Of a stretch of DNA of 64,000 nt, positions 1-64,000 are shown one piece after another. The notes beneath the pieces are model-generated. The model did no database searches. It was given only the letters and a program-made list of their open reading frames with translations, and was not told the origin of the DNA. The stretch spans positions 1-64,000 of the forward strand of contig JACJGO010000008.1 in assembly GCA_014163555.1 (NCBI GenBank), in the 5' to 3' direction. The stretch's first letter is position 1. Each line of letters begins with the position of its first letter. Both the position numbers and the translations under genes were made by a program. This stretch comes from Flavisolibacter longurius (GTDB lineage Bacteria; Bacteroidota; Bacteroidia; Chitinophagales; Chitinophagaceae).

Positions 1-2
1 AC

Positions 3-2138
3 ATTGCCATTACTTTCTTTGAGCGTGACGGTGGTGAAACCATGCGGGTATTCTGGGGTAATCCAGCTGCCGGCATTCCGCTGCGTACACCCATCCCGGA
101 CGCTGCCTTCAGCGGCGGCGGTACAACACCGCCAGTACCCACGCCAACACCTGAGCCAGTGCCACCAACGCCCGACCCTACTCCTACACCGGCGCCAGCC
201 CCATCTAGCAATGCTGCTGTAGAAAGTATACCATTGGGCGCTACAGTAAATATGGTTGTGATAAACAAGGCTCCGCGTGCCATGGGTCGTTTCCCGAACT
301 CTGGTTATTTGACTGTGCATTCACATTCAGGACATAATCAGATTTCAAGCAATGACTTATCCAGTAATCCAAACTGGACAGGTGGTGAAGTTGTCATTCG
401 GAAAAACCGTTTTGTCATCGACCGTCAGAAGATCACCTCGCACTCGGGTGGAACCTTAAACTTCATAGGTACACATATAGAACCGGAGAATAACTTTGGA
501 TTCTTTATTCAAAACCATCCACAAACACTAGATCAGTTTGGTGAGTGGTATTACGACCCTAATACGAAGAAGGTAAGAGTTTATTTTGGCTCAGAAAATC
601 CGAACTCGTACGACGTAAGGGCAACTGCGGCAGATGTACTCTTAGAATCTTTTTCTGCGAGCTATATTACTTTTGATAATATTTCATTCCAGGGATCCAA
701 CCGTTTAGGCTTGGACATCCGGTATGCACAGAATGTTGTATTGAACAACTGTGAGGTTCTATTCTCTGGTGAAGATGCCATTGCTACCGAGAATATGCAG
801 AATTTCAAAATGGAAAATTCAAAAGTAGAAAATACCAACAACATTGGTTATCGGACCTTGGGTGGCAATGCCATAGAAATTAGACGTAACACCTTCAACA
901 ATACGGCTACCATGGCGGGTATGGGAAAAAGTATTGGTGGTTACACGGGTATAGAGTTGTATGGTAATAATATTGTAATTGCCAATAATACACTCACCAA
1001 TACCGGTTACAATGCTATATCCTTTCAAGGCAATAACGTTGTTGTAGAAAATAACTTTATTGACCGCTTTGGTTTTGTGAAAGATGATGGAGGTGGTATC
1101 TACTCCTACCGTGCACAAGATGGTGCATACGGAAGAAAAGTTAGAGGTAATATTATTCTGAGGGGAATAGGAGCCGGAGAAGGTACTAACTCTCCTTCCT
1201 GGAAGCCAATGTATGGATTGTTTATGGATGATCGTGCCAATAATGTAGAAATTTCGGATAACACGGTCTCCGAAAGTGGAGCTGGTATATTTGTTCATAA
1301 CGCTGAAAATATTCAGTTAAACAATAACACATTCTATAACAATGTAAAACAGGTATATGTTACGACTGACCAGGTATTGGCAGGTGCAGCTACCCGAAAC
1401 GTTACTTCGACAAATAATCTCTTTATAGCAAAGTATAGAGAACAGCGTACAGGAGAATTTGCAACAAGCTTCACCGACATAGGCCTGTTTGGCCACTTTG
1501 ACAACAACGTATATGCACGGCCTATCGATGATAATAAATCAATGTTCGTTGCTTATGATCATAACCGGTTTTATCAGGATATTGATCTTCCCACTTGGAA
1601 GGGTATGTTTGGTAAAGATGCAAATTCAAGAAGAAGTCCGCTTCAATTACCTTCTGGCAGCAATCCAGATGAATACCTTAAGTTTGAGTATAATGCCAGT
1701 TCTTCTGCACGTACGATTTCTCTAGGCGAAACGTACATGGATGCACGGGGTAATACATACTCTGGTGAAGTCACGCTTCAGCCTTATACCTCGATCGTTT
1801 TAATAAGGACAAGCGGAGCTGCTAGAGTAGCAAGTCCTGAGAATACCGTAGCGGCAAATTCTCTGGGAAGTATTGCTGAGTCAACGGGTATGAAGGTATT
1901 TCCAAACCCGGCGAAATCATATATTGAGGTTTCATTGCAACTGCCTCAAGTAAATAATCAAAGGGTAAATTTGTCAATACAGTCTGCTTCAGGCGCAACA
2001 GTAAAATCAATGCCGGTTACTGTTGCAAATGGTATGATTACAAAAATTGATGTATCTACATTCAGTCCGGGTGTTTACATTATCAATGTAATTGGCAATG
2101 GACAAATTGTAGCTACCAAGAAGTTTGTTAAAATGTAA
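3..2138 (+). CDS. Secreted parallel beta-helix protein with T9SS type A sorting domain (5' partial)
   Basis: The reading frame is open to the left edge of the window, so the start is missing; the first in-window ATG (42) is unlikely to be the real start because the residues before it (ITFFERDGGET) read like the end of a PA14-type beta domain. Next come a Pro/Thr-rich linker (about 121-205) and a long Asn- and Gly-rich region with repeated NN-x-V-x-x-N-N patterns, typical of right-handed parallel beta-helix proteins such as polysaccharide lyases and epimerases. The last 80 or so residues (from VFPNPAKSYIEVS) match the type A C-terminal sorting domain, which sends proteins through T9SS to the cell surface. 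Likely a surface glycan-binding or glycan-cleaving protein. The substrate cannot be told from sequence. No tight neighbour; a terminator follows directly. Confidence 0.85.
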   Translation: MAITFFERDGGETMRVFWGNPAAGIPLRTPIPDAAFSGGGTTPPVPTPTPEPVPPTPDPTPTPAPAPSSNAAVESIPLGATVNMVVINKAPRAMGRFPNSGYLTVHSHSGHNQISSNDLSSNPNWTGGEVVIRKNRFVIDRQKITSHSGGTLNFIGTHIEPENNFGFFIQNHPQTLDQFGEWYYDPNTKKVRVYFGSENPNSYDVRATAADVLLESFSASYITFDNISFQGSNRLGLDIRYAQNVVLNNCEVLFSGEDAIATENMQNFKMENSKVENTNNIGYRTLGGNAIEIRRNTFNNTATMAGMGKSIGGYTGIELYGNNIVIANNTLTNTGYNAISFQGNNVVVENNFIDRFGFVKDDGGGIYSYRAQDGAYGRKVRGNIILRGIGAGEGTNSPSWKPMYGLFMDDRANNVEISDNTVSESGAGIFVHNAENIQLNNNTFYNNVKQVYVTTDQVLAGAATRNVTSTNNLFIAKYREQRTGEFATSFTDIGLFGHFDNNVYARPIDDNKSMFVAYDHNRFYQDIDLPTWKGMFGKDANSRRSPLQLPSGSNPDEYLKFEYNASSSARTISLGETYMDARGNTYSGEVTLQPYTSIVLIRTSGAARVASPENTVAANSLGSIAESTGMKVFPNPAKSYIEVSLQLPQVNNQRVNLSIQSASGATVKSMPVTVANGMITKIDVSTFSPGVYIINVIGNGQIVATKKFVKM

Positions 2139-2162
2139 TTGTAATAATTAGCCATAAAAATT

Positions 2163-2191
2163 AAGCCGCAACTAAGTGTTGCGGCTTTTTT
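2163..2191 (+). terminator. Intrinsic terminator after the beta-helix gene
   Basis: A perfect 8-bp stem (GCCGCAAC paired with GTTGCGGC) with a 5-base loop is followed by six T. It lies 25 bases after the stop codon at 2138. Confidence 0.9.
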
Positions 2192-2826
2192 ATGTGTCTA
2201 AAGGTGAAAAATGAAATCAAAGGATTACAATAGCGAAATGGATTAATAGGGGATGTATGATTGAATTTATATTCATTTTTGAAAAGTCTGAAGCAGAGTA
2301 AACGAACAGATGGAAATTTCAATCAGAAATATTTCGTTTTTCTAAGGAATACATTAGCGAAACTTAAACTATAAGTTTTTGTTGCATACTTAGAAATTCC
2401 TATATCTCAATACAAATAATGGTAATTTTTTTCCGATACTATCCATATAATTAATTATCGACGTGTTATAGCAAGCAGGAAGCCTATTAGTTTTAAAGAC
2501 TGCTTATTAAGTGCGATAAACATCTAAAACTTGCTATACTTTTATTTATCAATTGATGCGTTTTTGTATTAGGTTCCAACCTAATTAGAACTTCTTTCAA
2601 TAAAACTTGGGTGATTATATACTTGAAGGTTTACGATTTTATACTTCTGTGAATATCGTTTAAAGATTAGACTTTATAGATGGATATTAAACCGAATCAA
2701 ATGTATTGCAGTCATTTTCTGGATTAAAGATGCTGAGGTTCACAAAGCTTTTTAAATGAGTAATGAAAATTAAAGAGTTTACAAACTGTCAACTGTGTGT
2801 TATGTACACCAGCATCCTCTTGATAA
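2192..2826. other. AT-rich intergenic stretch with no gene seen
   Basis: About 635 AT-rich bases. No reading frame with recognisable content, no strong hairpin and no tRNA were seen. It leads into the transposase remnant on its right and may itself be decayed mobile-element or accessory DNA. Confidence 0.5.
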
Positions 2827-3243
2827 CTGGATGAAGTAGGTTATGATGCCAATAAGAAAGTAAAGGGACGCAAGTGGCACATTGCTACCGGCACGCTGGG
2901 CAATGTGGTGGCAGCCGGGGTAACATCTGCCTTTGTGCATGACAAAACAGGCGCTCGTGTGTATGCGTGATAATGTTGAAAACTTGGAAAGCGTACAAAC
3001 GATTGTAACGGATGGATGGTATGAAGCAGCACCTCCTATTGACGGTGCAGGCACTCTGGATTGGAAGATTGTTCAGTGATGGGAAAAAAGAAGATTCACT
3101 CCGCTTCCCTCCGCTGGATTGTGGAGGGAACCTTTGGCTGGCGGGTGAACTACCGTAAGCTTGTCAAAGACTATGAAAAAACAGTTATCATGTCCAGAGT
3201 TATGCTCGAGATGACTGCCATTCATATAACCCTTAACAACTAA
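2827..3243 (+). pseudogene. Decayed IS5-type transposase (3' part)
   Basis: Three out-of-frame pieces read as the C-terminal half of an IS5-superfamily DDE transposase. From about 2830 comes GYDANKKVKGRKWHIATGT, matching the G-Y-D-x-x-K-K-x-K-G-R-K signature after the first catalytic Asp; this piece ends at a TGA near 2968. A second piece (about 2970-3079) includes TIVTDGWYEA, the second Asp region. A third (about 3100-3243) reads RWIVEGTFGWRVNYRKLVKDYE, equivalent to the RWVVERTFAWL...R..KDYE end of these enzymes, with the catalytic Glu. Stops and frame changes separate the pieces and no N-terminal half or terminal inverted repeats were found, so this is an inactive relic. Confidence 0.8.
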
Positions 3244-3270
3244 TGACTTGATTTTAGACGGCCTTTTAGA

Positions 3271-4932
3271 TTATAAAACTTTTGTTACGGAACCTTTCAT
3301 CTGGATTTTCCGCCCATTCATATCTTCAGCACTTAAGATCCAAACATATGTTCCAACACCTGGCTGTTTGTTCTTTTCATTCCCATTCCATCCTTTACCA
3401 AAATCATTAGTGGTAAACACAAGTCCTCCCCATCTATTGAAAACGGAAAAATAGTGAAGCTTTTTTATTCCGACATAAAATGGAATAAAAATATCATTTC
3501 TTCCATCATTATTGGGAGTAAAAGCATTGGGAACATAAATGGAAGCATCTTTAAATACAAGAATTTGCACTGAATCTTTGGCCGTGCAACCTGCCGATGT
3601 TGTAACTTCCATTACATATTGCTGCGGTGTACTGATAGTACTTGTTGGCGTAGCAATGGTTTCGTTGCTTAAGCCTGTTGACGGTGTCCACAGAATGCTA
3701 CCATTGCCATACCCATTAAGTTGAAAAGGCATATTGGCAATTACCGCCGAATCTCTTCCCGCATTTGCAACTGCATATTGAAGACTAACAATCCGTTCTG
3801 CTTCATCTGCGCCACAGCCTACAGTGGAGACAATGGCTTGTTTTACCGTATAGTTGCCAGGGTGAAGACTTCGGAAATCTGGGATTGAATCTGTGGAAAA
3901 TTGGCGGCCATTTAAATACCAGATTTTATTGCTATAACCATTTGTCTGCACAGACATCGATGGTTGGTTAGGTATACAAGCATCTTCTATATCAAAAGAA
4001 GCATTTGGTCGTTGTCCAACAACAATATCTTTTACATATTCATTACTGACACACCCCGTTACGTCTGTCATGCTCATTCTGATATTATATTTCCCGGGTG
4101 CAGTATAAATCTTCGGCTCAGGATTTTGACCTCTGCTGGCTGTACCGTCGCCCCAATCCCAATAATACTCCTGGATGGGGAAAAAAGTTTTGGAGTTGTC
4201 TTTGAAAAACAAGGTGTCTCCTGCACAAGTTGTATCCCTAGTTAAATTGACATTAAAAGAAGCCTCTGTAAGGGTACAAAAATCTTGTCGGTTTACAGCA
4301 TCACCGGTTGCCCCTGTAAAACCCCAGTAAACAAGAGGGTTGCCTCCAAAAACATCTTTTATTAAATCTGTTTGTGTTGACACTCTTTCTATACCATCAA
4401 AATAGGTGCGTAGCCATTTTGTAACCGGGTCCCAAGTAACACGGAACTTATGCCAGTTACAGTCCTCAACATTATTATTGCTTGCCGAAATGGAAATTGG
4501 ACCAGCCAGATCATTTCCATGTTTTATGATTCCATTCTTTTGGATGGAAATATGATCGAAGGAAGGATCATTCAAATTGTTGTTTTCCCATGTATCAAAC
4601 CCAATCCCGATGGAGGGGTTTAGATTACCAAATCCTAGACCTTCACCTGTAGTCCCTAATTTGGCCGTTGGTTGCAAAACAAATGCAGAGCCGTCGCCAC
4701 CTAAGTCATTGTCGCATCCAAAAAATAGTTGAAAACTAAGGTCGAAAGGTTTAGACAAATCAAGTCGTTCTGCATTCCAAGCCGCTCCGGCGGAATTCTT
4801 TGTCTCTGGAGTAATTCTATAGCAGTCGCATCTAAACTGTGTGGTAGAGCCCTCTAAAATAAATTTATTCGATTGTGAAAAGGCGTCAAACGATGTTCCC
4901 CACCAAAGTGCAATCAATAAGTAAAATTTCAT
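3271..4932 (-). CDS. Secreted lectin-like/PKD protein with T9SS type B (CHU_C) domain
   Basis: Product of 553 aa. The ATG at 4932 is chosen over an upstream in-frame ATG (4974) because it directly starts a signal peptide (MKFYLLIALWWGTSFDAFSQ). Residues about 20-230 look like an L-type lectin fold: a globular beta domain with FVLQPT and GLGFGNLNPSIGIGFDTWEN blocks and a WHKFRVTWDP strand. A PKD domain follows (YYWDWGDGTASRGQNPEPKIY), then Ig-like regions. The end (VPNAFTPNNDGRND...FNRWGGLVF...GVGTYVW) is the gliding-motility-associated C-terminal domain, a type B T9SS signal. Probably a surface carbohydrate-binding adhesin. It stands alone, transcribed leftward toward the transposase relic. 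Confidence 0.85.
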   Translation of the reverse strand: MKFYLLIALWWGTSFDAFSQSNKFILEGSTTQFRCDCYRITPETKNSAGAAWNAERLDLSKPFDLSFQLFFGCDNDLGGDGSAFVLQPTAKLGTTGEGLGFGNLNPSIGIGFDTWENNNLNDPSFDHISIQKNGIIKHGNDLAGPISISASNNNVEDCNWHKFRVTWDPVTKWLRTYFDGIERVSTQTDLIKDVFGGNPLVYWGFTGATGDAVNRQDFCTLTEASFNVNLTRDTTCAGDTLFFKDNSKTFFPIQEYYWDWGDGTASRGQNPEPKIYTAPGKYNIRMSMTDVTGCVSNEYVKDIVVGQRPNASFDIEDACIPNQPSMSVQTNGYSNKIWYLNGRQFSTDSIPDFRSLHPGNYTVKQAIVSTVGCGADEAERIVSLQYAVANAGRDSAVIANMPFQLNGYGNGSILWTPSTGLSNETIATPTSTISTPQQYVMEVTTSAGCTAKDSVQILVFKDASIYVPNAFTPNNDGRNDIFIPFYVGIKKLHYFSVFNRWGGLVFTTNDFGKGWNGNEKNKQPGVGTYVWILSAEDMNGRKIQMKGSVTKVL

Positions 4933-5811
4933 TTTCCTCAGCAAGCAACAGTTTGCAGTATCATGCATCTCCATGGGTATCGCTAAAATAAATGTTTCGA
5001 AATGAGCATAAAAATACTATATGCACCCAGAATACAAAATAATCGAATAATTTTTTAATGTCTATTCTTTTGGGTGATATGGTTTGCTTGTTGCAATTTT
5101 AGGTACAGTTTCACACCTCTTGCAATCAAGTTAATAGAAATTACGAGATCCGGATAGAAGAATAGACTTATAGTTTGTTGCAAAGTTTATTAAGAACTAA
5201 ATCTACAATATAATTTTATTCTAACGTGGTCCTAATTGGAAAGAAAACTTTCAAGGATGTTGTTTGTAGACAAAATCACCAAAACTAATCGTCAAGCCTA
5301 TACACATTTGTCTTTGAAGTATAATATGTGAGTAAAATTTACCTCAACCACTTATAAAAATATATTTGCAAGTTTCAATTATATTGTTTCTTTTTGTTTC
5401 AGATTTCCTACCCACTGAAGGCTTTCCATCTTCCTTTAAGAGCCAATTTACAAATGTGCCAATAACTTTCGTTAAGCTATTTTGTAAGGTTAGCATGATT
5501 TTTTTATTTTTTTTCAGTTCAAAAATCCTTGCCTTGCAAATGCTTGCAATCTTCCTGTAAGAACCAACTAACGTTAAATACCAATATTCTTCGTTAAGCC
5601 TAAACGTCAGGAAAGCCTTATAAGTTAAGTGTCAATTTTCGCATATAAATCTTTTGTAAAAACCTGTATTATGTCTATTGCATTTCTTTTTTGCGATAGT
5701 TCACCACCCGTACCTGTGGCATGAACAAAACCAATTTCAACACGGAAATCTTACATTATTTCAACTTTTCAAGTTTCAACTATGTTACCCTTAATTTTTA
5801 AAAATAAATCT
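4933..5811. other. Long AT-rich divergent intergenic region
   Basis: About 880 bases between two divergently transcribed secreted-protein genes. No gene was recognised. It must hold both promoters, but no convincing -33/-7 pair was found close to either start. It contains one pair of imperfect direct repeats, listed separately. Confidence 0.5.
5429..5599. repeat. Imperfect direct repeat pair, about 50 bases each
   Basis: Copies at 5429-5477 and 5550-5599, offset 121 bases. Each begins with an 18-base block (TCTTCCTxTAAGAxCCAA, two mismatches) and ends with a 19-base block (CCAATAxxxTTCGTTAAGC type, three mismatches); the two blocks are 30 or 31 bases apart in both copies. Origin unknown. Confidence 0.5.
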
Positions 5812-7470
5812 ATGAACCTCACAAAAAGTACCGCTTATCGAAATCTATTTTTACTTGCTTTTTGCAGCCTCTTTCTTTTAATGTCCACTGTAATAAATGC
5901 ACAAACACCTCCTTGCCAGAATCCCACCAGAGTGCATTGGAGATCGGCTTCTTTGAGTCCGATTTGCGGTTTGAAAAATGGATCAATCTCCATCACGATT
6001 CCAGCACCATATTCACAAAATTATACTGCTGTTTTGATGTACCGTAAGTATGGGACCAATGAACCATTGCAGCCTTATTTAGGTGCATCCAGTTCAACCT
6101 CTATGAGTGGTGGCCAGGCAACTATCACTTACAATGGGCTTGAAGAAAACTACTACTGCATTGTTATTTCATCAGGCGGTAGCTGTTTTAATGAAGACGT
6201 GGAATTGGCTTGTTGTCCACCGACCAAAGTGCAGTGGGCAAAAGCTAAGCGCCATCCTTTATGTAATCTGAACGACGGGGAAATTACCATAAGAGTAAGT
6301 AATCAGGTTAACCCACTGTATCCTCCTCAAATTCCAGTGTATGGTCAAGTTCGTGTTACCTTAATGTACCGTCCATTGGGAACAAATGAGCCCCTGAAGC
6401 CTTATCCAGGTGCAGAGGTTTATAATGTTGATCTTGGAATACAGCAAAATGCTGCATCAAACCCTAAAACCTTCGATTTGACGTGGGATGATCTTGCGCC
6501 AAACTATTATTGTATCCTAGTTCAGGCTTATCATGGTTGCTTCAATGTTGATATCGAGCTGGATTGCAAAAATAATCCGGTTTGTACCTATACGCAAGGC
6601 GGCTGGGGTAGCGAAGGTGGTAAAATGAGCGACGGGGTTACCGCTACTAAATATACAACCATACAGCTCATTAATCAATCATTGGGCAATTGGGGTGGTA
6701 CAATGATCATTGGAAGCCAGGAACCAGGCGGAAGCTGGTTGACAGTTACTTCAGCACAACAAGTATTAGAGTTCCTGCCAAACGGTGGTCCGAATGTTAC
6801 ACTTAATCATATAGGTGGAAGAAGCATCAGTGCTTTCTTGTCCTCTTATAAGCTGAAAAAAGGTGGCTCATTAATAGCGCAAGCACTTGCCTTGGGTTTG
6901 AACCTGGGAATCAATGCACCGGCTGATGCACACTTGGCCAACATCCCTTTACAAGGTATCGTGGATCCTGCTGTGATTGCGGTGCTGAGTGACAAAACGG
7001 TAGGTGGTCTTTATGCTTTTGCCAACCGTGTTATTGGTTTGGGTGAAAGTGCTGCTATGGGCTTAAGCCTGTCAGCAATAGCTGATGCCATGGATGCTGT
7101 AAACAACTATTTTGTTGAATGCAAAATGTACAAAGCTCCAGGTTCTGCCAGCGTAGCTGTCGCTTCCAAGAACGCAATAGGTGCTTCTACAGCCACACTA
7201 GCTAAATCCAGAGTGAATGTTGTTGCAGGCCCCAATCCTTTCCGCAACCGTGTGCAGTTTGTTTTGGCAACTGAGGTTTCCGGCCAAGGTGTTTTGGAAG
7301 TCTACAACGTAGCCGGAGTTAGAGTGGCCACTCCATTCAGAGGCTATGTGGCAGCGGGCAAAGCGCAAACAATCAACTACACAGCACCTAGTTTAGCAAA
7401 CAACGGATTGGTTTATGTATTCCGTGTGAATGGTGAACAGGTATCTGGTAAGCTGATTGCTGCCAAGTAA
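5812..7470 (+). CDS. Secreted protein with two SprB-like repeats and T9SS type A domain
   Basis: Product of 552 aa. The ATG at 5812 (MNLTKSTAYRNLFLL) gives a normal signal peptide ending near INAQ; an ATG 30 bases upstream (5782) is possible. Two related modules follow (residues about 35-135 and 136-255). Each has the pattern C..PT(K/R)V.W..A...P(I/L)C.L..G.I.I, then LMYR..GTNEPL.PY.GA, NYYCI and a final Cys pair. This resembles degenerate SprB repeats, known from gliding adhesins. A central part starts with CTYTQGGW, like the CTYTQGYWKNH module of many secreted proteins, and continues through a Gly/Ala/Leu-rich stretch. The C-terminus (VVAGPNPFRNRVQF...) is a type A T9SS signal. Function beyond surface display is unknown. 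Confidence 0.8.
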   Translation: MNLTKSTAYRNLFLLAFCSLFLLMSTVINAQTPPCQNPTRVHWRSASLSPICGLKNGSISITIPAPYSQNYTAVLMYRKYGTNEPLQPYLGASSSTSMSGGQATITYNGLEENYYCIVISSGGSCFNEDVELACCPPTKVQWAKAKRHPLCNLNDGEITIRVSNQVNPLYPPQIPVYGQVRVTLMYRPLGTNEPLKPYPGAEVYNVDLGIQQNAASNPKTFDLTWDDLAPNYYCILVQAYHGCFNVDIELDCKNNPVCTYTQGGWGSEGGKMSDGVTATKYTTIQLINQSLGNWGGTMIIGSQEPGGSWLTVTSAQQVLEFLPNGGPNVTLNHIGGRSISAFLSSYKLKKGGSLIAQALALGLNLGINAPADAHLANIPLQGIVDPAVIAVLSDKTVGGLYAFANRVIGLGESAAMGLSLSAIADAMDAVNNYFVECKMYKAPGSASVAVASKNAIGASTATLAKSRVNVVAGPNPFRNRVQFVLATEVSGQGVLEVYNVAGVRVATPFRGYVAAGKAQTINYTAPSLANNGLVYVFRVNGEQVSGKLIAAK

Positions 7471-7490
7471 GTTTCGTTCATTTTATGTAA

Positions 7491-7522
7491 CAGGCTGCCC
7501 CAGCGGGCAGCCTGTTTTTTTA
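7491..7522 (+). terminator. Intrinsic terminator
   Basis: A 9-bp stem (CAGGCTGCC with GGCAGCCTG), a 6-base loop and a T run, 20 bases after the stop of the SprB-like protein gene. Confidence 0.9.
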
Positions 7523-7651
7523 TTGGGTAACGAGTTCTAAAACGTAAGAAAACTGTTCATGGCCTGCTTAGGAGTTCTATCAAGATTTTATGTTGATTAT
7601 CTGCGCTTTTACTTATCAGTAAGAACTACCTGGTTACAAGTGAAAACGGGA

Positions 7652-8281
7652 TTAATGTAAAAGCCGAATATTCTTTTTCTGGATATAATAATGCCACAAC
7701 AGCATCGTGGCAATCGAGCGGTAAGGCCGCCAGGCTTCTGCTCTTTGTAAAATGGTTTCTTTCGTCATCTTTTCCTGCCACAACATCTGCATTGCATTGA
7801 CAAGTGCCAGGTCACCAATTGGAAAAATATCCGTTCGCTGCAGTGCATGCAGTAAATAGATATCTACCGTCCAGTCGCCGATGCCTTTCAGTGCTTTCAG
7901 TTCCTTTCTTACTACATCATCTTCCTTTTTCTCAAATGATTTCAGGTTTATTCTTCCTGATAAAATCGCATTGGCCAACTCCCGCACATAGACAATCTTC
8001 TGTCGGCTGAAATAACAACTCCGCAATTCTTCATCTCTCAATTCCAGCAATGCTTCCGGTGTAATCAATCCCAGTTTTTCCTTTAGTTTTTTATAGGCTG
8101 CGTAAGCTGATGCCAGTGAAACCTGCTGCTCCAGAATGGTCAGCACCAAGGTTTCAAAAGAATTTGGCCGCGTCCAAAAAGGCGGATAACTGTAGTTTGT
8201 AAGGATGGTTTCCAGCAAAGGATCTCTGGCTGCAAGGCTGTCGCAAAGTGCATGAAATTCTTTCTTCTTAAACTGCAACAT
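7652..8281 (-). CDS. DNA-3-methyladenine glycosylase 2 family (HhH-GPD)
   Basis: Product of 209 aa, a compact HhH-GPD base-excision glycosylase of the AlkA type, which removes alkylated purines from DNA. Seen directly: ILEQQVSLASA (the QQ-S-x-x-A helix), the helix-hairpin-helix LKALKGIGDWTVDIYLLHAL (about residues 128-147) and the downstream GD with the catalytic Asp (FPIGDLAL). It lacks the extra N-terminal domain of E. coli AlkA, as many short bacterial homologues do. Its ATG lies two bases after the paaC stop codon, so it is almost certainly co-transcribed and probably translationally coupled with the phenylacetate epoxidase genes. The product of that oxygenase is a reactive epoxide, which gives the pairing a plausible repair logic (inference). 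Confidence 0.88.
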   Translation of the reverse strand: MLQFKKKEFHALCDSLAARDPLLETILTNYSYPPFWTRPNSFETLVLTILEQQVSLASAYAAYKKLKEKLGLITPEALLELRDEELRSCYFSRQKIVYVRELANAILSGRINLKSFEKKEDDVVRKELKALKGIGDWTVDIYLLHALQRTDIFPIGDLALVNAMQMLWQEKMTKETILQRAEAWRPYRSIATMLLWHYYIQKKNIRLLH

Positions 8282-8283
8282 GA

Positions 8284-9090
8284 TTACCAGGTAGCGTTGG
8301 GATAGGCTCGTTGTAGGTATTGCATTTCTGCCAGGAGGTAACCAAGATGCTCCGTATGCCGTCCTTCCTTTCCACCACTTTGCGCCCAGGTTTGTTTGGG
8401 CATTTCCAGGCCTGCTTCTTCAAACACAGATGTTATTTTTTGCATTGATAATGCTTTCAATAATTCCATTGAAAAAGTATTTTCTTTTTCATAGGCTGCC
8501 GGCGCAAACAATTCCCCGGTAAACATCCACTGGTCTGAAAGAGCAGCCCTGATTCTGTTTGCACTTTCTTCGGTGCCGTCGCCCAGACGGATTACCCACT
8601 CGGCGCTCCAACGAAGATGATAGGCCACTTCTTTGCTGCTTTTTTCTCCAATGGCCGCCAGGTGTGTATCCTCTGTTTGCTGCAATTGCTCATAAAGAAA
8701 ATGTTGGTAGGTGCTCATGAAAAACTGGCGCAAAACGGTAAATGCCCAGTCCCCACGGGGTAGTTCGGCCAGGAGTACATTCAGGTACTGGTTCTCATCA
8801 CGCAAAAAAGCCAGGTCGTCTTCCTGCAGTTCGCGGTTATAGGTTTTCCAAAGGCGTGGAACGTATTTCTCCAGGGCATCTTTTTCTTCGGCGCTGCTTT
8901 CGTTGTAGATAGTGGCTGCGTACTGGTAAAAGTTGCGGGCCTGTCCCAAAAGATCCAGCGCAATGTTGGTGATGGCAATGTCCTGTTCAAGCACAGGTCC
9001 ATGCCCGGTCCACTCGCTGTTGCGCTGGGCAAGAATCAGGGTGTTATCGGCCAGGTGCAGGGTGTAGAGAAAACGTTGGTTGGTTGACAA
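8284..9090 (-). CDS. paaC: Phenylacetyl-CoA 1,2-epoxidase structural subunit PaaC
   Basis: Product of 268 aa, the full length for PaaC. The ferritin-like fold is visible as LADNTLILAQRNSEWTGHGP near the N-terminus, then DIALDLLGQAR (here AITNIALDLLGQARNFYQY) and the later AYHLRWSAEWVIRLGDGTEES block. In the PaaABCE complex it pairs with PaaA as the non-catalytic subunit that stabilises the core; the complex converts phenylacetyl-CoA to a ring 1,2-epoxide. Order on the minus strand is paaA, paaB, paaC, then the glycosylase gene. The 75-base gap to paaB is compatible with one transcript. Confidence 0.92.
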   Translation of the reverse strand: MSTNQRFLYTLHLADNTLILAQRNSEWTGHGPVLEQDIAITNIALDLLGQARNFYQYAATIYNESSAEEKDALEKYVPRLWKTYNRELQEDDLAFLRDENQYLNVLLAELPRGDWAFTVLRQFFMSTYQHFLYEQLQQTEDTHLAAIGEKSSKEVAYHLRWSAEWVIRLGDGTEESANRIRAALSDQWMFTGELFAPAAYEKENTFSMELLKALSMQKITSVFEEAGLEMPKQTWAQSGGKEGRHTEHLGYLLAEMQYLQRAYPNATW

Positions 9091-9165
9091 GTTGATGGGT
9101 TGATATGTTGATACGTGAATGGTGAATTTAATTCGGGTCGATCGTTTTTACTTGTGCATCCGTGG

Positions 9166-9570
9166 TTACATATGATTTACTTCATCCGGCAGATCATAAA
9201 ACGTGGGATGGCGATACACTTTATCCTGTGCCGGCTCATAAAAACTTTCTGCATCATCAGGATTGGAAGCATGAATGAATTTGCTTTCCACCACCCAAAT
9301 GCTAATGCCTTCCTGCCGCCTTGTATAGACGTCTCTTGCATTTTCTATCGCCATTTGCGCATCGGCTGCATGCAGGGATCCTACATGTTTGTGATCGAGG
9401 CCTTGTTTGCTTCGGATAAAAACTTCCCACAAGGGCCATTCGGCACCCCTGTCCGCCTGAGGCGGAGGAGTGGCAGTCGCACCGGCCTTGCCGGCCGGAG
9501 AGCCATTATTGGCCGAAACATTTTCTTTATCACCATAGTCGCCGTAAAAGTATTTTCTGAAGAGTGTCAT
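9166..9570 (-). CDS. paaB: Phenylacetyl-CoA epoxidase subunit PaaB with in-frame insertion
   Basis: Product of 134 aa; most PaaB proteins are about 95-115 aa. The ATG at 9570 (MTLFRKYFYGDYGD) is preferred over an upstream in-frame start at 9639, which would run through a repeat element. The conserved body is clear: EWPLWEVFIRSKQGLDHKHV, GSLHAADAQMAIENARDVY and TRRQEGISIWVV. PaaB bridges the PaaAC heterodimers. Residues about 18-43, between the N-terminus and EWPLWEVF, are a low-complexity Ala/Gly/Pro insert encoded by a palindrome-rich, GC-rich stretch (about 9442-9519). It keeps the frame and looks like a small repeat element taken into the gene. It lies in a position where added residues are probably tolerated. 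Confidence 0.9.
   Translation of the reverse strand: MTLFRKYFYGDYGDKENVSANNGSPAGKAGATATPPPQADRGAEWPLWEVFIRSKQGLDHKHVGSLHAADAQMAIENARDVYTRRQEGISIWVVESKFIHASNPDDAESFYEPAQDKVYRHPTFYDLPDEVNHM
9450..9505. repeat. Palindromic GC-rich element inside paaB
   Basis: On the plus strand two small inverted repeats sit close together: TCCGCCT-G-AGGCGGA near 9456-9470 and CCGGC-CTT-GCCGG near 9481-9493. They are much richer in GC than the rest of paaB and coincide with the non-conserved protein insert. Confidence 0.6.
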
Positions 9571-9583
9571 GCTGTTTGTTTTG

Positions 9584-9628
9584 CTGAATAGAATTGTTGC
9601 CGTACAAGTGTGCGACGCAACCGGTGCT
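9584..9628 (+). repeat. Dispersed repeat, copy 1 (about 45 bases)
   Basis: Lies between paaA and paaB. It shares 12 identical bases (CTGAATAGAATT), a variable 4-5 base gap, then 23 identical bases starting CCGTACAAGTG and ending GCGACGCAACC with the element at 57657-57702. Such long identity at two unrelated places points to a genome-wide repeat family. Confidence 0.75.
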
Positions 9629-9659
9629 AATAGAAGCATTTACGCTAAGTACATAAAAA

Positions 9660-10610
9660 TTAAGCTGCTTGTTGCTGCTTGCTTCGTGCCGCTCTTTTAT
9701 CGGCATACGCTTTTGCGGCTTCCCGAACCCAGGCACCTTCTTCCCAGGCTTCTCTTCTCGCATCCAGGCGTTGTTTATTGCAAGGACCATTTCCACTCAC
9801 TACGTTCCAGAATTCCTCCCAGTTGATCTTTCCAAAATCGTAATGCTTGCGCTCTTCGTTCCACTTCAGGTCTGGATCAGGAAGTGTCATGCCCAGCAGT
9901 TTCACCTGTTCAGCACACATGTCTACAAACCGCTGGCGCAATTCATCATTGCTGAAGCGTTTGATCTTCCATTTCATGCTGCTTTCCGTGTTGGTGCTTT
10001 CGGCGTCGTGCGGACCAAACATCATCAGGCTGGGCCACCACCAACGATCTATGGCGTCCTGGACCATGGCCCGTTGTTCCGCCGTTCCCTTGCTTAATAC
10101 CAACAGGGCTTCAAAACCCTGGCGCTGGTGAAAACTTTCTTCCTTGCACACACGGATCATGGCGCGGCTGTACGGCCCGTATGAAGTCCGGCAAAGCGGT
10201 ACCTGGTTCATGATGGCGGCACCATCTACCAGCCAGCCAATAACGCCCATATCGGCCCAGGTAAGCGTGGGATAATTAAAGATGGAAGAATATTTTGCCT
10301 TGCCGCTGTGCAGTTGCTCAATCATTTCATCGCGGCTGATGCCCAAGGTTTCGGCGGCGCTGTATAGATACAAACCGTGGCCGGCTTCGTCCTGTACTTT
10401 GGCAATGAGAATCTGCTTGCGTTTCAGCGAAGGTGCCCGGCTGATCCAGTTGCCTTCCGGCAACATGCCTACAATCTCGCTGTGCGCATGCTGCGAGATC
10501 TGCCGGATGAGGGTTTGACGATACTTTTCCGGCATCCAGTCCTTGGGTTCGATGCGCACTTCATTCTCAATTTTTTGCTGAAATGCGGTTTCAAAATCCT
10601 GTGTTGTCAT
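9660..10610 (-). CDS. paaA: Phenylacetyl-CoA 1,2-epoxidase catalytic subunit PaaA
   Basis: Product of 316 aa, usual length. PaaA carries the di-iron centre that epoxidises the aromatic ring of phenylacetyl-CoA. Seen directly: [19 protein letters not shown] near residue 40 with the first metal-ligand Glu, [13 protein letters not shown] (E-x-x-H pair) near residue 73, and [15 protein letters not shown] (EE-x-x-H) near residue 159, together with the [18 protein letters not shown] block. It is the first gene of the leftward cluster paaA-paaB-paaC-glycosylase. paaE lies further upstream on the same strand, separated by an opposite-strand gene. A -7-like element precedes the start (listed separately). 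Confidence 0.95.
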
Positions 10611-10627
10611 ACTGCAATCGTTACCGG

Positions 10628-10635
10628 CAAATTTA
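10628..10635 (-). promoter_or_regulatory. Candidate -7 element for paaA
   Basis: The minus strand reads TAAATTTG, a full match to the Bacteroidota -7 consensus TAnnTTTG, 17 bases before the paaA ATG. No good TTTG was found at the -33 distance, so support is partial. Confidence 0.4.
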
Positions 10636-10733
10636 ATACAACAACACTGTTGATGGTGTTAAGGAATGGAAAGAATCAATCGCTGAGAAAGGTGCCGATT
10701 CATTTGTTTAACCAGCACGGCAGTAGGGGCTTT

Positions 10734-10765
10734 TTTGCCTTAACAGAAACTTCGTCGTAATTTTT
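10734..10765 (+). promoter_or_regulatory. Candidate promoter of the rightward membrane-protein gene
   Basis: TTTG (10734-10737), 20-base spacer, TAATTTTT (10758-10765), one base off TAnnTTTG. The predicted start point leaves a leader of about 15 bases before the ATG at 10787. Confidence 0.5.
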
Positions 10766-10786
10766 ACAGAACTAAAATCACTTACC

Positions 10787-11290
10787 ATGAACTTTCAAAC
10801 AATGAGCAAACAAAGAAAAATGATCCTGATAGCGGCGGCTGTTGGGGTAATTGCTATGTTTTTACCATGGGCTTCTGTTTTTGGTTTTTCAATGAATGGC
10901 ATGCACGGGTGGGGCATTATAGTGTTTTTGTGCTTTTTGGGTGCTGTTGCACTGACAGTGGTGGGCGATCAAACCAGAAACCTGGAAACGGTGTATTGGC
11001 TGGCAGCCGTTGTAGCCGGAGGATTAGCTTCGCTGATCATGCTGGTCAATTTAATCAATGCTTCCAGCCGTCTTAGCTACCTCGGAATCGGTTTTTACGG
11101 GGCATTGCTGGCTTCTTTTGGGGTGGTGATTCTGGCGTATATGCATCGTTCTGAAGGCGACTCCCTGCAAAGTGGTTACAATAAATTGAAAAGCAGTTTT
11201 TCTAACCCGGTAGAAACAAAACAAAATGACGCTGGCGGCAATACAAAAGTGATCAATCCCGCTAATGATACCAGCAAACAGGATGTCTGA
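10787..11290 (+). CDS. Small membrane protein, four predicted TM segments
   Basis: Product of 167 aa; no family recognised. Hydrophobic segments lie at about residues 12-32 (MILIAAAVGVIAMFLPWASV), 42-60, 68-90 and 98-116 (LGIGFYGALLASFGVVILAY), followed by a hydrophilic tail of about 50 residues rich in Asn, Ser and Lys. The first ATG is used; a second ATG six codons later is also possible. The gene is transcribed against the paa genes and sits between paaA and paaE. That placement alone does not show a link to phenylacetate metabolism. A strong hairpin follows, shared with paaE. Confidence 0.7.
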   Translation: MNFQTMSKQRKMILIAAAVGVIAMFLPWASVFGFSMNGMHGWGIIVFLCFLGAVALTVVGDQTRNLETVYWLAAVVAGGLASLIMLVNLINASSRLSYLGIGFYGALLASFGVVILAYMHRSEGDSLQSGYNKLKSSFSNPVETKQNDAGGNTKVINPANDTSKQDV

Positions 11291-11343
11291 ACCGGGATTA
11301 TGTCTGAACCGGGATTTTTGAGATGTATTGGATGAATGCGATT

Positions 11344-11384
11344 AAACAAGGAAGCATTCCTTCGGCCAGAATGCTTCCTTGTTT
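11344..11384. terminator. Bidirectional terminator between convergent genes
   Basis: A perfect 16-bp stem (arms AAACAAGGAAGCATTC and GAATGCTTCCTTGTTT) with a 9-base loop. A-tract on one side and T-tract on the other suit termination of both the membrane-protein gene and paaE. Confidence 0.9.
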
Positions 11385-11448
11385 ATATGAAACACATATT
11401 ATCTTTTATCTAAAAAATCCTCGGCATCCTATAAATCCCGGTTCCGAC

Positions 11449-12528
11449 TTATTTCGTGTCAAAATCCAAAAACACTTTCTCCGTCTGCGGATGCGACTGG
11501 CAGGTGAGAACAAACCCTTTTTCTACTTCATCAGGCTCCAGTCCCCAGTTGACATCCATGGCTACCTTGCCTTCCACCAATTTCGCCTTGCAGGTGGTAC
11601 ACACGCCACCTTTGCAGGCATAGGGCAAATCGGCGCCCTGCTTTAAAGCTGCATCCAGGATGGTTTCGCTTTCATAGGCCAGGTCAAAATCAAAATGAAT
11701 TCCATCTACCTTGATGGTGACCTGCGCTTTTGGTCCCTCACTTTCTCCGGATTCAGTTTTTACTTTTGATGTTTGCCGGGTTTGTCCGGGAACGGTAAAT
11801 AATTCGAAATGAATTTTATCTTCCGAAACACCTCTTCCTGCCAGGTAACCGCGAATGCAAAAGATCATCTCTTCAGGTCCGCACAAAAAGAATTCGTCGC
11901 AGCGTTTCAGGTCGATTAGCTTTTCAAAAAGCAGGGCCAGTTTTTCGGTATCGATGCGGCCATGATTGATGGGAGTGTCGGTTTTTTCGCGGCTCAAAAT
12001 ATGGTACACCCGAAAGCGATCGATGAACTTATCTTTCAGCGCTTCCAGGCTTTCTTTGAAAAGAATGGTGGCCTTGGAGCGATTGCCATACACGAGTGTG
12101 AAGGTGCTTTGGGGCTCGGTAAGCAGGGTGGTTTTGATGATGGATAAAATAGGTGTAATGCCACTGCCCGCTGCAAAGGCTACGTACGCTTTTTTTTGGT
12201 CGGGCCGAAGCGGCGTATAAAAATTTCCGGTTGGGGGCAGCACCTCCAGCACGTCGCCGGCTTTCAGGCCTTTGTTGGCCCAGGTAGAAAAAAGCCCACC
12301 GTCCACTTTTTTAACCGCCACCTTCAGGCGGTTGTCGAATGGACTGGTGCAGATGGAATAATTGCGGCGCAGTTCCTGTCCGTTGAGCTCTTTTTTCAAG
12401 GTTAGATTTTGTCCCTGGGTAAACCGGAAGGTTTCTTTCAGGTGTTCCGGTATTTCAAATTCAATGGATACGCTATCTTCTGTTTCCCGTTCCACCTTTT
12501 TTACCCGTAACGAATGAAAATGAATCAT
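11449..12528 (-). CDS. paaE: Phenylacetyl-CoA epoxidase reductase PaaE
   Basis: Product of 359 aa from the ATG at 12528 (MIHFHSLRVKKVERETEDSV); the frame extends 17 codons further upstream without homology. Three parts are visible: an FAD-binding barrel with RRNYSICTSP (R-x-Y-S), an NAD(P)H-binding domain with FAAGSGITPILSII and FLCGPEEMI, and a C-terminal plant-type [2Fe-2S] ferredoxin domain with CKGGVCTTCKAKL plus a fourth Cys (TCQSHP). It passes electrons from NAD(P)H to the PaaABC oxygenase. The 0.8-kb separation from paaA by an opposite-strand gene shows that it is expressed from its own promoter here. Confidence 0.93.
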   Translation of the reverse strand: MIHFHSLRVKKVERETEDSVSIEFEIPEHLKETFRFTQGQNLTLKKELNGQELRRNYSICTSPFDNRLKVAVKKVDGGLFSTWANKGLKAGDVLEVLPPTGNFYTPLRPDQKKAYVAFAAGSGITPILSIIKTTLLTEPQSTFTLVYGNRSKATILFKESLEALKDKFIDRFRVYHILSREKTDTPINHGRIDTEKLALLFEKLIDLKRCDEFFLCGPEEMIFCIRGYLAGRGVSEDKIHFELFTVPGQTRQTSKVKTESGESEGPKAQVTIKVDGIHFDFDLAYESETILDAALKQGADLPYACKGGVCTTCKAKLVEGKVAMDVNWGLEPDEVEKGFVLTCQSHPQTEKVFLDFDTK

Positions 12529-12766
12529 ACAGCAATCGTAAAGCGGCAAAGGTAACGGCTGCACATTTTGAAGGATCAATTTTGTTCGGCTGGAAGAAAG
12601 CCGTTGTTGCTAAAATTTTATCATTTTCTTCTGCTAGTGATTGTGAAGCGTAGGATGCTATTTACCCGCAATGGTGTTGTCTTTCGGGCAAAAGCCGTAG
12701 GTTTGCACGCCTTTCTGTAATGGATGGCGTTCCAATGCGAACTAAAATCTAAATCATCTAAATTTT

Positions 12767-13690
12767 ATGTCTGTTATTGTTGTCGGCACCATGGCCTTCG
12801 ATGCAATTGAAACTCCGTTTGGTAAAACCAATCAGATCATCGGCGGTTCGGCCACCTATGTTGCGTACTCTGCTTCCAATTTTGTTTCATCTGTAAAACA
12901 GGTTTCCATTGTTGGTTATGATTTCCCCGAGGAAGAAATGGCCGAACTGCGGGCCCGCGGTGTGGAACTGGATGGCGTGGAAGTCGTAGAAGATAAAAAA
13001 TCGTTTTTCTGGAGTGGTCGCTACCACATGGATATGAATACCCGCGACACGCTGGTGACCGACCTGAATGTGCTGGCCGATTTCAACCCGCAGATTCCTG
13101 ATTCTTACCAGGGCGCCGAGTTCCTGATGTTGGGCAACCTGATGCCAAAGCTGCAGAAGAGTGTGATTGAGCAATTACAAGAGCGGCCTAAACTTATTGT
13201 GCTTGATACTATGAATTTTTGGATGGAAACCGCGATGCAAGACCTGCAGGAGGTGCTGAAAATGGTGGATGTGCTGATGGTGAATGATGCTGAAGCCCGG
13301 GAATTAAGCAATGAGTTTTCGCTGGTAAAAGCGGCCAAAGCTATCCTGAAAATGGGACCGAAATTTCTGATCATCAAAAAAGGTGAACACGGTGCACTGC
13401 TTTTCCACGAAGACCAGGTGTTTTTTGCCCCGGCCCTGCCGCTGGAAGATGTGTTTGATCCCACCGGTGCAGGCGATACGTTTGCCGGCGGTTTTATGGG
13501 TCATATTGCCCGTACCAAGGATGTTTCTTTCGAGAACATGAAGACCGCCATTATCGTAGGATCCGCTATGGCTTCGTTCTGTGTAGAGAAATTTGGCCCG
13601 CAGCGATTGAAAGAGATCACCAAAGAAGATATCGATAAACGCCTGGCCCAGTTCCAGCAACTGGTAAGCTTTGACATTGAGCTGGTATAA
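12767..13690 (+). CDS. PfkB-family sugar/nucleoside kinase
   Basis: Product of 307 aa. PfkB kinases phosphorylate sugars or nucleosides using ATP. Seen directly: the N-terminal strand with IIGGSATYVAYSASNF (GG motif, signature 1) and the C-terminal signature 2 VFDPTGAGDTFAGGFMG, with the catalytic Asp in GAGD near residue 233, followed by the late SAMASFCVEKFG helix. Within the family it resembles the Bacteroidota group annotated simply as sugar kinase; the substrate cannot be assigned. It is a single-gene unit, with a terminator after it. Confidence 0.88.
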   Translation: MSVIVVGTMAFDAIETPFGKTNQIIGGSATYVAYSASNFVSSVKQVSIVGYDFPEEEMAELRARGVELDGVEVVEDKKSFFWSGRYHMDMNTRDTLVTDLNVLADFNPQIPDSYQGAEFLMLGNLMPKLQKSVIEQLQERPKLIVLDTMNFWMETAMQDLQEVLKMVDVLMVNDAEARELSNEFSLVKAAKAILKMGPKFLIIKKGEHGALLFHEDQVFFAPALPLEDVFDPTGAGDTFAGGFMGHIARTKDVSFENMKTAIIVGSAMASFCVEKFGPQRLKEITKEDIDKRLAQFQQLVSFDIELV

Positions 13691-13719
13691 ACAAGAATTT
13701 AAAACTGTAGTGAATAGAG

Positions 13720-13750
13720 AAAGCCGTTCTGAAAAGGACGGCTTTTGTTT
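13720..13750 (+). terminator. Intrinsic terminator
   Basis: An 8-bp stem (AAAGCCGT with ACGGCTTT) and a 10-base loop, then T-rich sequence, 30 bases after the kinase stop. It overlaps the end of the convergent membrane-protein gene. Confidence 0.75.
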
Positions 13751-14664
13751 TATGGGGCAGAAAACATCGAAACGAAAACGTTTTGGTAGGTCTTTTTGGT
13801 TTTGTAATCCATATACCGAAAATGATTCCAGCTTTTATCCCGGAACATTTGGATGGTGATGGTAGTTTTGGTTTTTTTCTTGTTTTCAGAAAGGGTAAAA
13901 CGGATGTTCTGCAAGGTCTTGTCTGCCGACTGGTATTCCGGAATCAGGTAAAAGGGCTGGCCCTCCCATTTTAGGTATAGCTGCGAATCCTTTGCTGCCG
14001 GTATAGGCTGCCAAATAAGGGTGGAATCGTCTGTAGTGGTTTTGTAATAAAGCCTGTTTTGGTTGGTGATGGGATAGTAAATAACGGAATCAAGCCGGTA
14101 GGCAATGCCTTTTTCGAATAGTGTTTGCAACACGCCGGATGCAGACGTTTTTACAACCAAACTTTTATCAAAATAAACTTCTTCCATCAACGGGTTTGCC
14201 TGAAAAAAGCCGCGGTAAACCGATGTAGAACAAAGGCTGAAAAAAGTGATGGCGCCCAATGCCCAGCGAAGGGAAACAACACCCGTGTTTTGCAACCGAA
14301 CTGTTTTTGGAGAGAGAGAAGCTGCCAGTGGCAATATACTCAAAGCAATCAGGTCGCTGTAATCTACCACGCGGTGCAGCGGCCAGGGAGCGTACAAGTT
14401 GATAGCGCTGATCAGGGGTTGTGAAAGCGATGATTTAAACCAGGCGAAAAAAATGGCAACCGCCACGAGGATAATTTTCTTTGAAACGCCGGGAAACAAA
14501 ACGCGACAAAAAATGGGCAACACAATCAGTCCTGCAAAATCAGACAGCTTGCCAGTCAAAAAACCGGGATACGCATATTTCAAATAGAAATCATTCAGCA
14601 GTAAGAGGGCCAGGCTGCCCACAAAAAGGGGATGAAGCAGGAGAGAAGCCTTGGTTTTTTGCAT
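13750..14664 (-). CDS. Membrane protein of unknown function
   Basis: Product of 304 aa from the ATG at 14664; a TTG five codons upstream (14679) would overlap the preceding gene. About four hydrophobic segments fill residues 5-145, beginning SLLLHPLFVGSLALLLLNDF and including the striking block GFLTGKLSDFAGLIVLPIF, which I recognise as a recurring motif of uncharacterised bacterial membrane proteins. Residues 150-304 are a soluble, Lys/Thr-rich region, probably extracytoplasmic. It lies 12 bases downstream of the lamin-tail protein gene on the same strand, so the two are likely co-transcribed. Function unknown. Confidence 0.7.
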   Translation of the reverse strand: MQKTKASLLLHPLFVGSLALLLLNDFYLKYAYPGFLTGKLSDFAGLIVLPIFCRVLFPGVSKKIILVAVAIFFAWFKSSLSQPLISAINLYAPWPLHRVVDYSDLIALSILPLAASLSPKTVRLQNTGVVSLRWALGAITFFSLCSTSVYRGFFQANPLMEEVYFDKSLVVKTSASGVLQTLFEKGIAYRLDSVIYYPITNQNRLYYKTTTDDSTLIWQPIPAAKDSQLYLKWEGQPFYLIPEYQSADKTLQNIRFTLSENKKKTKTTITIQMFRDKSWNHFRYMDYKTKKTYQNVFVSMFSAP

Positions 14665-14675
14665 ACTCCAAAATA

Positions 14676-16394
14676 TCAATTTAATCGTCGTGCTAAAACG
14701 ATCGTATGCTTAAAACTTTGTTTTTTTCCTTCCAGGTTAAAAATCTCGGTATAAACGATATAAGTGCCGATGGGCAGTTTGTTCTGGCGTTCGCCAAGGC
14801 CATCCCATTTCCAAAAGCCTTTTTGTGAAAGCAGGTCATTTTTTACAAGGTAACGCACCAGCCGACCCGAAGCGTCAAAAATGGATACGTTGGCTACATA
14901 GCCTGTTTCCGCAAGTTGATACTGAATGGTGGCTACATCGTCAACGCCATCGCCATCCGGTGAGAATACAGGTGGCGAAACGGAGACGGTTGCTCCGGTA
15001 ATTTCGTTTGTACGGTACTGTGAGTTCTGATAGCCCGGCGTTCCGTATCCGGCCGTAGCGGCGGCCGAGTGCCAGTTGTTCCTGTTTTGTGTGGGTGCTG
15101 CCGGATCGATGCGCTCCAGGGAAACGCCTTCCGGTTCATTGATCAGGGCAAAATGCCAGTCTTTGTGATAGGCCAGTTCATCCAGCACATCACCAGTACT
15201 GTTGAGCAGTATAATAGTTCCCTTGGCTTCCGGATAAGAAGGGAGCGATGAGATTTGCAACACGGCCGCTTCGTTTTTCACATGGTATGCTTTCGAGAGA
15301 GCTCCCTTGTCTTCCGTAACCACAAAAAACTCTCCCGGAAATAGATAAGCAGGCGCTTCGGAAAACCTTTTTGGTGAGGCAGCTGTCCCACTGGTGGCCC
15401 AATTGGCTACATAAAGGGCGGCGGCATCAATGATCTTGTTGCTGCGGTTATACACTTCCACATAGTCCGATATTCCCGGCCCGGGGTTGAACAAAATCTC
15501 ATTAATGACAACATCTCCAGCAACTGCCGGTTGGGGTATTCCCAGCTTTGCTTTATTAAAGGTGCTGATTGCATTGCCGTTGCAGTCGGTAATGTTGCTG
15601 ACCGTCACTGTATGTACCTGCCCTTGTTGTAAGGGTGTACTCAGTTGCAACTGTACCTGCTGAAAGAGGGGCGGGAGCGGGGTCGCTGCGGTAACGTTTA
15701 TTCCCTGCACAGAAAAGTTAGAGGCGATGGCTGCGCTATTGCTGTCAAGCGGTTCGTCAAACTGAAGCACGGCTTGCTCACTGGTAAGCACAAACGCTTT
15801 TTTTAATTGTGGTGGTGTGTTATCGACATTGTTTCCCCGCACCGCATTCGGTTGACCCGGCGTGCCGCCAATACTATTGGTACTGGCCTTCCAGTTTTCC
15901 TTCCCTGTGCAGGGATTAGCCAGATCAATCATTTCCAGGCTCCAGCCACCTTCCTGCTTTATTGCATTATCATACCAGGAACTGCTGTACGCCACCGCAT
16001 GAATCACCGCATTTTGCGGCGAACGCAGCGCCAGCAATTCGCCATCATTGTCCAGTGAAGGAAAGGAAGTAATGCCTATTGTTCGTCCGAATAAGACAAA
16101 CTGCGCCACATTACTGTTGGCACAAAGAATAACGGCGCTGTCGGGCTGCAACAGAAAAGAGGTGCTGATAGTCGCCGTGCCGGTGGCATCGCTGATGCGC
16201 CAGCCCTGCAGGTTGTAGGGTGTTGCAGAAACGTTCCTGATTTCTATATACTCTGCATTGGGAAGGCCCACAGCAGGCGTGGGATCGGCCATAATCTCCG
16301 TGATCAGGAGGTCAAAACGCCGGGCTGTTTGTGCCGGAACAGAAAGGGCCATGGCCATAGCCAGGGCAGCAAGCAGTAGTTTGGCGAGAGGCAT
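14676..16394 (-). CDS. Secreted lamin-tail-domain protein with FlgD-like C-terminus
   Basis: Product of 572 aa from the ATG at 16394, which starts a signal peptide (MPLAKLLLAALAMAMALSVP, cut near AQ). Residues about 25-190 form one lamin-tail domain (LLITEIMADPTPAVGLPNAE...YIEIRN...GWRISDATG), followed by a Big_5-like beta domain (PPQLKKAFVLTSEQAVLQFD). A second lamin-tail domain follows (DVVINEILFNPGPGISDYVE). The C-terminus holds FSPDGDGVDDVATIQYQL and GFWKWDGLGERQNKLPIGTY, a FlgD/CHU-type end common in exported Bacteroidota proteins. Probably a surface or outer-membrane-associated structural protein. Enzymatic residues were not seen. It is divergent from asd. Confidence 0.8.
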   Translation of the reverse strand: MPLAKLLLAALAMAMALSVPAQTARRFDLLITEIMADPTPAVGLPNAEYIEIRNVSATPYNLQGWRISDATGTATISTSFLLQPDSAVILCANSNVAQFVLFGRTIGITSFPSLDNDGELLALRSPQNAVIHAVAYSSSWYDNAIKQEGGWSLEMIDLANPCTGKENWKASTNSIGGTPGQPNAVRGNNVDNTPPQLKKAFVLTSEQAVLQFDEPLDSNSAAIASNFSVQGINVTAATPLPPLFQQVQLQLSTPLQQGQVHTVTVSNITDCNGNAISTFNKAKLGIPQPAVAGDVVINEILFNPGPGISDYVEVYNRSNKIIDAAALYVANWATSGTAASPKRFSEAPAYLFPGEFFVVTEDKGALSKAYHVKNEAAVLQISSLPSYPEAKGTIILLNSTGDVLDELAYHKDWHFALINEPEGVSLERIDPAAPTQNRNNWHSAAATAGYGTPGYQNSQYRTNEITGATVSVSPPVFSPDGDGVDDVATIQYQLAETGYVANVSIFDASGRLVRYLVKNDLLSQKGFWKWDGLGERQNKLPIGTYIVYTEIFNLEGKKQSFKHTIVLARRLN

Positions 16395-16434
16395 ATCAAC
16401 AATATAAAAAATTTTGTATAAAATGGAAAATGGA

Positions 16435-16466
16435 TTTGGCGTCAACTCTTTTCTGAATTACATTCG
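16435..16466 (+). promoter_or_regulatory. Candidate promoter of the asd leader
   Basis: TTTG (16435-16438), 20-base spacer, TACATTCG (16459-16466), one base off TAnnTTTG. Transcription would start near 16472, almost at the ATG of the leader peptide, which would then be close to leaderless. Confidence 0.5.
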
Positions 16467-16473
16467 CAAACAC

Positions 16474-16536
16474 ATGAACGGAGCTAAACACACAAAACGC
16501 ACAAAGAAACCGGTTCTCGAAAGGGAAGGTGTGTAA
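16474..16536 (+). CDS. Candidate asd leader peptide (Lys/Thr-rich, 20 aa)
   Basis: A short frame beginning ATG AAC GGA GCT and ending TAA. Residues 5-12 read KHTKRTKK, so four Lys and two Thr codons lie in eight positions; Lys and Thr are end products of the pathway that asd feeds. The stop codon is 25 bases before a terminator-like hairpin. Bases 16522-16529 within the frame (AGGGAAGG) are exactly complementary to 16564-16571 (CCTTCCCT), which overlap the left arm of that hairpin. This is the architecture of a transcription attenuator. No homologue was checked, and short frames arise by chance, so the call is based on arrangement. Confidence 0.6.
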   Translation: MNGAKHTKRTKKPVLEREGV

Positions 16537-16561
16537 CGTTTTGTATGTCGATATACTTACG

Positions 16562-16589
16562 AGCCTTCCCTGACCGGAGGGCTTTTTTT
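16562..16589 (+). terminator. Candidate attenuator terminator upstream of asd
   Basis: Stem AGCCTTCC with GGAGGGCT (8 pairs, one G-T), 6-base loop, then seven T. It lies between two divergently transcribed genes and 31 bases before the asd ATG, so it cannot end a normal rightward gene; a leader role fits best. Confidence 0.75.
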
Positions 16590-16620
16590 ATTGTTCATTA
16601 AACCATCAAATAAAAGAAAC

Positions 16621-17640
16621 ATGAAAGTTGCAGTTGTTGGCGCCACCGGCCTTGTTGGTACCAAAATGTTACAGGTTCTTGCCGAACGGGCTTTTCCCGT
16701 GGATGAACTCATTCCCGTCGCTTCCGAACGTTCCGTTGGAAAAGAAGTGGAGTTCAAGGGGAAAAAATACAAGATCGTTAGCCTACAGGATGCTATTGCC
16801 TTAAAACCGGCCGTTGCCATTTTTTCTGCCGGCGGCAGCACTTCCCTGGAGTGGGCCCCCAAATTTGCCGAAGCCGGCATTACGGTTATTGACAATTCTT
16901 CTGCCTGGCGGATGGACCCTGCCAAACCTCTGGTAGTTCCTGAAGTGAATGCCGACATTCTTACAGCGTCCGACAAGATCATTGCCAACCCCAATTGCTC
17001 TACCATTCAAATGGTTGTAGCCCTGCAACCCCTTCACAAAAAATATAAGATCAAACGTGTTGTTGTTTCTACTTATCAAAGTGTAACAGGCACTGGCAAA
17101 AAAGCGGTTGACCAGCTTTTTAACGAACGGGATGGCAAGGAAGGTGAGATGGCCTACAAATATCCCATTGACCTGAACGTGATCCCGCAGATTGATGTTT
17201 TCCTCGATAATGGCTACACCAAGGAAGAAATGAAGATGATGAATGAAACCAAAAAGATCATGGGGGATGATTCCATTCGTGTTACCGCCACAACCGTTCG
17301 CATTCCGGTAATCGGTGGCCACAGCGAAAGCGTAAACATTGAATTTGAACAGGACTTTGACCTGGCCGAAGTAAAACAGATCCTGAGCGAAGCTCCCGGC
17401 GTGGTGGTGCAGGACGAACCTGCGCAGCAACAATACCCGATGCCGCTCTGGGCCCATGAAAAAGATGAGGTATTTGTTGGCCGCATCCGCCGCGATGAAA
17501 CGCAGCCCAATACCCTGAACATGTGGATCGTGAGCGATAACCTGCGCAAAGGCGCCGCTACCAATGCGGTTCAGATTGCGGAATATCTCCTGCAAAAAGG
17601 CATTCTGCAGCAGGAAGCGTCTTTGTCTGCCGCCTTGTAA
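16621..17640 (+). CDS. asd: Aspartate-semialdehyde dehydrogenase
   Basis: Product of 339 aa, normal length. It reduces aspartyl phosphate to aspartate semialdehyde with NADPH, the branch point to lysine/diaminopimelate, threonine and methionine. Seen directly: NADP-binding MKVAVVGATGLVGTKMLQVL at the N-terminus, SAGGSTSLEW, the catalytic Cys motif IIANPNCSTIQMVVAL (about residues 120-135), STYQSVTGTGKKAV, and the active-site His region IPVIGGHSESVNIEF. The ATG at 16621 is used because MKVAVVGATG is the family start; a TTG ten codons upstream falls just after the T run of the leader hairpin. Probably controlled by the upstream leader. Confidence 0.96.
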   Translation: MKVAVVGATGLVGTKMLQVLAERAFPVDELIPVASERSVGKEVEFKGKKYKIVSLQDAIALKPAVAIFSAGGSTSLEWAPKFAEAGITVIDNSSAWRMDPAKPLVVPEVNADILTASDKIIANPNCSTIQMVVALQPLHKKYKIKRVVVSTYQSVTGTGKKAVDQLFNERDGKEGEMAYKYPIDLNVIPQIDVFLDNGYTKEEMKMMNETKKIMGDDSIRVTATTVRIPVIGGHSESVNIEFEQDFDLAEVKQILSEAPGVVVQDEPAQQQYPMPLWAHEKDEVFVGRIRRDETQPNTLNMWIVSDNLRKGAATNAVQIAEYLLQKGILQQEASLSAAL

Positions 17641-17686
17641 TGCTTTTCTGCAACAGCGTTTTTATACACTCACAGATAATTCTATA

Positions 17687-17723
17687 AAAGAAAAGCACCA
17701 TCAACAAATGGTGCTTTTCTTTT
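17687..17723. terminator. Bidirectional terminator between asd and a convergent T9SS gene
   Basis: A perfect 15-bp stem (AAAGAAAAGCACCAT with ATGGTGCTTTTCTTT) and a 6-base loop. It serves asd on the plus strand and the gene at 17739-18821 on the minus strand. Confidence 0.92.
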
Positions 17724-17738
17724 ACCCAGCATTGCCGG

Positions 17739-18821
17739 TTATTCTTTTACAAAGCGTACAATTTGTTTGTTGAAGGAAATAAAATAAATCCCCGGCTTCA
17801 AAGAACTGATGTCAGCCACTTTGTTGATGGTGCTGCCGTCAGATTGTACCGTGAAGGTTTTGATGATTCGGCCACCTACATCATGCAGGCCTACCTGCAC
17901 CGGCCCTGCATCAGCAGTAAGACTGATATTCAGCCGGTCTTTTGCCGGGTTGGGATAGACAGAAATGCTGTTGCTGCTTTGGCCACTGCGTACACGACTA
18001 ACAGGGCTGTAGGTAAAGCTGCCGTTGTTATCAACCATTTTCAAGCGGTAATACGTATTGGAAACAATGGTGCTGTTATCGGTAAACCGATAAGCATGAG
18101 CACCACGTCCTGCGGCCGGTTGTTTGCCGATTGGCTGGTAATGATGGCCGTCTGTGCTTTTTTCAATTTCAAAATAGGCCACCTGTTCTTCTTCGGCCGT
18201 ATTCCATTGCAGGGTTACAGCTTTTTCCGCCAGTTGGGCGATAAATGAAAGCAGTTTTAACGGAAGCGTCCCGGATGTCATCAGGGTACTGGCCGGTCCG
18301 CTTGGTGCCGCCACGTTGGATCCCCGTACTTCAAACGTATAGGTTCTTGCGTTTAGCAGGTCGGTGGTGGGTTTTATCACCCATTCGTACTCGGTTCGCG
18401 AACTGGCCGGAAGCAGGATACTTACATCATTTGAAGAAGTAACAACTGTACCAGGTACAAAATTCATGGATCCGCCGAATTGTGCCGTGGTAGCCTGGCC
18501 GTTTGTAACATGTGCAGATGATGCCAGCATAAAGGCGCCGGTAGCCGAAGTGGTTACCTGCCTGGAGGTAGTGCCGTCGTTGTACCAAAGCTGAATGCTA
18601 TACGTGTCACCGTCGTAAGGATAGTCGTTATACAAGTTGAAACGGAGGCGCAACACATCGCCTGCTGATACATTTCCAATGCTTGTATTTTGGGCTGATT
18701 TCCAGGTGGCGGTTGTTTCGTTTCCGTCATCGTTTCGCCAGCGGTAGCTTCCCTGAACAATGTTTGCGTGAACCTGCTGTACAAAGAACAGCAAAGAGAG
18801 GAGGGGTAGAATTGTTCTCAC
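17739..18821 (-). CDS. Secreted protein with T9SS type A sorting domain
   Basis: Product of 360 aa with an N-terminal signal peptide (MRTILPLLSLLFFVQQVHA). Residues about 20-185 form an unrecognised beta-rich domain (SYRWRNDDGNETTATWKSAQ, later YDGDTYSIQLWYNDG). The next 85 residues look like the fibronectin-type spacer common before T9SS signals (LKLLSFIAQLAEKAVTLQWN...YFEIEKSTDG...YYRLKMVDNNG). The C-terminus (SVYPNPAKDRLNISL...LKPGIYFISF) is a type A sorting domain. Presumably displayed on, or released from, the cell surface; no catalytic motif seen. It is a single-gene unit ended by the terminator shared with asd. Confidence 0.85.
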   Translation of the reverse strand: MRTILPLLSLLFFVQQVHANIVQGSYRWRNDDGNETTATWKSAQNTSIGNVSAGDVLRLRFNLYNDYPYDGDTYSIQLWYNDGTTSRQVTTSATGAFMLASSAHVTNGQATTAQFGGSMNFVPGTVVTSSNDVSILLPASSRTEYEWVIKPTTDLLNARTYTFEVRGSNVAAPSGPASTLMTSGTLPLKLLSFIAQLAEKAVTLQWNTAEEEQVAYFEIEKSTDGHHYQPIGKQPAAGRGAHAYRFTDNSTIVSNTYYRLKMVDNNGSFTYSPVSRVRSGQSSNSISVYPNPAKDRLNISLTADAGPVQVGLHDVGGRIIKTFTVQSDGSTINKVADISSLKPGIYFISFNKQIVRFVKE

Positions 18822-18862
18822 GTTAGTTGCGGTTTAAAATGAATATTGGATTACTGAGCCTG

Positions 18863-18893
18863 CAAATTAAATACTTTCTCTTCTTTTTTGCAA
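18863..18893 (-). promoter_or_regulatory. Weak candidate promoter of the T9SS gene
   Basis: On the minus strand TTG (18893-18891), a 20-base spacer and TTAATTTG (18870-18863), one mismatch to TAnnTTTG at an important position. It overlaps the end of lnt and lies 42 bases before the ATG. Confidence 0.3.
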
Positions 18894-20393
18894 CAGCCTT
18901 TTCTCCTGAAAGAAAAAATAAACACACGAAAAAATTACCATGCAGCCGAACAGGCCCGGGAACAGGAAAGGCAGCCGAACCCAGAGGGTACTGCTGTTGT
19001 GAAGGGTGATTTGTACCGGTATTGCCGTTGGTTCTTCTGCCTGTACGGCGTTGTCGCTTTCACCCGAAGCCTGTATCAAACCACTGTAACCCCTGTTGCT
19101 GCTGACCACTACGTCTTTTCGGGTTTCCACCGCCCGCAGGCGGGCATGTTGCCAGTGGGCACGGGCCAGGTATGAATCGGCAAACCAACCATCGTTGCTG
19201 CTATTGACTAAGTATTGAGCGCCGTCCAGGGCTGCTGCCCGGGCCAGTGTTGGTATGGCCGATTCATTACAGATTAATAATCCAGCCTGCCCAAAACCTG
19301 TCTCTATTACCGCACTGTTTTTATTTTCCTGCACCGTAAATCCTCCTCCCGATAAAAAAGGGAGCAGCACGCCCAAAAAAGGTTTTTCAAGAAAAGCCAG
19401 CGGCTCCTGTTTGTGATAAACTTCCGGCTGGTTACTATTTGCCTGAAAAAAATAAGCTGAGTTGAACACAGTGTTGTTTTTCGCCGCTGTGTTCATGCCA
19501 ATGAGCTGTGCGGCACCCGGAGCCTGTTTCAGCAATTCCTTTGTCAGGTCATCATCGGGTTGATAGGTCCAGGGCAGAATGCTTTCCGGCCAAAAGATCA
19601 CCTGCGGTTGGTGCGTGGCGGCCGTATTACTCAGGTCGATCAGTTCTTTCGCCAGTGTATTGCCCGTGGCTTCGTCCCATTTCTTTTCGGGAGCAATGTT
19701 TTGGGTGGCAATAACCCCTTTCACTGCGTTGCCGGTTTGCGCAGCCTGCGAAAAATCTTTTGAAAGCCACCTGCCGCCCAATGCAAAAAGGGTTGCCGCA
19801 ACAAAGGGTTGCCAGGCCTGCCTAAGCGTTGGGGTATGGATTGTTTTTGCCAGGAAAAAGTTTAGCAGCACAGCTATAAAACTGATAAGGCCTGCACTTC
19901 CCAATGATGCATACTGTAAGGCCAGACCGTTTGTGCCCAATCCATAACCCACCCGGAATCCAAACCAGGGCAGATCACCAATCAGCAGGAAAAAAACTTC
20001 TTCGGCCAACACCCAGGCACTGCTTAGCAAGATACCTGTCAGCATGGTGTTTTGCCGGCTGATCATTTTATGAAACCGTCCCCACCACCATACAGCCAGT
20101 CCCCAGTAGGCCGAAAAGAAAAGGCTTGACAGCAGAAAGGCGCCAATGCCATACAGCGACGTTTTACCGGTGAACCGTTCGGCACCCTTGATCATCCAGA
20201 AAAAAAGAAAAACGGCGATGGTGAATGAAAACCGGAGTACCTGCCCGACGGAAATCTTACCATTTTGGAGCAGGAGTAAAAGGAGCGGAACCAGACAAAA
20301 AAGGCTTAATACCGGGCTATGATACACAATGCTGCAACCGGCAACAGCGCCGGCAAGAATTGGGTAAGCGAACGAAGCGTTTTGGTTTTTCAT
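18867..20393 (-). CDS. lnt: Apolipoprotein N-acyltransferase
   Basis: Product of 508 aa. Lnt is an inner-membrane enzyme that adds the third acyl chain to the N-terminal Cys of lipoproteins. The N-terminal 200 residues hold about seven hydrophobic segments. The periplasmic nitrilase-type domain follows, with its triad visible: Glu in VIFWPESILPW, Lys in VYHKQEPLAFLEKP and Cys in GLLICNESAIPTLAR. The later block HARLRAVETRKDVVVSSNRG matches the conserved A-R-x-R-A-x-E-T-x-R-x-x-V...N.G region. A final TM segment (LFGCMVIFSCVYFFF) closes the protein. The gene is followed on the same strand by the T9SS gene and preceded by the DUF2461 gene, 38 bases away. Confidence 0.92.
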   Translation of the reverse strand: MKNQNASFAYPILAGAVAGCSIVYHSPVLSLFCLVPLLLLLLQNGKISVGQVLRFSFTIAVFLFFWMIKGAERFTGKTSLYGIGAFLLSSLFFSAYWGLAVWWWGRFHKMISRQNTMLTGILLSSAWVLAEEVFFLLIGDLPWFGFRVGYGLGTNGLALQYASLGSAGLISFIAVLLNFFLAKTIHTPTLRQAWQPFVAATLFALGGRWLSKDFSQAAQTGNAVKGVIATQNIAPEKKWDEATGNTLAKELIDLSNTAATHQPQVIFWPESILPWTYQPDDDLTKELLKQAPGAAQLIGMNTAAKNNTVFNSAYFFQANSNQPEVYHKQEPLAFLEKPFLGVLLPFLSGGGFTVQENKNSAVIETGFGQAGLLICNESAIPTLARAAALDGAQYLVNSSNDGWFADSYLARAHWQHARLRAVETRKDVVVSSNRGYSGLIQASGESDNAVQAEEPTAIPVQITLHNSSTLWVRLPFLFPGLFGCMVIFSCVYFFFQEKRLLQKRRESI

Positions 20394-20431
20394 TGCCCGG
20401 GAAACCGCAAAAATGCAACAAGCTTTTCTGC

Positions 20432-21109
20432 TTATTCACCCGTTTCGCCGACCGTACGGTTTATAAAGTCTAAAAGCGGCCGAATGGCTTCAAACGAAGC
20501 CACCGTTTTTTTGTGCAGGCTTCCTTTTGTGAGTTCTTCGTCTGCGATATGGGTTTCGGCAATAAAGCTTTTCAGGCGCAAATAACCGGCGGCCGGGTGG
20601 TCTTTTTCATATCCTTTGGGCATGGTGCTCAGGCGAACATCATCGCCTTTGTACAGATCGCCGTAAATTTTTTGAAAGCTTTTTTCGCCGATGATTCCCT
20701 GAAATTCATCCCAGTTGTAATCAATCTCCTGCCGCATTGCTTTCAGGGCTGGAGCTTCGGGCATCCACAGGCCACCGCCAATAAAACTATGGCCCGGCTC
20801 CAGGTGAAAATAGTACCCGGCAAAACCCGATTTGCGACCGCCACGTTTGATGCTGGCGCCAAAATTGGATTTATACGGCGTTTTGTCTTTTGAAAAACGA
20901 ATATCACGGTTGATGCGGAAAAGGCAGTCCCGCGATGTAAGGCCGGTGATGGTGGTATCGCTCCTTTGCAGGGCATCAATCACCAGTTGAATAAAATTTG
21001 AAAAGTCGATGCGGGCCGCCTCGTATTGCGCCCTGTTGGCATCAAACCAGGGTTTGTTGTTATTCTTTTTCAGCGCTGTCAGAAAGCGGAGTGTTTGTGG
21101 TTCCAGCAT
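20432..21109 (-). CDS. DUF2461 family protein
   Basis: Product of 225 aa, matching the DUF2461 (TIGR02453) family in length and in the conserved blocks LKKNNNKPWFDANRAQYE, CLFRINRDIRFSKDKTPYKS, SGFAGYYFHLEPGHSFIGGG and WMPEAPALKAMRQEID. The biochemical role of this family is unknown. It sits 38 bases upstream of lnt on the same strand and could share a transcript. Confidence 0.9.
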   Translation of the reverse strand: MLEPQTLRFLTALKKNNNKPWFDANRAQYEAARIDFSNFIQLVIDALQRSDTTITGLTSRDCLFRINRDIRFSKDKTPYKSNFGASIKRGGRKSGFAGYYFHLEPGHSFIGGGLWMPEAPALKAMRQEIDYNWDEFQGIIGEKSFQKIYGDLYKGDDVRLSTMPKGYEKDHPAAGYLRLKSFIAETHIADEELTKGSLHKKTVASFEAIRPLLDFINRTVGETGE

Positions 21110-21260
21110 GATGGCGCTAAATTACCGCAGGGTGAAGAAAAGCGGCTTTTACCCGGCAGAATTTGTGCGTTCTACTTCCCTATAAACCAGGCTCACTCGT
21201 CGAAATCAGCAGCCCTTCGACCGTTCTGTTTGTATCTTCATGCGAGTCAAGCAAGATTCT

Positions 21261-21716
21261 ATGAACCCAGGCAAGGTGGCGTTGGTCTTTTTTCTCCTTT
21301 TCTTTTCCTGTTGCAGTGCCACAGCGCAGCGGGATCAATCCATGGCCAGCCGGCACCTTTCCAAACAAGACCTGGGTGAATTTCTGCTCTACAAAAGCAA
21401 GCGGGAAAAAACAAAAGCCATCGGCACGGCAGTGGTGGGACCTGTGCTCACGGGCATTGGCCTTTACCTGTACAACAAAAAAACAATGGAACCGGTGCCT
21501 GGCGGCGCCGGTATGCAGGAAAAACGGTCACCGGTCCGGGTGATTGGTTTGCTGATGGGAAGCCTGGGTATTACCACAACGGTTTGCAGCATCCCGCTTT
21601 TTGTTTCGGCAGCCTCGCTCAAACGCGAAGCCAGGCTGGTGCTGTCGAGCCAGTCCTCATCGTATGTCAATTCTTACCTTGCTTTACCTGGATTGGGTGT
21701 GCAGATAAGTTTTTAA
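21261..21716 (+). CDS. Small exported or membrane protein, unknown
   Basis: Product of 151 aa from the ATG at 21261 (MNPGKVALVFFLLFFSCCSA), which gives a signal peptide; an ATG seven codons upstream is possible. A Cys pair in FFSCCSATAQ could be a loose lipobox. Two further hydrophobic stretches (IGTAVVGPVLTGIGLYLY and VIGLLMGSLGITTTVCSIPL) suggest two TM helices. No family recognised. It is convergent with the next gene. Confidence 0.65.
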   Translation: MNPGKVALVFFLLFFSCCSATAQRDQSMASRHLSKQDLGEFLLYKSKREKTKAIGTAVVGPVLTGIGLYLYNKKTMEPVPGGAGMQEKRSPVRVIGLLMGSLGITTTVCSIPLFVSAASLKREARLVLSSQSSSYVNSYLALPGLGVQISF

Positions 21717-21745
21717 ACGTTACTATTTCTTCTTGTATTCATGCA

Positions 21746-22255
21746 TCATTGTAAACTGGCCGCCGCTACCGGAATGTAGCCGCAACTGCAGCCGGTTTCT
21801 TTTGTGCATTCCTGCGTAGCCAAATGGGTGTTGTGCAGCACCGCTTCAGGCTCAAAAATCTGTCCGTTGATGCGTTCGCAATGCGGACAACAGTTGATGG
21901 AAACCGCCTGCAAGTGAAAGGGGTAGGGAAGTTCGGCCTGCCACTGACGGATCCTGTTTTTGATGATGAGTTGCACCAGAGCATTGTCTTTTTGCCCTTC
22001 TACATTTACCCTGAACTCCAGCATGAGCAGGTAGATCTCGTGGAGATTGCGGTGCAGGTCAACCGGATCGCTTACCTGTTTTTTGGTTTCGCCAATGAGC
22101 ACATGAAACAGGTGCCAGAGATAATCCGTTACGGCTGTCTGTCCGCTTTGAACCTTCCACGCATCGTAATGCGATAGTAAGGTCTCTTTGTCCACGCCAA
22201 ATTTTCCGAAGAAATCACCATACGTCTTCACCAGCCAGTCCAGGTCTTTTGTCAT
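21746..22255 (-). CDS. Uncharacterised protein with C-terminal Cys cluster
   Basis: Product of 169 aa from the ATG at 22255 (MTKDLDWLVKTYGDFFGKFG); the frame is open 40 codons further upstream but that part overlaps the neighbouring gene. The body is helical and hydrophilic. The C-terminus carries CCPHCERINGQIF and, 20 residues later, ECTKETGCSCGYIPV: two Cys groups that could bind a metal. The arrangement recalls the C-x-x-C...DGK-x-F...H-x-x-C-R-C end of phage MuF-type proteins, but no phage context exists, so no function is assigned. Confidence 0.6.
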   Translation of the reverse strand: MTKDLDWLVKTYGDFFGKFGVDKETLLSHYDAWKVQSGQTAVTDYLWHLFHVLIGETKKQVSDPVDLHRNLHEIYLLMLEFRVNVEGQKDNALVQLIIKNRIRQWQAELPYPFHLQAVSINCCPHCERINGQIFEPEAVLHNTHLATQECTKETGCSCGYIPVAAASLQ

Positions 22256-22364
22256 GCTGCAAAAATCGGAAAGGATTGGTTGCGGCACTGCCTGATTTCT
22301 GTTATCGTGCCGGTGATAATAAACTGGATGAAAGGCGATTTTGTCACACCTCTGCTGCAGATGA

Positions 22365-22580
22365 TCAGACGGCAACGGCCTGCCTGCTTGCCCTTTCTAC
22401 TTTTTGCTGATCGGGGAGAGCTGCTTTGAACAAACGAATGGCGGTTAACACTTCGCTATCGGAAAAGTTTCCTGTCAGCGATTTTGCAACGGTGTCAATA
22501 CGCAAGTCCATTTCCTGCATCTGCTGCTTAAATGCAATCAATTCCTTCAAGGATGGAAAGCGTAATTCTATGTCTTGCAT
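22365..22580 (-). CDS. Small helical protein, unknown
   Basis: Product of 71 aa from the ATG at 22580 (MQDIELRFPSLKELIAFKQQ). Predominantly alpha-helical with evenly spaced charged residues. The longer frame upstream (to 22727) has no protein-like quality and is excluded. No family recognised. It lies 109 bases upstream of the Cys-cluster protein on the same strand and may be co-transcribed. Confidence 0.55.
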   Translation of the reverse strand: MQDIELRFPSLKELIAFKQQMQEMDLRIDTVAKSLTGNFSDSEVLTAIRLFKAALPDQQKVERASRQAVAV

Positions 22581-23146
22581 CACGTATCTGATTTTAAAAA
22601 GGGTGTAAAAGTAAAGGCGGGTAGGTTTTATCGCTCTAAATTTTTGCGAATGGTATGAAGACTTGATTGATGACAAGTTGAGAGGAGTGGTGATATAGCG
22701 TTGTTCGGAAAGATAGTGAACATGCAAAGCCGTAAAAACATTGTATCCCTGTAAGACACAGAAAAAGTAAAAAGATAAAACGGGTGAAACGTGTTTTGCC
22801 GCATGTTAGTTTTCTGGTGTTTCATCGATGGTTTGCTTGACTTCAGCTAATCTTCTGCTACAGCGCTGATGGAAAACGTAATCTTGTTGTGCAATCAAAA
22901 CAAAGCCAGTACAACTAAGAATAAATTACAAAACCTAAACTTTCCGAGTAACAATCTAAAAGCCCGCTGTCATCAGCGGGCTTTTAGTTTTCTCTGTACG
23001 TTTTCGTTTATGTTCCATCCATTGCATAACCATTCATGCAAACTGTTTCCATTGCGGCGCAATTGAAAAGCACATAATGGATTTTATTTCACTGTTTAGA
23101 ATTTCTAAATAACGTAGCAGCGCTCTATTAGGCACATGTCGTCAAC
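22581..23146. other. Intergenic region with one terminator and no gene
   Basis: About 565 bases between two leftward genes. Short frames here have no support. The only clear element is the hairpin at 22956-22990. A promoter for the 71-aa gene should lie in its left part but was not located. Confidence 0.5.
22956..22990. terminator. Strong hairpin, probable terminator
   Basis: A perfect 14-bp stem (CTAAAAGCCCGCTG with CAGCGGGCTTTTAG) and a 4-base loop. On the minus strand it would end the gene at 23147-23590, about 160 bases downstream of its stop. On the plus strand no gene precedes it. Confidence 0.75.
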
Positions 23147-23590
23147 TTATTTCCGGTTTGGGCGGACATAGTGCAAATCAACCATCCACTGGCCATCAAT
23201 CTTTTTCCATGTTCGCACATAGGTTCCATCAATGACAACGTGTTCGTTGCTCAGTGTGTCAAACTCCAGTTTGTATTCTCCGAACTCATACGCTAAATCC
23301 CCTGATTTAGCCACTTCCAGCCGGTTTGTTTTACTGGTGATCTTTTGATTCTTCCTATTGGCTACTGCATCTGCATCTTCTTTTACCTGTTCTTCATCCG
23401 GCTTTCCAATAATGGGACGGACAAACCTGCCGGAAGCAAAAACGCTGTTATCTGTGCGTTTAATAACTGTTGCATCGCCAGCTCTTTCTTTGTCAATCAA
23501 ACTTCTGATTGCTTGTTCGTCTGAAGTGTTTTGGGCCATAACCAAAAGGCCAAGAATTTGCATCAATAGCAAAAAGAACAACTTGCGCAT
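23147..23590 (-). CDS. Secreted SnoaL/DUF4440-like protein
   Basis: Product of 147 aa with signal peptide MRKLFFLLLMQILGLLVMAQ. The mature part fits the NTF2-like cone fold: EQAIRSLIDKERAGDATVIK at the start, a middle strand KSGDLAYEFGEYKLEFD, and the closing GTYVRTWKKIDGQWMVDLHY, the usual last two strands of DUF4440/SnoaL proteins. Members include steroid isomerase-like enzymes and many uncharacterised secreted proteins; no catalytic assignment is possible. Single gene. Confidence 0.8.
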   Translation of the reverse strand: MRKLFFLLLMQILGLLVMAQNTSDEQAIRSLIDKERAGDATVIKRTDNSVFASGRFVRPIIGKPDEEQVKEDADAVANRKNQKITSKTNRLEVAKSGDLAYEFGEYKLEFDTLSNEHVVIDGTYVRTWKKIDGQWMVDLHYVRPNRK

Positions 23591-23881
23591 AATTGTATGT
23601 TTTTAATGAAGAAAGCGATTCCAAAAATATACGGGGCTGTATGTAGCAAGCAAAAGGTATAAGTTCAAAACAGGTCTCCGGCCAGAAAGAAGGAAAGCCA
23701 AACTTTACAAAAGCTGATCTGTAAAGTAAGATATAACATATTCTAACAAATTACAATAGGTTTTTGAGGTTGGGTGGTTGCTGTTTTATGCGAAAATGAA
23801 TAGGATAAGGAACTACGTTAAAGTAGAAATTAGAATAACCGCTGCGAAAACCTCTATTCCTCCTGTTCTCTGCGGTAAAAG

Positions 23882-23954
23882 AGCCAACTATCGGATTCGA
23901 ACCGACGACCCTTTCATTACGAATGAAATGCTCTACCAGCTGAGCTAAGTTGGC
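23882..23954 (-). tRNA. tRNA-Thr (anticodon CGT)
   Basis: The minus strand folds into a full 73-base cloverleaf: 7-bp acceptor (GCCAACT with AGTTGGC), D arm GCTC-AGCTGGTA-GAGC, anticodon stem TTTCA/TGAAA with loop TTCGTAA (anticodon CGT, reads ACG), and T arm GTCGG-TTCGAAT-CCGAT. The CCA end is not encoded. It is divergent from pncB. Confidence 0.96.
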
Positions 23955-24024
23955 TTGTGCTGCAAAAATAATTGGCGGCATGTTTTTTTCAAATTCCATA
24001 AGGCAAACACCGAATTTTGTTTTT

Positions 24025-25194
24025 ATGGTAACCCTTCCCTCCCTGCTTGATAATGATTTTTACAAATTCACCATGCAGCAATGCGTGGTGAAACTGTTTC
24101 CAAGGGCCAGGGCCCGCTACCGGTTTATCAACCGCGGTCAGCATGCTTTTCCACCTCATTTTGCCGACGCTTTACAGGCATCGGTAAACAGCATGACCGG
24201 ACTTAAACTAAGCAAGGAAGAAAAAGCCTGGCTGGCACAAACCTGTCCTTACCTCGATCCTGTTTACTTGGATTTTTTGCAGGGCTATTGTTACGATCCT
24301 GCCGAAGTGCAGATAACACAAAACGGTTCAGATGTAGACGTGGTTGTAGAAGGCTATTGGTACCGCACCATTCTTTGGGAAGTGCCCCTGCTTTGTTTGA
24401 TCTGCGAAAATTTTTATGCCTTGCAGGATGCAGCAAGGGAAAGCGATGAGCAGGTGGCACAAAAAACAAAAGCAAAGATTGAGACCTATGGGGAGATGGG
24501 TGTAAAGATTGCCGAATTCGGTACCCGTCGGCGTCATTCGTTTGCTGTACACAACCTGGTGGTAAAAACATTAAAGCAGTTTGGAGGCACCTTTGTCGGC
24601 AGCAGCAATGTGCACCTGGCAAGAGTGCATGGCACCAAACCTATCGGTACACATGCCCACGAATGGTTTATGTTTCATGCGGCTAAATATGGCTTTAAAA
24701 TGGCCAACACCATGGCGCTGGAACACTGGATCGATGTATTTCGCGGCGATTTGGGCATTGCCCTTTCCGATACGTTTACTACGGATGAATTCTTCGAGAT
24801 CTTTGATAAGAAATTTGCACGCCTGTTTGATGGTATTCGGCACGACAGCGGCGATCCACTGGAGTTTGCTGACAAAACCATCCGGCATTACCAAAATTTG
24901 GGTATTGATCCGCGTTCGAAGAATATCATCTTTTCTGATGGACTGAACCTGGAGAAAGTGGAAGCCATTGTAAAGCATTGCCAGGATCGCATCGGCATTT
25001 CCTTTGGCATCGGCACCAATTTCACCAACGATGTAGGATTAAAACCAATGAACGTAGTGATGAAAATGACAGAGGCCCTGCCGGAAGGCGAATCGTGGAC
25101 GCCGGTTGTAAAGCTTTCCGATGAACCGATGAAACACACGGGTGATGAGGAGAGCATCCGCCTGGCAAAAGCGAATCTGCAGATAAAAGAATGA
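24025..25194 (+). CDS. pncB: Nicotinate phosphoribosyltransferase
   Basis: Product of 389 aa from the ATG at 24025; the frame extends upstream into the tRNA gene, which excludes the earlier start. PncB joins nicotinate to PRPP with ATP, the salvage entry into NAD synthesis. Seen directly: the N-terminal LLDNDFYKFTMQQCVVKLFP, FGTRRRHSFAVHNLVV (phosphate-binding and phospho-His region), GTHAHEWFMFHAA, and the PRPP/ribose-binding RHDSGDPLEFADK and FGIGTNFTNDVG. Its length fits bacterial PncB. Single gene. Confidence 0.95.
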   Translation: MVTLPSLLDNDFYKFTMQQCVVKLFPRARARYRFINRGQHAFPPHFADALQASVNSMTGLKLSKEEKAWLAQTCPYLDPVYLDFLQGYCYDPAEVQITQNGSDVDVVVEGYWYRTILWEVPLLCLICENFYALQDAARESDEQVAQKTKAKIETYGEMGVKIAEFGTRRRHSFAVHNLVVKTLKQFGGTFVGSSNVHLARVHGTKPIGTHAHEWFMFHAAKYGFKMANTMALEHWIDVFRGDLGIALSDTFTTDEFFEIFDKKFARLFDGIRHDSGDPLEFADKTIRHYQNLGIDPRSKNIIFSDGLNLEKVEAIVKHCQDRIGISFGIGTNFTNDVGLKPMNVVMKMTEALPEGESWTPVVKLSDEPMKHTGDEESIRLAKANLQIKE

Positions 25195-25197
25195 GAA

Positions 25198-25246
25198 TGG
25201 GTTAATGTGACAATCTGATAATTTGCTAATGGGATAATGGTTGTCC
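25198..25246 (+). repeat. AT-rich GATAATTTG-type repeat
   Basis: Runs of TAATG, GATAATTTG and GGATAATGG just after the pncB stop resemble the arrays at 45509-45550 and 45601-45640. Probably one member of a dispersed intergenic repeat family. Confidence 0.45.
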
Positions 25247-25301
25247 TGGTACATTGTTTTTTTCATGTACAGTACCAATAATCAATATCCCACTATCTGC
25301 T

Positions 25302-25520
25302 TCACAAACTCTCCGTTCCAGGCACCGTGCCGCGATCATCTTTTTCATTCAAAGGGTTTTTATCACTGCGCTGGTGCTCCTGTGCACTGCGTTCGTTAAA
25401 GGCGCCTTGATTACTGCCATGCACATGGCCTTCACTGTCCATGCCCTCTACGGTTTTAATACCCATGTCCCTGTGTTTGCCGGCTTCTTCCCCTTCATTC
25501 CATTTTTTATTCTTGTCCAT
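25302..25520 (-). CDS. Small highly hydrophilic protein, unknown
   Basis: Product of 72 aa from the ATG at 25520 (MDKNKKWNEGEEAGKHRDMG). It is almost free of hydrophobic residues, rich in Glu, Lys, Asn, Gly and His, and probably disordered; such small stress-type proteins are common in soil Bacteroidota. The frame ends in a stop at 25302 and has protein-like composition, but no family is recognised and a chance frame cannot be excluded. Confidence 0.5.
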   Translation of the reverse strand: MDKNKKWNEGEEAGKHRDMGIKTVEGMDSEGHVHGSNQGAFNERSAQEHQRSDKNPLNEKDDRGTVPGTESL

Positions 25521-25628
25521 AAAAATCCGTTTGTAATGGTAGCACAAAATTGTTGCCGCAAATAAGCACTGATAAAAACAAAGGCCGGTACCAGTACCAA
25601 CCTTTGCATTGAATGACGATAGAATAAA

Positions 25629-27515
25629 TTAAAACACCCTGCCTTTTTGCAGATCGCCGCCGGCTTCTACCACCGATGCTGAGGAAACCGAAATAGTCGA
25701 TTTGATGAAATCTTTTTCATCGGCCTTATAAATATTGGGCACGTATTTCTGCGGGTTGCGATCGATATACGGAAACCAGGTACTGTGCACCTGAATCATG
25801 ATGCGGTGGCCCTTTTTAAACGTGTGTAATACATCCTGCAGCGGCACCGTTACTTCGGCTTGCTGGCTGGGTGTAAAGGCTTCGGGCTTTTCAAACGAAT
25901 TGCGGAAGCGACCACGAAAGGTTTCATGCCGAACCAGTTGCTGGTAACTGCCCATGGTAATGTTTTTCGGATTGTGTGCATACTCCTCGTGGGTCTGCGG
26001 ATGTACATCAATCAGCTTCACGATAAAATCAGCATCGGTACCGGTCATCGCTACTTTCAGTTTGGCCCTGATTTCCCCGGCAATGGTAACGTCTTCATTT
26101 AACGTATCCGTTTCAAAGGTTAGCACATCCGGACGGCGGGAGGCATATCGCTGGTCATCGCTCATAAAGCGGCGCGGTGTAAAGGTCAGCCCTTCCACTT
26201 CAGAGGTATACGGTACCGGTTTCATCGGATCGCTGACATAGCTGAACGATTTTGCTTCGGGCATGGGTTGATTGATGGAGAGCTTACCGTTCTCGCCAAA
26301 ATAAAAGCGAAGCGTTGGTGCATCTTTCGGCGGCCAGGTATCAAACTGCTGCCATTTTTTTGATCCGGTGTTAAACATGTAGGCTTCGGGCAGTTTATTG
26401 CTGCCTTCGTCTTTCAGGTAATAGGCAAAAAACGGCGCTTCTATTTCCCGCAGGTAGAAGGTGGAAATGCTGTCACCAAAATAAATATGGCCGTGAGTGC
26501 TTTTCGCTTTTTCACCGGCCCAGTCGCCATGTGCCCACGGACCCATCACGATAGTGTTTTTAGCAGCGGGTGTGCTCTTCTCAATGCGTTTGTAAATGTT
26601 GAGCGGTCCATACAGATCTTCGGCATCAAACCATCCGCCAACGGTCATCACGGCCGGCTTTACATTCACCAGGTGCGGCAAAATATTGCGACGTTGCCAG
26701 AAGGTATCGTAGTTGGGATGTTCAATGATCTGGTTCCAGAAAAAATTATCGTGGTGAAAATTTTTAGTGATGTTTTTCAGTGGACCCTGTCGCAGGTAAA
26801 AATCATAGGCATCTTTTACCGGATTGCTGTACAGGCGCATCAGTTCCGGTGCAAACCAGTCTTCTTTTGTTCGTTCTTTTTTCTGGTAACCAAATACGGC
26901 AAAGGCCGGGGTATAGCTTTGCAGGTAAGTACCCATGTGGTGAAAATCATCAAAGAAAAAATCAGCGATGGGTGCCTGCGGCGATACGGCTTTCAGTGCC
27001 GGGTGTGCATCCGGTAAGGACGCGGCAGAGTAATAGCCAGGGTAAGAGATACCATAGATGCCCACCCTTCCGTTGTTGGACTGAAGATTTTTGATCATCC
27101 AGTCGATGCTGTCCCAAGTATCGGAGCTTTCATCAATGGCTTTTTTGTTTTTGATATCGTTGCCCGGGATGTTCGGTGTCATGTTGTTGTACTGGCCATC
27201 GCTCATATAACGGCCACGCACATCCTGAAATGCCAGGATGTACCCGGAGCGAACCAGGTATTTCGACGGATGTCCGTAGGTTTTAAAATCACCGTAACTG
27301 CTGGCATTGTAAGGGGTGCGGTTCAGCAGGATGGGGTATTTTTTGCTTTTGTCTTTGGGGATATAGACCAGGGTAAAGAGTTCGGCGCCATCCCGCATTG
27401 GGATGTGGTATTCTACCTTGTCGTAGTGCTCACGCATGTAGAGCGAATCCTCATTTTGTGCGAATGCATTTACCGAGAAAAAGAAGAGAAAAAGGGTAAA
27501 CAGTCTTGGATGCAT
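25629..27515 (-). CDS. CocE/NonD-family alpha/beta hydrolase, secreted
   Basis: Product of 628 aa with signal peptide MHPRLFTLFLFFFSVNAFAQ. It belongs to the X-Pro dipeptidyl-peptidase (S15)/CocE group, which includes alpha-amino-acid ester hydrolases and glutaryl-7-ACA acylases. Seen directly: the N-terminal VEYHIPMRDGAELFTLVYIP, the oxyanion region ILLNRTPYNAS, FQDVRGRYMSDG, and the nucleophile elbow GRVGIYGISYPGYYSA with Ser in G-x-S-Y-x-G near residue 178. The C-terminal jelly-roll domain (from about residue 400) ends with KGHRIMIQVHSTWFPYIDRN, characteristic of the family. Probably periplasmic and acts on amino-acid esters or short peptides. It is divergent from the gamma-glutamyltransferase gene, another peptide-linked hydrolase. 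Confidence 0.9.
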   Translation of the reverse strand: MHPRLFTLFLFFFSVNAFAQNEDSLYMREHYDKVEYHIPMRDGAELFTLVYIPKDKSKKYPILLNRTPYNASSYGDFKTYGHPSKYLVRSGYILAFQDVRGRYMSDGQYNNMTPNIPGNDIKNKKAIDESSDTWDSIDWMIKNLQSNNGRVGIYGISYPGYYSAASLPDAHPALKAVSPQAPIADFFFDDFHHMGTYLQSYTPAFAVFGYQKKERTKEDWFAPELMRLYSNPVKDAYDFYLRQGPLKNITKNFHHDNFFWNQIIEHPNYDTFWQRRNILPHLVNVKPAVMTVGGWFDAEDLYGPLNIYKRIEKSTPAAKNTIVMGPWAHGDWAGEKAKSTHGHIYFGDSISTFYLREIEAPFFAYYLKDEGSNKLPEAYMFNTGSKKWQQFDTWPPKDAPTLRFYFGENGKLSINQPMPEAKSFSYVSDPMKPVPYTSEVEGLTFTPRRFMSDDQRYASRRPDVLTFETDTLNEDVTIAGEIRAKLKVAMTGTDADFIVKLIDVHPQTHEEYAHNPKNITMGSYQQLVRHETFRGRFRNSFEKPEAFTPSQQAEVTVPLQDVLHTFKKGHRIMIQVHSTWFPYIDRNPQKYVPNIYKADEKDFIKSTISVSSASVVEAGGDLQKGRVF

Positions 27516-27627
27516 AGTGTTTGTTTAAGAGATTCCCGAAAGTTAATCATTCCTCCAATAAACCAAACAGGCAAAGGCCGGCGACAGCCGGTTGCAGCTT
27601 ATCTTTAAGAACTCAATCCGCAGATGC

Positions 27628-29508
27628 ATGAAACGATTTCTTAGTGTAATTCTTCTGGCTGTCTTTTTCTTTCCGGCCATCTCGCAGCAAACCCAGAAAC
27701 CACCCCTCCATGGTAAAAACTGGATGGCCATTACCGGTAAGCCCCTGGCCGCTACCGCTGGTTCCATCATTTTCCAAAAGGGAGGCAATGCCGTTGATGC
27801 TGCCTGTGCTATGCTTGCCGCTACCTGCACCATGTGGGATGTGCTGAGCTGGGGTGGAGAAACGCAGGCGCTGATCTATAATCCCAAAACAAAAAAAGTT
27901 ATTGCCATCAATGCAATGGGGTTTGCACCCACCGGGGCTACACCGGAGTTTTTCAGGAGCAAGGGCTACAACTTTCCGCCGGAATACGGTCCGCTGGCCG
28001 CTACTACACCGGGCACGCCGGGTGGTCTGTTGTACATGCTGGCCAACTACGGCACCATGACGCTGGAACAAGTGCTGGCACCGGCCATGCAACTGGCAGC
28101 CGGCTATCCCATCGATGCGCAAACGGCCAACAGCATCGAAAGGGGCAAGGCCCGCATCAAAGAATGGCCTTACAGCAAAAAAGTTTTTTTACCGCACTTG
28201 GGCGAAAAGCGGGAAGCACCGGAGGGCGGCGAAATCTTTATACAAAAAGACTTGCTGCAAACCCTTACCAAACTGGTGGAAGCAGAAAAAGCAGCAAAGA
28301 AAAAAGGGGCTTCGCGAAAGGCAGCGATTATGGCGGCCTACGACCGCTTTTACAAGGGAGATATTGCCAAAGAATTTGTACGTGGGGCACAGGAACAGGG
28401 CGGATTGATCACAATGGAGGATCTGGCCAAATGGAAACCGCTGGAAGAAGAACCGCTGAAAGTTTCGTACAAAGGCATTGATGTATACAAGCTACAGCAA
28501 TGGACGCAAGGCCCTGCGTTGTTACAGGCGCTGAACATCCTTGAGAATTTTGACCTGAAGGGCATGGGTTATAACAGTGCCAAATACATTCACACGGTTT
28601 ACCAGGCGATGAACCTGGCCTTTGCCGACCGTGATTTTTATTATGGCGACTCCTACTTTCCGCCGCAAGAACCGGTGAAAGGTTTGCTGAGTAAAGAATA
28701 TGCAAAGCAACGGGCCTCCCTGATTCAGTTCAACAAAAACGATCCCACTATTGGCCCCGGTGATCCGTATCCGTTTGAAGGAAAGAAAAATCCTTACGTG
28801 TCATTGCTGAAAAACCGCGGTTACCAAATGGATACCAGCGGACGGAATTTTGCGCCGGCGCATGATGTGCGCAACAGCCTGGGTAAGGTTGATTACGAAG
28901 AAAAACTATGGGCCGGAACAACAACAGTGGAAGCGGCCGACAAAGAAGGTTGGGTGGTTTCCATTACACCCAGCGGGGGCTGGATACCGGCCACCATTGC
29001 CGGAAACACTGGCGTGGGCATGAGCCAGCGCATGCAAAGTTTTGTACTCGACTCCATGCTCAATCCTTTCAACGTAGTGGCGCCTGGAAAACGTCCCCGT
29101 GTTACGTTAACACCGTCGATGGCGTTGAAAGACGGCAAGCCTTATTTGTCGTTTGCGGTGCAGGGCGGCGATACACAGGATCAAAACCTGTTGCAGTTCT
29201 TTTTGAATATGGTGGAATTTGGCATGACGGTGCAACAGGCCGCTGAAGCCGCCAATATCAATTCCAACCAGCTATGGCTTTCCCTGGGCGGTACCAAAAC
29301 ATCGGACCGGCAACCCAGGCCCGGCAATATTTTACTGAGCAGCAAAACGCCAGAAGCCGTACGCAACGAATTAAAGCAAATGGGTTACACACTCAGTTTT
29401 GATGACCGTACCAGTGGTCCTATCAACGCCATCTTTTTCGACTGGAAACACGGCAGCTTGTGGGGTGGCTCCAGCAACCATGGTGAAGATTATGGAATAG
29501 GATGGTAG
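27628..29508 (+). CDS. Gamma-glutamyltransferase family protein
   Basis: Product of 626 aa from the ATG at 27628, which begins a signal peptide (MKRFLSVILLAVFFFPAISQ). GGT-type enzymes are N-terminal nucleophile hydrolases that cleave themselves before a Thr and then transfer or hydrolyse gamma-glutamyl groups, for example from glutathione. Seen directly: GSIIFQKGGNAVDAACAMLA, ATTPGTPGGLLYMLANYG, the autocleavage site WAGTTTVEAADKEGWVVSIT (nucleophile Thr near residue 430), PRVTLTPSMALKDGKPYLSF and the small-subunit end WGGSSNHGEDYGIGW. It is longer than E. coli Ggt (580 aa) and belongs to a divergent Bacteroidota branch, so gamma-glutamyl specificity is not certain. Confidence 0.9.
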   Translation: MKRFLSVILLAVFFFPAISQQTQKPPLHGKNWMAITGKPLAATAGSIIFQKGGNAVDAACAMLAATCTMWDVLSWGGETQALIYNPKTKKVIAINAMGFAPTGATPEFFRSKGYNFPPEYGPLAATTPGTPGGLLYMLANYGTMTLEQVLAPAMQLAAGYPIDAQTANSIERGKARIKEWPYSKKVFLPHLGEKREAPEGGEIFIQKDLLQTLTKLVEAEKAAKKKGASRKAAIMAAYDRFYKGDIAKEFVRGAQEQGGLITMEDLAKWKPLEEEPLKVSYKGIDVYKLQQWTQGPALLQALNILENFDLKGMGYNSAKYIHTVYQAMNLAFADRDFYYGDSYFPPQEPVKGLLSKEYAKQRASLIQFNKNDPTIGPGDPYPFEGKKNPYVSLLKNRGYQMDTSGRNFAPAHDVRNSLGKVDYEEKLWAGTTTVEAADKEGWVVSITPSGGWIPATIAGNTGVGMSQRMQSFVLDSMLNPFNVVAPGKRPRVTLTPSMALKDGKPYLSFAVQGGDTQDQNLLQFFLNMVEFGMTVQQAAEAANINSNQLWLSLGGTKTSDRQPRPGNILLSSKTPEAVRNELKQMGYTLSFDDRTSGPINAIFFDWKHGSLWGGSSNHGEDYGIGW

Positions 29509-29572
29509 GAGAGAAGCGAGTGGGGAGTAGCGAGTGGAAAGTAGCCGTTAGGTTGAAATAGTTCTTACAAGG

Positions 29573-29607
29573 AAAAACCCTCCTGGAGTTTAAGGAGGGT
29601 TTTTTTA
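29573..29607 (+). terminator. Intrinsic terminator
   Basis: Stem AACCCTCCT with AGGAGGGTT, an 8-base loop, A-tract before and T-tract after. It ends the gamma-glutamyltransferase gene and could also act on the convergent phosphodiesterase gene. Confidence 0.88.
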
Positions 29608-29647
29608 CAAAAGATAGTTGCAATAAGTGGCTACTTGCTACTGACAA

Positions 29648-30964
29648 CTAACTACTTGCTTTTTCCGCTACCTGTTTTCTGCGCATTTTGTAACCCTCTG
29701 TGTAATACCAGTATGCTACCACGGGTGCTGCGTTCGTGACCAAACCGTCAAACTCTCCCTCACCCAGGTAGGCTTCAACCATGAATGTTCTGTCTAACGA
29801 CCATACATAGGCTTTTTTCCCGGCCGCATGCACTTTGTCAACTTCTTCTGTCTGAAAGCCGCCCGTGTACTGCGGCGCCCACACCTGGGCGTTCATATCC
29901 AAAGCTGTGTTCCAGTCCAATTCGCAAATTGTGGGCACAGACTTGTAATCTTCCAGCCGGCGCAAACAATTGTACATGTACTCATCCGGCACTCCAATGT
30001 AGATGGTAAGTTTGCGGTCAAGGGCTTTTGCTTTTTCGTGATACGCTTCTTGCAGACTGCGCACCTGTTCCAGGTCACATTCTTTTTTCATATCCAGCCA
30101 TACAATCTCCAGCGGTGTCTGGTACAGCACCGTATCCAGCATTTCTTCCAGGGTAGGTATCTCTCCTTTGTTGCGCAGATCCAGGGTCTTTAGCTCTTTC
30201 AGGGTTCGCTTGTGTAGCATGCCGCCAAAGAACATATCCTGCACGGTATGAATGGAAAGAAAGCTATCGTGAAAGATCACCGGTACATTGTCCTTTGTTA
30301 TCCGCACATCGATCTCAATGCCATTGGCGCCAAGTTGTGCTGCCAGTTTCACCATGCCGGTTGTGTTTTCAGAGATGGATAAAAAATCTACGTTCCGCGA
30401 TCCGCCCCGATGGGCAATGATGTCCAGCGGCGGCACATCGGGCAATGGGTGCTGTAGCGCCAGAAACAGCGGTTGCTCCGGCTTTTCATTTCCTTTTCCG
30501 TACCAACCCTGCAGGCAAAGCGGTTTGATGTCCCTGTCCGTGTCAAAAATTTCGGCAGCATTTGCTACCAGCCACACCAGCCCGGTGCCGGGTTCGGAAG
30601 CCCTGCGCCAATGACCTTGCAACAGGAGGCTGTCTCGCTGTCTTTTTCCTTTGCATAAAATGTAGGAACCATCTTTTTCGCAGAAAATAGAAAGATGAAA
30701 AACCTGTTCTTCTTTTTCTACAGTATAACTGTATTTGAGCACGGCAGTTTTACCAAACTGTTCGCTGCCTTCGGCCAGGGTATATACGCCCTGTAAGGAT
30801 GCTGCATGGCTTGCTGTCAGGGGTTCAGCATCGGGATGCTCAAAGCGCATCCACCGCCGGCGGGGGGTTGGAATCCGGCGGGTACGATACGCTACATAGC
30901 CAACAAAACCTGCTACAAGAAGAAGCGGTACCCACAGCGGTGCATATTTCCGGAGGCTGTTCAT
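29648..30964 (-). CDS. Membrane-anchored glycerophosphodiester phosphodiesterase-like protein
   Basis: Product of 438 aa. An N-terminal TM segment (YAPLWVPLLLVAGFVGYVAY) is followed by a domain of about 160 residues that I do not recognise, then by the GDPD TIM barrel. GDPD motifs visible: DIIAHRGGSRNVDF (catalytic His-Arg), SENTTGMVKLAAQLGANGIE, IDVRITKDNVPVIFHDSFLS (metal-binding E-x-D and catalytic H-D), IPTLEEMLD and VWLDMKKE. These enzymes split glycerophosphodiesters into glycerol 3-phosphate and an alcohol. Unlike standard family members, a beta-rich N-terminal domain precedes the barrel. The catalytic residues appear intact. Confidence 0.88.
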   Translation of the reverse strand: MNSLRKYAPLWVPLLLVAGFVGYVAYRTRRIPTPRRRWMRFEHPDAEPLTASHAASLQGVYTLAEGSEQFGKTAVLKYSYTVEKEEQVFHLSIFCEKDGSYILCKGKRQRDSLLLQGHWRRASEPGTGLVWLVANAAEIFDTDRDIKPLCLQGWYGKGNEKPEQPLFLALQHPLPDVPPLDIIAHRGGSRNVDFLSISENTTGMVKLAAQLGANGIEIDVRITKDNVPVIFHDSFLSIHTVQDMFFGGMLHKRTLKELKTLDLRNKGEIPTLEEMLDTVLYQTPLEIVWLDMKKECDLEQVRSLQEAYHEKAKALDRKLTIYIGVPDEYMYNCLRRLEDYKSVPTICELDWNTALDMNAQVWAPQYTGGFQTEEVDKVHAAGKKAYVWSLDRTFMVEAYLGEGEFDGLVTNAAPVVAYWYYTEGYKMRRKQVAEKASS

Positions 30965-31113
30965 ACAAATTTTTTATAGGGGTTGTGCAAGAAACAGACC
31001 GCGGCCACTATTTGCATTCGTATGGAAGCACCTGGAAATAGAAAGGGGTCTTCGTGCGGCTTTTGTTTTGAATAGCTAAAGCGAAACGGCGTATAATTTG
31101 TTGAACAGAAAAT

Positions 31114-31680
31114 ATGGAAGAGGTGCTTGAAAAAATACGGGACTTTGCCGATACAGCCCATGGTACGCAGTTGCGGAAGTATTCTCCTGACCGCTATATT
31201 GTTCACCCGGTAAGAGTGATGAAAATGTGCAGGCGGCATACCAACGATCTTTCGGTACTGGCAGCAGCCTTGCTTCACGATGTACTGGAAGATACGCCAG
31301 TTACCAAATCGGATCTGCACCAGTTTTTGCTGGGGCAGATGGATGTGGAAACCGCGGGTAAAACGGTCCGGTTGGTGGTAGAGCTTACAGACATTTATAC
31401 GAAAGCTGTGTATCCCCGCTGGAACCGGCGAAAGCGCAAGCTGAAAGAAGCCGAACGCATCCAAAAAACAAGCGGCGAATCGCAAACGGTGAAGTATGCT
31501 GATATCATTGATAACTGCAGGGAGATTGTAACACAGGACCCGGATTTTGCCCAAGTCTTTCTTCGGGAATGCAAAAGTTTGTTGCGGGTAATGCCAAAAG
31601 GAAATGAATCGCTCTACCGCGAAGCTGTGGAAACTGTGAACACAGGCTTGCAACAAGTGCGGACGGCAACGAGAGAATAA
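31114..31680 (+). CDS. HD-domain hydrolase, SpoT/MESH1-like
   Basis: Product of 188 aa. It is a stand-alone HD domain like that of SpoT and MESH1, which hydrolyse (p)ppGpp: ADTAHGTQLRKYSPDRYIVH (H-x-x-Q-x-R/K...Y-x-x-H-P), LAAALLHDVLEDTP (the HD pair with E-D) and VKYADIIDNCREI (K-x-A-D-x-x-x-N). All metal and phosphate ligands of the family appear present. Whether it cleaves (p)ppGpp, NADPH or another nucleotide is not shown. The C-terminal 60 residues are helical. Single gene, divergent from the phosphodiesterase gene. Confidence 0.85.
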   Translation: MEEVLEKIRDFADTAHGTQLRKYSPDRYIVHPVRVMKMCRRHTNDLSVLAAALLHDVLEDTPVTKSDLHQFLLGQMDVETAGKTVRLVVELTDIYTKAVYPRWNRRKRKLKEAERIQKTSGESQTVKYADIIDNCREIVTQDPDFAQVFLRECKSLLRVMPKGNESLYREAVETVNTGLQQVRTATRE

Positions 31681-31717
31681 GCCAATCGTAGGGGTATAGC
31701 ATTTAGGTTAACGCTAC

Positions 31718-32365
31718 TTAATCACTGTTTTTTGCCTGGGTGAGAGCCCGTTCAAATTGTGTGACAAATTTCTCAAACTCCAGCCAGGCGGTACCGCCGG
31801 CTTCTTTTGATTTTTCGTATTCAGCCGCGTATTTCTCTTTAACGTCTTCCAACTCTTTCGTTACGTCAGGATTGCCTGCCTGCCGGGAAGCGGCTATTGT
31901 TTTATCCAACTCCTGCTGCAGAAGGATATAATTGCTTTCGCTGCTCCTGTTTTCACGAATGGTTTGCATGATTTGCTCAATGGGTAAGGGTGATGCTGAC
32001 ATGGAGTGACTTGCTTGTTTATTTGTGAATGATGGTATCACCAATTCTATTGCTGCTTTGTTGATACAATAACGTACACCTGTAGGTGTGAATTTATTCG
32101 GAAAAAGGTGTCCGAGATGCTGACCGCATTGCCGGCAAACCACCTGTGTTCTTTCCCTTCCGTAAGTACTGAGTTGATTGAACCGAATACCCTCCTGCAG
32201 GTGCTGCCAGAAGGAAGGAAACCCGCAGCCGGCATCGAACTTTTTTGCCGCTTCAAACAAGGGGTGGCCACAGGCTGCACATACATACTGACCTGTGGCG
32301 TCCTCTGTATCCGTAAAATTGAAATGCTTTTCCTTCAAGGATAAAATAACCGTTTGCGGCTGCAA
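31718..32365 (-). CDS. msrB: Methionine-R-sulfoxide reductase (MsrB) fused to a helical tail
   Basis: Product of 215 aa. Residues 1-115 are MsrB, which reduces methionine-R-sulfoxide: two zinc CxxC motifs (YVCAACGHPLF and VVCRQCGQHLGHLF), FDAGCGFPSFWQHL and the catalytic Cys100 in PTGVRYCINKAAIEL. Residues 122-215, starting MSASPLPIEQIM, form a charged helical region unlike MsrB. Two oddities: no in-frame ATG exists before the MsrB domain (the best start is TTG at 32365, with a stop codon two codons upstream), and the tail begins with its own Met. It may be a true fusion, or two genes joined by loss of a stop. The domain itself looks catalytically complete. Confidence 0.82.
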   Translation of the reverse strand: MQPQTVILSLKEKHFNFTDTEDATGQYVCAACGHPLFEAAKKFDAGCGFPSFWQHLQEGIRFNQLSTYGRERTQVVCRQCGQHLGHLFPNKFTPTGVRYCINKAAIELVIPSFTNKQASHSMSASPLPIEQIMQTIRENRSSESNYILLQQELDKTIAASRQAGNPDVTKELEDVKEKYAAEYEKSKEAGGTAWLEFEKFVTQFERALTQAKNSD

Positions 32366-32642
32366 TCGTTACAGGAGATATCAGGCTTCTTTCCAGATAG
32401 ACGTGGAATGACGACGAATAGAATAATTGGCACTTGCTGCCACCTGACCGGGTCTTTCCGAACGCACCAAAACAGGACGACTCATTACCTTTCTTCTTCT
32501 TCTTTCTGCACCGTTTTCTTTTCTGTTTTCCATATTACAATCTGTTTCCAAACTGTAAAAACAAAATAGTGCCAAAAATGAAAACCGGCTGTCCCTGTGG
32601 AAAAGAGCTTCGCTACAAAAGCCTACTGCATAACAGCCAGAC

Positions 32643-32966
32643 CTACTTGCATTCTTTGGCCATGGCCGCCACTTCCGTGGTGTCACTCAGGTAGGTGATA
32701 AGGGCTGCGCTGTCGGCCCCGGGATATTTTTTCTGCACCTGGCCAAGCACACATTTGCAAAGGGCATAGGCTTGTGCGTCGCCAAGATTTTCTTTGGCAT
32801 TGTCAACACATTCGGCCAGTATCTCCAATTCGCTTTCTTTTGAAAAGGAAGTCGTTACCTCACCGGGTGCTGCCGGCGTGGCTGCTTTTTCGGAGGCGGT
32901 ATCGGCGGCTTCGTTGCTGCATGAAAAGCAAAAGATGTAAGCAACAAGAAAAAATCGTTTGAACAT
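32643..32966 (-). CDS. Small putative lipoprotein
   Basis: Product of 107 aa from the ATG at 32966. The N-terminus MFKRFFLVAYIFCFSCSNEA has a lipobox-like F-S-C (Cys16), so it is probably an outer-membrane lipoprotein. After an Ala/Thr/Pro linker the mature part is helical with three further Cys (ILAECVDNAKENL, ALCKCVLGQVQKKYP) and a final CK. No family recognised; the paired Cys suggest disulfides. Confidence 0.68.
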   Translation of the reverse strand: MFKRFFLVAYIFCFSCSNEAADTASEKAATPAAPGEVTTSFSKESELEILAECVDNAKENLGDAQAYALCKCVLGQVQKKYPGADSAALITYLSDTTEVAAMAKECK

Positions 32967-33157
32967 AACAGAAGAGTTTAGTGTGTGTAAACATCGCTGC
33001 AAAAGCAATACCACCGGCAGAACGGAAGGTGGTTAGCAGCAGTTTATTACGGCATTGTTTCGCCTTCATTCTTCGTTAGAGGCTTACGTAAAGTTTGGAA
33101 CGATTATGTCCTTGAATGCTGATTCGTATTAAAGAAGGACTCTTTTTTTGAAAGTTC

Positions 33158-34795
33158 TTAAGGAGTTTGCTGAAAGTCTTCCGGGCGAAAGGTGGGGAAG
33201 CTGCGGTAAACGTACATGGATGATTTTGCCTTGATAGAAAACTCTCCTTTTTCTTCCTGGAGCACAATCTCTGCAAAGCCCTCATCACTATATCGCTTTC
33301 CGTTGTCTTTTTCATTCAGGCGTGTGTACACAAGGTTGCTGCCGGGTGTACTGGTTTGCTGTTCAATGTTGGTAATCAAAAGATCATGCAGGAGATAAGG
33401 CTGCTGCGGCGATACGTTTTTAAAAAAATCTGGTATGGTCCATACTGCTGCCTCGTTCTGAACCTGGCCAATAAGAGGAATATCGGTTGAACCTGTTTGA
33501 ATGGCGAGCGAAGCTGGTGTATCCATCTTTACCCATTCTTTGCCAAACAGGAAATTGAACCGCCCGAAATCGGGCTGAAACCGGCAGCGATATTCTTCTC
33601 CGCGTCGTATAAACACCGATACAATCCGGGAGTTTTTATTCACCAGCAGGTTGTCGCTGCCAAAATAAAAAAGAAGTGCATCAGAGCCTGTTTGGTTACG
33701 TACCGTGAGGGTGCTGTTGCCATCGTTAGCCGGTAGTTTGGTAAGACCCGGCAGGGGTGTGGCACCGGTTTCCAGTAGCATAGATGTACCAACGTTTTCC
33801 TGCTTTGTCGACAAATAAAGAAACCCTTTGAGATTGCGTTCATTCACACTGCTGTTTAACTGGTCGGAAGGGGATGCCGATGTTACCGCTTCCATGTATT
33901 TATCTTCCGGTTGTTCCGGATGTTGCCCTTTTTTCCCGGTAAGGTAGACCAGCAAAAAAGCCACGGCCAGCAACAGCGCCGCGCCGCCGCCAATATACAA
34001 GGCCCAGGGCCGGCTTGCTGTTTCCGCTGCCTCTTTTTTTGCAGGTAGCGGGGAGCGAAAACTGGCTGAATATTCCTGGAGATCTTGCTTTGCTGCCGGC
34101 TCCATTTTCAGGCTATACACGCAGCGACAAAAAGCTTTCAGATATTCAGTAGAGGCATCCAGCCGGAAACGTTTCAAGATCTGCAGCAGCGTGTTTATCA
34201 TGTCATTCCGTTGGGCTGCACAGGCATCGGGCAGGCTGTTCATCAATGCGATCCAGTCACCGGAAAACACAAAACCCAGTTGCTCCTCGTTTACTACAAA
34301 TTGTTCCCAGCTAAGCAAAGCCAACGAGCGGGTATGCTGTTGCAGGTATTCGTTGATGGATGCAAAGGCAAATGCTTCGTATTGGGGTAATATGAAAGAA
34401 GTATAATCGAGCAGCTTTCGCAGCGTTGGATACACTTCTTTTTCCTGGCAGATGGTAGCAGAAGCCTTTTGAAAAGCAACGGCGAATGGCCCGGAAATGA
34501 ATTGCACAAAGGAGGGATTATAGCGGAGAAAAGAAGCTTTTTCCATCGCGGCTTCATCAAACCGGCCTTCCTCCAAAAACTGCAACAGGCCTTCCTGCTC
34601 CTGGATCGTTTTATGAAACTGCCAGGTACTTGCATTTACATTGCGAAGGGCAGTTTCCAGTTCTTCGTTTAGCGTCGTATGGCCCGCAAGCTTTTGTTTC
34701 GCCTGGAGAAATATGTCTTCTGAAAAGTTTGCACTTTCCGCTGCGCTTAACGAAAGCAGGGTGATAGGTGAGCGATAGGCAGTTAGGTTGTTCAC
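33158..34795 (-). CDS. Unrecognised single-pass membrane protein (545 aa)
   Basis: No family recognised. Residues 1-262 are helical and hydrophilic with no signal peptide. One clear TM segment follows at about 265-287 (ALYIGGGAALLLAVAFLLVY, then LTGKKG), giving N-in/C-out topology. Residues 290-545 are beta-rich (DALLFYFGSDNLLVNKNSRI, RRGEEYRCRFQPDFGRFNFL) and should lie in the periplasm. The layout, a cytoplasmic helical module joined by one TM helix to a periplasmic beta domain, resembles signalling or anti-sigma proteins, but no zinc motif or DNA-binding partner is nearby. Neighbours give no clue. Confidence 0.7.
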   Translation of the reverse strand: MNNLTAYRSPITLLSLSAAESANFSEDIFLQAKQKLAGHTTLNEELETALRNVNASTWQFHKTIQEQEGLLQFLEEGRFDEAAMEKASFLRYNPSFVQFISGPFAVAFQKASATICQEKEVYPTLRKLLDYTSFILPQYEAFAFASINEYLQQHTRSLALLSWEQFVVNEEQLGFVFSGDWIALMNSLPDACAAQRNDMINTLLQILKRFRLDASTEYLKAFCRCVYSLKMEPAAKQDLQEYSASFRSPLPAKKEAAETASRPWALYIGGGAALLLAVAFLLVYLTGKKGQHPEQPEDKYMEAVTSASPSDQLNSSVNERNLKGFLYLSTKQENVGTSMLLETGATPLPGLTKLPANDGNSTLTVRNQTGSDALLFYFGSDNLLVNKNSRIVSVFIRRGEEYRCRFQPDFGRFNFLFGKEWVKMDTPASLAIQTGSTDIPLIGQVQNEAAVWTIPDFFKNVSPQQPYLLHDLLITNIEQQTSTPGSNLVYTRLNEKDNGKRYSDEGFAEIVLQEEKGEFSIKAKSSMYVYRSFPTFRPEDFQQTP

Positions 34796-34990
34796 AACAA
34801 GTTGTTTGGTTGGTGATGACGGCTGAAAAACAGTCGGCTACAAATAAAGAAAAAATTGTTGAAAGTATAGCCCCGCAAGCCTTCGGGGCTGATTTCACCT
34901 TTTCTCCCGCTATTGATAACAACGCAAAGGACACCATGTTTCGTTTGCGGAATACTGAAGATATATTTGCCAAAACCTCCCTTAAAACGG

Positions 34991-35020
34991 AAAGCCTTTA
35001 CCGGGTTGATAAAGGCTTTA
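34991..35020. terminator. Hairpin downstream of pdxA, possible terminator
   Basis: A perfect 10-bp stem (AAAGCCTTTA with TAAAGGCTTT) with a 9-base loop, 45 bases past the pdxA stop on the minus strand; the T run after it is weak. A second hairpin (AGCCCCG with CGGGGCT, 34869-34890) follows. Confidence 0.5.
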
Positions 35021-35064
35021 GGATGGGTTATTTTACCTGCTGCTGCTGCAGAAACTATACTTTT

Positions 35065-36138
35065 CTATTCTTCAATCTTTTCATCTTCCACATTCTTGAG
35101 CACTTCGGCCGTGATTTTACGCAGCGGGTTTTTTGTTCGCTCTTCGTACTCACCGCGACGGCGGATAATGTCAACACATTCAAAAACAGCGGTCATAAAT
35201 GAAGTGTGGTCGGCAATATTTTTTCCGGCAATGTCGTAGGCGGTTCCGTGGTCGGGAGAGGTGCGAACAAACTGCAGGCCTGCGGTATAATTCACGCCTT
35301 CGCCACCGGCGATAGTCTTAAAAGGAATCAGGCCCTGGTCGTGGTACATAGCCAGTACAGCGTCAAACTGCAGGTAGCTGCGCCGGGCAAAGAATGCATC
35401 GGCACTGTAGGGACCAAAGGCAAAATATTTATGTTTGCCGTCTTTGATAGCCGGCTGAATGATCCTTTGTTCTTCATCACCCACCAAACCTTCATCGCCG
35501 GCATGCGGGTTGAGCCCCAGTACGGCAATGCGGGGTTTGTCAATGCCAAAATCCCTGCGCAAACTGTTGTTCAGCAGGTTCAATTTTGAAACAATCGCCT
35601 CGCGGGTAATTTGTTTGGCAACTTCGTTCAGCGGCAGGTGTTCGGTTACCAGCGCAACCCTTAGGTTATCGGCATACAGCAGCATCAGTACATCTTTGGC
35701 TTCACCAACTGCTTTCAGAAAAGGTGTATGTCCTGTGTAGGCAAATTCTTCGCTCTGCACATTTTTTTTATGGATTGGTGCGGTCACAAGTCCCTGGATA
35801 TGCCCGGCTTTCAACGCATCAGCTGCGGCCAAAAGCGATCTTACCGCATACCTGCCACCGGTTTCAGTTAGTTGCCCGGGGGTAATGGTAACATCTTCTT
35901 CCCAGCAGCTTAGAATGTTCAACTGTTTGGGGCTGAGCTTGGAAAATTCCCGGATACTTTGGTAATTAAAATGGGCATCGGGTACCGCCTTGCGGTAAAA
36001 GTTCAGGAGCTTGGCCGAAGCAAAGATCACAGGGGTGCAATATTCAAGAATACGGTGGTCCGAAAAGGTTTTAATGATGACTTCCGGTCCAATGCCGTTA
36101 ATGTCGCCGCAGGAAATGCCAATGACAGGTTTATTCAT
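35065..36138 (-). CDS. pdxA: 4-hydroxythreonine-4-phosphate dehydrogenase
   Basis: Product of 357 aa from the ATG at 36138 (MNKPVIGISCGDINGIGPEV), the standard PdxA start; nine extra upstream codons lack support. PdxA oxidises 4-phosphohydroxy-L-threonine on the way to pyridoxal 5'-phosphate. Seen directly: GDINGIGPEVI at the N-terminus and metal-binding His residues in EFAYTGHTPFLKA, LGLNPHAGDEGLVGDEE and LAMYHDQGLIPFKTIAGGEG, plus LQFVRTSPDHGTAYDIAGKN near the end. Slightly longer than E. coli PdxA (329 aa) because of a charged C-terminal tail. It is divergent from rsmA; the pdxA/rsmA neighbourhood is widespread in bacteria. Confidence 0.95.
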   Translation of the reverse strand: MNKPVIGISCGDINGIGPEVIIKTFSDHRILEYCTPVIFASAKLLNFYRKAVPDAHFNYQSIREFSKLSPKQLNILSCWEEDVTITPGQLTETGGRYAVRSLLAAADALKAGHIQGLVTAPIHKKNVQSEEFAYTGHTPFLKAVGEAKDVLMLLYADNLRVALVTEHLPLNEVAKQITREAIVSKLNLLNNSLRRDFGIDKPRIAVLGLNPHAGDEGLVGDEEQRIIQPAIKDGKHKYFAFGPYSADAFFARRSYLQFDAVLAMYHDQGLIPFKTIAGGEGVNYTAGLQFVRTSPDHGTAYDIAGKNIADHTSFMTAVFECVDIIRRRGEYEERTKNPLRKITAEVLKNVEDEKIEE

Positions 36139-36286
36139 ACTGCAAATATGGACAAAGAATTGCAATAGAGGATATGATGCTCTGGTGACAAAATACTAGC
36201 GGGAAGATGGTGCAACACAAACGGGCAGATGCCTGTTGGTACCTTGTTGTTTCGCCGCTGTCGGGTTTCTGTCCGGTGTCCTGACT

Positions 36287-36294
36287 TACTTTTG
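36287..36294 (+). promoter_or_regulatory. Candidate -7 element of rsmA
   Basis: TACTTTTG fits TAnnTTTG exactly and ends six bases before the rsmA ATG at 36300. The -33 position holds TTTC rather than TTTG. If used, the transcript would start at or next to the start codon. Confidence 0.4.
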
Positions 36295-36299
36295 TGCCG

Positions 36300-37052
36300 A
36301 TGTACACCTTAAAAAAATCACTGGGACAACATTTTTTAAAAGATGAAAATGTTTGCCGCAGAATTGTGGATGCGTTAAAACAGTGCCCGTTGACAAACCT
36401 GCTGGAAGTAGGTCCTGGCGGTGGTGCGCTGACAAAATATTTGATCGAACTTCCTGACCTTACGTTCAAAGCGGTGGAACTGGATGAAGAAAAAGTGGTG
36501 TACCTGAAACAAACCTATCCGGTACTTGAGGACAAGATCATTCATCAAAGCTTTCTGGATATTGAGAAGCCTTTTGATACACCCTTCACTGTGGTAGGAA
36601 ACTTCCCTTATAATATTTCCACGCAGATTCTTTTTAAAATACTGGAATGGGAAACCGGCGTGCAATGTGTGATTGGCATGTTTCAGAAAGAAGTGGCGCA
36701 ACGGGTGGCGGCCAAAGAAGGCAACAAAGTTTACGGAGTGACTTCTGTTTTGGTACAGGCATTTTACGATGTGGAATACCTGTTCGACGTCAGCGAAAAA
36801 AGCTTTACGCCGCCGCCAAAAGTGATGAGTGGTGTTATACGGCTTTTGCCAAGAAATGAGCCATTAGAAATGAAGAGCCGCAAGGCATTTTTTAACTTGG
36901 TAAAAACGGCGTTTAACCAGCGGCGTAAGACCTTGCGCAATGCCTGCAAAGCCTTGTTTGATGCCGCTACGCTTGAAGATCCGATCTTCAACAATCGTGC
37001 AGAACAATTAAGCATACAGGATTTTGCCGCCTTAAGTTTTAAAATGACATAA
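36300..37052 (+). CDS. rsmA: 16S rRNA dimethyladenosine transferase
   Basis: Product of 250 aa (KsgA/RsmA), which dimethylates two adjacent adenines near the 3' end of 16S rRNA using S-adenosylmethionine. Seen directly: YTLKKSLGQHFLKDENVCRR, the SAM-binding LLEVGPGGGALTKYL, AVELDEEK, and motif IV VVGNFPYNISTQILF (N-F-P-Y instead of the common N-L-P-Y), then VTSVLVQAFYDVEYLFDVSE and KSFTPPPKVMSGVI. The ATG at 36300 is chosen; a GTG two codons earlier is also in frame. Slightly shorter than the E. coli protein (273 aa), as usual in Bacteroidota. Confidence 0.95.
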   Translation: MYTLKKSLGQHFLKDENVCRRIVDALKQCPLTNLLEVGPGGGALTKYLIELPDLTFKAVELDEEKVVYLKQTYPVLEDKIIHQSFLDIEKPFDTPFTVVGNFPYNISTQILFKILEWETGVQCVIGMFQKEVAQRVAAKEGNKVYGVTSVLVQAFYDVEYLFDVSEKSFTPPPKVMSGVIRLLPRNEPLEMKSRKAFFNLVKTAFNQRRKTLRNACKALFDAATLEDPIFNNRAEQLSIQDFAALSFKMT

Positions 37053-37147
37053 GAGGGAAACGCTAAACGAAATACAGGCATAATCTGGTAGCCTGTTCTT
37101 ACTGTTTTTGCAAATTGCGTTCGCCGTCTCATCTACAATAAAATTTC

Positions 37148-38071
37148 ATGAAAATTATCATTACAGCTCCGGTTCACGATCATTTGCGGGAGGTTTTCCA
37201 AAAGAACGGCTATGCCATCGACTATCGTCCCGACATTACCTACGAAGAGTTACAAAACAGCATTGCAGATGCAGATGGCCTGGTGGTAACAACCCGCCTT
37301 AAAATTGATAAGGCCCTGTTGGATAAAGCCGCAAAGCTGCAATGGATCGGGCGACTCGGTAGTGGAATGGAACTGATTGATGCTGATTACGCATCACAAA
37401 AAGGTATTCGCCTGATCAGCACCCCCGAGGGCAACCGCAATGCAGTGGCCGAACAGGTACTGGGTATGTTGCTTTGCCTGCTCAACAATATCTGTCGCTC
37501 CTTTCAGGAAGTAAAGGGAGGACATTGGTTACGATCAGAAAACCGGGGCATTGAACTGCGCGGAAAGACTGTTGGTATCATAGGTTTTGGAAACAATGGA
37601 TCACAGTTTGCTAAACTGCTGGCGCCATTTGACGTAACCGTGTTGGCACATGATAAATACAGAACCGGTTTTGGCAATGGTTACATCAGGGAAGCCAGCC
37701 TGCAGGAAATTTTTGATCAGGCGCATGTAGTAAGCATGCATATCCCGCTGACAAAAGAAACGTTTCATTATGCCGGGGAAAGGTTTTTCAACAGCTTCCG
37801 GCAGCCACCTTTTTTCCTGACCGCCTGCCGGGGTCCGGTGACCGATACGGCCGCTGTGATCAAAGCCCTCCGGGAAAAAAAACTGGCCGGGGCTGCGCTG
37901 GATGTACTGGAAAATGAAAAACTGCACACCTATACCGATGTGGAAAAAGAACAACTGCATTTTTTGACTTCACAGCCCAATGTGCTTGTCACTCCGCACA
38001 TTGCGGGCTATAGCCATGAAGCATTTTTGGAAATGGCCGTAGTTCTACTACGTAAATTGGGCATTCAATAA
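37148..38071 (+). CDS. D-2-hydroxyacid dehydrogenase family protein
   Basis: Product of 307 aa with the two-domain SerA/LdhA-type fold, oxidising or reducing 2-hydroxy/2-keto acids with NAD. Seen directly: catalytic Arg in [15 protein letters not shown], the NAD-binding [20 protein letters not shown] (G-x-G-x-x-G), catalytic Glu region [17 protein letters not shown] and catalytic His in [15 protein letters not shown]. It is most like single-domain phosphoglycerate dehydrogenase homologues without the ACT domain; the substrate is not certain, so no symbol is given. It lies 95 bases after rsmA on the same strand and is followed by a terminator. Confidence 0.9.
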
Positions 38072-38081
38072 CAGGTGGCTG

Positions 38082-38114
38082 CTGTACGTTGCGCTACGTA
38101 CAGTTCCCTTTTTT
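38082..38114 (+). terminator. Intrinsic terminator
   Basis: A perfect 8-bp stem (CTGTACGT with ACGTACAG), a 6-base loop, then TTCCCTTTTTT, just after the dehydrogenase stop. Confidence 0.78.
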
Positions 38115-38155
38115 CCGGTACGTAATAATTACGGAAAAGTAGAGCGCATCCACTC

Positions 38156-38186
38156 TGTGTTACCGGAATGGTGTTGTCTAATTTTG
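38156..38186 (+). promoter_or_regulatory. Candidate promoter of the secreted-protein run
   Basis: TGTG (38156-38159, one base off TTTG), 19-base spacer, TAATTTTG (38179-38186, full match to TAnnTTTG). The inferred start lies about 12 bases before the ATG at 38205 and right after the upstream terminator. Confidence 0.55.
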
Positions 38187-38204
38187 GGACCAAATCAAAC
38201 CCTT

Positions 38205-38591
38205 ATGAAAACATTAACCATTTCTGCCGTATTGCTGCTTGCAGCCATTGTTACGTCGTCTTTTGTTCTTTCGCACCAGGCTGTGGCAAAAGAGAAGGCA
38301 AGCAAGGTTCAAAACGTAACTTCTTTGCGTGCACACCGGCAGGGCAAAGCCATTGTTCTTACGTGGTCAGCGGTAAATACAGGCGTAGCTACCTTTCAAG
38401 TGGAGCGTTCTTACGACGGGGAGTATTTTGACGTGATCCAAAGCGTGGAGAATACCGGTGCCCGTAGTTATAAAATACAGGATGATTTTGCGCCTGGCTA
38501 TATCTATTACCGTATCTGTTGCGTAGATACAAACGGTGATGAAGTATCCAAATCGGCAGTAGAAGTGGTCAGGATTGTGCAACGAAAATAA
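38205..38591 (+). CDS. Small secreted fibronectin-like protein
   Basis: Product of 128 aa from the ATG at 38205 (MKTLTISAVLLLAAIVTSSF), which opens a signal peptide. The mature part is one beta-sandwich module (GKAIVLTWSAVNTGVATFQV, YFDVIQSVENTGARSYKIQD, YIYYRICCVDTNGDEVSKSA), the same fibronectin-type spacer that precedes T9SS signals in larger proteins, but here without a sorting domain. It heads a run of five rightward genes for secreted proteins and probably has its own terminator. Confidence 0.75.
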   Translation: MKTLTISAVLLLAAIVTSSFVLSHQAVAKEKASKVQNVTSLRAHRQGKAIVLTWSAVNTGVATFQVERSYDGEYFDVIQSVENTGARSYKIQDDFAPGYIYYRICCVDTNGDEVSKSAVEVVRIVQRK

Positions 38592-38594
38592 CGG

Positions 38595-38624
38595 GAGGCG
38601 GAACTCGCTTCCGCTTCTTTTTTT
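38595..38624 (+). terminator. Intrinsic terminator
   Basis: A 9-bp stem (GAGGCGGAA with TTCCGCTTC, one G-T), a 5-base loop and seven T, three bases after the stop of the small fibronectin-like gene. Confidence 0.8.
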
Positions 38625-38645
38625 CTCACCATCAATCCACCTCTT

Positions 38646-40607
38646 ATGAATAAACTTCTACCTTTCTTTTTTTCTCTATTGCTTTCTGCTTATGCCAACG
38701 CTCAAATTACGACACCTGTGATCAAATCAGGTTTTGGTGTGGATGGGGATTTGCGTGCTAATTTTTACAACAACTTCGCTACCTCCGGCAATGACGACTG
38801 GTTTTCGACCGGTGGTACCGGTGGTGTTCCAATCATTGACACAACGGGGGCTGCAGCCATAGTGGCCGGATATGCGTCGGATATCTCTCCTTATCCAAAA
38901 CGCATGGCTTCTTTTTATCGCTCCATGCGGGTAGCGCCGTACAGTGTTGTCAATAACCGGCTTTGGTTGGATGCCATGTTTATCCGTGATTTCCACGGAG
39001 CCGATCAAACGGTATTTGTACAAGGCTCCAGTAAAAATGGAATGAGCCCTGCCGAATGGGGGGGTACAATACAAACTGTGCCCGATAAGAATGAAATTCT
39101 GGATGTGATGATGCACCTGCGGAGAGCCGGTGATGGTAAAGACCCTAACCGTATTGATTCGTTGTGGATGTACGGAGGCATTTCAATCGAGAACACTTCC
39201 GGTAACCGTTACTTTGATTTTGAGCTCTATCAAACCGATATTTACTATGACCTTACTTCACAGAAATTTTACGGCTACGGACCCGATGCCGGTCATACAA
39301 GCTGGAAGTTTGATGCCGCCGGGAATATTCTGCAGGCAGGCGATATTATCTTCTCAGCAGCTTATCAAAGCTCAGCACTTACCAATGTGGAAGCAAGAAT
39401 CTGGATCGACCGGGCTTCGATGAGCATTACGCCAATCGGCTTCAACTGGACAGGTGCGTTTGACGGCGCTTCCACCGGCTCGCAATATGGATATGCTGCC
39501 ATTACGCCGAATACAAGCGGAATTTTTTATACAGGCCTGGAGAATAGCAGAGCGACATCGGCCGGCCCTTTCAAGCTGGTTCGTGGCGACAACAGCGTAG
39601 CGGATGATTATTCCATTGGACAGTTTATGGAGTTCTCTGTAAACCTTACCAAGCTTGGGATTGATCCGGCTACCCTTTTGGGTGGTGATGTATGCGGTAC
39701 TCCTTTTAACCGGATGATTATTAAAACAAGAAGTTCCGATGCATTTACATCATCTCTGAAAGATTTTGTGGCACCGGTGGATTTGTTTTTGGCGCCACGG
39801 GTTAATGCGGCTACCGATGTTCCGCTGTATTGCGGTTCTATTGGTGTCAGTGAATTGCGGGTGATGAATCCTTCCGTTTCTTCCGTTTATACATGGACAA
39901 CGCCCAACGGAAGTATTGTTGGATCGAATACGGGCACCATGGTGACTGCCGATGCTCCCGGAACCTATATTGTAACCCAACAACTGGCAGAAGGCTGTAG
40001 AGCCTATGCAGCCGATACGTTGCAGATTGTATTTGATGCAGCCTGCACTACTCTGGAAAGCGGTCCTGTTGCTTTAAAGGCAGAACTGAAAGAAAGCAAA
40101 CCCCAGGTTAGCTGGACATCTTATATCAACGACAGGGTGCTTTATTACGAACTGGAAACAAGCGGGGATGGATCTGTATTCCGTACGCTGCAGCGGTTCA
40201 CAAACAAAGACATTCAGACGGGTATTCTGTCTTATCAATACAGCGACAAGACAATGACGCAGGCGAAAGTTTATTATCGTGTGAAGCTGGTAACCCCCAG
40301 TGGCGTGTTGTACAGCCGCGTGGCTGCTATACAAACAGGAAAAACAGTTTCCGTTCAGTTTGCGCCTAACCCGGCTTCTGCCTTTACAAGAATCTCATTT
40401 GCCTCAGAACAAAACCAGCGCATTGAACTTGCTGTGTTCAGCCTGAACGGAAAGCGGGTATTGGAGAAAACGTACCAGGCAACAAAAGGAATGAATACAA
40501 TTACCATCAACGAGGTGCAACACTGGCCGGCCGGTATCTATTCGGCACAGGTGCGGATAGGAACAGAGGTGCACTGGCAAAAAATTGTAGTGCAGCATGG
40601 CCGGTAA
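38646..40607 (+). CDS. Large secreted protein with T9SS type A domain
   Basis: Product of 653 aa with signal peptide MNKLLPFFFSLLLSAYANAQ. Residues about 20-390 form a large unrecognised domain (SGFGVDGDLRANFYNNF, NDDWFSTGGTGG, WMYGGISIENTSGNRYFDFE, YQTDIYYDL). I recall similar sequences only as uncharacterised Bacteroidota surface proteins. An Ig-like part follows (VYTWTTPNGSIVGSNTGTMV), then the fibronectin-type spacer (LKAELKESKPQVSWTSYIND) and a type A sorting domain (VQFAPNPASAFTRISF...WPAGIYSAQV). It lies between terminators but in line with similar genes, suggesting a surface-protein locus. Confidence 0.82.
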   Translation: MNKLLPFFFSLLLSAYANAQITTPVIKSGFGVDGDLRANFYNNFATSGNDDWFSTGGTGGVPIIDTTGAAAIVAGYASDISPYPKRMASFYRSMRVAPYSVVNNRLWLDAMFIRDFHGADQTVFVQGSSKNGMSPAEWGGTIQTVPDKNEILDVMMHLRRAGDGKDPNRIDSLWMYGGISIENTSGNRYFDFELYQTDIYYDLTSQKFYGYGPDAGHTSWKFDAAGNILQAGDIIFSAAYQSSALTNVEARIWIDRASMSITPIGFNWTGAFDGASTGSQYGYAAITPNTSGIFYTGLENSRATSAGPFKLVRGDNSVADDYSIGQFMEFSVNLTKLGIDPATLLGGDVCGTPFNRMIIKTRSSDAFTSSLKDFVAPVDLFLAPRVNAATDVPLYCGSIGVSELRVMNPSVSSVYTWTTPNGSIVGSNTGTMVTADAPGTYIVTQQLAEGCRAYAADTLQIVFDAACTTLESGPVALKAELKESKPQVSWTSYINDRVLYYELETSGDGSVFRTLQRFTNKDIQTGILSYQYSDKTMTQAKVYYRVKLVTPSGVLYSRVAAIQTGKTVSVQFAPNPASAFTRISFASEQNQRIELAVFSLNGKRVLEKTYQATKGMNTITINEVQHWPAGIYSAQVRIGTEVHWQKIVVQHGR

Positions 40608-40617
40608 AAAACGAAAC

Positions 40618-40653
40618 GGAAGCGGCAACCGGTAACGGCTGCTTCTATTTTTA
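40618..40653 (+). terminator. Intrinsic terminator
   Basis: Stem GAAGCGGC with GCTGCTTC (8 pairs, one G-T), 11-base loop, then TATTTTT, shortly after the stop of the 653-aa T9SS gene. Confidence 0.7.
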
Positions 40654-40657
40654 GAAT

Positions 40658-40704
40658 GACTGCAGGGCTTTTTTAAATTGTTTTTTGTCCCTGCAGTCTT
40701 TTTT
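40658..40704 (+). terminator. Second, tandem terminator
   Basis: A perfect 10-bp stem (GACTGCAGGG with CCCTGCAGTC) across a 21-base T-rich loop, then six T. It follows the previous terminator directly. Confidence 0.7.
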
Positions 40705-40758
40705 CGTCAAAACAAGGTTTTGAAGAATAAACCAAAACGTTTGTATCAACCATTATCC

Positions 40759-41280
40759 ATGAATTCCAAACTATCTGTACTTTCCTTTTTGACTTTTTTA
40801 TCACTGGCAGGTTATGCCCAGTCTATTACACCGGCAGTTGTCAATTCAACAGGTAGCAGCTATGCAAAAGATGGTTTGCTGCTCGACTGGAGCGTTGGTG
40901 AAATGGCACTGACCACTACCATGGATCCGCAAAAGCACCAGCTTGTCATTACCAATGGCTTTCTGCAATCAGAAAGGGTTTCCAGGCACCAGGATATGTC
41001 GTTTTTTGGCGAGGACGAAATAACTATTTTGCCCAATCCTACCAATGGAAGATTTGACGTGAAAATAGAAACCAGGCAACAAGGCCGGGTTGCGATCGAT
41101 GTATTCAATGTAAATGGCAAACGAATCGTTACCAGAAGAACGGCCAATTTTGCTCCCCCGCTGCTAGAAAAGTTTGACCTGACGGCGCAGCCGGCCGGCA
41201 CTTATCTTATACAGGTGACATTAACGCCTTTGCCCGGATCCAGTGGCAAAACAGGCTTATTCCGCATCATTAAAATCTAA
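40759..41280 (+). CDS. Small secreted protein with T9SS type A domain
   Basis: Product of 173 aa from the ATG at 40759 (MNSKLSVLSFLTFLSLAGYA), a signal peptide. The short middle (SITPAVVNSTGSSYAKDGLL, LDWSVGEMALTTTMDPQ) is the small beta module often seen in Bacteroidota proteins that consist of little more than this plus the sorting domain. The C-terminus (ITILPNPTNGRFDVKIE...QPAGTYLIQVT) is a type A signal. It ends 28 bases before the start of the 1065-aa repeat protein and is likely co-transcribed with it, as an accessory of that protein (inference). Confidence 0.82.
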   Translation: MNSKLSVLSFLTFLSLAGYAQSITPAVVNSTGSSYAKDGLLLDWSVGEMALTTTMDPQKHQLVITNGFLQSERVSRHQDMSFFGEDEITILPNPTNGRFDVKIETRQQGRVAIDVFNVNGKRIVTRRTANFAPPLLEKFDLTAQPAGTYLIQVTLTPLPGSSGKTGLFRIIKI

Positions 41281-41308
41281 TCGCATACGCTTGATCAATC
41301 AATATTCT

Positions 41309-44300
41309 ATGAAAAGGTTCTTTGTTGTTTTTTCTTTTTTCTTCATTGGGCATTATGCAAAGGCACAGGCGCCGGCCCAAATTAATTACCAGGGTGTTGC
41401 CCGCAATTCTGTCGGGAGTGTTCTTTCGGAGCAAAACGTTGCTTTACGGTTAACCATTCGCGAAAGTTCTTCGGAAGGCGCTGTTATTTACCAGGAAACC
41501 CGAAAGCTGCGCACCAACCGGTTTGGTTTGTTTACCGTGGCCATCGGAAGTTCCGGTGCCACCGCAACCACCGGTAGTTTTCAAACCGTCAACTGGGGGT
41601 CCGGCGGAACGAAGTTTCTGCAAGTGGAAATGGATCCGCATGGCGGAACCAGTTTCGTTAATATGGGGACATCGCAACTATTGAGTGTACCATATGCCAT
41701 CTACGCAGCAAGTGCTTCACCCGTGGGTACTGCCGGTGGCGATTTGCAGGGTAGTTTTCCCAATCCAACCATTGCCACAGGAGCTATTACAACCGATAAA
41801 ATTGCAGCTGGCGCCGTATCAACCGATAAGCTGAAAACAGCTGGTGCCGCAGCCGGCCAAGTTTTGTATTTCGACGGGAACCATGTCATCTGGAGCCGGC
41901 CGGTTTCCACCCCAACGGGTGATGCCGGAGGCGACCTTTCCGGAACCTATCCCAACCCGATACTGAAACCCAGTGCGGTTACTACAAACAAAATTGCGGA
42001 TGGGGCTATCACCAACCAACAGGTAAGTGTCACAGCCGCCATTGCTTATTCTAAACTGCAACTGGCCAATAGCATCAAGAGTACAGACATCGTTGATGGC
42101 GCTGTGACGGATGCCAAAATTTCGGCTGTGGCTTACAGTAAGATTACCGGCGCACCTACGTCGCTGGCGCCTTCGGGAACTGCTGGTGGCGATCTTTCCG
42201 GCACGTACCCCAATCCAACTTTAGCCACCTGGGCTGTTACCACAAACAAACTGGCTGATAATGCGGTATCGGGTACGAAACTTCAGGATGGATCAGTGAC
42301 CAGTGCAAAATTGGCAGCTGGTGTGATTCCCGCTACGCTTCCGCCCAGCGGCATGGCCGGTGGCGATCTTTCAGGCAGTTATCCAAACCCCATTGTAAAA
42401 GATGGTGCTGTCACCAGCAACAAACTGGCAAACGGCGCCGTGTCTACCAACAATGTGGCAGATGGTGCAATAACAGATGCAAAAATTACCAGTCTTTCTT
42501 ATAATAAAATAACCGGTGCACCTGCGTCCCTTCCGCCATCCGGAGCCGCCGGTGGTGATCTGGTGGGAAGCTATCCAAATCCTACGATTGCCGACCAGGC
42601 GATAACTACGGCAAAAATTCAGGATGGTGCCATTACAGCTGAAAAGCTGGCCCCCGGGCTGGTAACCGGCGGCACTACCATTGCCGGTGTGGCCGGCGGC
42701 GATCTCTCCGGCGTTTATCCCAATCCCAACATTGCTTCCGGCGCTGTTACCAATAACAAAATCGCCAATGGTGCAGTGATTACACCAAAACTTGCCGATG
42801 GTGCCGTTACTACAAACAAACTGGCGGATGGTGGTGTGACAGGAGCAAAAATCAATACGTCCGGTGCCAGTGCAGGGCAGGTATTGGGTTATAACGGAAC
42901 AGCGGTTTCGTGGATCACTCCTTCAGGCGGTGGTGCCTTAACCGGAGCTGCGGGAGGTGATCTTTCTGGCAATTATCCCAATCCAACTATCGTTGACAAT
43001 GCAATCACTACCAATAAAATAGCGGCCGGCGCCGTATCACCGGCCAAGATCAGCACCGCCGGTGCTGTCAGCGGCCAGGTGTTGACGTATGATGGAACCA
43101 GCGCCGCATGGATGCAGCCGGTTACCGGTGGCGCTCCCAGTGGTGCAGCCGGAGGTGACCTGGGTGGAACCTATCCCAATCCCACGGTTACGCAACTTCG
43201 CGGTGTTGCCATTGCTACGGCTAATCCTGCCAACGGCCAGGTTTTAAAATTTGATGGCACACAATGGATGCCTTCCACAGATAACACAGGTAGCTTCACC
43301 CTTCCATACACGACCAGCATCAATGGAGCAACCAGTTTGTTCTCGGTAACCAATACCGGCGCCGGTGCGGCACTGGATGGTACTAATGCTACTACCGCCG
43401 ACAATGTAAGTGGCGCCATAGGCCGAATCTCTTCTGCCAATCCGGGTGCTTTTTCTGCCGGTGTGAAAGGCTTGAATGCCGGAACCGGAACCAACGGAAT
43501 TGGTGTGTACGGTGTGCACGCCGGGAAGGGCTGGGGTGTTTACGGAAATGCGTTGAGCGGAACGGGTGTGTTTGGAAATTCAACAAGCGGTTTTGGCCTG
43601 CTTGGCAGCAGTGTAAGTGGTGCCGGCTTGTATGCCGACAGCAAAAACGGAAACGGTGCGCTGATTGAAATTACCAATCCGCAAAATACATCCGATGCCC
43701 TCCTGGTTTCCAACTCCGGACAGGGGAGCGGTATTTCGGTGAACTCTGGCCAGGGCAGTGCCTTGTTTGCTACCAGCACCTATTCTTCAGGCGTATCAGC
43801 CAGCAGCGACAATTCAAATGGTGTGGAAGGTGTCAGCAACAGTGCGGCTTCAGCCGGTGTGCTGGCCTTAAACACCAGTGATGGTTTGGGTGTTTGGGGT
43901 GTTTCGCTGGGATTGGGTACAGGGATGAAAGGTTCCAGTTTTACGGAAGGCGGTACAGCCTTTGAAGCAGAGCTGGATGGTGTAACGAATGGAACACTGG
44001 CCCGGTTTAAAACCAACGGTAATAATGTTGCCCGCATTGATCAAAGTGGTCGTGGCTATTTCAACGGTGGCACCATCAGCAGCGGAGCAGACGTTGCAGA
44101 AGCTTTTGCCGTGGAGGGTTCACGAAAGGCTTACGAGCCCGGCGATGTGCTGGTCGTTTCCATGGCATCAGACCGCACCATGGAAAAATCATCCACACCT
44201 TACTCTACATTGGTTGCAGGCGTGTATGCCACCAAACCTGGCGTGCTCCTGACCGAAGAAAATGCTACCGACGCCAATTTGAATGATATGGTGCCGATGG

Positions 44301-44506
44301 GTGTGATTGGTGTTATCCCCACCAAAGTTTGCTTGGAAGGTGGCTCCATCAAGCGGGGCGATCTGCTGGTAACGTCTTCGCTGGCCGGTGTGGCCATGAA
44401 GGCCGACCCGGATAAGGTAAAAGTGGGACAGGTAATTGGCAAAGCACTGGAAGATTACACCCAGCAAGGTGTAGGGAAAATAAAAGTATTGGTAAGCGTA
44501 AAATAA
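41309..44506 (+). CDS. Giant secreted repeat protein (eight AGGDLxGxYPNP units)
   Basis: Product of 1065 aa from the ATG at 41309 (MKRFFVVFSFFFIGHYAKAQ), a signal peptide. The first 130 residues (PAQINYQGVARNSVGSVLSE...LQVEMDPHGG) are a beta domain common to Bacteroidota proteins of this build. Then come eight units beginning AGGDL(S/Q/V/G)G(T/S/N/V)(Y/F)PNP, interleaved with A(V/I)TTNKI and DGA(V/I)T motifs, as in phage tail fibres. A Gly-rich part (GVYGVHAGKGWGVYGNALSG) follows. The C-terminus (ADVAEAFAVEGSRKAYEPGD, GVIPTKVCLEGGSIKRGDLL) is a compact domain resembling the end of tail-fibre or autoprocessing chaperone proteins. No T9SS signal seen. Probably a trimeric surface fibre (inference). 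Confidence 0.82.
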   Translation: MKRFFVVFSFFFIGHYAKAQAPAQINYQGVARNSVGSVLSEQNVALRLTIRESSSEGAVIYQETRKLRTNRFGLFTVAIGSSGATATTGSFQTVNWGSGGTKFLQVEMDPHGGTSFVNMGTSQLLSVPYAIYAASASPVGTAGGDLQGSFPNPTIATGAITTDKIAAGAVSTDKLKTAGAAAGQVLYFDGNHVIWSRPVSTPTGDAGGDLSGTYPNPILKPSAVTTNKIADGAITNQQVSVTAAIAYSKLQLANSIKSTDIVDGAVTDAKISAVAYSKITGAPTSLAPSGTAGGDLSGTYPNPTLATWAVTTNKLADNAVSGTKLQDGSVTSAKLAAGVIPATLPPSGMAGGDLSGSYPNPIVKDGAVTSNKLANGAVSTNNVADGAITDAKITSLSYNKITGAPASLPPSGAAGGDLVGSYPNPTIADQAITTAKIQDGAITAEKLAPGLVTGGTTIAGVAGGDLSGVYPNPNIASGAVTNNKIANGAVITPKLADGAVTTNKLADGGVTGAKINTSGASAGQVLGYNGTAVSWITPSGGGALTGAAGGDLSGNYPNPTIVDNAITTNKIAAGAVSPAKISTAGAVSGQVLTYDGTSAAWMQPVTGGAPSGAAGGDLGGTYPNPTVTQLRGVAIATANPANGQVLKFDGTQWMPSTDNTGSFTLPYTTSINGATSLFSVTNTGAGAALDGTNATTADNVSGAIGRISSANPGAFSAGVKGLNAGTGTNGIGVYGVHAGKGWGVYGNALSGTGVFGNSTSGFGLLGSSVSGAGLYADSKNGNGALIEITNPQNTSDALLVSNSGQGSGISVNSGQGSALFATSTYSSGVSASSDNSNGVEGVSNSAASAGVLALNTSDGLGVWGVSLGLGTGMKGSSFTEGGTAFEAELDGVTNGTLARFKTNGNNVARIDQSGRGYFNGGTISSGADVAEAFAVEGSRKAYEPGDVLVVSMASDRTMEKSSTPYSTLVAGVYATKPGVLLTEENATDANLNDMVPMGVIGVIPTKVCLEGGSIKRGDLLVTSSLAGVAMKADPDKVKVGQVIGKALEDYTQQGVGKIKVLVSVK

Positions 44507-44529
44507 GTTCAATAAAAAAAATACTCAAC

Positions 44530-44844
44530 ATGAAAATAAGGTTTGCACTCCTCCTGATCTGTTTCCTGGTACTGGCTGTTCAGCAAGGCAAGGCGCAGGA
44601 AAGGGGCAAAAAAGTATTGCAGGAAATGGCGGGCAAAAAAGCGGAAAGAGAAAAGCAGTTGGGCCTGTTGCGTTCAAAAGCCAATGAACAGAAAGGCCAG
44701 CAGCAGTTTGAGAAAAGGCCGGACTCACACAAGGAACTGCCACCGGCGGCAGGGAATGGCCAGGGACATGGATCCAATCCAGGTGAGCAAAGAAAAGGCA
44801 CTGATGCAACTCCTGTGGACAACCGTGCGGCACCAAAGGAGTAA
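44530..44844 (+). CDS. Small secreted basic protein, unknown
   Basis: Product of 104 aa with signal peptide MKIRFALLLICFLVLAVQQG (cut near KAQ). The mature 80 residues are rich in Lys, Glu, Gln and Gly (VLQEMAGKKAEREKQLGLLR, GNGQGHGSNPGEQRKGTD) and probably disordered. It starts 24 bases after the giant repeat protein and is likely part of its transcript. No family recognised. Confidence 0.7.
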   Translation: MKIRFALLLICFLVLAVQQGKAQERGKKVLQEMAGKKAEREKQLGLLRSKANEQKGQQQFEKRPDSHKELPPAAGNGQGHGSNPGEQRKGTDATPVDNRAAPKE

Positions 44845-44932
44845 ACCGCAGCAACCAATTTGAGAAGACAGTTTTCGGAAATTAGTTGGGCTGAATCTTC
44901 TTCTATAGCCGAGGCTGCAAACCAAAATTAGG

Positions 44933-44966
44933 TTTGGCAGCGAAATAAGTTTTTCATTTATATTTG
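44933..44966 (+). promoter_or_regulatory. Candidate greA promoter
   Basis: TATATTTG (44959-44966) matches TAnnTTTG exactly. TTTG lies at 44933-44936, giving a slightly long 22-base spacer. Confidence 0.45.
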
Positions 44967-44977
44967 TAATACTTGAG

Positions 44978-45012
44978 GCAACGCTCCCGGAACGGAGCGT
45001 TGCTATTTTTTT
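44978..45012 (+). terminator. Terminator-like hairpin in front of greA
   Basis: A perfect 10-bp stem (GCAACGCTCC with GGAGCGTTGC), a 6-base loop and TATTTTTTT. It stands 134 bases after the preceding gene but directly after the promoter-like element and 25 bases before the greA ATG, so it may end the upstream transcript or act as a greA leader terminator. Confidence 0.8.
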
Positions 45013-45036
45013 CATTTCTATCTAAACCTGTTTGAT

Positions 45037-45510
45037 ATGAGTGGAGTAAACTACATGACCAAAGAAGCACTGGAGCAGTTAAAAGCTGACCTGCAACGCA
45101 TGAAGGGTGTAGAACGTCCTGCGGCGGCCAGAGCTATTGCCGAAGCAAGAGAAAAAGGTGATTTGCGTGAAAATGCCGAATACGATGCAGCCAAAGAAGC
45201 CCAGGGCATCCTGGAAGCAAAAATTGCTGCCATGGAAGGTCAGTTGGCGCAGGCCCGTGTGTTGGATGAATCAGCCGTTGATACCAGCAAGGTTTCTATT
45301 CTTACCAAGGTAAAACTCACCAATCTGAGCACAAAAAAACAGGTGACCTACCAGATCGTCAGCGAAACCGAAGCAGATTTGAAAGCCGGTAAAATTTCGG
45401 TTACATCCCCTATTGGCAAAGGCCTGCTGGGTAAAGCCGTTGGCGAAGTGGCTGAAGTAGCTGTGCCTGCCGGTGTGATGAAGTTTAAAGTAGAGGACAT
45501 TTCCATATAA
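45037..45510 (+). CDS. greA: Transcription elongation factor GreA
   Basis: Product of 157 aa, typical length. GreA stimulates RNA cleavage in backtracked RNA polymerase. The coiled-coil tip is clear: MTKEALEQLKADLQRMKG, RAIAEAREKGDLRENAEYDA (acidic tip with D and E) and AKEAQGILEAKIAAMEGQL. The C-terminal FKBP-like domain holds VSILTKVKLTNLSTKKQVTY and SPIGKGLLGKAVGEVAEV. It is followed by the HIT gene, a pairing that is common in Bacteroidota. Confidence 0.96.
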   Translation: MSGVNYMTKEALEQLKADLQRMKGVERPAAARAIAEAREKGDLRENAEYDAAKEAQGILEAKIAAMEGQLAQARVLDESAVDTSKVSILTKVKLTNLSTKKQVTYQIVSETEADLKAGKISVTSPIGKGLLGKAVGEVAEVAVPAGVMKFKVEDISI

Positions 45511-45640
45511 TAGGATAATTGGATAAGGTGATAATTTGATAATGTGTAAATTGGGAAGGTTGAAAAGCTGTTTACAAATAGAACCGTAAGAATTGCTTTT
45601 AGCACATTATCAAATTATCCAATTATCACATTCGCTAATT
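45509..45640. repeat. AT-rich imperfect inverted repeat between greA and HIT
   Basis: A plus-oriented array (45509-45550: GGATAATTGGATAA, GATAATTTGATAATGTG) and a reverse-oriented copy (45601-45640: CACATTATCAAATTATCC, AATTATCACATTC) flank 50 bases. Together they could fold into a long hairpin. A related single array lies at 25198-25246. Confidence 0.65.
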
Positions 45641-45650
45641 TTCCCTCTCC

Positions 45651-46049
45651 ATGACCCTTTTCACCAAAATCATACGCGGCGAAATTCCCAGTTATAAAAT
45701 CGCAGAAAACGAAAAGTTCTTTGCTTTTCTGGATGTGTTTCCCTTGCGGCAGGGTCATGTTTTGGTAATCCCGAAAACGGAAGTGGATAATCTCTTTGAC
45801 CTTGGTGAAGACTATTTGGCCGAGATCCTGGTATTTGCCAGGCCTATTGCCAAAGCCATTGAAAAAGCGTTTTCCTGTAACCGTTGCGGCATTTCGGTCA
45901 TTGGACTGGAAGTGCCGCATGCCCATATTCACCTTGTTCCCATCAATTCGTCAAACGATTTGAACTTTACCCAACCCAAGCCCAAAGCTGCCGATGAAGA
46001 CCTGAAAGCAGCCCAGGAAAAGATCCTGTCATTTTTAAATAAAGCATAA
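45651..46049 (+). CDS. HIT-family (histidine triad) protein
   Basis: Product of 132 aa. HIT proteins hydrolyse nucleoside phosphoramidates and dinucleoside polyphosphates. Seen directly: TLFTKIIRGEIPSYKIAENE at the start, FLDVFPLRQGHVLVIPK and the triad VPHAHIHLVP (H-x-H-x-H) near residue 90. It resembles the HinT/protein kinase C inhibitor group. Its stop overlaps the next start by one base (TAATG), so the following gene is translationally coupled. Confidence 0.92.
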   Translation: MTLFTKIIRGEIPSYKIAENEKFFAFLDVFPLRQGHVLVIPKTEVDNLFDLGEDYLAEILVFARPIAKAIEKAFSCNRCGISVIGLEVPHAHIHLVPINSSNDLNFTQPKPKAADEDLKAAQEKILSFLNKA

Positions 46050-46834
46050 TGAAAATCACCAAGCCTTTCGTGTTCCTGTTCGCTCTTTTGGCAGCGGGCC
46101 AAATTCTTCATGCGCAGGTGCAAACGGCCGACAGCCTTGTGCATAAAATCTTCAACAGCCTGAAGGCAAAGGACGAAAAAGCATTTGTATCGTTGTATCC
46201 CAATGGCCAGCAGTTTGGCCGCTTTATGCGTACAGTGATGGAAGGCGCCATGAAGTCGGAGCAAATGAAAGAGATTATGAGCCTGGATGAGAAAACAAAA
46301 AACCTCAACCTCGACAGCCTCATTGATGCGCAGGTGGCGATGTTCATGAAGCCGGAAATGGTGAATAAAATGCAGGACGATTTCGCCAAAACTTTTCAGC
46401 GCATTATCGAAAAAGGCGAACAGAAAGGCGTGAACTGGAGCCAGGCGCAGTTAAAAAGTTTCACGCTTGATTCGTCTGCGGTAGAAGGAGATGAGAATAT
46501 GCCGCTTCAATTGGCGGGTTTGAAAGAAGCCAAAGGCGTGATCGATTTTACGGTTGGTGATTCGGCCTATCAGTTAGCCTACAGCAAAATGATGTTCATT
46601 CAAAGCGAAGGTGGCTGGTTCGGCGCCGAGTTTCCGCAACTGGCCCGCAAAGGTGAAAGCCTGGCACCGGATCCTTCTGCGGAAGATGAGGAAGCGGAAG
46701 ACGTTGCTGAAATGATGAAAGAAGAGGCTCCTGCAGAAAAGCCAGCTGCCAAAACAAAAGCACCGGCAAAGAAGCCTGCTGCAAAGCCAAAAGCAAAATC
46801 GCAGGCACCAGCCAAGAAAAAGACTACAGCTTAA
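46049..46834 (+). CDS. Secreted protein with Lys/Ala/Pro-rich tail
   Basis: Product of 261 aa with signal peptide MKITKPFVFLFALLAAGQIL (cut near HAQ). Residues 25-205 are helical with no recognised family (VQTADSLVHKIFNSLKAKDE, GEQKGVNWSQAQLKSFTLDS). After an acidic stretch (PSAEDEEAEDVAEMM) the last 45 residues are repeats of A-K-K-P-A-A-K-P-K type, like histone H1 tails, which would be strongly basic. It is coupled to the HIT gene. Its 3' end overlaps ruvC on the opposite strand by 11 bases. Confidence 0.78.
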   Translation: MKITKPFVFLFALLAAGQILHAQVQTADSLVHKIFNSLKAKDEKAFVSLYPNGQQFGRFMRTVMEGAMKSEQMKEIMSLDEKTKNLNLDSLIDAQVAMFMKPEMVNKMQDDFAKTFQRIIEKGEQKGVNWSQAQLKSFTLDSSAVEGDENMPLQLAGLKEAKGVIDFTVGDSAYQLAYSKMMFIQSEGGWFGAEFPQLARKGESLAPDPSAEDEEAEDVAEMMKEEAPAEKPAAKTKAPAKKPAAKPKAKSQAPAKKKTTA

Positions 46835-47405
46835 TACGGTGTTCGTTGGCGGCTACAAACTGCTCCCAACTTGCCTTGGATTTCTTTTTTGCCAGCGGCT
46901 TGGATACTACTTTCAGGCCGGGGATGCGGGTGCTGTAATGATGGCAAACGGCTACGGCCAGGGCATCGGTCGCATCAAACTGCGCCGGCTTCTCGGGCAA
47001 GCCGGTAATCTGTTGCAGCATCAGCCACACTTGTTCTTTGTCTGCGTTCCCGTTGCCGGTGATGGATTGCTTTACTTTTTTAGGCGAGTATTCGGTAATG
47101 GGAACGCCTTTTTCCATAGCGGCTGCAATGGCCACACCTTGTGCCCGTCCCAGCTTCAGCATACTTTGTACGTTCTTGCCGTAGAATGGCGCTTCAATCG
47201 CAAATTCATCCGGATTGAAATTGTTCATCAGCAACATCACCTTCTGGTGAATCTTCTGCAAACGGTAGTAATTGTCTTTGGTGCTGGTGAGTTTGAGTAC
47301 ATCCATTTCGCGGATGGTGATATGATTGGCAACAACTTCTATCACGCTGTATCCCATGAACAGGGTGCCCGGATCGATTCCTAATATTGTCAAAGGCTTT
47401 TGCAA
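46824..47405 (-). CDS. ruvC: Holliday junction resolvase RuvC
   Basis: Product of 193 aa. RuvC cuts Holliday junctions with the RuvAB motor. The four acidic catalytic residues appear in place: LGIDPGTLFMGYSV (Asp), AIEAPFYGKNVQSMLKLGRA (Glu), and FDATDALAVAVCHHY (two Asp). A basic C-terminal tail (AKKKSKASWEQFVAANEHRI) extends beyond the E. coli protein (173 aa), as in other Bacteroidota. It is divergent from the flippase-like gene and convergent, with overlap, to the preceding gene. Confidence 0.94.
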   Translation of the reverse strand: MQKPLTILGIDPGTLFMGYSVIEVVANHITIREMDVLKLTSTKDNYYRLQKIHQKVMLLMNNFNPDEFAIEAPFYGKNVQSMLKLGRAQGVAIAAAMEKGVPITEYSPKKVKQSITGNGNADKEQVWLMLQQITGLPEKPAQFDATDALAVAVCHHYSTRIPGLKVVSKPLAKKKSKASWEQFVAANEHRIKL

Positions 47406-47426
47406 GGAGTGGTTAATTTTACCGCA

Positions 47427-48419
47427 ATGGTCCGGAACAAAACTATCAAAATTTTTCTCAATTACTTTTTAGGCCCACTTTTATTCGCTGGATTGTCGTT
47501 TTCCATCTTTCAACAAATCCGTCATCAGCCGCATCTGGCGCAGTCATGGACCGAAATCAAAGCCTCTTTTCTTTCTGTTAAAATCCTTTACCTGTTCGTT
47601 ACCGTTGCACTCATTTTTGTCAACTGGGGACTGGAAGCGCAGAAATGGAAGCTACTTGTAGGCACGGTGAGGCCTACCTCATTTTCTACGGCGTACAAGG
47701 CCGTGTTGTCGGGTGTTTCATTTTCGGTGGCTTTACCGAATCGTATAGGCGAGTACTTGGGCCGGATGGTGTACCAACCCGAAGGCAGCCGGCTGAAAAC
47801 AATTTCGCTGGCCATCGTTGGAAGCATTGCACAATTATTGGTCACGCTGTGTGCCGGTATGCTTGGACTGGTGCTGGTAAAAAAAGAGTTACTGCAGGCC
47901 TACCCGCAAACCACCATCTGGTTTCAGTTTCTTTTCTACGGGCTCCTGTTTGTCACAGCCTGTATCTTTCTTGTTTATTACAAGGTGAGTGCCGTGGTGT
48001 CTTTTTTCAGCCGTTGGCTGCGCACCCACCATTTTTTGTATCTCGTAGAGTCCTTGCAAAAGTTTAACGGTTCTTTTCTTTCAAAAATCCTTTTGCTTTC
48101 GTCTCTTCGTTACGGGGTGTTCCTGGTGCAATACCTGGCAACGTTTTATCTTTTCCAGGTAAATATGTCGCCCGGTGTTGCCATGTCGGTGATGAGTGTT
48201 GTATTTTTAGCGCTTGCTATAATCCCATCCATTGCCCTGATTGAAGTGGGATTGCGGGGAGAAGTAAGCCTGCGGCTGGTGGGATTGTTCAGTGCCAACG
48301 GCCTTGGAATCGGGCTTACATCGGTCACCATCTGGTTTTTAAACCTGATTTTGCCGGCGCTGATAGGAACCCTGCTCCTGTTGAATGTAAAACTGCTGAC
48401 GAAAAATGAAGAAGCTTAA
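47427..48419 (+). CDS. Flippase-like membrane protein (LPG synthase TM-domain family)
   Basis: Product of 330 aa from the ATG at 47427; a TTG nine codons earlier is unlikely. About eight TM segments span the protein (YFLGPLLFAGLSFSIFQQ, ILYLFVTVALIFVNWGLEA, LAIVGSIAQLLVTLCAGMLG, FLFYGLLFVTACIFLVYY). The S-x-x-N-R-x-G-E motif (FSVALPNRIGEYLGRMVY) is the hallmark of the lysylphosphatidylglycerol-synthase-type flippase region (UPF0104), and GLRGEVSLRLVG is also conserved. Such proteins lack the synthase domain and are thought to move lipids across the membrane; the substrate is unknown. Its end overlaps the DUF3108 gene start by 14 bases. Confidence 0.85.
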   Translation: MVRNKTIKIFLNYFLGPLLFAGLSFSIFQQIRHQPHLAQSWTEIKASFLSVKILYLFVTVALIFVNWGLEAQKWKLLVGTVRPTSFSTAYKAVLSGVSFSVALPNRIGEYLGRMVYQPEGSRLKTISLAIVGSIAQLLVTLCAGMLGLVLVKKELLQAYPQTTIWFQFLFYGLLFVTACIFLVYYKVSAVVSFFSRWLRTHHFLYLVESLQKFNGSFLSKILLLSSLRYGVFLVQYLATFYLFQVNMSPGVAMSVMSVVFLALAIIPSIALIEVGLRGEVSLRLVGLFSANGLGIGLTSVTIWFLNLILPALIGTLLLLNVKLLTKNEEA

Positions 48420-49236
48420 TTATTGTTTTATACTCGCGATTTGCCTGTTTGGCCTTGGCGCCAAAACCAAGGATCCTGCGCCGCAAGCCGAAATTTGTGG
48501 TAGCCGGAACATGACCACGCAAAACGGTGAGCAGATCATGTACATTGTTTATTATACGGTAGCCGGCATTTATGTGAATGCGGGTAATGCCACCTTTACC
48601 AATACTGTAGAGCGGCTGAACGGCAAACCGGTATTTCATATCACAGCTAACGGTGCCACCAATACGAAATACGACTGGATCTTTAAAGTGCGGGATAAAT
48701 ACGAATCCTTTGTTGATACCGCCACCATGCAGCCGCTGAAATTTATCCGGGATGTGAGTGAGGGCAATCACAAGCACTACGAGAACATTACCTTCAACCA
48801 TGCAGCCAATACCGCGGTTACAAAAAGCGGCGTGTATAAGGTTCCTGATTGTGTGCAGGATGTGATCAGCGCCGTGTACAGTGCTCGCAATATTGATTTT
48901 GACAAGTATAAAAAGGACGACAAGATTCCGTTTAAAATGTTTCTGGATAATGAAGTGTACGATATGTACATCCGTTACATGGGAAAGGAAGATGTCAAAA
49001 CAAAATACGGCAAGTTCCGGGCGCATAAATTCAGGCCGCTGCTGATCAAAGGAACCATTTTTGAAGGCGGTGAAAAAATGACGGTATGGGTGAGTGATGA
49101 TGCCAACCGGATTCCCCTGCGCATTGAAAGCCCGATTGTGGTGGGAAGTGTCAAAGTGGATATGATGAGTTACCGCAACCTTCGGTACCCACTCAGCAGC
49201 TTAAAAAAATTCAGCGGACAGCGTTTGTCGGAGTAG
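48406..49236 (+). CDS. Secreted DUF3108 family protein
   Basis: Product of 276 aa with signal peptide MKKLNYCFILAICLFGLGAK. DUF3108 is a periplasmic beta-rich family of unknown function. Supporting blocks: IMYIVYYTVAGIYVNAGNAT, VFHITANGATNTKYDWIFKV, RDKYESFVDTATMQPLKFIR and the late TVWVSDDANRIPLRIESPIV, VGSVKVDM. The start overlaps the preceding membrane-protein gene by 14 bases (frameshifted), so the pair is likely translationally coupled and may work together at the envelope. Its 3' end is overlapped by the run-on tail of the transposase gene. Confidence 0.88.
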   Translation: MKKLNYCFILAICLFGLGAKTKDPAPQAEICGSRNMTTQNGEQIMYIVYYTVAGIYVNAGNATFTNTVERLNGKPVFHITANGATNTKYDWIFKVRDKYESFVDTATMQPLKFIRDVSEGNHKHYENITFNHAANTAVTKSGVYKVPDCVQDVISAVYSARNIDFDKYKKDDKIPFKMFLDNEVYDMYIRYMGKEDVKTKYGKFRAHKFRPLLIKGTIFEGGEKMTVWVSDDANRIPLRIESPIVVGSVKVDMMSYRNLRYPLSSLKKFSGQRLSE

Positions 49237-49810
49237 TAACTGTGTCGCAGTTGAAACAAATATAGTCCCAAAGTTTTCTGCTCCGAAGGAGCACCGTGTT
49301 TATAGAAAGCAGGCACAATAGAAGGTGGCTCCGGAGGAGCCACGTGTTTCTCCTAAACCAGGCAAACAAATATTTTTCCTCGTAAGGGAGATTATATTTT
49401 TCCAAAAACTCCTGATACTCCTCTTTAAATGTTTTCTTTTTATGGTGTTCTTCCTGGTTGAGCACATAGTGGCAAACTCGATCGATCTGTGAATGTCCAT
49501 AGGAAAACACGCCATAGCCTTCCTGCCAGTGAAATACTCCTTTAATCCATCCCTTTGCCTTTATAAATTCGTTGCTCTGCACCTTTATTTCTTTTACAAA
49601 ATCTGGAATATACAGCGATGGTTTTACACCGGCAAAAAGGTGCAGGTGATCAGGCATGCAATAAACAGCCAGCATTTTAGCGCCTCTTGTTTCTACCAAA
49701 GAAGTCATGTACTTGTGTAATTCTTCCCGATGGTTCTTTGGAATGAGGCTTTGTCTGCCTTGTACGGCAAATACAAATTGCAGGTAAATGCGGGAATAGG
49801 TGCCGGCCAT
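49211..49810 (-). CDS. Y1/IS200-type transposase, RAYT-like
   Basis: Product of 199 aa. Residues 1-150 are a Y1 HUH nuclease: YSRIYLQFVFAVQGRQSLIP, the HUH pair in YCMPDHLHLFAGVKPS, WIKGVFHWQEGYGVFSYG and the catalytic Tyr in CHYVLNQEEHHKKK. The last 45 residues (from about RRNTWLLRSHLLLC) are translated through a palindrome repeat and look non-native, so the original stop may have been lost. The gene is flanked by 30-base perfect inverted repeats made of REP-like palindromes, which fits a REP-associated tyrosine transposase. No IS200 partner gene (TnpB) is present. Confidence 0.88.
   Translation of the reverse strand: MAGTYSRIYLQFVFAVQGRQSLIPKNHREELHKYMTSLVETRGAKMLAVYCMPDHLHLFAGVKPSLYIPDFVKEIKVQSNEFIKAKGWIKGVFHWQEGYGVFSYGHSQIDRVCHYVLNQEEHHKKKTFKEEYQEFLEKYNLPYEEKYLFAWFRRNTWLLRSHLLLCLLSINTVLLRSRKLWDYICFNCDTVTTPTNAVR
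49280..49309 (+). repeat. Left 30-base inverted repeat of the RAYT locus
   Basis: Begins with the palindrome GCTCC-GAA-GGAGC followed by ACCGTGTTTATAGAAAG. Its exact reverse complement lies at 49897-49926. Confidence 0.92.
49325..49343. repeat. Left internal REP-like palindrome
   Basis: GTGGCTCC-GGA-GGAGCCAC, an 8-bp stem with 3-base loop, 16 bases inside the left inverted repeat. Confidence 0.8.
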
Positions 49811-49860
49811 ATACAGAAGTTTTGATTTCTTCTAAGTTACAACGGCTGCAGATAACACAT

Positions 49861-49875
49861 GGCTCCTTCGGAGCC
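49861..49875. repeat. Right internal REP-like palindrome
   Basis: GGCTCC-TTC-GGAGCC, a 6-bp stem and 3-base loop, the counterpart of the left internal palindrome, 50 bases upstream of the transposase start codon. Confidence 0.8.
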
Positions 49876-49896
49876 AGATAGGATCTGTATGGCTCT

Positions 49897-49926
49897 CTTT
49901 CTATAAACACGGTGCTCCTTCGGAGC
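49897..49926 (-). repeat. Right 30-base inverted repeat of the RAYT locus
   Basis: Perfect reverse complement of 49280-49309, ending with GCTCC-TTC-GGAGC. No mismatch in 30 bases. Confidence 0.92.
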
Positions 49927-49972
49927 AAAACTGATTAAAAAACTAACATCATTAATTGCATTATCAAATCCT

Positions 49973-50845
49973 TTATCCCAACTCCTCCAATTTAAAAAAA
50001 TCCTTTGGCCGGATGCCTTTTTCCGTTTGCTGCAAGGTGCAGCATTCGTACTGCGCATCATGTTCAAAAAACAAAACGTAATCTTTTTCGACAGCTTCGG
50101 TCAGAAAGCTTTTCTTCTCCTGCAGCGTGGTTAGCGGAAACATATCATACGCCATGACATAAGGCAGGGGAATATGACCGGCACTGGGCAAAAGATCGGC
50201 CATGAATACGATTGTTCTACTCTTGTAACTGATTTGTGGCAGCATCATGCCGGCTGTATGGCCTTCAACAAAGCGAAGCGAAATGTTATTGGCAAATGTT
50301 TGCGCCGGCAGTGGTTGGGAAGCATCCCAATCCACATTGGGCAGTTCAACAAACTGCAACTGCCCGCTTTCCTGAATGGGTAAAATGTTTTCTTTTAAAA
50401 ACGAAGCCTTCTCCCGGTCGTTGGGGTTCACGGCCCAGTCCCAATGCTCTTCATTGCTCCAGTAGGTTGCGTTCTTAAAGGCTGTTACTAATTTCTCGCC
50501 TTCGCGAACGATGGAGCCGCCGCAATGATCAAAATGAAGATGCGATAAAATCACATCCGTAATATCATTACGGTGGAAGCCGTGTTGTGCAAGGGATGCA
50601 TCCAGTGAGGCATCGCCATGCAGGTAATAATGGCTGAAGAACTTTGCGTCCTGTTTGTTGCCAATGCCGTTGTCGATCAGAATCAGTTTGCCGTCATCTT
50701 CAATCAGCAGGCAACGCATGGCCCAACTGCACAAATTGGCCTCATCGGCCGGATTGATTTTATACCATATTGATTTGGGCACAACGCCAAACATGGCGCC
50801 GCCATCCAGCTTAAAGTTTCCGGTGTTTATCGTATAGAGATTCAT
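49973..50845 (-). CDS. Metallo-beta-lactamase-fold hydrolase
   Basis: Product of 290 aa from the ATG at 50845. The zinc site is clear: VILSHLHFDHCGG (H-x-H-x-D-H), then FVEGHTAGMM with the third His, FMADLLPSAGH with the bridging Asp, and a late FFEHDAQYECC with a final His. It resembles the lactonase/quorum-quenching-like branch of this superfamily, but the substrate is unknown. It starts four bases inside the end of the MFS transporter gene, so the two are translationally coupled. Confidence 0.88.
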   Translation of the reverse strand: MNLYTINTGNFKLDGGAMFGVVPKSIWYKINPADEANLCSWAMRCLLIEDDGKLILIDNGIGNKQDAKFFSHYYLHGDASLDASLAQHGFHRNDITDVILSHLHFDHCGGSIVREGEKLVTAFKNATYWSNEEHWDWAVNPNDREKASFLKENILPIQESGQLQFVELPNVDWDASQPLPAQTFANNISLRFVEGHTAGMMLPQISYKSRTIVFMADLLPSAGHIPLPYVMAYDMFPLTTLQEKKSFLTEAVEKDYVLFFEHDAQYECCTLQQTEKGIRPKDFFKLEELG

Positions 50846-52155
50846 GTCACAGGTTGCAATTTTTTCGATTGTTTTAAAAGCGCAAAAATTAAAAACAGCA
50901 GGCCAAGACAAAAGAACGTAACAAGCGAAAGCACTGAATTACGCATGTCATTTGTCAGTTCTTCTATGTAGCCAAAAGCCGTAAGTCCGATAACAATGGC
51001 AATTTTTTCTGTTACATCATAAAAGCTGAAAAACGATGCGGTGTCTTCTGTCTCGGGCATCAGCTTGGAATACGTGGAGCGGCTCAATGCCTGGATACCA
51101 CCCATCACTAAACCAACGGCAACTGCCAGACCATAAAACTGGTATTCGCTGCGCATGAAATAAGCAGCCAGGCAAATGCCTATCCAAAAGATAACAACAC
51201 CAATCAGCACAGGAAGATTGCCAAATTTCTCCGATAGCCTGGCCATCAGGTGGGCACCGGCAATGGCAACCAGTTGAATGAGTACGATGGTGATGATCAG
51301 GTTTGTGGAAGGCAGGTTAAACACTTTGCTGCCAAAATTGGTGGCGGCCAGCATAACTGTTTGCACGCCCATGTTGTAAAAGAAAAATGCAAACAGGAAA
51401 AGTTTCAACACCGGCATTTTCAGCATTTGAAAAAATACCTTGCGCAACTCTGTAAATCCACCGGTAATGATACCAAGTCCCTTTGGCGACCGGGTTTGCG
51501 ATGCATTGCCAACCGGAAGGTGACGAAAGGGAATTTGTGCAAAGCCTATCCACCAGATCCCTACCAGTAAAAAGGTCAACCGTACAGCATGGCCTTCTCC
51601 GGAGAGAAAAGGAATCTGTTCCCAGAAAACAACCAGCAGGAAACCGATGATCTGCATGATTACACTGCCTATATAACCTGCTGTAAAGCCTTTGGCGCTG
51701 ATGCGGTCACGGTCTTGTACAGCCGCAATTTCAGGGAGATAGGAATTGTAAAACACCAGGCTGCAGTAAAAGCCAAATGCCGCCAGCATCATGCAGATGA
51801 TACCCATCGAAAAATTTTCGGGCGAAAAAAAATAGAGGCTGCTACAGGCCAGGGCGCCAATGGTGCAAAAAGCCTGCATAAAGCGTTTTTTATTGCCTTT
51901 GTAATCGGCCATGGAAGAAAGTACCGGAAGCAGGATGGCTACGACCAGGTAAGTAGCCGCCAGTGCATAATTGTACAGCGCTGTATTGACATAGCTTCTT
52001 CCTAAAAAAGTGACATTACCATTAAAGGGAGCTGCCTTCGTCATTTCGGTGTAGTAAACCGGGAAAAAGGTTGTGGTAATTACCAGGTTATAAACGCTGT
52101 TGGCCCAATCGTACATTGCCCAGGCGTTGATAACTTTTTTGGGAGCAGTTTGCAT
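50842..52155 (-). CDS. MFS transporter, UMF1 (Atg22-like) family
   Basis: Product of 437 aa with about 12 hydrophobic segments. The N-terminus NAWAMYDWANSVYNLVITTTFFPVYY is the signature of the UMF1/Atg22-like group (Y-D-W-A-N-S). The typical Asp/Arg loop VLSSMADYKGNKKRFM follows after TM2-3. Bacterial members are thought to export or import small molecules; specificity is unknown. Its stop codon overlaps the start of the metallo-hydrolase gene, suggesting a two-gene unit in which the hydrolase may act on the transported compound (inference). Confidence 0.88.
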   Translation of the reverse strand: MQTAPKKVINAWAMYDWANSVYNLVITTTFFPVYYTEMTKAAPFNGNVTFLGRSYVNTALYNYALAATYLVVAILLPVLSSMADYKGNKKRFMQAFCTIGALACSSLYFFSPENFSMGIICMMLAAFGFYCSLVFYNSYLPEIAAVQDRDRISAKGFTAGYIGSVIMQIIGFLLVVFWEQIPFLSGEGHAVRLTFLLVGIWWIGFAQIPFRHLPVGNASQTRSPKGLGIITGGFTELRKVFFQMLKMPVLKLFLFAFFFYNMGVQTVMLAATNFGSKVFNLPSTNLIITIVLIQLVAIAGAHLMARLSEKFGNLPVLIGVVIFWIGICLAAYFMRSEYQFYGLAVAVGLVMGGIQALSRSTYSKLMPETEDTASFFSFYDVTEKIAIVIGLTAFGYIEELTNDMRNSVLSLVTFFCLGLLFLIFALLKQSKKLQPVT

Positions 52156-52170
52156 ATAACTATAAAAATA

Positions 52171-52201
52171 TAAAAAGACACCGCAGGGGGTGTCTTTTTT
52201 T
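52171..52201 (-). terminator. Terminator of the ftsX-uppP operon
   Basis: An 11-bp stem (AAAAAGACACC with GGTGTCTTTTT) and a 6-base loop, about 60 bases past the uppP stop on the minus strand and just upstream of the MFS gene start. Confidence 0.88.
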
Positions 52202-52260
52202 CAATTCATCAATATTGTAAAGAAACCGAACGTTTCAATAATTACATCAACTGTGTATTA

Positions 52261-53124
52261 TTACAGAAGGCCGGTTAGTACCAGCACCAGCAAAATCAAT
52301 CCGGCAATAATGCGGTACCACCCAAACAGCCGAAAGCCATGCTTTTGCAGGTAACCGATAAAAAAACGAATCGCCAGCAAGGCCACCACAAAAGCAACAA
52401 CATTGCCTACGGCAAAAGCAATGATGTTTTCTTCCGTAGCCATGATTACTTCGTACCCTTTTTGTTTTTGTTCACCCCAGTCTTTCATTACCAGCGAATA
52501 AATGGTGGCGGCAAACATGGTGGGCACGGCAAGGAAAAATGAAAACTCCGCAGCAAAGTTGCGGGTAAGCTTTTGCTGCATGCCCCCGATAATAGAAGCA
52601 GCACTGCGACTCACTCCCGGGATCATGGCCAGCACCTGCCAAAAACCAATAATAAAGGCTTTTTTAAAGCTTAGTTTTTCTTCAGCTTCCACTACTTCCT
52701 GTCTGGTAAGATGATGTGCCAGGATATCAGGCTCCCCGCTCTGCGCCGACTGCGGAAACCATTTGTCCACGAAAAGCAATACAATACCACCAAGCACCAA
52801 GGATACGGCCACGATAACAGGACTACCCAGCATCTGGTCGATAAAATCATTGAACAAAAAACCAAAGAAAAGAGCAGGAGTCACGCTGACCATTAATTTG
52901 AGGTAAAACTGCCAGCGGGTGAACTGAAAGAATTTTCTCCAGTACAAAACCACTACGGCCAGGATGGCACCCAACTGAATGGCGACTTCAAATATTTTGG
53001 TGAAATCTTCCTGGCCAATGCCAAAAGCCGAGCTGGCAATGATCATGTGACCAGTGGAGGATACGGGCAAAAATTCGGTAAGGCCTTCTACGATGGCGAT
53101 AATGATCGCTTGAAAAAGATTCAT
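52261..53124 (-). CDS. uppP: Undecaprenyl-diphosphatase
   Basis: Product of 287 aa (BacA/UppP), an integral membrane phosphatase that recycles undecaprenyl diphosphate for peptidoglycan synthesis and confers bacitracin tolerance when abundant. Seen directly: IVEGLTEFLPVSSTGHMII (E-x-x-x-E with P-V-S-S-T-G-H) and the second active-site block MIPGVSRSAASIIGGM. About eight TM segments. A loop (PQSAQSGEPDILAHHLTRQE) is longer than in E. coli. Its ATG overlaps the DUF3098 stop by one base (TAATG), so the pair is coupled. Confidence 0.95.
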   Translation of the reverse strand: MNLFQAIIIAIVEGLTEFLPVSSTGHMIIASSAFGIGQEDFTKIFEVAIQLGAILAVVVLYWRKFFQFTRWQFYLKLMVSVTPALFFGFLFNDFIDQMLGSPVIVAVSLVLGGIVLLFVDKWFPQSAQSGEPDILAHHLTRQEVVEAEEKLSFKKAFIIGFWQVLAMIPGVSRSAASIIGGMQQKLTRNFAAEFSFFLAVPTMFAATIYSLVMKDWGEQKQKGYEVIMATEENIIAFAVGNVVAFVVALLAIRFFIGYLQKHGFRLFGWYRIIAGLILLVLVLTGLL

Positions 53125-53408
53125 TATTCTGCCGCTTCGTGGTTTTTGGGTTGACGGAAGATGGCATAGATCTCCACAGCAAGGCCTAGAAGAATTACGA
53201 TGGGTGCGATGGTGATCCGCCTTGTGCTGTAAACTTCCGAAGGGTTAAACACATTCGGGTCATCGCTGCCGCCACCAGCCATCAGGATAAAACCAAGGGT
53301 GAGAATGGCAACGCCAATCAGCATCCATTTGTAGTTTTCTTTGTCAAACAGCGCTGCGGCTTTGGGTTTCGGTGCTTTGACCTGGGCTGCGGGTTTTGTT
53401 GCTTTCAT
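53124..53408 (-). CDS. DUF3098 family membrane protein
   Basis: Product of 94 aa from the ATG at 53408. A basic N-terminus (AKPAAQVKAPKPKAA-like) is followed by two TM segments: NYKWMLIGVAILTLGFILMA, the diagnostic DUF3098 block with GGGSDDPNVFNPSEVYS after it, and ITIAPIVILLGLAVEIYAIF. The family is found in Bacteroidota between ftsX and uppP; its role is unknown but the setting suggests cell envelope or division. It overlaps uppP by one base and lies about 110 bases after ftsX. Confidence 0.9.
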   Translation of the reverse strand: MKATKPAAQVKAPKPKAAALFDKENYKWMLIGVAILTLGFILMAGGGSDDPNVFNPSEVYSTRRITIAPIVILLGLAVEIYAIFRQPKNHEAAE

Positions 53409-53518
53409 TCGAAATTTAATTGATGGGCAAAGTAAAGGAAGTTTGTGGTTTGTAGTTGCCATGCATTTGTTTTAGAAAGGCGCCTAACTACAAACCACTA
53501 ATTACAAACTACAAACGC

Positions 53519-54400
53519 TTAATACAAATCATCCAGTTTCATACGCAGGTATTTGGATACACTGCGCCAGGTGCTAAGGAAAGTAATGGTAATGCCAATA
53601 ACCATCAGTACCAGAAACAGGATCAGCAGGGTTGAACTTGACCGCACCACTTTGAGCCAGGGAATAAAATTTTCGGCCACAACCATTACGATATAAATCA
53701 GCAGGATGGCAATACCGGCGCTGATAGCGCCATTAATAATGGCACGTACCGTGAGCGGACGGGCAATAAACTGCCGGGTGGCGCCCACCATCTGCATGGT
53801 TTTGATGAGAAAGCGGTTGCTGAACATGGCCAGGCGAATGGTGTTATCAATCAGGAAGATCACCACAATGGAAAGCAGAATGGCGATACCCAGAATGATC
53901 AGGCTGATGTTGCGGAAGTTTTTATTCATGTTCGAAACCAGCTCCTGCGGGTACGAAACATCCGAAACCAGGCCGGTGCTTTGGCCCTGCTTGATATCAG
54001 TGGCAATTTTTTGCAGGCTGTCCGGATCTACATATTCCGTTTTCGGGTGGAAGTAGATACCGTCGGGCAGAGGGTTAAAATCGAGAATGGTACTGAAGTC
54101 TTCATTGCCGTCGTCGAGGTATTTTATCTTGGCCTCGTCCTTTGTTACATATTCGTATGTGCGGATGTAAGGCCTTGAGGCGATAAATTCCATCAGGGCA
54201 ATGCTGTCTTTGGCAGAAACTTTATTGGCCAGGTAAACCTTTACTTCTACGTTTTCCTTAAAGTAATCACTTAGTTTGTTGGTATTGATCACCATCCAAC
54301 CGACAATGCCCAATAAAAATAAAACCAGCGTAACGCCGATGATGCTCATTACATAGGACGGTTTTCCCCGCTTGGACGATGCTTTACCGACTTGTGCCAT
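53519..54400 (-). CDS. ftsX: Cell division protein FtsX
   Basis: Product of 293 aa from the ATG at 54400; an upstream frame extension has no support and would overlap the promoter. FtsX is the membrane part of the FtsEX ABC complex that switches on peptidoglycan hydrolases at division. It has the standard layout: TM1 (VMSIIGVTLVLFLLGIVGWM), a periplasmic loop of about 110 residues beginning FKENVEVKVYLANKVSAKDS, then three TM segments with the cytoplasmic loop FSNRFLIKTMQMVGATRQFI, which is the FtsE-contact region. ftsE is not in this window. First gene of the ftsX-DUF3098-uppP operon. Confidence 0.93.
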   Translation of the reverse strand: MAQVGKASSKRGKPSYVMSIIGVTLVLFLLGIVGWMVINTNKLSDYFKENVEVKVYLANKVSAKDSIALMEFIASRPYIRTYEYVTKDEAKIKYLDDGNEDFSTILDFNPLPDGIYFHPKTEYVDPDSLQKIATDIKQGQSTGLVSDVSYPQELVSNMNKNFRNISLIILGIAILLSIVVIFLIDNTIRLAMFSNRFLIKTMQMVGATRQFIARPLTVRAIINGAISAGIAILLIYIVMVVAENFIPWLKVVRSSSTLLILFLVLMVIGITITFLSTWRSVSKYLRMKLDDLY

Positions 54401-54424
54401 GCTCTTAACTCGTTTTGAAGTGGA

Positions 54425-54454
54425 CAAAAATAACGGTTTGAGATTATGCATCAA
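54425..54454 (-). promoter_or_regulatory. Candidate ftsX operon promoter
   Basis: On the minus strand TTG (54454-54452), a 19-base spacer and TATTTTTG (54432-54425), a full match to TAnnTTTG. Transcription would start near 54419, about 19 bases before the ftsX ATG. Confidence 0.6.
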
Positions 54455-54497
54455 GTCCAGCGGTCGGCAATTGAGCAGAATAAAAGGCCGAAACAGT

Positions 54498-54505
54498 TAT
54501 TTTTG
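54498..54505 (+). promoter_or_regulatory. Candidate -7 element of leuS
   Basis: TATTTTTG, an exact TAnnTTTG match. The nearest TTG lies at 54471-54473, a rather long 24-base spacer. If used, the leuS leader is about 170 bases. Confidence 0.4.
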
Positions 54506-54584
54506 CCTTTCCCTAACGATTGCTGCTGTATTATATTGCCATCTGAAGCGTGATTTGTGAGATGTTTGGGGTGTGGATAGTATC

Positions 54585-54619
54585 AAAGCCGTTCCCATCA
54601 GAACGACTTTTCCTTTTTT
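54585..54619 (+). terminator. Terminator-like hairpin in the leuS leader
   Basis: Stem AAAG-C-CGTTC with GAACG-A-CTTT (nine pairs, one mismatch), a 6-base loop and TCCTTTTTT. It lies between the divergent ftsX and leuS genes, 66 bases before the leuS ATG, so it cannot be the end of a coding operon. Confidence 0.6.
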
Positions 54620-54684
54620 AATAGGTCCGGATTCTTTGCCCTGCAGAAATGCAGGTGGTGCAGAAGGATCAAAATAATTCTAAC

Positions 54685-57498
54685 ATGAGCGAAACCGTCA
54701 ATACAGGAACAACAGGAGCCGGAAGTGTGGAGTATGCCTTCCGTGCCATTGAGCAAAAATGGCAGAAGCAGTGGATTGAAAATGGTACCTACAAGGTGTC
54801 CAATCAAAGCAGCAAGCCCAAATATTATGTGCTGGATATGTTTCCTTATCCCAGTGGGGCAGGACTGCATGTGGGGCATCCGTTGGGTTATATTGCCTCC
54901 GATATTTTTGCCCGCTACAAGCGGCTGAAAGGTTTTAATGTTCTGCACCCGATGGGTTATGATGCCTTTGGCCTGCCGGCCGAACAGTACGCCATCGAGC
55001 ACGGCGTGCACCCGGCCGAGAGTACGGCAAAAAACATCAACACCTTTCGGGGCCAGTTAGACAAAATTGGTTTCAGCTACGACTGGAGCCGCGAGGTCAA
55101 CACGTCCAACCCGGCGTATTATAAATGGACGCAGTGGATCTTTTTGCAATTGTTCAAAAGCTGGTACAATCGCAAAACGGCCAAAACAGAACCCATTGAA
55201 GGCCTGATTAAAATTTTTGAGGAAGAGGGAAACTTTAATCACCCCATTCCCAATACACAGTTCCAGATTCCGGAATATCCGCATGTCACCTTTACATCCG
55301 ACGCCTGGTACAGCTTTACCGAAAAACAACAGCAGGACATCCTGATGGAATACCGTGTAGCCTATTGCGGGTATGGCGAAGTAAACTGGTGCGAAGCTTT
55401 AGGCACAGTTCTGGCCAATGACGAAGTGGTGAACGGCGTAAGTGAACGCGGTGGCTATCCTGTTGTAAAAAAGAAACTGCGTCAATGGTACCTGCGCATT
55501 ACCGAATATGCCGATCGTTTGCTGGAAGGCCTGCAACGTGTGGATTTCAGTGATGCGATGAAGGAAATGCAAACCAACTGGATTGGTAAAAGCAGCGGCG
55601 CTGAAATTGATTTTGCCATTGCTGAGCAAAACGAGTCGTTACGGGTGTACACCACTCGTCCCGATACCATTTTTGGTGTGGACTTTATGGTAGTAGCGCC
55701 GGAACATGAACTGGTAGAAAAAATAACAACGGCTGACCAAAAGGCAGCTGTAGAAGAATACATTGCCTATGTAAAAAGCCGCAGCGAACGGGAACGTATG
55801 GCAGAGAAGAAGATCAGCGGTGTGCCTACCGGCGCCTTTGCGGTGAATCCCTTTAACAAGAAACAAATTCCCATCTGGATCTCGGAATATGTGTTGGCGG
55901 GCTACGGTACCGGCGCTATCATGGCCGTACCCAGCGGTGATGAACGTGACTTTAAGTTTGCGAAACATTTCAATATCCATATCACCAATATTTTGGGTGA
56001 TGCCTATAATGGGGAAGAAGCCAATCCTACCAAAGATGCCATTCTTACCAACAGCGGTTTTTTGGATGGAATGGTGATGCGGGATGCGGTTGAAGTGGTC
56101 ATTACCAAATTGGAAGAACTGGGCATTGGTAAACGCAAGGTAAATTTCAAAATGCGGGATGCGGCGTTTAGCCGTCAACGTTATTGGGGTGAACCCTTTC
56201 CCATTAAGTGGATCGATGGTGTTGCTTACCCGCTGGATGAAAGCGAATTGCCACTGGAATTACCTTATGTGGAAAGTTATGGTCCGGGACCGGAAGGTGA
56301 GGGGCCGCTGGCCAATATTCCCGAATGGACATCGCAAAATTTGGAGACGAACACCATGCCGGGATATGCCGGTTCTTCCTGGTATTTCCTGCGCTACATG
56401 GATCCGCACAATAATGAAACCTTTTGCGATAAAATCATCAGCACGTACTGGAACCAGGTGGATTTGTATGTAGGCGGAACAGAACATGCCGTAGGCCACC
56501 TGCTGTACAGTCGCATGTGGACAAAAGCCTTGTATGACCTGGGGTTGATCACGTTTGATGAACCGTTTAAGAAGTTGTTGAACCAGGGAATGGTTCAAGG
56601 TTCTTCAAGGTTTGTGTACAGAGTGAGAGGAACGCAGCAATATGTTTCTGCCGGTCTGAAAGAACAACATGAAACGGATAGCTTGCATGTGGATGTGAAT
56701 ATTGTCGATGGTAATGAACTCGACATCGAAGCCTTTAAAAACTGGAAGCCTGATTTTGCCGATGCAGAATTTATTCTGGAAGATGGCAAATACATCTGCG
56801 GTGTAGAGGTAGAGAAGATGTCCAAATCAAAAGTCAACACCGTCAACCCCGATCATATTGTAGAACGGTACGGCGCCGACACCTTCCGCATGTACGAAAT
56901 GTTCTTGGGCCCAGTGGAGATGAGCAAGCCCTGGGATACCAAAGGCATTGAAGGCGTCCACCGTTTTTTGAAAAAGCTCTGGCGACTTTTCTTTGATGAG
57001 ACCAAAGGAAAATTGGTAACAGAAGACAAAGCCACGCCGCAGGAACTAAAAGCGTTGCACCGCACCATCAAAAAAATTGAAGAAGACACGGAACGTTTTT
57101 CCTTCAATACCTGCGTGAGTGCATTTATGGTTTGCGTGAATGAATTGACAGACCTCAAATGTCACAAGCGGGAAATTTTGGAGCCTCTCCTGATCCTGTT
57201 AACACCGTATGCGCCACATATTGCCGAAGAGTTATGGCAGCAGTTGGGAAATACAACGTCGGTGCTTGATGCTTCTTTTCCAAAGTTTGAAAGCAGCTAC
57301 CTGGTAGAATCAACAAAAGAATACCCGGTTTCCATCAATGGAAAATTGCGTACGACGATGGTGCTTGACCTGGCCGCTACGCAGGAGCAGGTACAAGAGG
57401 TGGTGCTGCAAAGCGAGGTGGTGCAGAAATGGATGGAAGATAAACCGCTGAAGAAGTTCATTTTCGTAAAAGGAAAAATGATCAACGTGGTGATCTGA
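54685..57498 (+). CDS. leuS: Leucine--tRNA ligase
   Basis: Product of 937 aa from the ATG at 54685; an in-frame ATG 12 codons upstream is less likely. It charges tRNA-Leu. Class I motifs: HIGH as LDMFPYPSGAGLHVGHPLGY and KMSKS as VEVEKMSKSKVNTVNPDHI. The editing domain (CP1) lies at about residues 230-430 (VYTTRPDTIFGVDFMVVAPE, TGAIMAVPSGDERDFKFA). It is longer than E. coli LeuS (860 aa); an extra stretch of about 80 residues before KMSKS (VYRVRGTQQYVSAGLKEQHE) is typical of Bacteroidota enzymes. Followed by a strong terminator. Confidence 0.97.
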   Translation: MSETVNTGTTGAGSVEYAFRAIEQKWQKQWIENGTYKVSNQSSKPKYYVLDMFPYPSGAGLHVGHPLGYIASDIFARYKRLKGFNVLHPMGYDAFGLPAEQYAIEHGVHPAESTAKNINTFRGQLDKIGFSYDWSREVNTSNPAYYKWTQWIFLQLFKSWYNRKTAKTEPIEGLIKIFEEEGNFNHPIPNTQFQIPEYPHVTFTSDAWYSFTEKQQQDILMEYRVAYCGYGEVNWCEALGTVLANDEVVNGVSERGGYPVVKKKLRQWYLRITEYADRLLEGLQRVDFSDAMKEMQTNWIGKSSGAEIDFAIAEQNESLRVYTTRPDTIFGVDFMVVAPEHELVEKITTADQKAAVEEYIAYVKSRSERERMAEKKISGVPTGAFAVNPFNKKQIPIWISEYVLAGYGTGAIMAVPSGDERDFKFAKHFNIHITNILGDAYNGEEANPTKDAILTNSGFLDGMVMRDAVEVVITKLEELGIGKRKVNFKMRDAAFSRQRYWGEPFPIKWIDGVAYPLDESELPLELPYVESYGPGPEGEGPLANIPEWTSQNLETNTMPGYAGSSWYFLRYMDPHNNETFCDKIISTYWNQVDLYVGGTEHAVGHLLYSRMWTKALYDLGLITFDEPFKKLLNQGMVQGSSRFVYRVRGTQQYVSAGLKEQHETDSLHVDVNIVDGNELDIEAFKNWKPDFADAEFILEDGKYICGVEVEKMSKSKVNTVNPDHIVERYGADTFRMYEMFLGPVEMSKPWDTKGIEGVHRFLKKLWRLFFDETKGKLVTEDKATPQELKALHRTIKKIEEDTERFSFNTCVSAFMVCVNELTDLKCHKREILEPLLILLTPYAPHIAEELWQQLGNTTSVLDASFPKFESSYLVESTKEYPVSINGKLRTTMVLDLAATQEQVQEVVLQSEVVQKWMEDKPLKKFIFVKGKMINVVI

Positions 57499-57518
57499 TC
57501 CTTCTGATCAAAATCTTC

Positions 57519-57552
57519 AAAGACGCAACCCATTTCGGTTGCGTCTTTTTTG
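57519..57552 (+). terminator. leuS terminator
   Basis: A perfect 12-bp stem (AAAGACGCAACC with GGTTGCGTCTTT) and a 6-base loop, then T-rich sequence. Confidence 0.92.
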
Positions 57553-57656
57553 TATATGCTGTAGCGGTCACGAAGTATAGACTTCGTAATAAACTTCGTG
57601 CTTCTCTGTGTCTTTGTGCCAGAGTTTACCCTGAGGAAGGGTGGTTCAAAAAATAG

Positions 57657-57702
57657 CTGAATAGAATTACCAACCGTACAAGTGTGCGACGCAACCGACG
57701 CT
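57657..57702 (+). repeat. Dispersed repeat, copy 2
   Basis: Second copy of the repeat at 9584-9628: the same 12-base start, a 5-base variable gap and 23 identical bases. An inverted repeat (CACGAAG...CTTCGTG, near 57571-57601) lies just upstream and may belong to the same element. Confidence 0.75.
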
Positions 57703-57773
57703 CAATCTGCTTTCTTCAGCTGGTACCACAAAACAAAACTTCTTTCCCCTCATTTTTCTGTAAACTTGCCAAT

Positions 57774-58619
57774 ATGAAAAAGATGCTGGTATTTCTAAGC
57801 TGTTGCCTGTTTACGGTTTCCCTTTTTGCGCAGGACCTGAACGTGATGACCTTCAATATCCGCCTCAATACGGCTTCGGATAGCTTAAATGCCTGGCCCT
57901 ACCGCAAGGACAATGTGGCAGCACAAATCCTTTTTCATGATGTGCACCTGCTTGGCGTACAGGAAGCCCTGCACAACCAGATGGTAGATCTGAAAGAGCG
58001 ACTGCCGCAATTCAAATCCATTGGTGTGGGACGTGATGACGGCAAAGAAAAAGGGGAGTACTCGGCTATTTTTTACGACACCACAAGGCTGCAGGCTTTG
58101 CAGTCCAACACCTTCTGGCTTTCGCAAACACCAGAAGTGCCGGGCAGCAAAAGCTGGGATGCTGCTATCACCCGCATTGTGTCCTGGGCAAAATTCAGAG
58201 ACCGCAAAACCAAAAAAGAATTCTTCGCCTTTAATACACACTTCGATCACCTGGGAAAAGAAGCGAGGCGGGAAAGTGCAAAAATGTTATTGGAAAGAGT
58301 AGCGTCCATTGCAGGCAAAACACCGGCCGTAATAACCGGTGATTTCAACGCTACGCCTGACGATGAACCCATACAGGTGATCACGCAAAAATCAAATGCA
58401 GGCCACCTGGTCAATGCAAAAGAAATCTCGGCAACGCCGCACTACGGACCAACGGGAACGTTCACGGGTTTTGGACCAAAAGAACGGGATAACCTTCCCA
58501 TTGATTATATCTTTTTAAAAGGTCCATGGAAGGTGAAAAAACACGCCACGCTTTCGCAAACCTGGGGTGGGCGGTTTGCTTCTGATCATTTTGCTGTGCT
58601 GGCAATTATGATGTTGTAA
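57774..58619 (+). CDS. Secreted endonuclease/exonuclease/phosphatase-fold protein
   Basis: Product of 281 aa from the ATG at 57774 (MKKMLVFLSCCLFTVSLFAQ), a signal peptide; the frame upstream runs through the dispersed repeat and is excluded. EEP-fold motifs: LNVMTFNIRLNTASD (Asn), LLGVQEALHNQM (Glu), FAFNTHFDHLGKEAR (N-x-H-x-D-H), AVITGDFNATPDDEPI (G-D-F-N) and the final FASDHFAVLAIM (S-D-H). All metal and catalytic positions appear intact. Such exported proteins are phosphodiesterases acting on nucleic acids or phospholipids; the substrate is unknown. Confidence 0.9.
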   Translation: MKKMLVFLSCCLFTVSLFAQDLNVMTFNIRLNTASDSLNAWPYRKDNVAAQILFHDVHLLGVQEALHNQMVDLKERLPQFKSIGVGRDDGKEKGEYSAIFYDTTRLQALQSNTFWLSQTPEVPGSKSWDAAITRIVSWAKFRDRKTKKEFFAFNTHFDHLGKEARRESAKMLLERVASIAGKTPAVITGDFNATPDDEPIQVITQKSNAGHLVNAKEISATPHYGPTGTFTGFGPKERDNLPIDYIFLKGPWKVKKHATLSQTWGGRFASDHFAVLAIMML

Positions 58620-58649
58620 CGTAACAAGGCGTAGCCCAGCGCTTTAGGC

Positions 58650-58937
58650 TCAACTATATTTTACCCAGCTAAAATCATCCGGCAAGCGAAGGATGGTATC
58701 GGGGAATTCAAGTGCCGGTTCCAATGCTTTGAATGTGTAATTCGTGTAGTCGTCCCAGTGCTCAAACCTGGCATCCGTTCCCAGGATGCAATAGGTTTTG
58801 TCCACCGGCCAGTAAATCAGCACCAGGTAATCCGGAACCTTTGGCATTTTCTTTTTCAGCAGCTCCCTGTACGGTTGTACATCACCGTAATACAAGGTTC
58901 GCATGTCCTCAATTTGTGCAGGTGGTCTTTGGGCCAT
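58650..58937 (-). CDS. Small uncharacterised protein
   Basis: Product of 95 aa. No family recognised. It is soluble and rich in aromatic residues (DYLVLIYWPVDKTYCILGTD, HWDDYTNYTFKALEPALE). The ATG is followed by a hydrophilic stretch and there is no signal peptide. It starts nine bases after the stop of the gene at 58947 on the same strand and is likely co-transcribed with it. Confidence 0.6.
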   Translation of the reverse strand: MAQRPPAQIEDMRTLYYGDVQPYRELLKKKMPKVPDYLVLIYWPVDKTYCILGTDARFEHWDDYTNYTFKALEPALEFPDTILRLPDDFSWVKYS

Positions 58938-58946
58938 ATACCAAAA

Positions 58947-59990
58947 TTACTGCCTGGTCTTTTTCAACCGTATCACGGCGCTGCTATCTTCAGTGCTCGA
59001 TAAATTGGCCGTATGCCGCTTGTCGCCAGCCATGGCTACCATGTAAGAAGTATTGGGTGGAATGGCGCCCAGGTTTTCGGCCACCATCGTTAATTCGCTT
59101 TCTTCACCCAAATCGGCAACAGCAATTTTTACGGTGTATGGCTTGTCAGAAAGTTTGACATGCGTGAACAACATGCGGCCGTCCAGGAACAGTGATATTG
59201 AATCGCCATCCACAATGGCATTGTCATAAAAAGAGAGACTGATGGAATCGCCTTGGACTGGAATGGTGGTAAATACTTTTTTCTTGCGGGTGATGAATTT
59301 CTGCTCCACCGTTTTTGGTGTATTGTATACCACTGTTTCTTCCGGCTTTGGTGTCATCACCTTCGGTTCCGGTGCAGGAATGGAAACCATGCCGGGGCTT
59401 GTAGGACGGGATACCGGCGGCTCTTCCGGTACTGTCTGCGTTCGCGGACGAAAGGCCACCAGCGATACGCTGTCGATGACATCCGGGTGGTTGGTGCCGA
59501 CGGTGAAATTTTGGATCACCCAATCCCATTCATCGCGAAAGCGGGGCGATTTTTCTGTTTTCTGAAGGTTCACCGTGCCTTCTTTGATCTCTTCGTTTTT
59601 TTCATTGCTCGATCCGTCCAGCAGCATAATGCCGCTGCCAGGACAATTAAAATCAGCCCGAGACAACAGGGGTGTTTTTCCCGGTGCCCCAAACATACCG
59701 CCGGCTTTTTCTTCAATCAGCCTGTCATCCCACCATACGGCCTGGTTGGTCTTTTCATCAAAATACCCTTTGATGCTGTAGCGACGGTAATTGCCAAAGG
59801 AGGAATAATAATAAGATGTACCGGTAATGCTGTCACCGCTTTTTATCAGCTTTACTTCCACCGTTTGTTTGTTGATCTTTCCGTGCCAGACGCCGGTCAG
59901 CATTTGTGCATTCAGAAATGAAAAGGAAAAGAAAAAGGTGGTGAGCAGAAATAGTTGCTTCGGAATGTTGGTGGTTTTTACAGGATTCAT
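58947..59990 (-). CDS. Secreted protein, unknown
   Basis: Product of 347 aa from the ATG at 59990 (MNPVKTTNIPKQLFLLTTFF), which leads into a signal peptide ending near LNAQ. Residues about 25-130 form a beta-rich domain with G-x-W-x-G motifs (MLTGVWHGKINKQTVEVKLI, GTSYYYSSFGNYRRYSIKGY), reminiscent of lipocalin-like folds. A Pro/Thr/Glu-rich linker (EEPPVSRPTSPGMVSIPAPE) follows, then a second beta domain (SISLSFYDNAIVDGDSISLF, MLFTHVKLSDKPYTVKIAVA) to the end. No enzyme motif. It is divergent from the LytTR regulator gene. Confidence 0.75.
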   Translation of the reverse strand: MNPVKTTNIPKQLFLLTTFFFSFSFLNAQMLTGVWHGKINKQTVEVKLIKSGDSITGTSYYYSSFGNYRRYSIKGYFDEKTNQAVWWDDRLIEEKAGGMFGAPGKTPLLSRADFNCPGSGIMLLDGSSNEKNEEIKEGTVNLQKTEKSPRFRDEWDWVIQNFTVGTNHPDVIDSVSLVAFRPRTQTVPEEPPVSRPTSPGMVSIPAPEPKVMTPKPEETVVYNTPKTVEQKFITRKKKVFTTIPVQGDSISLSFYDNAIVDGDSISLFLDGRMLFTHVKLSDKPYTVKIAVADLGEESELTMVAENLGAIPPNTSYMVAMAGDKRHTANLSSTEDSSAVIRLKKTRQ

Positions 59991-60062
59991 GCTCCTTGGT
60001 AAACGCCATTCCGGGCAAAAAAGTATATATAACATTTCCGCAGGATGAAATAACTTCCCGCC

Positions 60063-60962
60063 ATGCGTTCGTTTTTGCAACAACCTTATCCTTTCAGTGA
60101 TAATACGGGCAGAAAGCTGGCTGTATGCGGAGGCATTGGGCTGTTTATTACGCTCTTCTTAGGTGTTTTTGAGCCCTTTGGCTTTGATGCGTTGCAGAAC
60201 AGTGAAAAATGGCTGCACTCTTTTCTTTTTGGTTGTGTTTCTTTTTTCATCGCCCTGTTTTTCCAGGTGGTCGTGCCAAAATTATTTCCATCCCTGTTCC
60301 GGGAAGAAGGCTGGCGAAGCTGGAAAGAGATTCTTTACCTGCTTATTACCACAGTGGTTGTTGGGGCCGGCAACTATGCTTTAAAGCTTCTCCTGTACCC
60401 ACCCACCCTTTCTTTCAGTGGTTTTTTGGAGGCGCAATTGATTACCCTGCAGGTGGGTATCTTTCCCATTTGCTTCGTAGTGTTTATGAAACAGCTGCTG
60501 CTGTACCGGCGTTATGCGGCTGAAGCAAGTGCGGTAACAGATGACATTCGGGAGGAAGAGCAGTTGCCGATAGCAGTCCATCCGGAACCGGTGCATACCA
60601 TTTTATTGCGGGGCGATAACCAAAGAGAAGAGATAAAACTGTTACCCGAAAACCTGCTTTACCTTTCTTCAGCCGACAATTATGTAACCGTACATTATTG
60701 GGAAAAAGGAAAGCCGGTTTCGCAACTGCTCCGTAGCACCCTGAAGAAAATGGAGGAGCAATTGACGGGTCATCAGGAATTTTTCCGCTGCCATCGTATG
60801 TACATCGTTAACCTACATTTGGTGCAGTCGGTTAGTGGCAATGCCCAGGGATTAAAACTACATCTTGCCGGCCTGAACGAGGCCATTCCGGTTAGCCGCA
60901 ACCTTACTGAAGTGGTGAAAGAAAGAATTCATGCGCTTTCCCATTCACCCCAAAGGGCCTGA
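60063..60962 (+). CDS. Membrane-bound LytTR transcriptional regulator
   Basis: Product of 299 aa. Four TM segments occupy residues 18-150 (LAVCGGIGLFITLFLGVFEP, FLFGCVSFFIALFFQVVVPK, ILYLLITTVVVGAGNYALKL, LITLQVGIFPICFVVFMKQL). A linker leads to a C-terminal LytTR DNA-binding domain: IKLLPENLLYLSSADNYVTV, QEFFRCHRMYIVNLHLVQSV and AIPVSRNLTEVVKERI. There is no receiver domain, so it should sense something in or at the membrane and bind DNA directly. Neighbour on the same strand: a multi-TM protein gene 114 bases downstream, a pairing seen often in this family. Confidence 0.9.
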   Translation: MRSFLQQPYPFSDNTGRKLAVCGGIGLFITLFLGVFEPFGFDALQNSEKWLHSFLFGCVSFFIALFFQVVVPKLFPSLFREEGWRSWKEILYLLITTVVVGAGNYALKLLLYPPTLSFSGFLEAQLITLQVGIFPICFVVFMKQLLLYRRYAAEASAVTDDIREEEQLPIAVHPEPVHTILLRGDNQREEIKLLPENLLYLSSADNYVTVHYWEKGKPVSQLLRSTLKKMEEQLTGHQEFFRCHRMYIVNLHLVQSVSGNAQGLKLHLAGLNEAIPVSRNLTEVVKERIHALSHSPQRA

Positions 60963-61076
60963 TCCTCAATGCTGTTCGCCCCAGCCGACCGCATTTTACC
61001 CCAAAGTCTTGGCGGTCGTCCCTCCAAGTTGGATATGCCCTTTCCGTTGTGCCATTTTTGGAAAAACAACGCAACC

Positions 61077-61748
61077 ATGCAGGCACTCACAACAACTCTT
61101 TTGATCCTTCACATTTTTGCCGGATTCACTGCCCTGATCACAGGCGGCATTGCATCGGCCACTCACAAAGGCGGAAAAGGCCATCGCCGTTCCGGCAAAT
61201 GGTTTTTCTGGAGCATGACCGGGGTATTTATCACAGCCACGGCTATCGCTATTTTAAAAAGCCTCGCTTTTCTTTTCATGGTCGGCTTTTTCAGTTACTA
61301 TTTTGTTGTACGTGGTTATCGTATTCTTTACCTGAAAAAACTGGGCACGGCGCAAAAAGCAACCACATTAGACTGGGCAACCATGGGTTCGGCCTTGCTC
61401 TTTGGCGTCAGCTTGGTCACTTGGGCGTTTTGGCAAATAAAAAGCGGTAACTCTTTTTGGCCGGTGCCACTGGTGTTTGGCCTTACTTCAATTGGTTTTG
61501 CCCTTGCCGATATCCGGCTTTTCCGGAGTGGACCTGCCACAAAACAGCATTGGATCACGGGACATATTACCAGTATGGGGGCGGGGTATATTTCCACCTG
61601 GACAGCTTTTGTAGTGACCAATGTAAAATTTCTTCCGCCGGTTCTGGTGTGGCTGCTGCCAAGTTTTATCGGCTCCATTCTCATTGCACAAAGCATCCGG
61701 CGTTATTCAAAATCCGGTTCCGCAAGCCTTGTTGTAAAGCCGGCCTGA
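61077..61748 (+). CDS. Multi-TM membrane protein (DUF2306-like), LytTR partner
   Basis: Product of 223 aa from the ATG at 61077 (MQALTTTLLILHIFAGFTAL); the frame upstream has no support. About seven TM segments: ILHIFAGFTALITGGIASAT, MTGVFITATAIAILKSLAFL, FLFMVGFFSYYFVVRGYRIL, ATMGSALLFGVSLVTWAFW, FWPVPLVFGLTSIGFALADI, WITGHITSMGAGYISTWTAF and VLVWLLPSFIGSILIAQSIR. His residues in TM1 and TM6 are placed like haem ligands of related membrane families, but this is not shown. Probably co-transcribed with the LytTR gene. Confidence 0.75.
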   Translation: MQALTTTLLILHIFAGFTALITGGIASATHKGGKGHRRSGKWFFWSMTGVFITATAIAILKSLAFLFMVGFFSYYFVVRGYRILYLKKLGTAQKATTLDWATMGSALLFGVSLVTWAFWQIKSGNSFWPVPLVFGLTSIGFALADIRLFRSGPATKQHWITGHITSMGAGYISTWTAFVVTNVKFLPPVLVWLLPSFIGSILIAQSIRRYSKSGSASLVVKPA

Positions 61749-61784
61749 ATGGATTGAGCACTTTTTTTGCGGGAACTTTTATAC

Positions 61785-61815
61785 AAATGGTTGCTGCTTT
61801 ACGAGCAACCATTTT
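61785..61815 (+). terminator. Hairpin terminator
   Basis: A perfect 11-bp stem (AAATGGTTGCT with AGCAACCATTT) and an 8-base loop, 37 bases after the membrane-protein stop. The T run is short. Confidence 0.65.
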
Positions 61816-61847
61816 GGTCCTTGTCTGTTTTATCAAAAAATACGCTC

Positions 61848-62327
61848 ATGGCTTATCCTACACTGGCGCTGATCAATGCGCTCCGCGATGCCGCCCAAAA
61901 TCTTCGTAGCGGCGCACCGTATGCCTGGGGGCATCATGGTTCCTGCAACTGTGGTCACCTGTTGCAGGTGGTAACGCAGTTGAGTCGGGAAGAAATTGTT
62001 CGGCATGCCCAAACCATACAGGGCGAGTGGACTGAAATAGCAGAAGAGTATTGCGGCGTCACCAATGCTCCGGCTTATCTGCTGGTGTCTAACCTGGAAA
62101 AGCTTGGATTGACCCCAACGGATATTCATAACCTGGAGTACCTGGAAGACCGCAGCGTTCTGGAAGCCTTGCCAGGCGGTTTTCGCTGGCTGAAAAAAAA
62201 CCTGCGGGAAGATGTGATTCTTTATTTTGAAACCTTAGCAAACCTTTTGGAAGAAAAATTACTTTCCTCGGTTCCGTTGCCAAAGCTGGAAAAATGGCAG
62301 AAAGCATATCAACCTGTGCAAGCCTAA
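61848..62327 (+). CDS. Uncharacterised soluble protein
   Basis: Product of 159 aa from the ATG at 61848 (MAYPTLALINALRDAAQNLR). It is helical, with GSCNCGHLLQVVTQLSREEI near residue 35 (Cys-Asn-Cys-Gly-His, a possible metal site) and a charged C-terminus. No family recognised. It precedes the M23 peptidase gene on the same strand by 89 bases. Confidence 0.65.
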   Translation: MAYPTLALINALRDAAQNLRSGAPYAWGHHGSCNCGHLLQVVTQLSREEIVRHAQTIQGEWTEIAEEYCGVTNAPAYLLVSNLEKLGLTPTDIHNLEYLEDRSVLEALPGGFRWLKKNLREDVILYFETLANLLEEKLLSSVPLPKLEKWQKAYQPVQA

Positions 62328-62416
62328 ACCTTTATTGGAGCAGCGAAAAATGGTTTTCAGATTCCTTTTCACTACATGATAGTTTTATCGCCGTTATTTC
62401 GCAGCAAAAAACCGTT

Positions 62417-63124
62417 ATGTCTGTTAATTCCATCAATGAGCTGTTGAAAGGATCTGCCACCCTTTTTCACCCAGTAGTGCCCTGGGAGAATGGTGACCGG
62501 CTGCTGCTGATGGATTTTACGGCTTCCAATACAGAACTAACGGATGCAGTACTGGAGAATACCCAACTTTTTTCCGATTATGTAAACAGGAAGCTTTCCG
62601 ATGCCGGCGCCCGGTACGGCATTGGCGGCTACAACGAGCACCGTACAGTGTACAGTCGCAGCAAGGTGTTTGATGCCACGGATGGCGGTGAACCCCGCCG
62701 GCTGCATCTGGGCACGGACATCTGGGGAAAGCCCCATACGAAAGTAATGGCACCACTCGACGGCATTGTGCACAGCTTTGCGTTTAACAATGCCTACGGC
62801 GATTACGGCGCCACAATTATTCTTACCCATCAACTGGAAGGTGTCTCGTTTCATACCCTGTATGGCCACCTCAGCCTGAACTCCCTGAAAAATCTGCAGG
62901 AGGGAGATGTTGTGCGAAGGGGAGATGTGTTTTGCGAATTCGGTATTCCTTTCGAAAATGGGCAATGGCCGCCGCACCTGCATTTTCAGATCATCTGGGA
63001 TATGGAAGGAAAACGGGGCGATTACCCCGGCGTTTGTGCGTTCTCGCAACGGGAACATTATTTGGCCAATTGTCCCGATGCTGACCTGATTCTGCAAATG
63101 ATGGCGCATGCATCTCCTGCCTGA
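62417..63124 (+). CDS. M23-family peptidase without signal peptide
   Basis: Product of 235 aa from the ATG at 62417. The M23 metallopeptidase domain (peptidoglycan endopeptidase fold) is clear: RRLHLGTDIWGKPHTKVMAP (H-x-x-x-D), VHSFAFNNAYGDYGATIILT, FHTLYGHLSLNSLKNLQEGD (H-x-x-x-x-x-H-L) and the final metal motif WPPHLHFQIIWD (H-x-H). The Zn ligands appear intact. No signal peptide is predicted from this start, and the frame upstream has none either, which is unusual for a peptidoglycan hydrolase. It may act on another substrate or in the cytoplasm. Confidence 0.85.
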   Translation: MSVNSINELLKGSATLFHPVVPWENGDRLLLMDFTASNTELTDAVLENTQLFSDYVNRKLSDAGARYGIGGYNEHRTVYSRSKVFDATDGGEPRRLHLGTDIWGKPHTKVMAPLDGIVHSFAFNNAYGDYGATIILTHQLEGVSFHTLYGHLSLNSLKNLQEGDVVRRGDVFCEFGIPFENGQWPPHLHFQIIWDMEGKRGDYPGVCAFSQREHYLANCPDADLILQMMAHASPA

Positions 63125-63221
63125 ACATTTGCAAACAATGGTTCCACGAAGATTGAGTAACTTAGGAGAAGCTGTGCAGTCAGGACTAGTGTGTTTTCCC
63201 TTAACCTTAAATTCTTCCTTA

Positions 63222-64000
63222 TGGCCTTCAATCTCTTGGATTCCGTCCGCAGTTACCTCACGCCTGACCTTATTGACAAAGCCAGTAGTCATCTTGGCGA
63301 AAACAACAACAACATCAGCAGGGCACTTAGTGCGGCTGTTCCCGCTTTGCTGGGCCTTTTTATCAATCGTTCTGAAAGAGGAGATTCGCAAGGCTTGCTG
63401 GCTGACGCCCGGGAGGCGGCCGAAGGCAATGCGTTTCGGCATCCGCAAAATTTATTCAGCGGTGGAATGGGCCCTGTTGTGTCAAATGGCATTAACTGGC
63501 TGCGGAATACATTTGGCGATGCTGGAAACAATGTTGTTTCGGCCATTTCCGATTACGCCGGCATCAAGTCCGATTCAGCCAGAGGATTGTTTGGCATGCT
63601 GGCACCGGTGGGACTGGGTGTGTTGGGCCGTCATGCGCAGGAGGCAAATCTTTCACCTCAAGGACTCAACGCTTACCTGGCCGATCAGAAGCCTTCCGTC
63701 ATGAATGCCCTGCCTACAGGTATGAACCTCGGTTTTTTATTTGCCGATGGGCCAAGGGCAGAACATGCTGCATCAGCACACCATGTTTCGGAAACACGCC
63801 GTACAGAAACAGTGCACGAAGAAAAACGCACCAACTGGTTGCCCTGGCTCTTGTTGGCACTGGGCGCCATTGCCCTCATCTATTTTTTAACCCGAAGCAA
63901 TGGTGATGATGATGTTTCATTGACGGGAGCTGATACAACAGCAGTTACGACAACTACAACGGATACCGGAGCGGCTGCCACCACACCTGTTGCCACGGTG
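63222..64000 (+). CDS. DUF937 membrane protein (3' partial)
   Basis: The frame from the ATG at 63222 (MAFNLLDSVRSYLTPDLIDK) is open to the right edge, giving at least 259 codons. The first 160 residues are a DUF937 domain (ASSHLGENNNNISRALSAAV, PALLGLFINRSERGD, GLFGMLAPVGLGVLGRHAQE). A TM helix follows (NWLPWLLLALGAIALIYFLT) and then a Thr/Ala-rich linker. In this architecture an OmpA-like peptidoglycan-binding domain often comes next, beyond the window (inference). The function of DUF937 is unknown. Confidence 0.85.

Follow-up and report, generated by a model that had tools for sequence, protein, structure and literature searches.

The aspartate-semialdehyde dehydrogenase gene (asd) in the 64,000-nt stretch of DNA analysed here (the window) is very probably controlled by a ribosome-mediated transcription attenuator that would respond to lysine, with threonine. 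The original prediction placed between two divergently transcribed genes a promoter-like element, a 20-codon frame with KHTKRTKK at codons 5 to 12, a block inside this frame and, before asd, an intrinsic terminator with an exact complement of the block. All of these elements are present (Table 1): both promoter boxes have been located upstream of the frame, the frame is correct base for base, the exact complementarity has been confirmed by direct reading, and the neighbouring ORF lies on the minus strand. The product of the downstream gene scores 450 bits against NCBIfam TIGR01296 (cut-off 324), with NF011456 also above its cut-off. The reading of these elements as a leader-peptide attenuator is supported by conservation, by co-variation, and by the position of all 31 strong genome-wide matches before asd or dapA. 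An additional helix, absent from the original prediction, is formed by pairing of the codons (strand 1) with a strand following the antiterminator block (strand 3); strand 1 consists of the codons for His-Thr-Lys and part of that for Arg, and its pairing with strand 3 contains one mismatch. A sigma-70 promoter scan was uninformative (2 sites vs 1.6 expected).

Table 1. Features of the asd leader in the window, and leaders of the same kind at other loci
Feature	Position	Strand	Remarks
Promoter -33 element, TTTG	16435-16438	+	By eye; Bacteroidota-type
Promoter -7 box, TACATTCG	16459-16466	+	By eye; 20 nt between it and TTTG
Leader peptide ORF, MNGAKHTKRTKKPVLEREGV	16474-16536	+	20 codons; ATG 16474-16476, stop TAA 16534-16536
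Putative regulatory codons, KHTKRTKK (Lys, Thr)	16486-16509	+	Leader codons 5-12
Strand 1, CACACAAAACG	16489-16499	+	Overlaps regulatory codons; predicted partner strand 3 (swap test)
Strand 2, putative antiterminator block, AGGGAAGG	16522-16529	+	Within ORF, right before stop; predicted partner strand 4
Strand 3, CGTTTTGTATG	16537-16547	+	Complement of strand 1 (alignment covariation, swap test)
Intrinsic terminator	16561-16589	+	Hairpin 16561-16584, T-run 16583-16589; -14.3 kcal/mol
Strand 4, CCTTCCCT	16564-16571	+	Exact complement of AGGGAAGG
Strand 5, terminator 3' arm	about 16576-16584	+
asd, aspartate-semialdehyde dehydrogenase	16621-17640	+	Putative controlled gene; start ATG 16621
Neighbouring divergent ORF	14676-16445	-	From the ORF list
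dapA leaders	L125 (G099), L137 (G159), L145 (G148), L146 (G161)
His leader before hisG, MNKNVHIHHHALPNG	L164:479-526; own genome G000:C43, about 117978		Terminator GGCTTACCC...GGTAGGCC and complementary block
Trp leader before trpE, MKMISNKFWWWHTNSFGVL	L157:1327-1441; own genome G000:C15		With terminator

Transcription would start a few nucleotides upstream of the leader ATG, and the ribosome would trail RNA polymerase along the leader ORF. When charged Lys- and Thr-tRNAs are ample, the ribosome would arrive at the stop codon and cover strand 2, so that the terminator hairpin (4:5) would form and asd would be turned off. Scarcity of charged Lys-tRNA, and less strongly that of charged Thr-tRNA, would make the ribosome stall on KHTKRTKK and occupy strand 1, leaving strand 2 free to pair with strand 4 before strand 5 has been made, and asd would be transcribed. 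If the leader is not translated, the codon strand would pair with strand 3 and loop out strand 2, which presumably favours termination.

Conservation was followed in 99 asd loci, of which 19 come from 17 of 18 genus genomes, those giving a match, and 80 from named genomes, being the best 80 of 572, among which the closest records are mostly titled Chitinophagaceae. A script demanding a leader ORF with three or more Lys or Thr per eight residues, plus a terminator, was positive in 73 loci, and 70 remained after removal of L011, L014 and L083 by hand; the terminator is present in all 70 aligned leaders by construction, since selection required one. These 70 leaders were used to build a covariance model (R1), which was run on the remaining 29 loci and L018; this added the leaders of L005 and L013, located on the other strand, and weak matches in L014 (34.7 bits) and L045 (32.8 bits). 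Too little upstream DNA is available in five loci (L016, L017, L026, L043 and L065). Among the 94 informative loci the leader is clear in 72, weak in two and absent from 20, and the frame, the complementarity and the terminator, which were expected to be conserved in relatives, are so in the 72, with co-variation. The leader-bearing loci are mostly of Chitinophagaceae. Of the 17 genus genomes, 12 have a strong leader and one (G007) a weak leader with few Lys/Thr codons; the remaining four (G001, G008, G010 and G017) have none, and the 20 leaderless loci, these four genomes included, count against the attenuator reading. In a tree of asd from 76 named rows, 61 of them with leader (L045 included) and 15 without, the label requires 5 changes vs 14 when labels are shuffled; among rows with Sphingobacteriaceae or Saprospiraceae in their titles, the leader is seen only in L094, a metagenome bin under the name Sphingobacterium thalpophilum. 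In L018 and L042, leader and terminator are retained despite distances of 283 and 328 nt from terminator to asd.

R1 was also searched over 148 genomes of the order at any genomic position. Among the same-family genomes listed, 27 of 32 were matched, each with E 4.8e-7 or better; these are not an independent sample because some of them supplied R1 training loci. Matches in 20 other genomes of the order reached at most 43.6 bits, and in three of these, outside the family (L141-L143), no leader was found on reading. Same-family matches of at least 50 bits number 31, of which 27 precede asd and four precede dapA, which encodes the enzyme following Asd towards Lys, as judged from N-terminal motifs; the gene downstream of L145, the sole dapA checked by NCBIfam, was identified by TIGR00674 (298 bits, cut-off 206). 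Four genomes (G099, G148, G159 and G161) have the leader before both asd and dapA. L144 and L147 were considered as second asd copies and rejected, as the other strong match in those two genomes precedes dapA. A search of 198 genomes of the phylum with R1 matched five of the eight same-family genomes listed; five other genomes gave weak matches (51 bits at most), among which L201, L202 and L204 resemble the ends of upstream genes. The genome of the window itself (5.66 Mb) has 37 R1 matches, and 14 weak ones besides asd were read (L101-L114, minus-strand ones unturned); they were rejected as asd-type leaders, L102 being a His leader and the others looking like plain terminators. No attenuator was found upstream of dapA or hom of this genome, or in two ilvD loci.

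Lys accounts for 24% and Thr for 13% of all residues in the 70 leaders. At least three Lys per eight residues are found in 66 of the 70, at least three Thr in 18 and at least three Ile in 3, although these counts are partly by construction and biased upward because the filter demanded three or more Lys or Thr in eight. Of the Lys/Thr sensing codons proposed originally, both kinds are conserved, and the proposal is refined in that Lys is the dominant leader codon and Thr a secondary one. Codon usage was analysed in the 60 leaders to which an anchoring pattern for core codons 1-4 could be applied. The Lys codons AAA/AAG are used in 54/6, 34/20, 11/41 and 40/6 leaders at core positions 1, 4, 7 and 8, respectively, and Thr is encoded at core codon 6, which is outside this pattern, by ACA in 12, ACC in 12, ACT in 7 and ACG in 3 of the 60. 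Mean entropy at codon positions 1, 2 and 3 is 0.40, 0.73 and 1.10 bits over all eight core codons, and about 0.63, 1.15 and 1.42 over the pattern-free core codons 5-8. The leader frame has coding character, with Lys and Thr kept through synonymous changes.

It is quite conceivable, though we incline against it, that the same attenuator senses Lys alone and the Thr codons are passengers, with Thr being sensed at thrA by a Thr/Ile-rich leader of its own. The excess of Lys-rich over Thr-rich leaders is as expected from this, as is the presence of Asn or Ile at core codon 6 in at least 17 of the 60 leaders; the four dapA leaders have at most 1-2 core Thr (e.g., KKNTKRSKK and KKYNKVSKK), and a Thr/Ile-rich short frame precedes thrA in 13 of 14 genus loci. 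On the other hand, Thr occupies core codon 3 in 51 of the 60 leaders, at a position favoured by the anchoring pattern, and core codon 6 in 34 of the 60, where all four synonymous codons are used.

The spacing of the elements is also conserved. The distance from the first nucleotide of the last core Lys/Thr codon to block 2 is 11-28 nt (median 16; at least 11 in 70/70), and block 2 overlaps, again in 70/70, a span of -13 to +17 relative to the first stop-codon base, which corresponds to the size of the ribosome footprint. In all 70 leaders these distances fit a stalled ribosome that would leave strand 2 free and a ribosome at the stop codon that would reach it. Block 2 starts before the stop codon in 44 of the 70 and 1-6 nt past its first base in 26, and two such arrangements with one outcome would be expected if ribosome position were under selection. 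Upstream, a TAnn[TC]T[TC]G box is found in 67 of the 70 leaders, with TTTG or TTGG at the right distance before it in 61 of the 67, and the consensus given in PMC9723704 is TAnnTTTG. The first in-frame start codon follows the box by 4-10 nt in 65 of the 67 leaders, and in the window the leader ATG likewise lies a few nucleotides after the -7 box. Because the start codon is so near the box, the 5' end of the transcript is probably within a few nucleotides of the leader ATG, which would make it nearly leaderless.

RNAalifold on a MAFFT alignment returned four terminator pairs only, a low yield probably caused by misalignment of strand 3, and alignment-free swap tests were therefore used, in which partners were permuted 5000 times among 60 leaders. 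Cognate 1:3 pairing amounts to -10.29 vs -7.88 kcal/mol for permuted partners, and 2:4 pairing to -12.65 vs -11.35 kcal/mol, each reached by 0/5000 permutations; sequence relatedness is controlled in part only, through the control pairs 1:4, 2:3 and 1:2, which were reached by 217, 4956 and 4709 of 5000. In the alignment, 0/500 shuffles attained the covariation score of 1:3 and 8/500 that of 2:4, while pairs changed on both sides give a weak signal (88/500 for 1:3 and 137/500 for 2:4). The predicted antiterminator 2:4, which would be exclusive with the terminator, is backed by this co-variation, and a wiring of 1:3, 2:4 and 4:5 is supported. RNA from position 16522, downstream of a ribosome on Lys11, is predicted to fold into the antiterminator (-20.0 kcal/mol) as long as the 3' arm of the terminator has not yet been made; once the arm has been made the terminator is best (-22.1 vs -20.0 kcal/mol). 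With the ribosome at the stop codon, the RNA remaining downstream of it (from 16552) is predicted to fold into the terminator (-14.3 kcal/mol), and the ribosome-free whole leader has an antiterminator fold of -32.4 kcal/mol vs about -30.5 kcal/mol for protector and terminator folded apart and summed. As the alternative folds are close in energy, the order of synthesis must decide between them, and the switch would be kinetic.

A detector requiring an ATG-started ORF with four or more Lys or Thr per eight residues, together with a terminator and a complementary block, was positive in 66 of the 70 real asd upstream regions, which had been preselected by the looser Lys/Thr filter, vs 0/280 dinucleotide-shuffled copies, and in 0/31 hisG and trpE upstream regions of the same genus. 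A terminator alone would lower asd expression and AAA codons arise easily in AT-rich DNA, yet the failure of every shuffled region to reproduce the leader, together with synonymous codon drift, co-variation and spacing, makes it very improbable that a fixed terminator merely lies behind an accidental A-rich frame whose translation plays no regulatory part.

A structured and conserved RNA located before genes of the Lys pathway might also bind a metabolite or protein, as a lysine riboswitch, a T-box or a new aptamer, and so govern the terminator. In the whole window, nothing except a tRNA reached the Rfam gathering score, and six asd loci gave only three sub-threshold matches, including Phe_leader in L003 (28.1 bits, gathering 55, E 0.58) and L20_leader in L067, far from the leader site. 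Beyond these, matches to Thr_leader or other Rfam leaders, covariance matches to the lysine riboswitch or T-box, and matches to the asd motif RF01732 were found neither in the window at gathering score nor in the six loci. Lysine riboswitch and T-box were rejected on this ground, and a binding RNA in general is just as improbable as a fixed terminator, for it is codons, spacing and complementarity that are conserved, with no obvious aptamer-like core. Least probable of all is a functional basic micropeptide, which was rejected as well: the KHTKRTKK core is conserved, but peptide length and C-terminus vary, and the stop may lie beyond block 2 or ahead of it (44 and 26 of 70, respectively), whereas the distance between block and core is kept.

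The Lys-dominant attenuator resembles the thr, his and trp attenuators of Proteobacteria, for which Rfam holds Thr_leader, Trp_leader and others, in that an ORF is rich in codons for the product amino acids, antiterminator and terminator are exclusive, and the codon strand takes part in a protector helix. It differs from them in its genes (asd and dapA), its Lys-dominant codons and the lack of an Rfam match. In Proteobacteria, moreover, the antiterminator strand is the 3' strand of the protector helix, whereas in the asd leader it would lie in the loop of that helix; this interleaved wiring may be a variant of the known plan. An attenuator-like sequence of asd was reportedly described in Streptococcus mutans by Cardineau and Curtiss in 1987 (cited in PMC2864571), and the asd motif RF01732 is assigned to Lactobacillales. 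Both are leader RNAs before asd, as here, but belong to another phylum. Within Bacteroidota, the Bacteroid-trp motif RF01692 presumably holds a Trp leader. The motif is listed in PMC2864571, and leader-peptide attenuation has been suggested for amino-acid operons of Flavobacterium psychrophilum (PMC9723704, in excerpt); these too are leader peptides before amino-acid operons of the same phylum, although the excerpt on F. psychrophilum does not name an asd or Lys leader. Short frames in long 5' UTRs are noted in Bacteroides in an excerpt of PMC7366714. No earlier description of an asd or Lys leader of this type was found in the open-licence literature, and an earlier report may exist elsewhere; the kind of switch is already known, and the asd/Lys example appears new within the literature searched.

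Leaders of similar outline are found before other amino-acid genes. All 16 hisG loci of the genus have a His-rich leader upstream (15 by script; L169, with a GTG start, by eye) and all 15 trpE loci a WWW leader, with the same order of codons, block, codon-complementary strand and terminator. Pairing of 1:3 is better than with shuffled partners in the his leaders (-7.3 vs -4.9; 15 loci, L177 missed) and in the trp leaders (-13.7 vs -8.2; 15 loci), where the control pair 1:4 is also better than shuffled (-10.2 vs -8.0). Swap tests were not significant for either his (1:3, 2676/5000; 2:4, 1946/5000) or trp (1:3, 352/5000; 2:4, 570/5000), so that these comparisons point to an asd-like wiring more weakly than in the asd leader. 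An Rfam scan of two trpE loci gave Trp_leader RF00513 below gathering (30.0 and 28.1 bits, gathering 41), and RF01692 was not among its results.

At thrA of the genome of the window (L160:1081-1164, G000:C58), an upstream Thr/Ile-rich frame (...GITITTTTIR) ends in a perfect inverted repeat, CAATCCGC-TAAC-GCGGATTG, with no T-run, and no terminator was found before this gene; a CATATT..CC..TGGGC-like stretch lies downstream of the thrA frame in several genus loci. In another family, a frame MKNQKTNITCMCMMKTALSGEG with a terminator is found upstream of a CysH-like ORF (499 nt) in L200 (G231:C6:42687-42812), a possible Cys/Met leader. A frame ending in VISLVIIRVIGISYRSGKAIC with a terminator is found 22 nt before an IlvD-like ORF in L203 (G341:C1:1685500-1685559, minus strand), possibly an Ile/Val leader; both genes were named by eye.

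The fuller picture, in which a Lys-dominant attenuator wired as 1:3, 2:4 and 4:5 controls asd and dapA from a nearly leaderless transcript and shares its outline with the leaders of hisG and trpE, has close to an even chance of being right, if slightly under it. If true, the first ribosome would be tightly coupled to RNA polymerase in these bacteria, and amino-acid synthesis in Bacteroidota would be under a general control by leader peptides whose plan differs from the one used in E. coli. A conserved regulatory RNA can be named for the gene at the Lys/Thr branch point, and in some genomes for dapA too, in a large environmental family. Since attenuation requires translation in step with transcription, the leader would be a natural reporter for coupling in Bacteroidota, and the asd, his and trp leaders taken together suggest an entire regulatory layer for amino acids.
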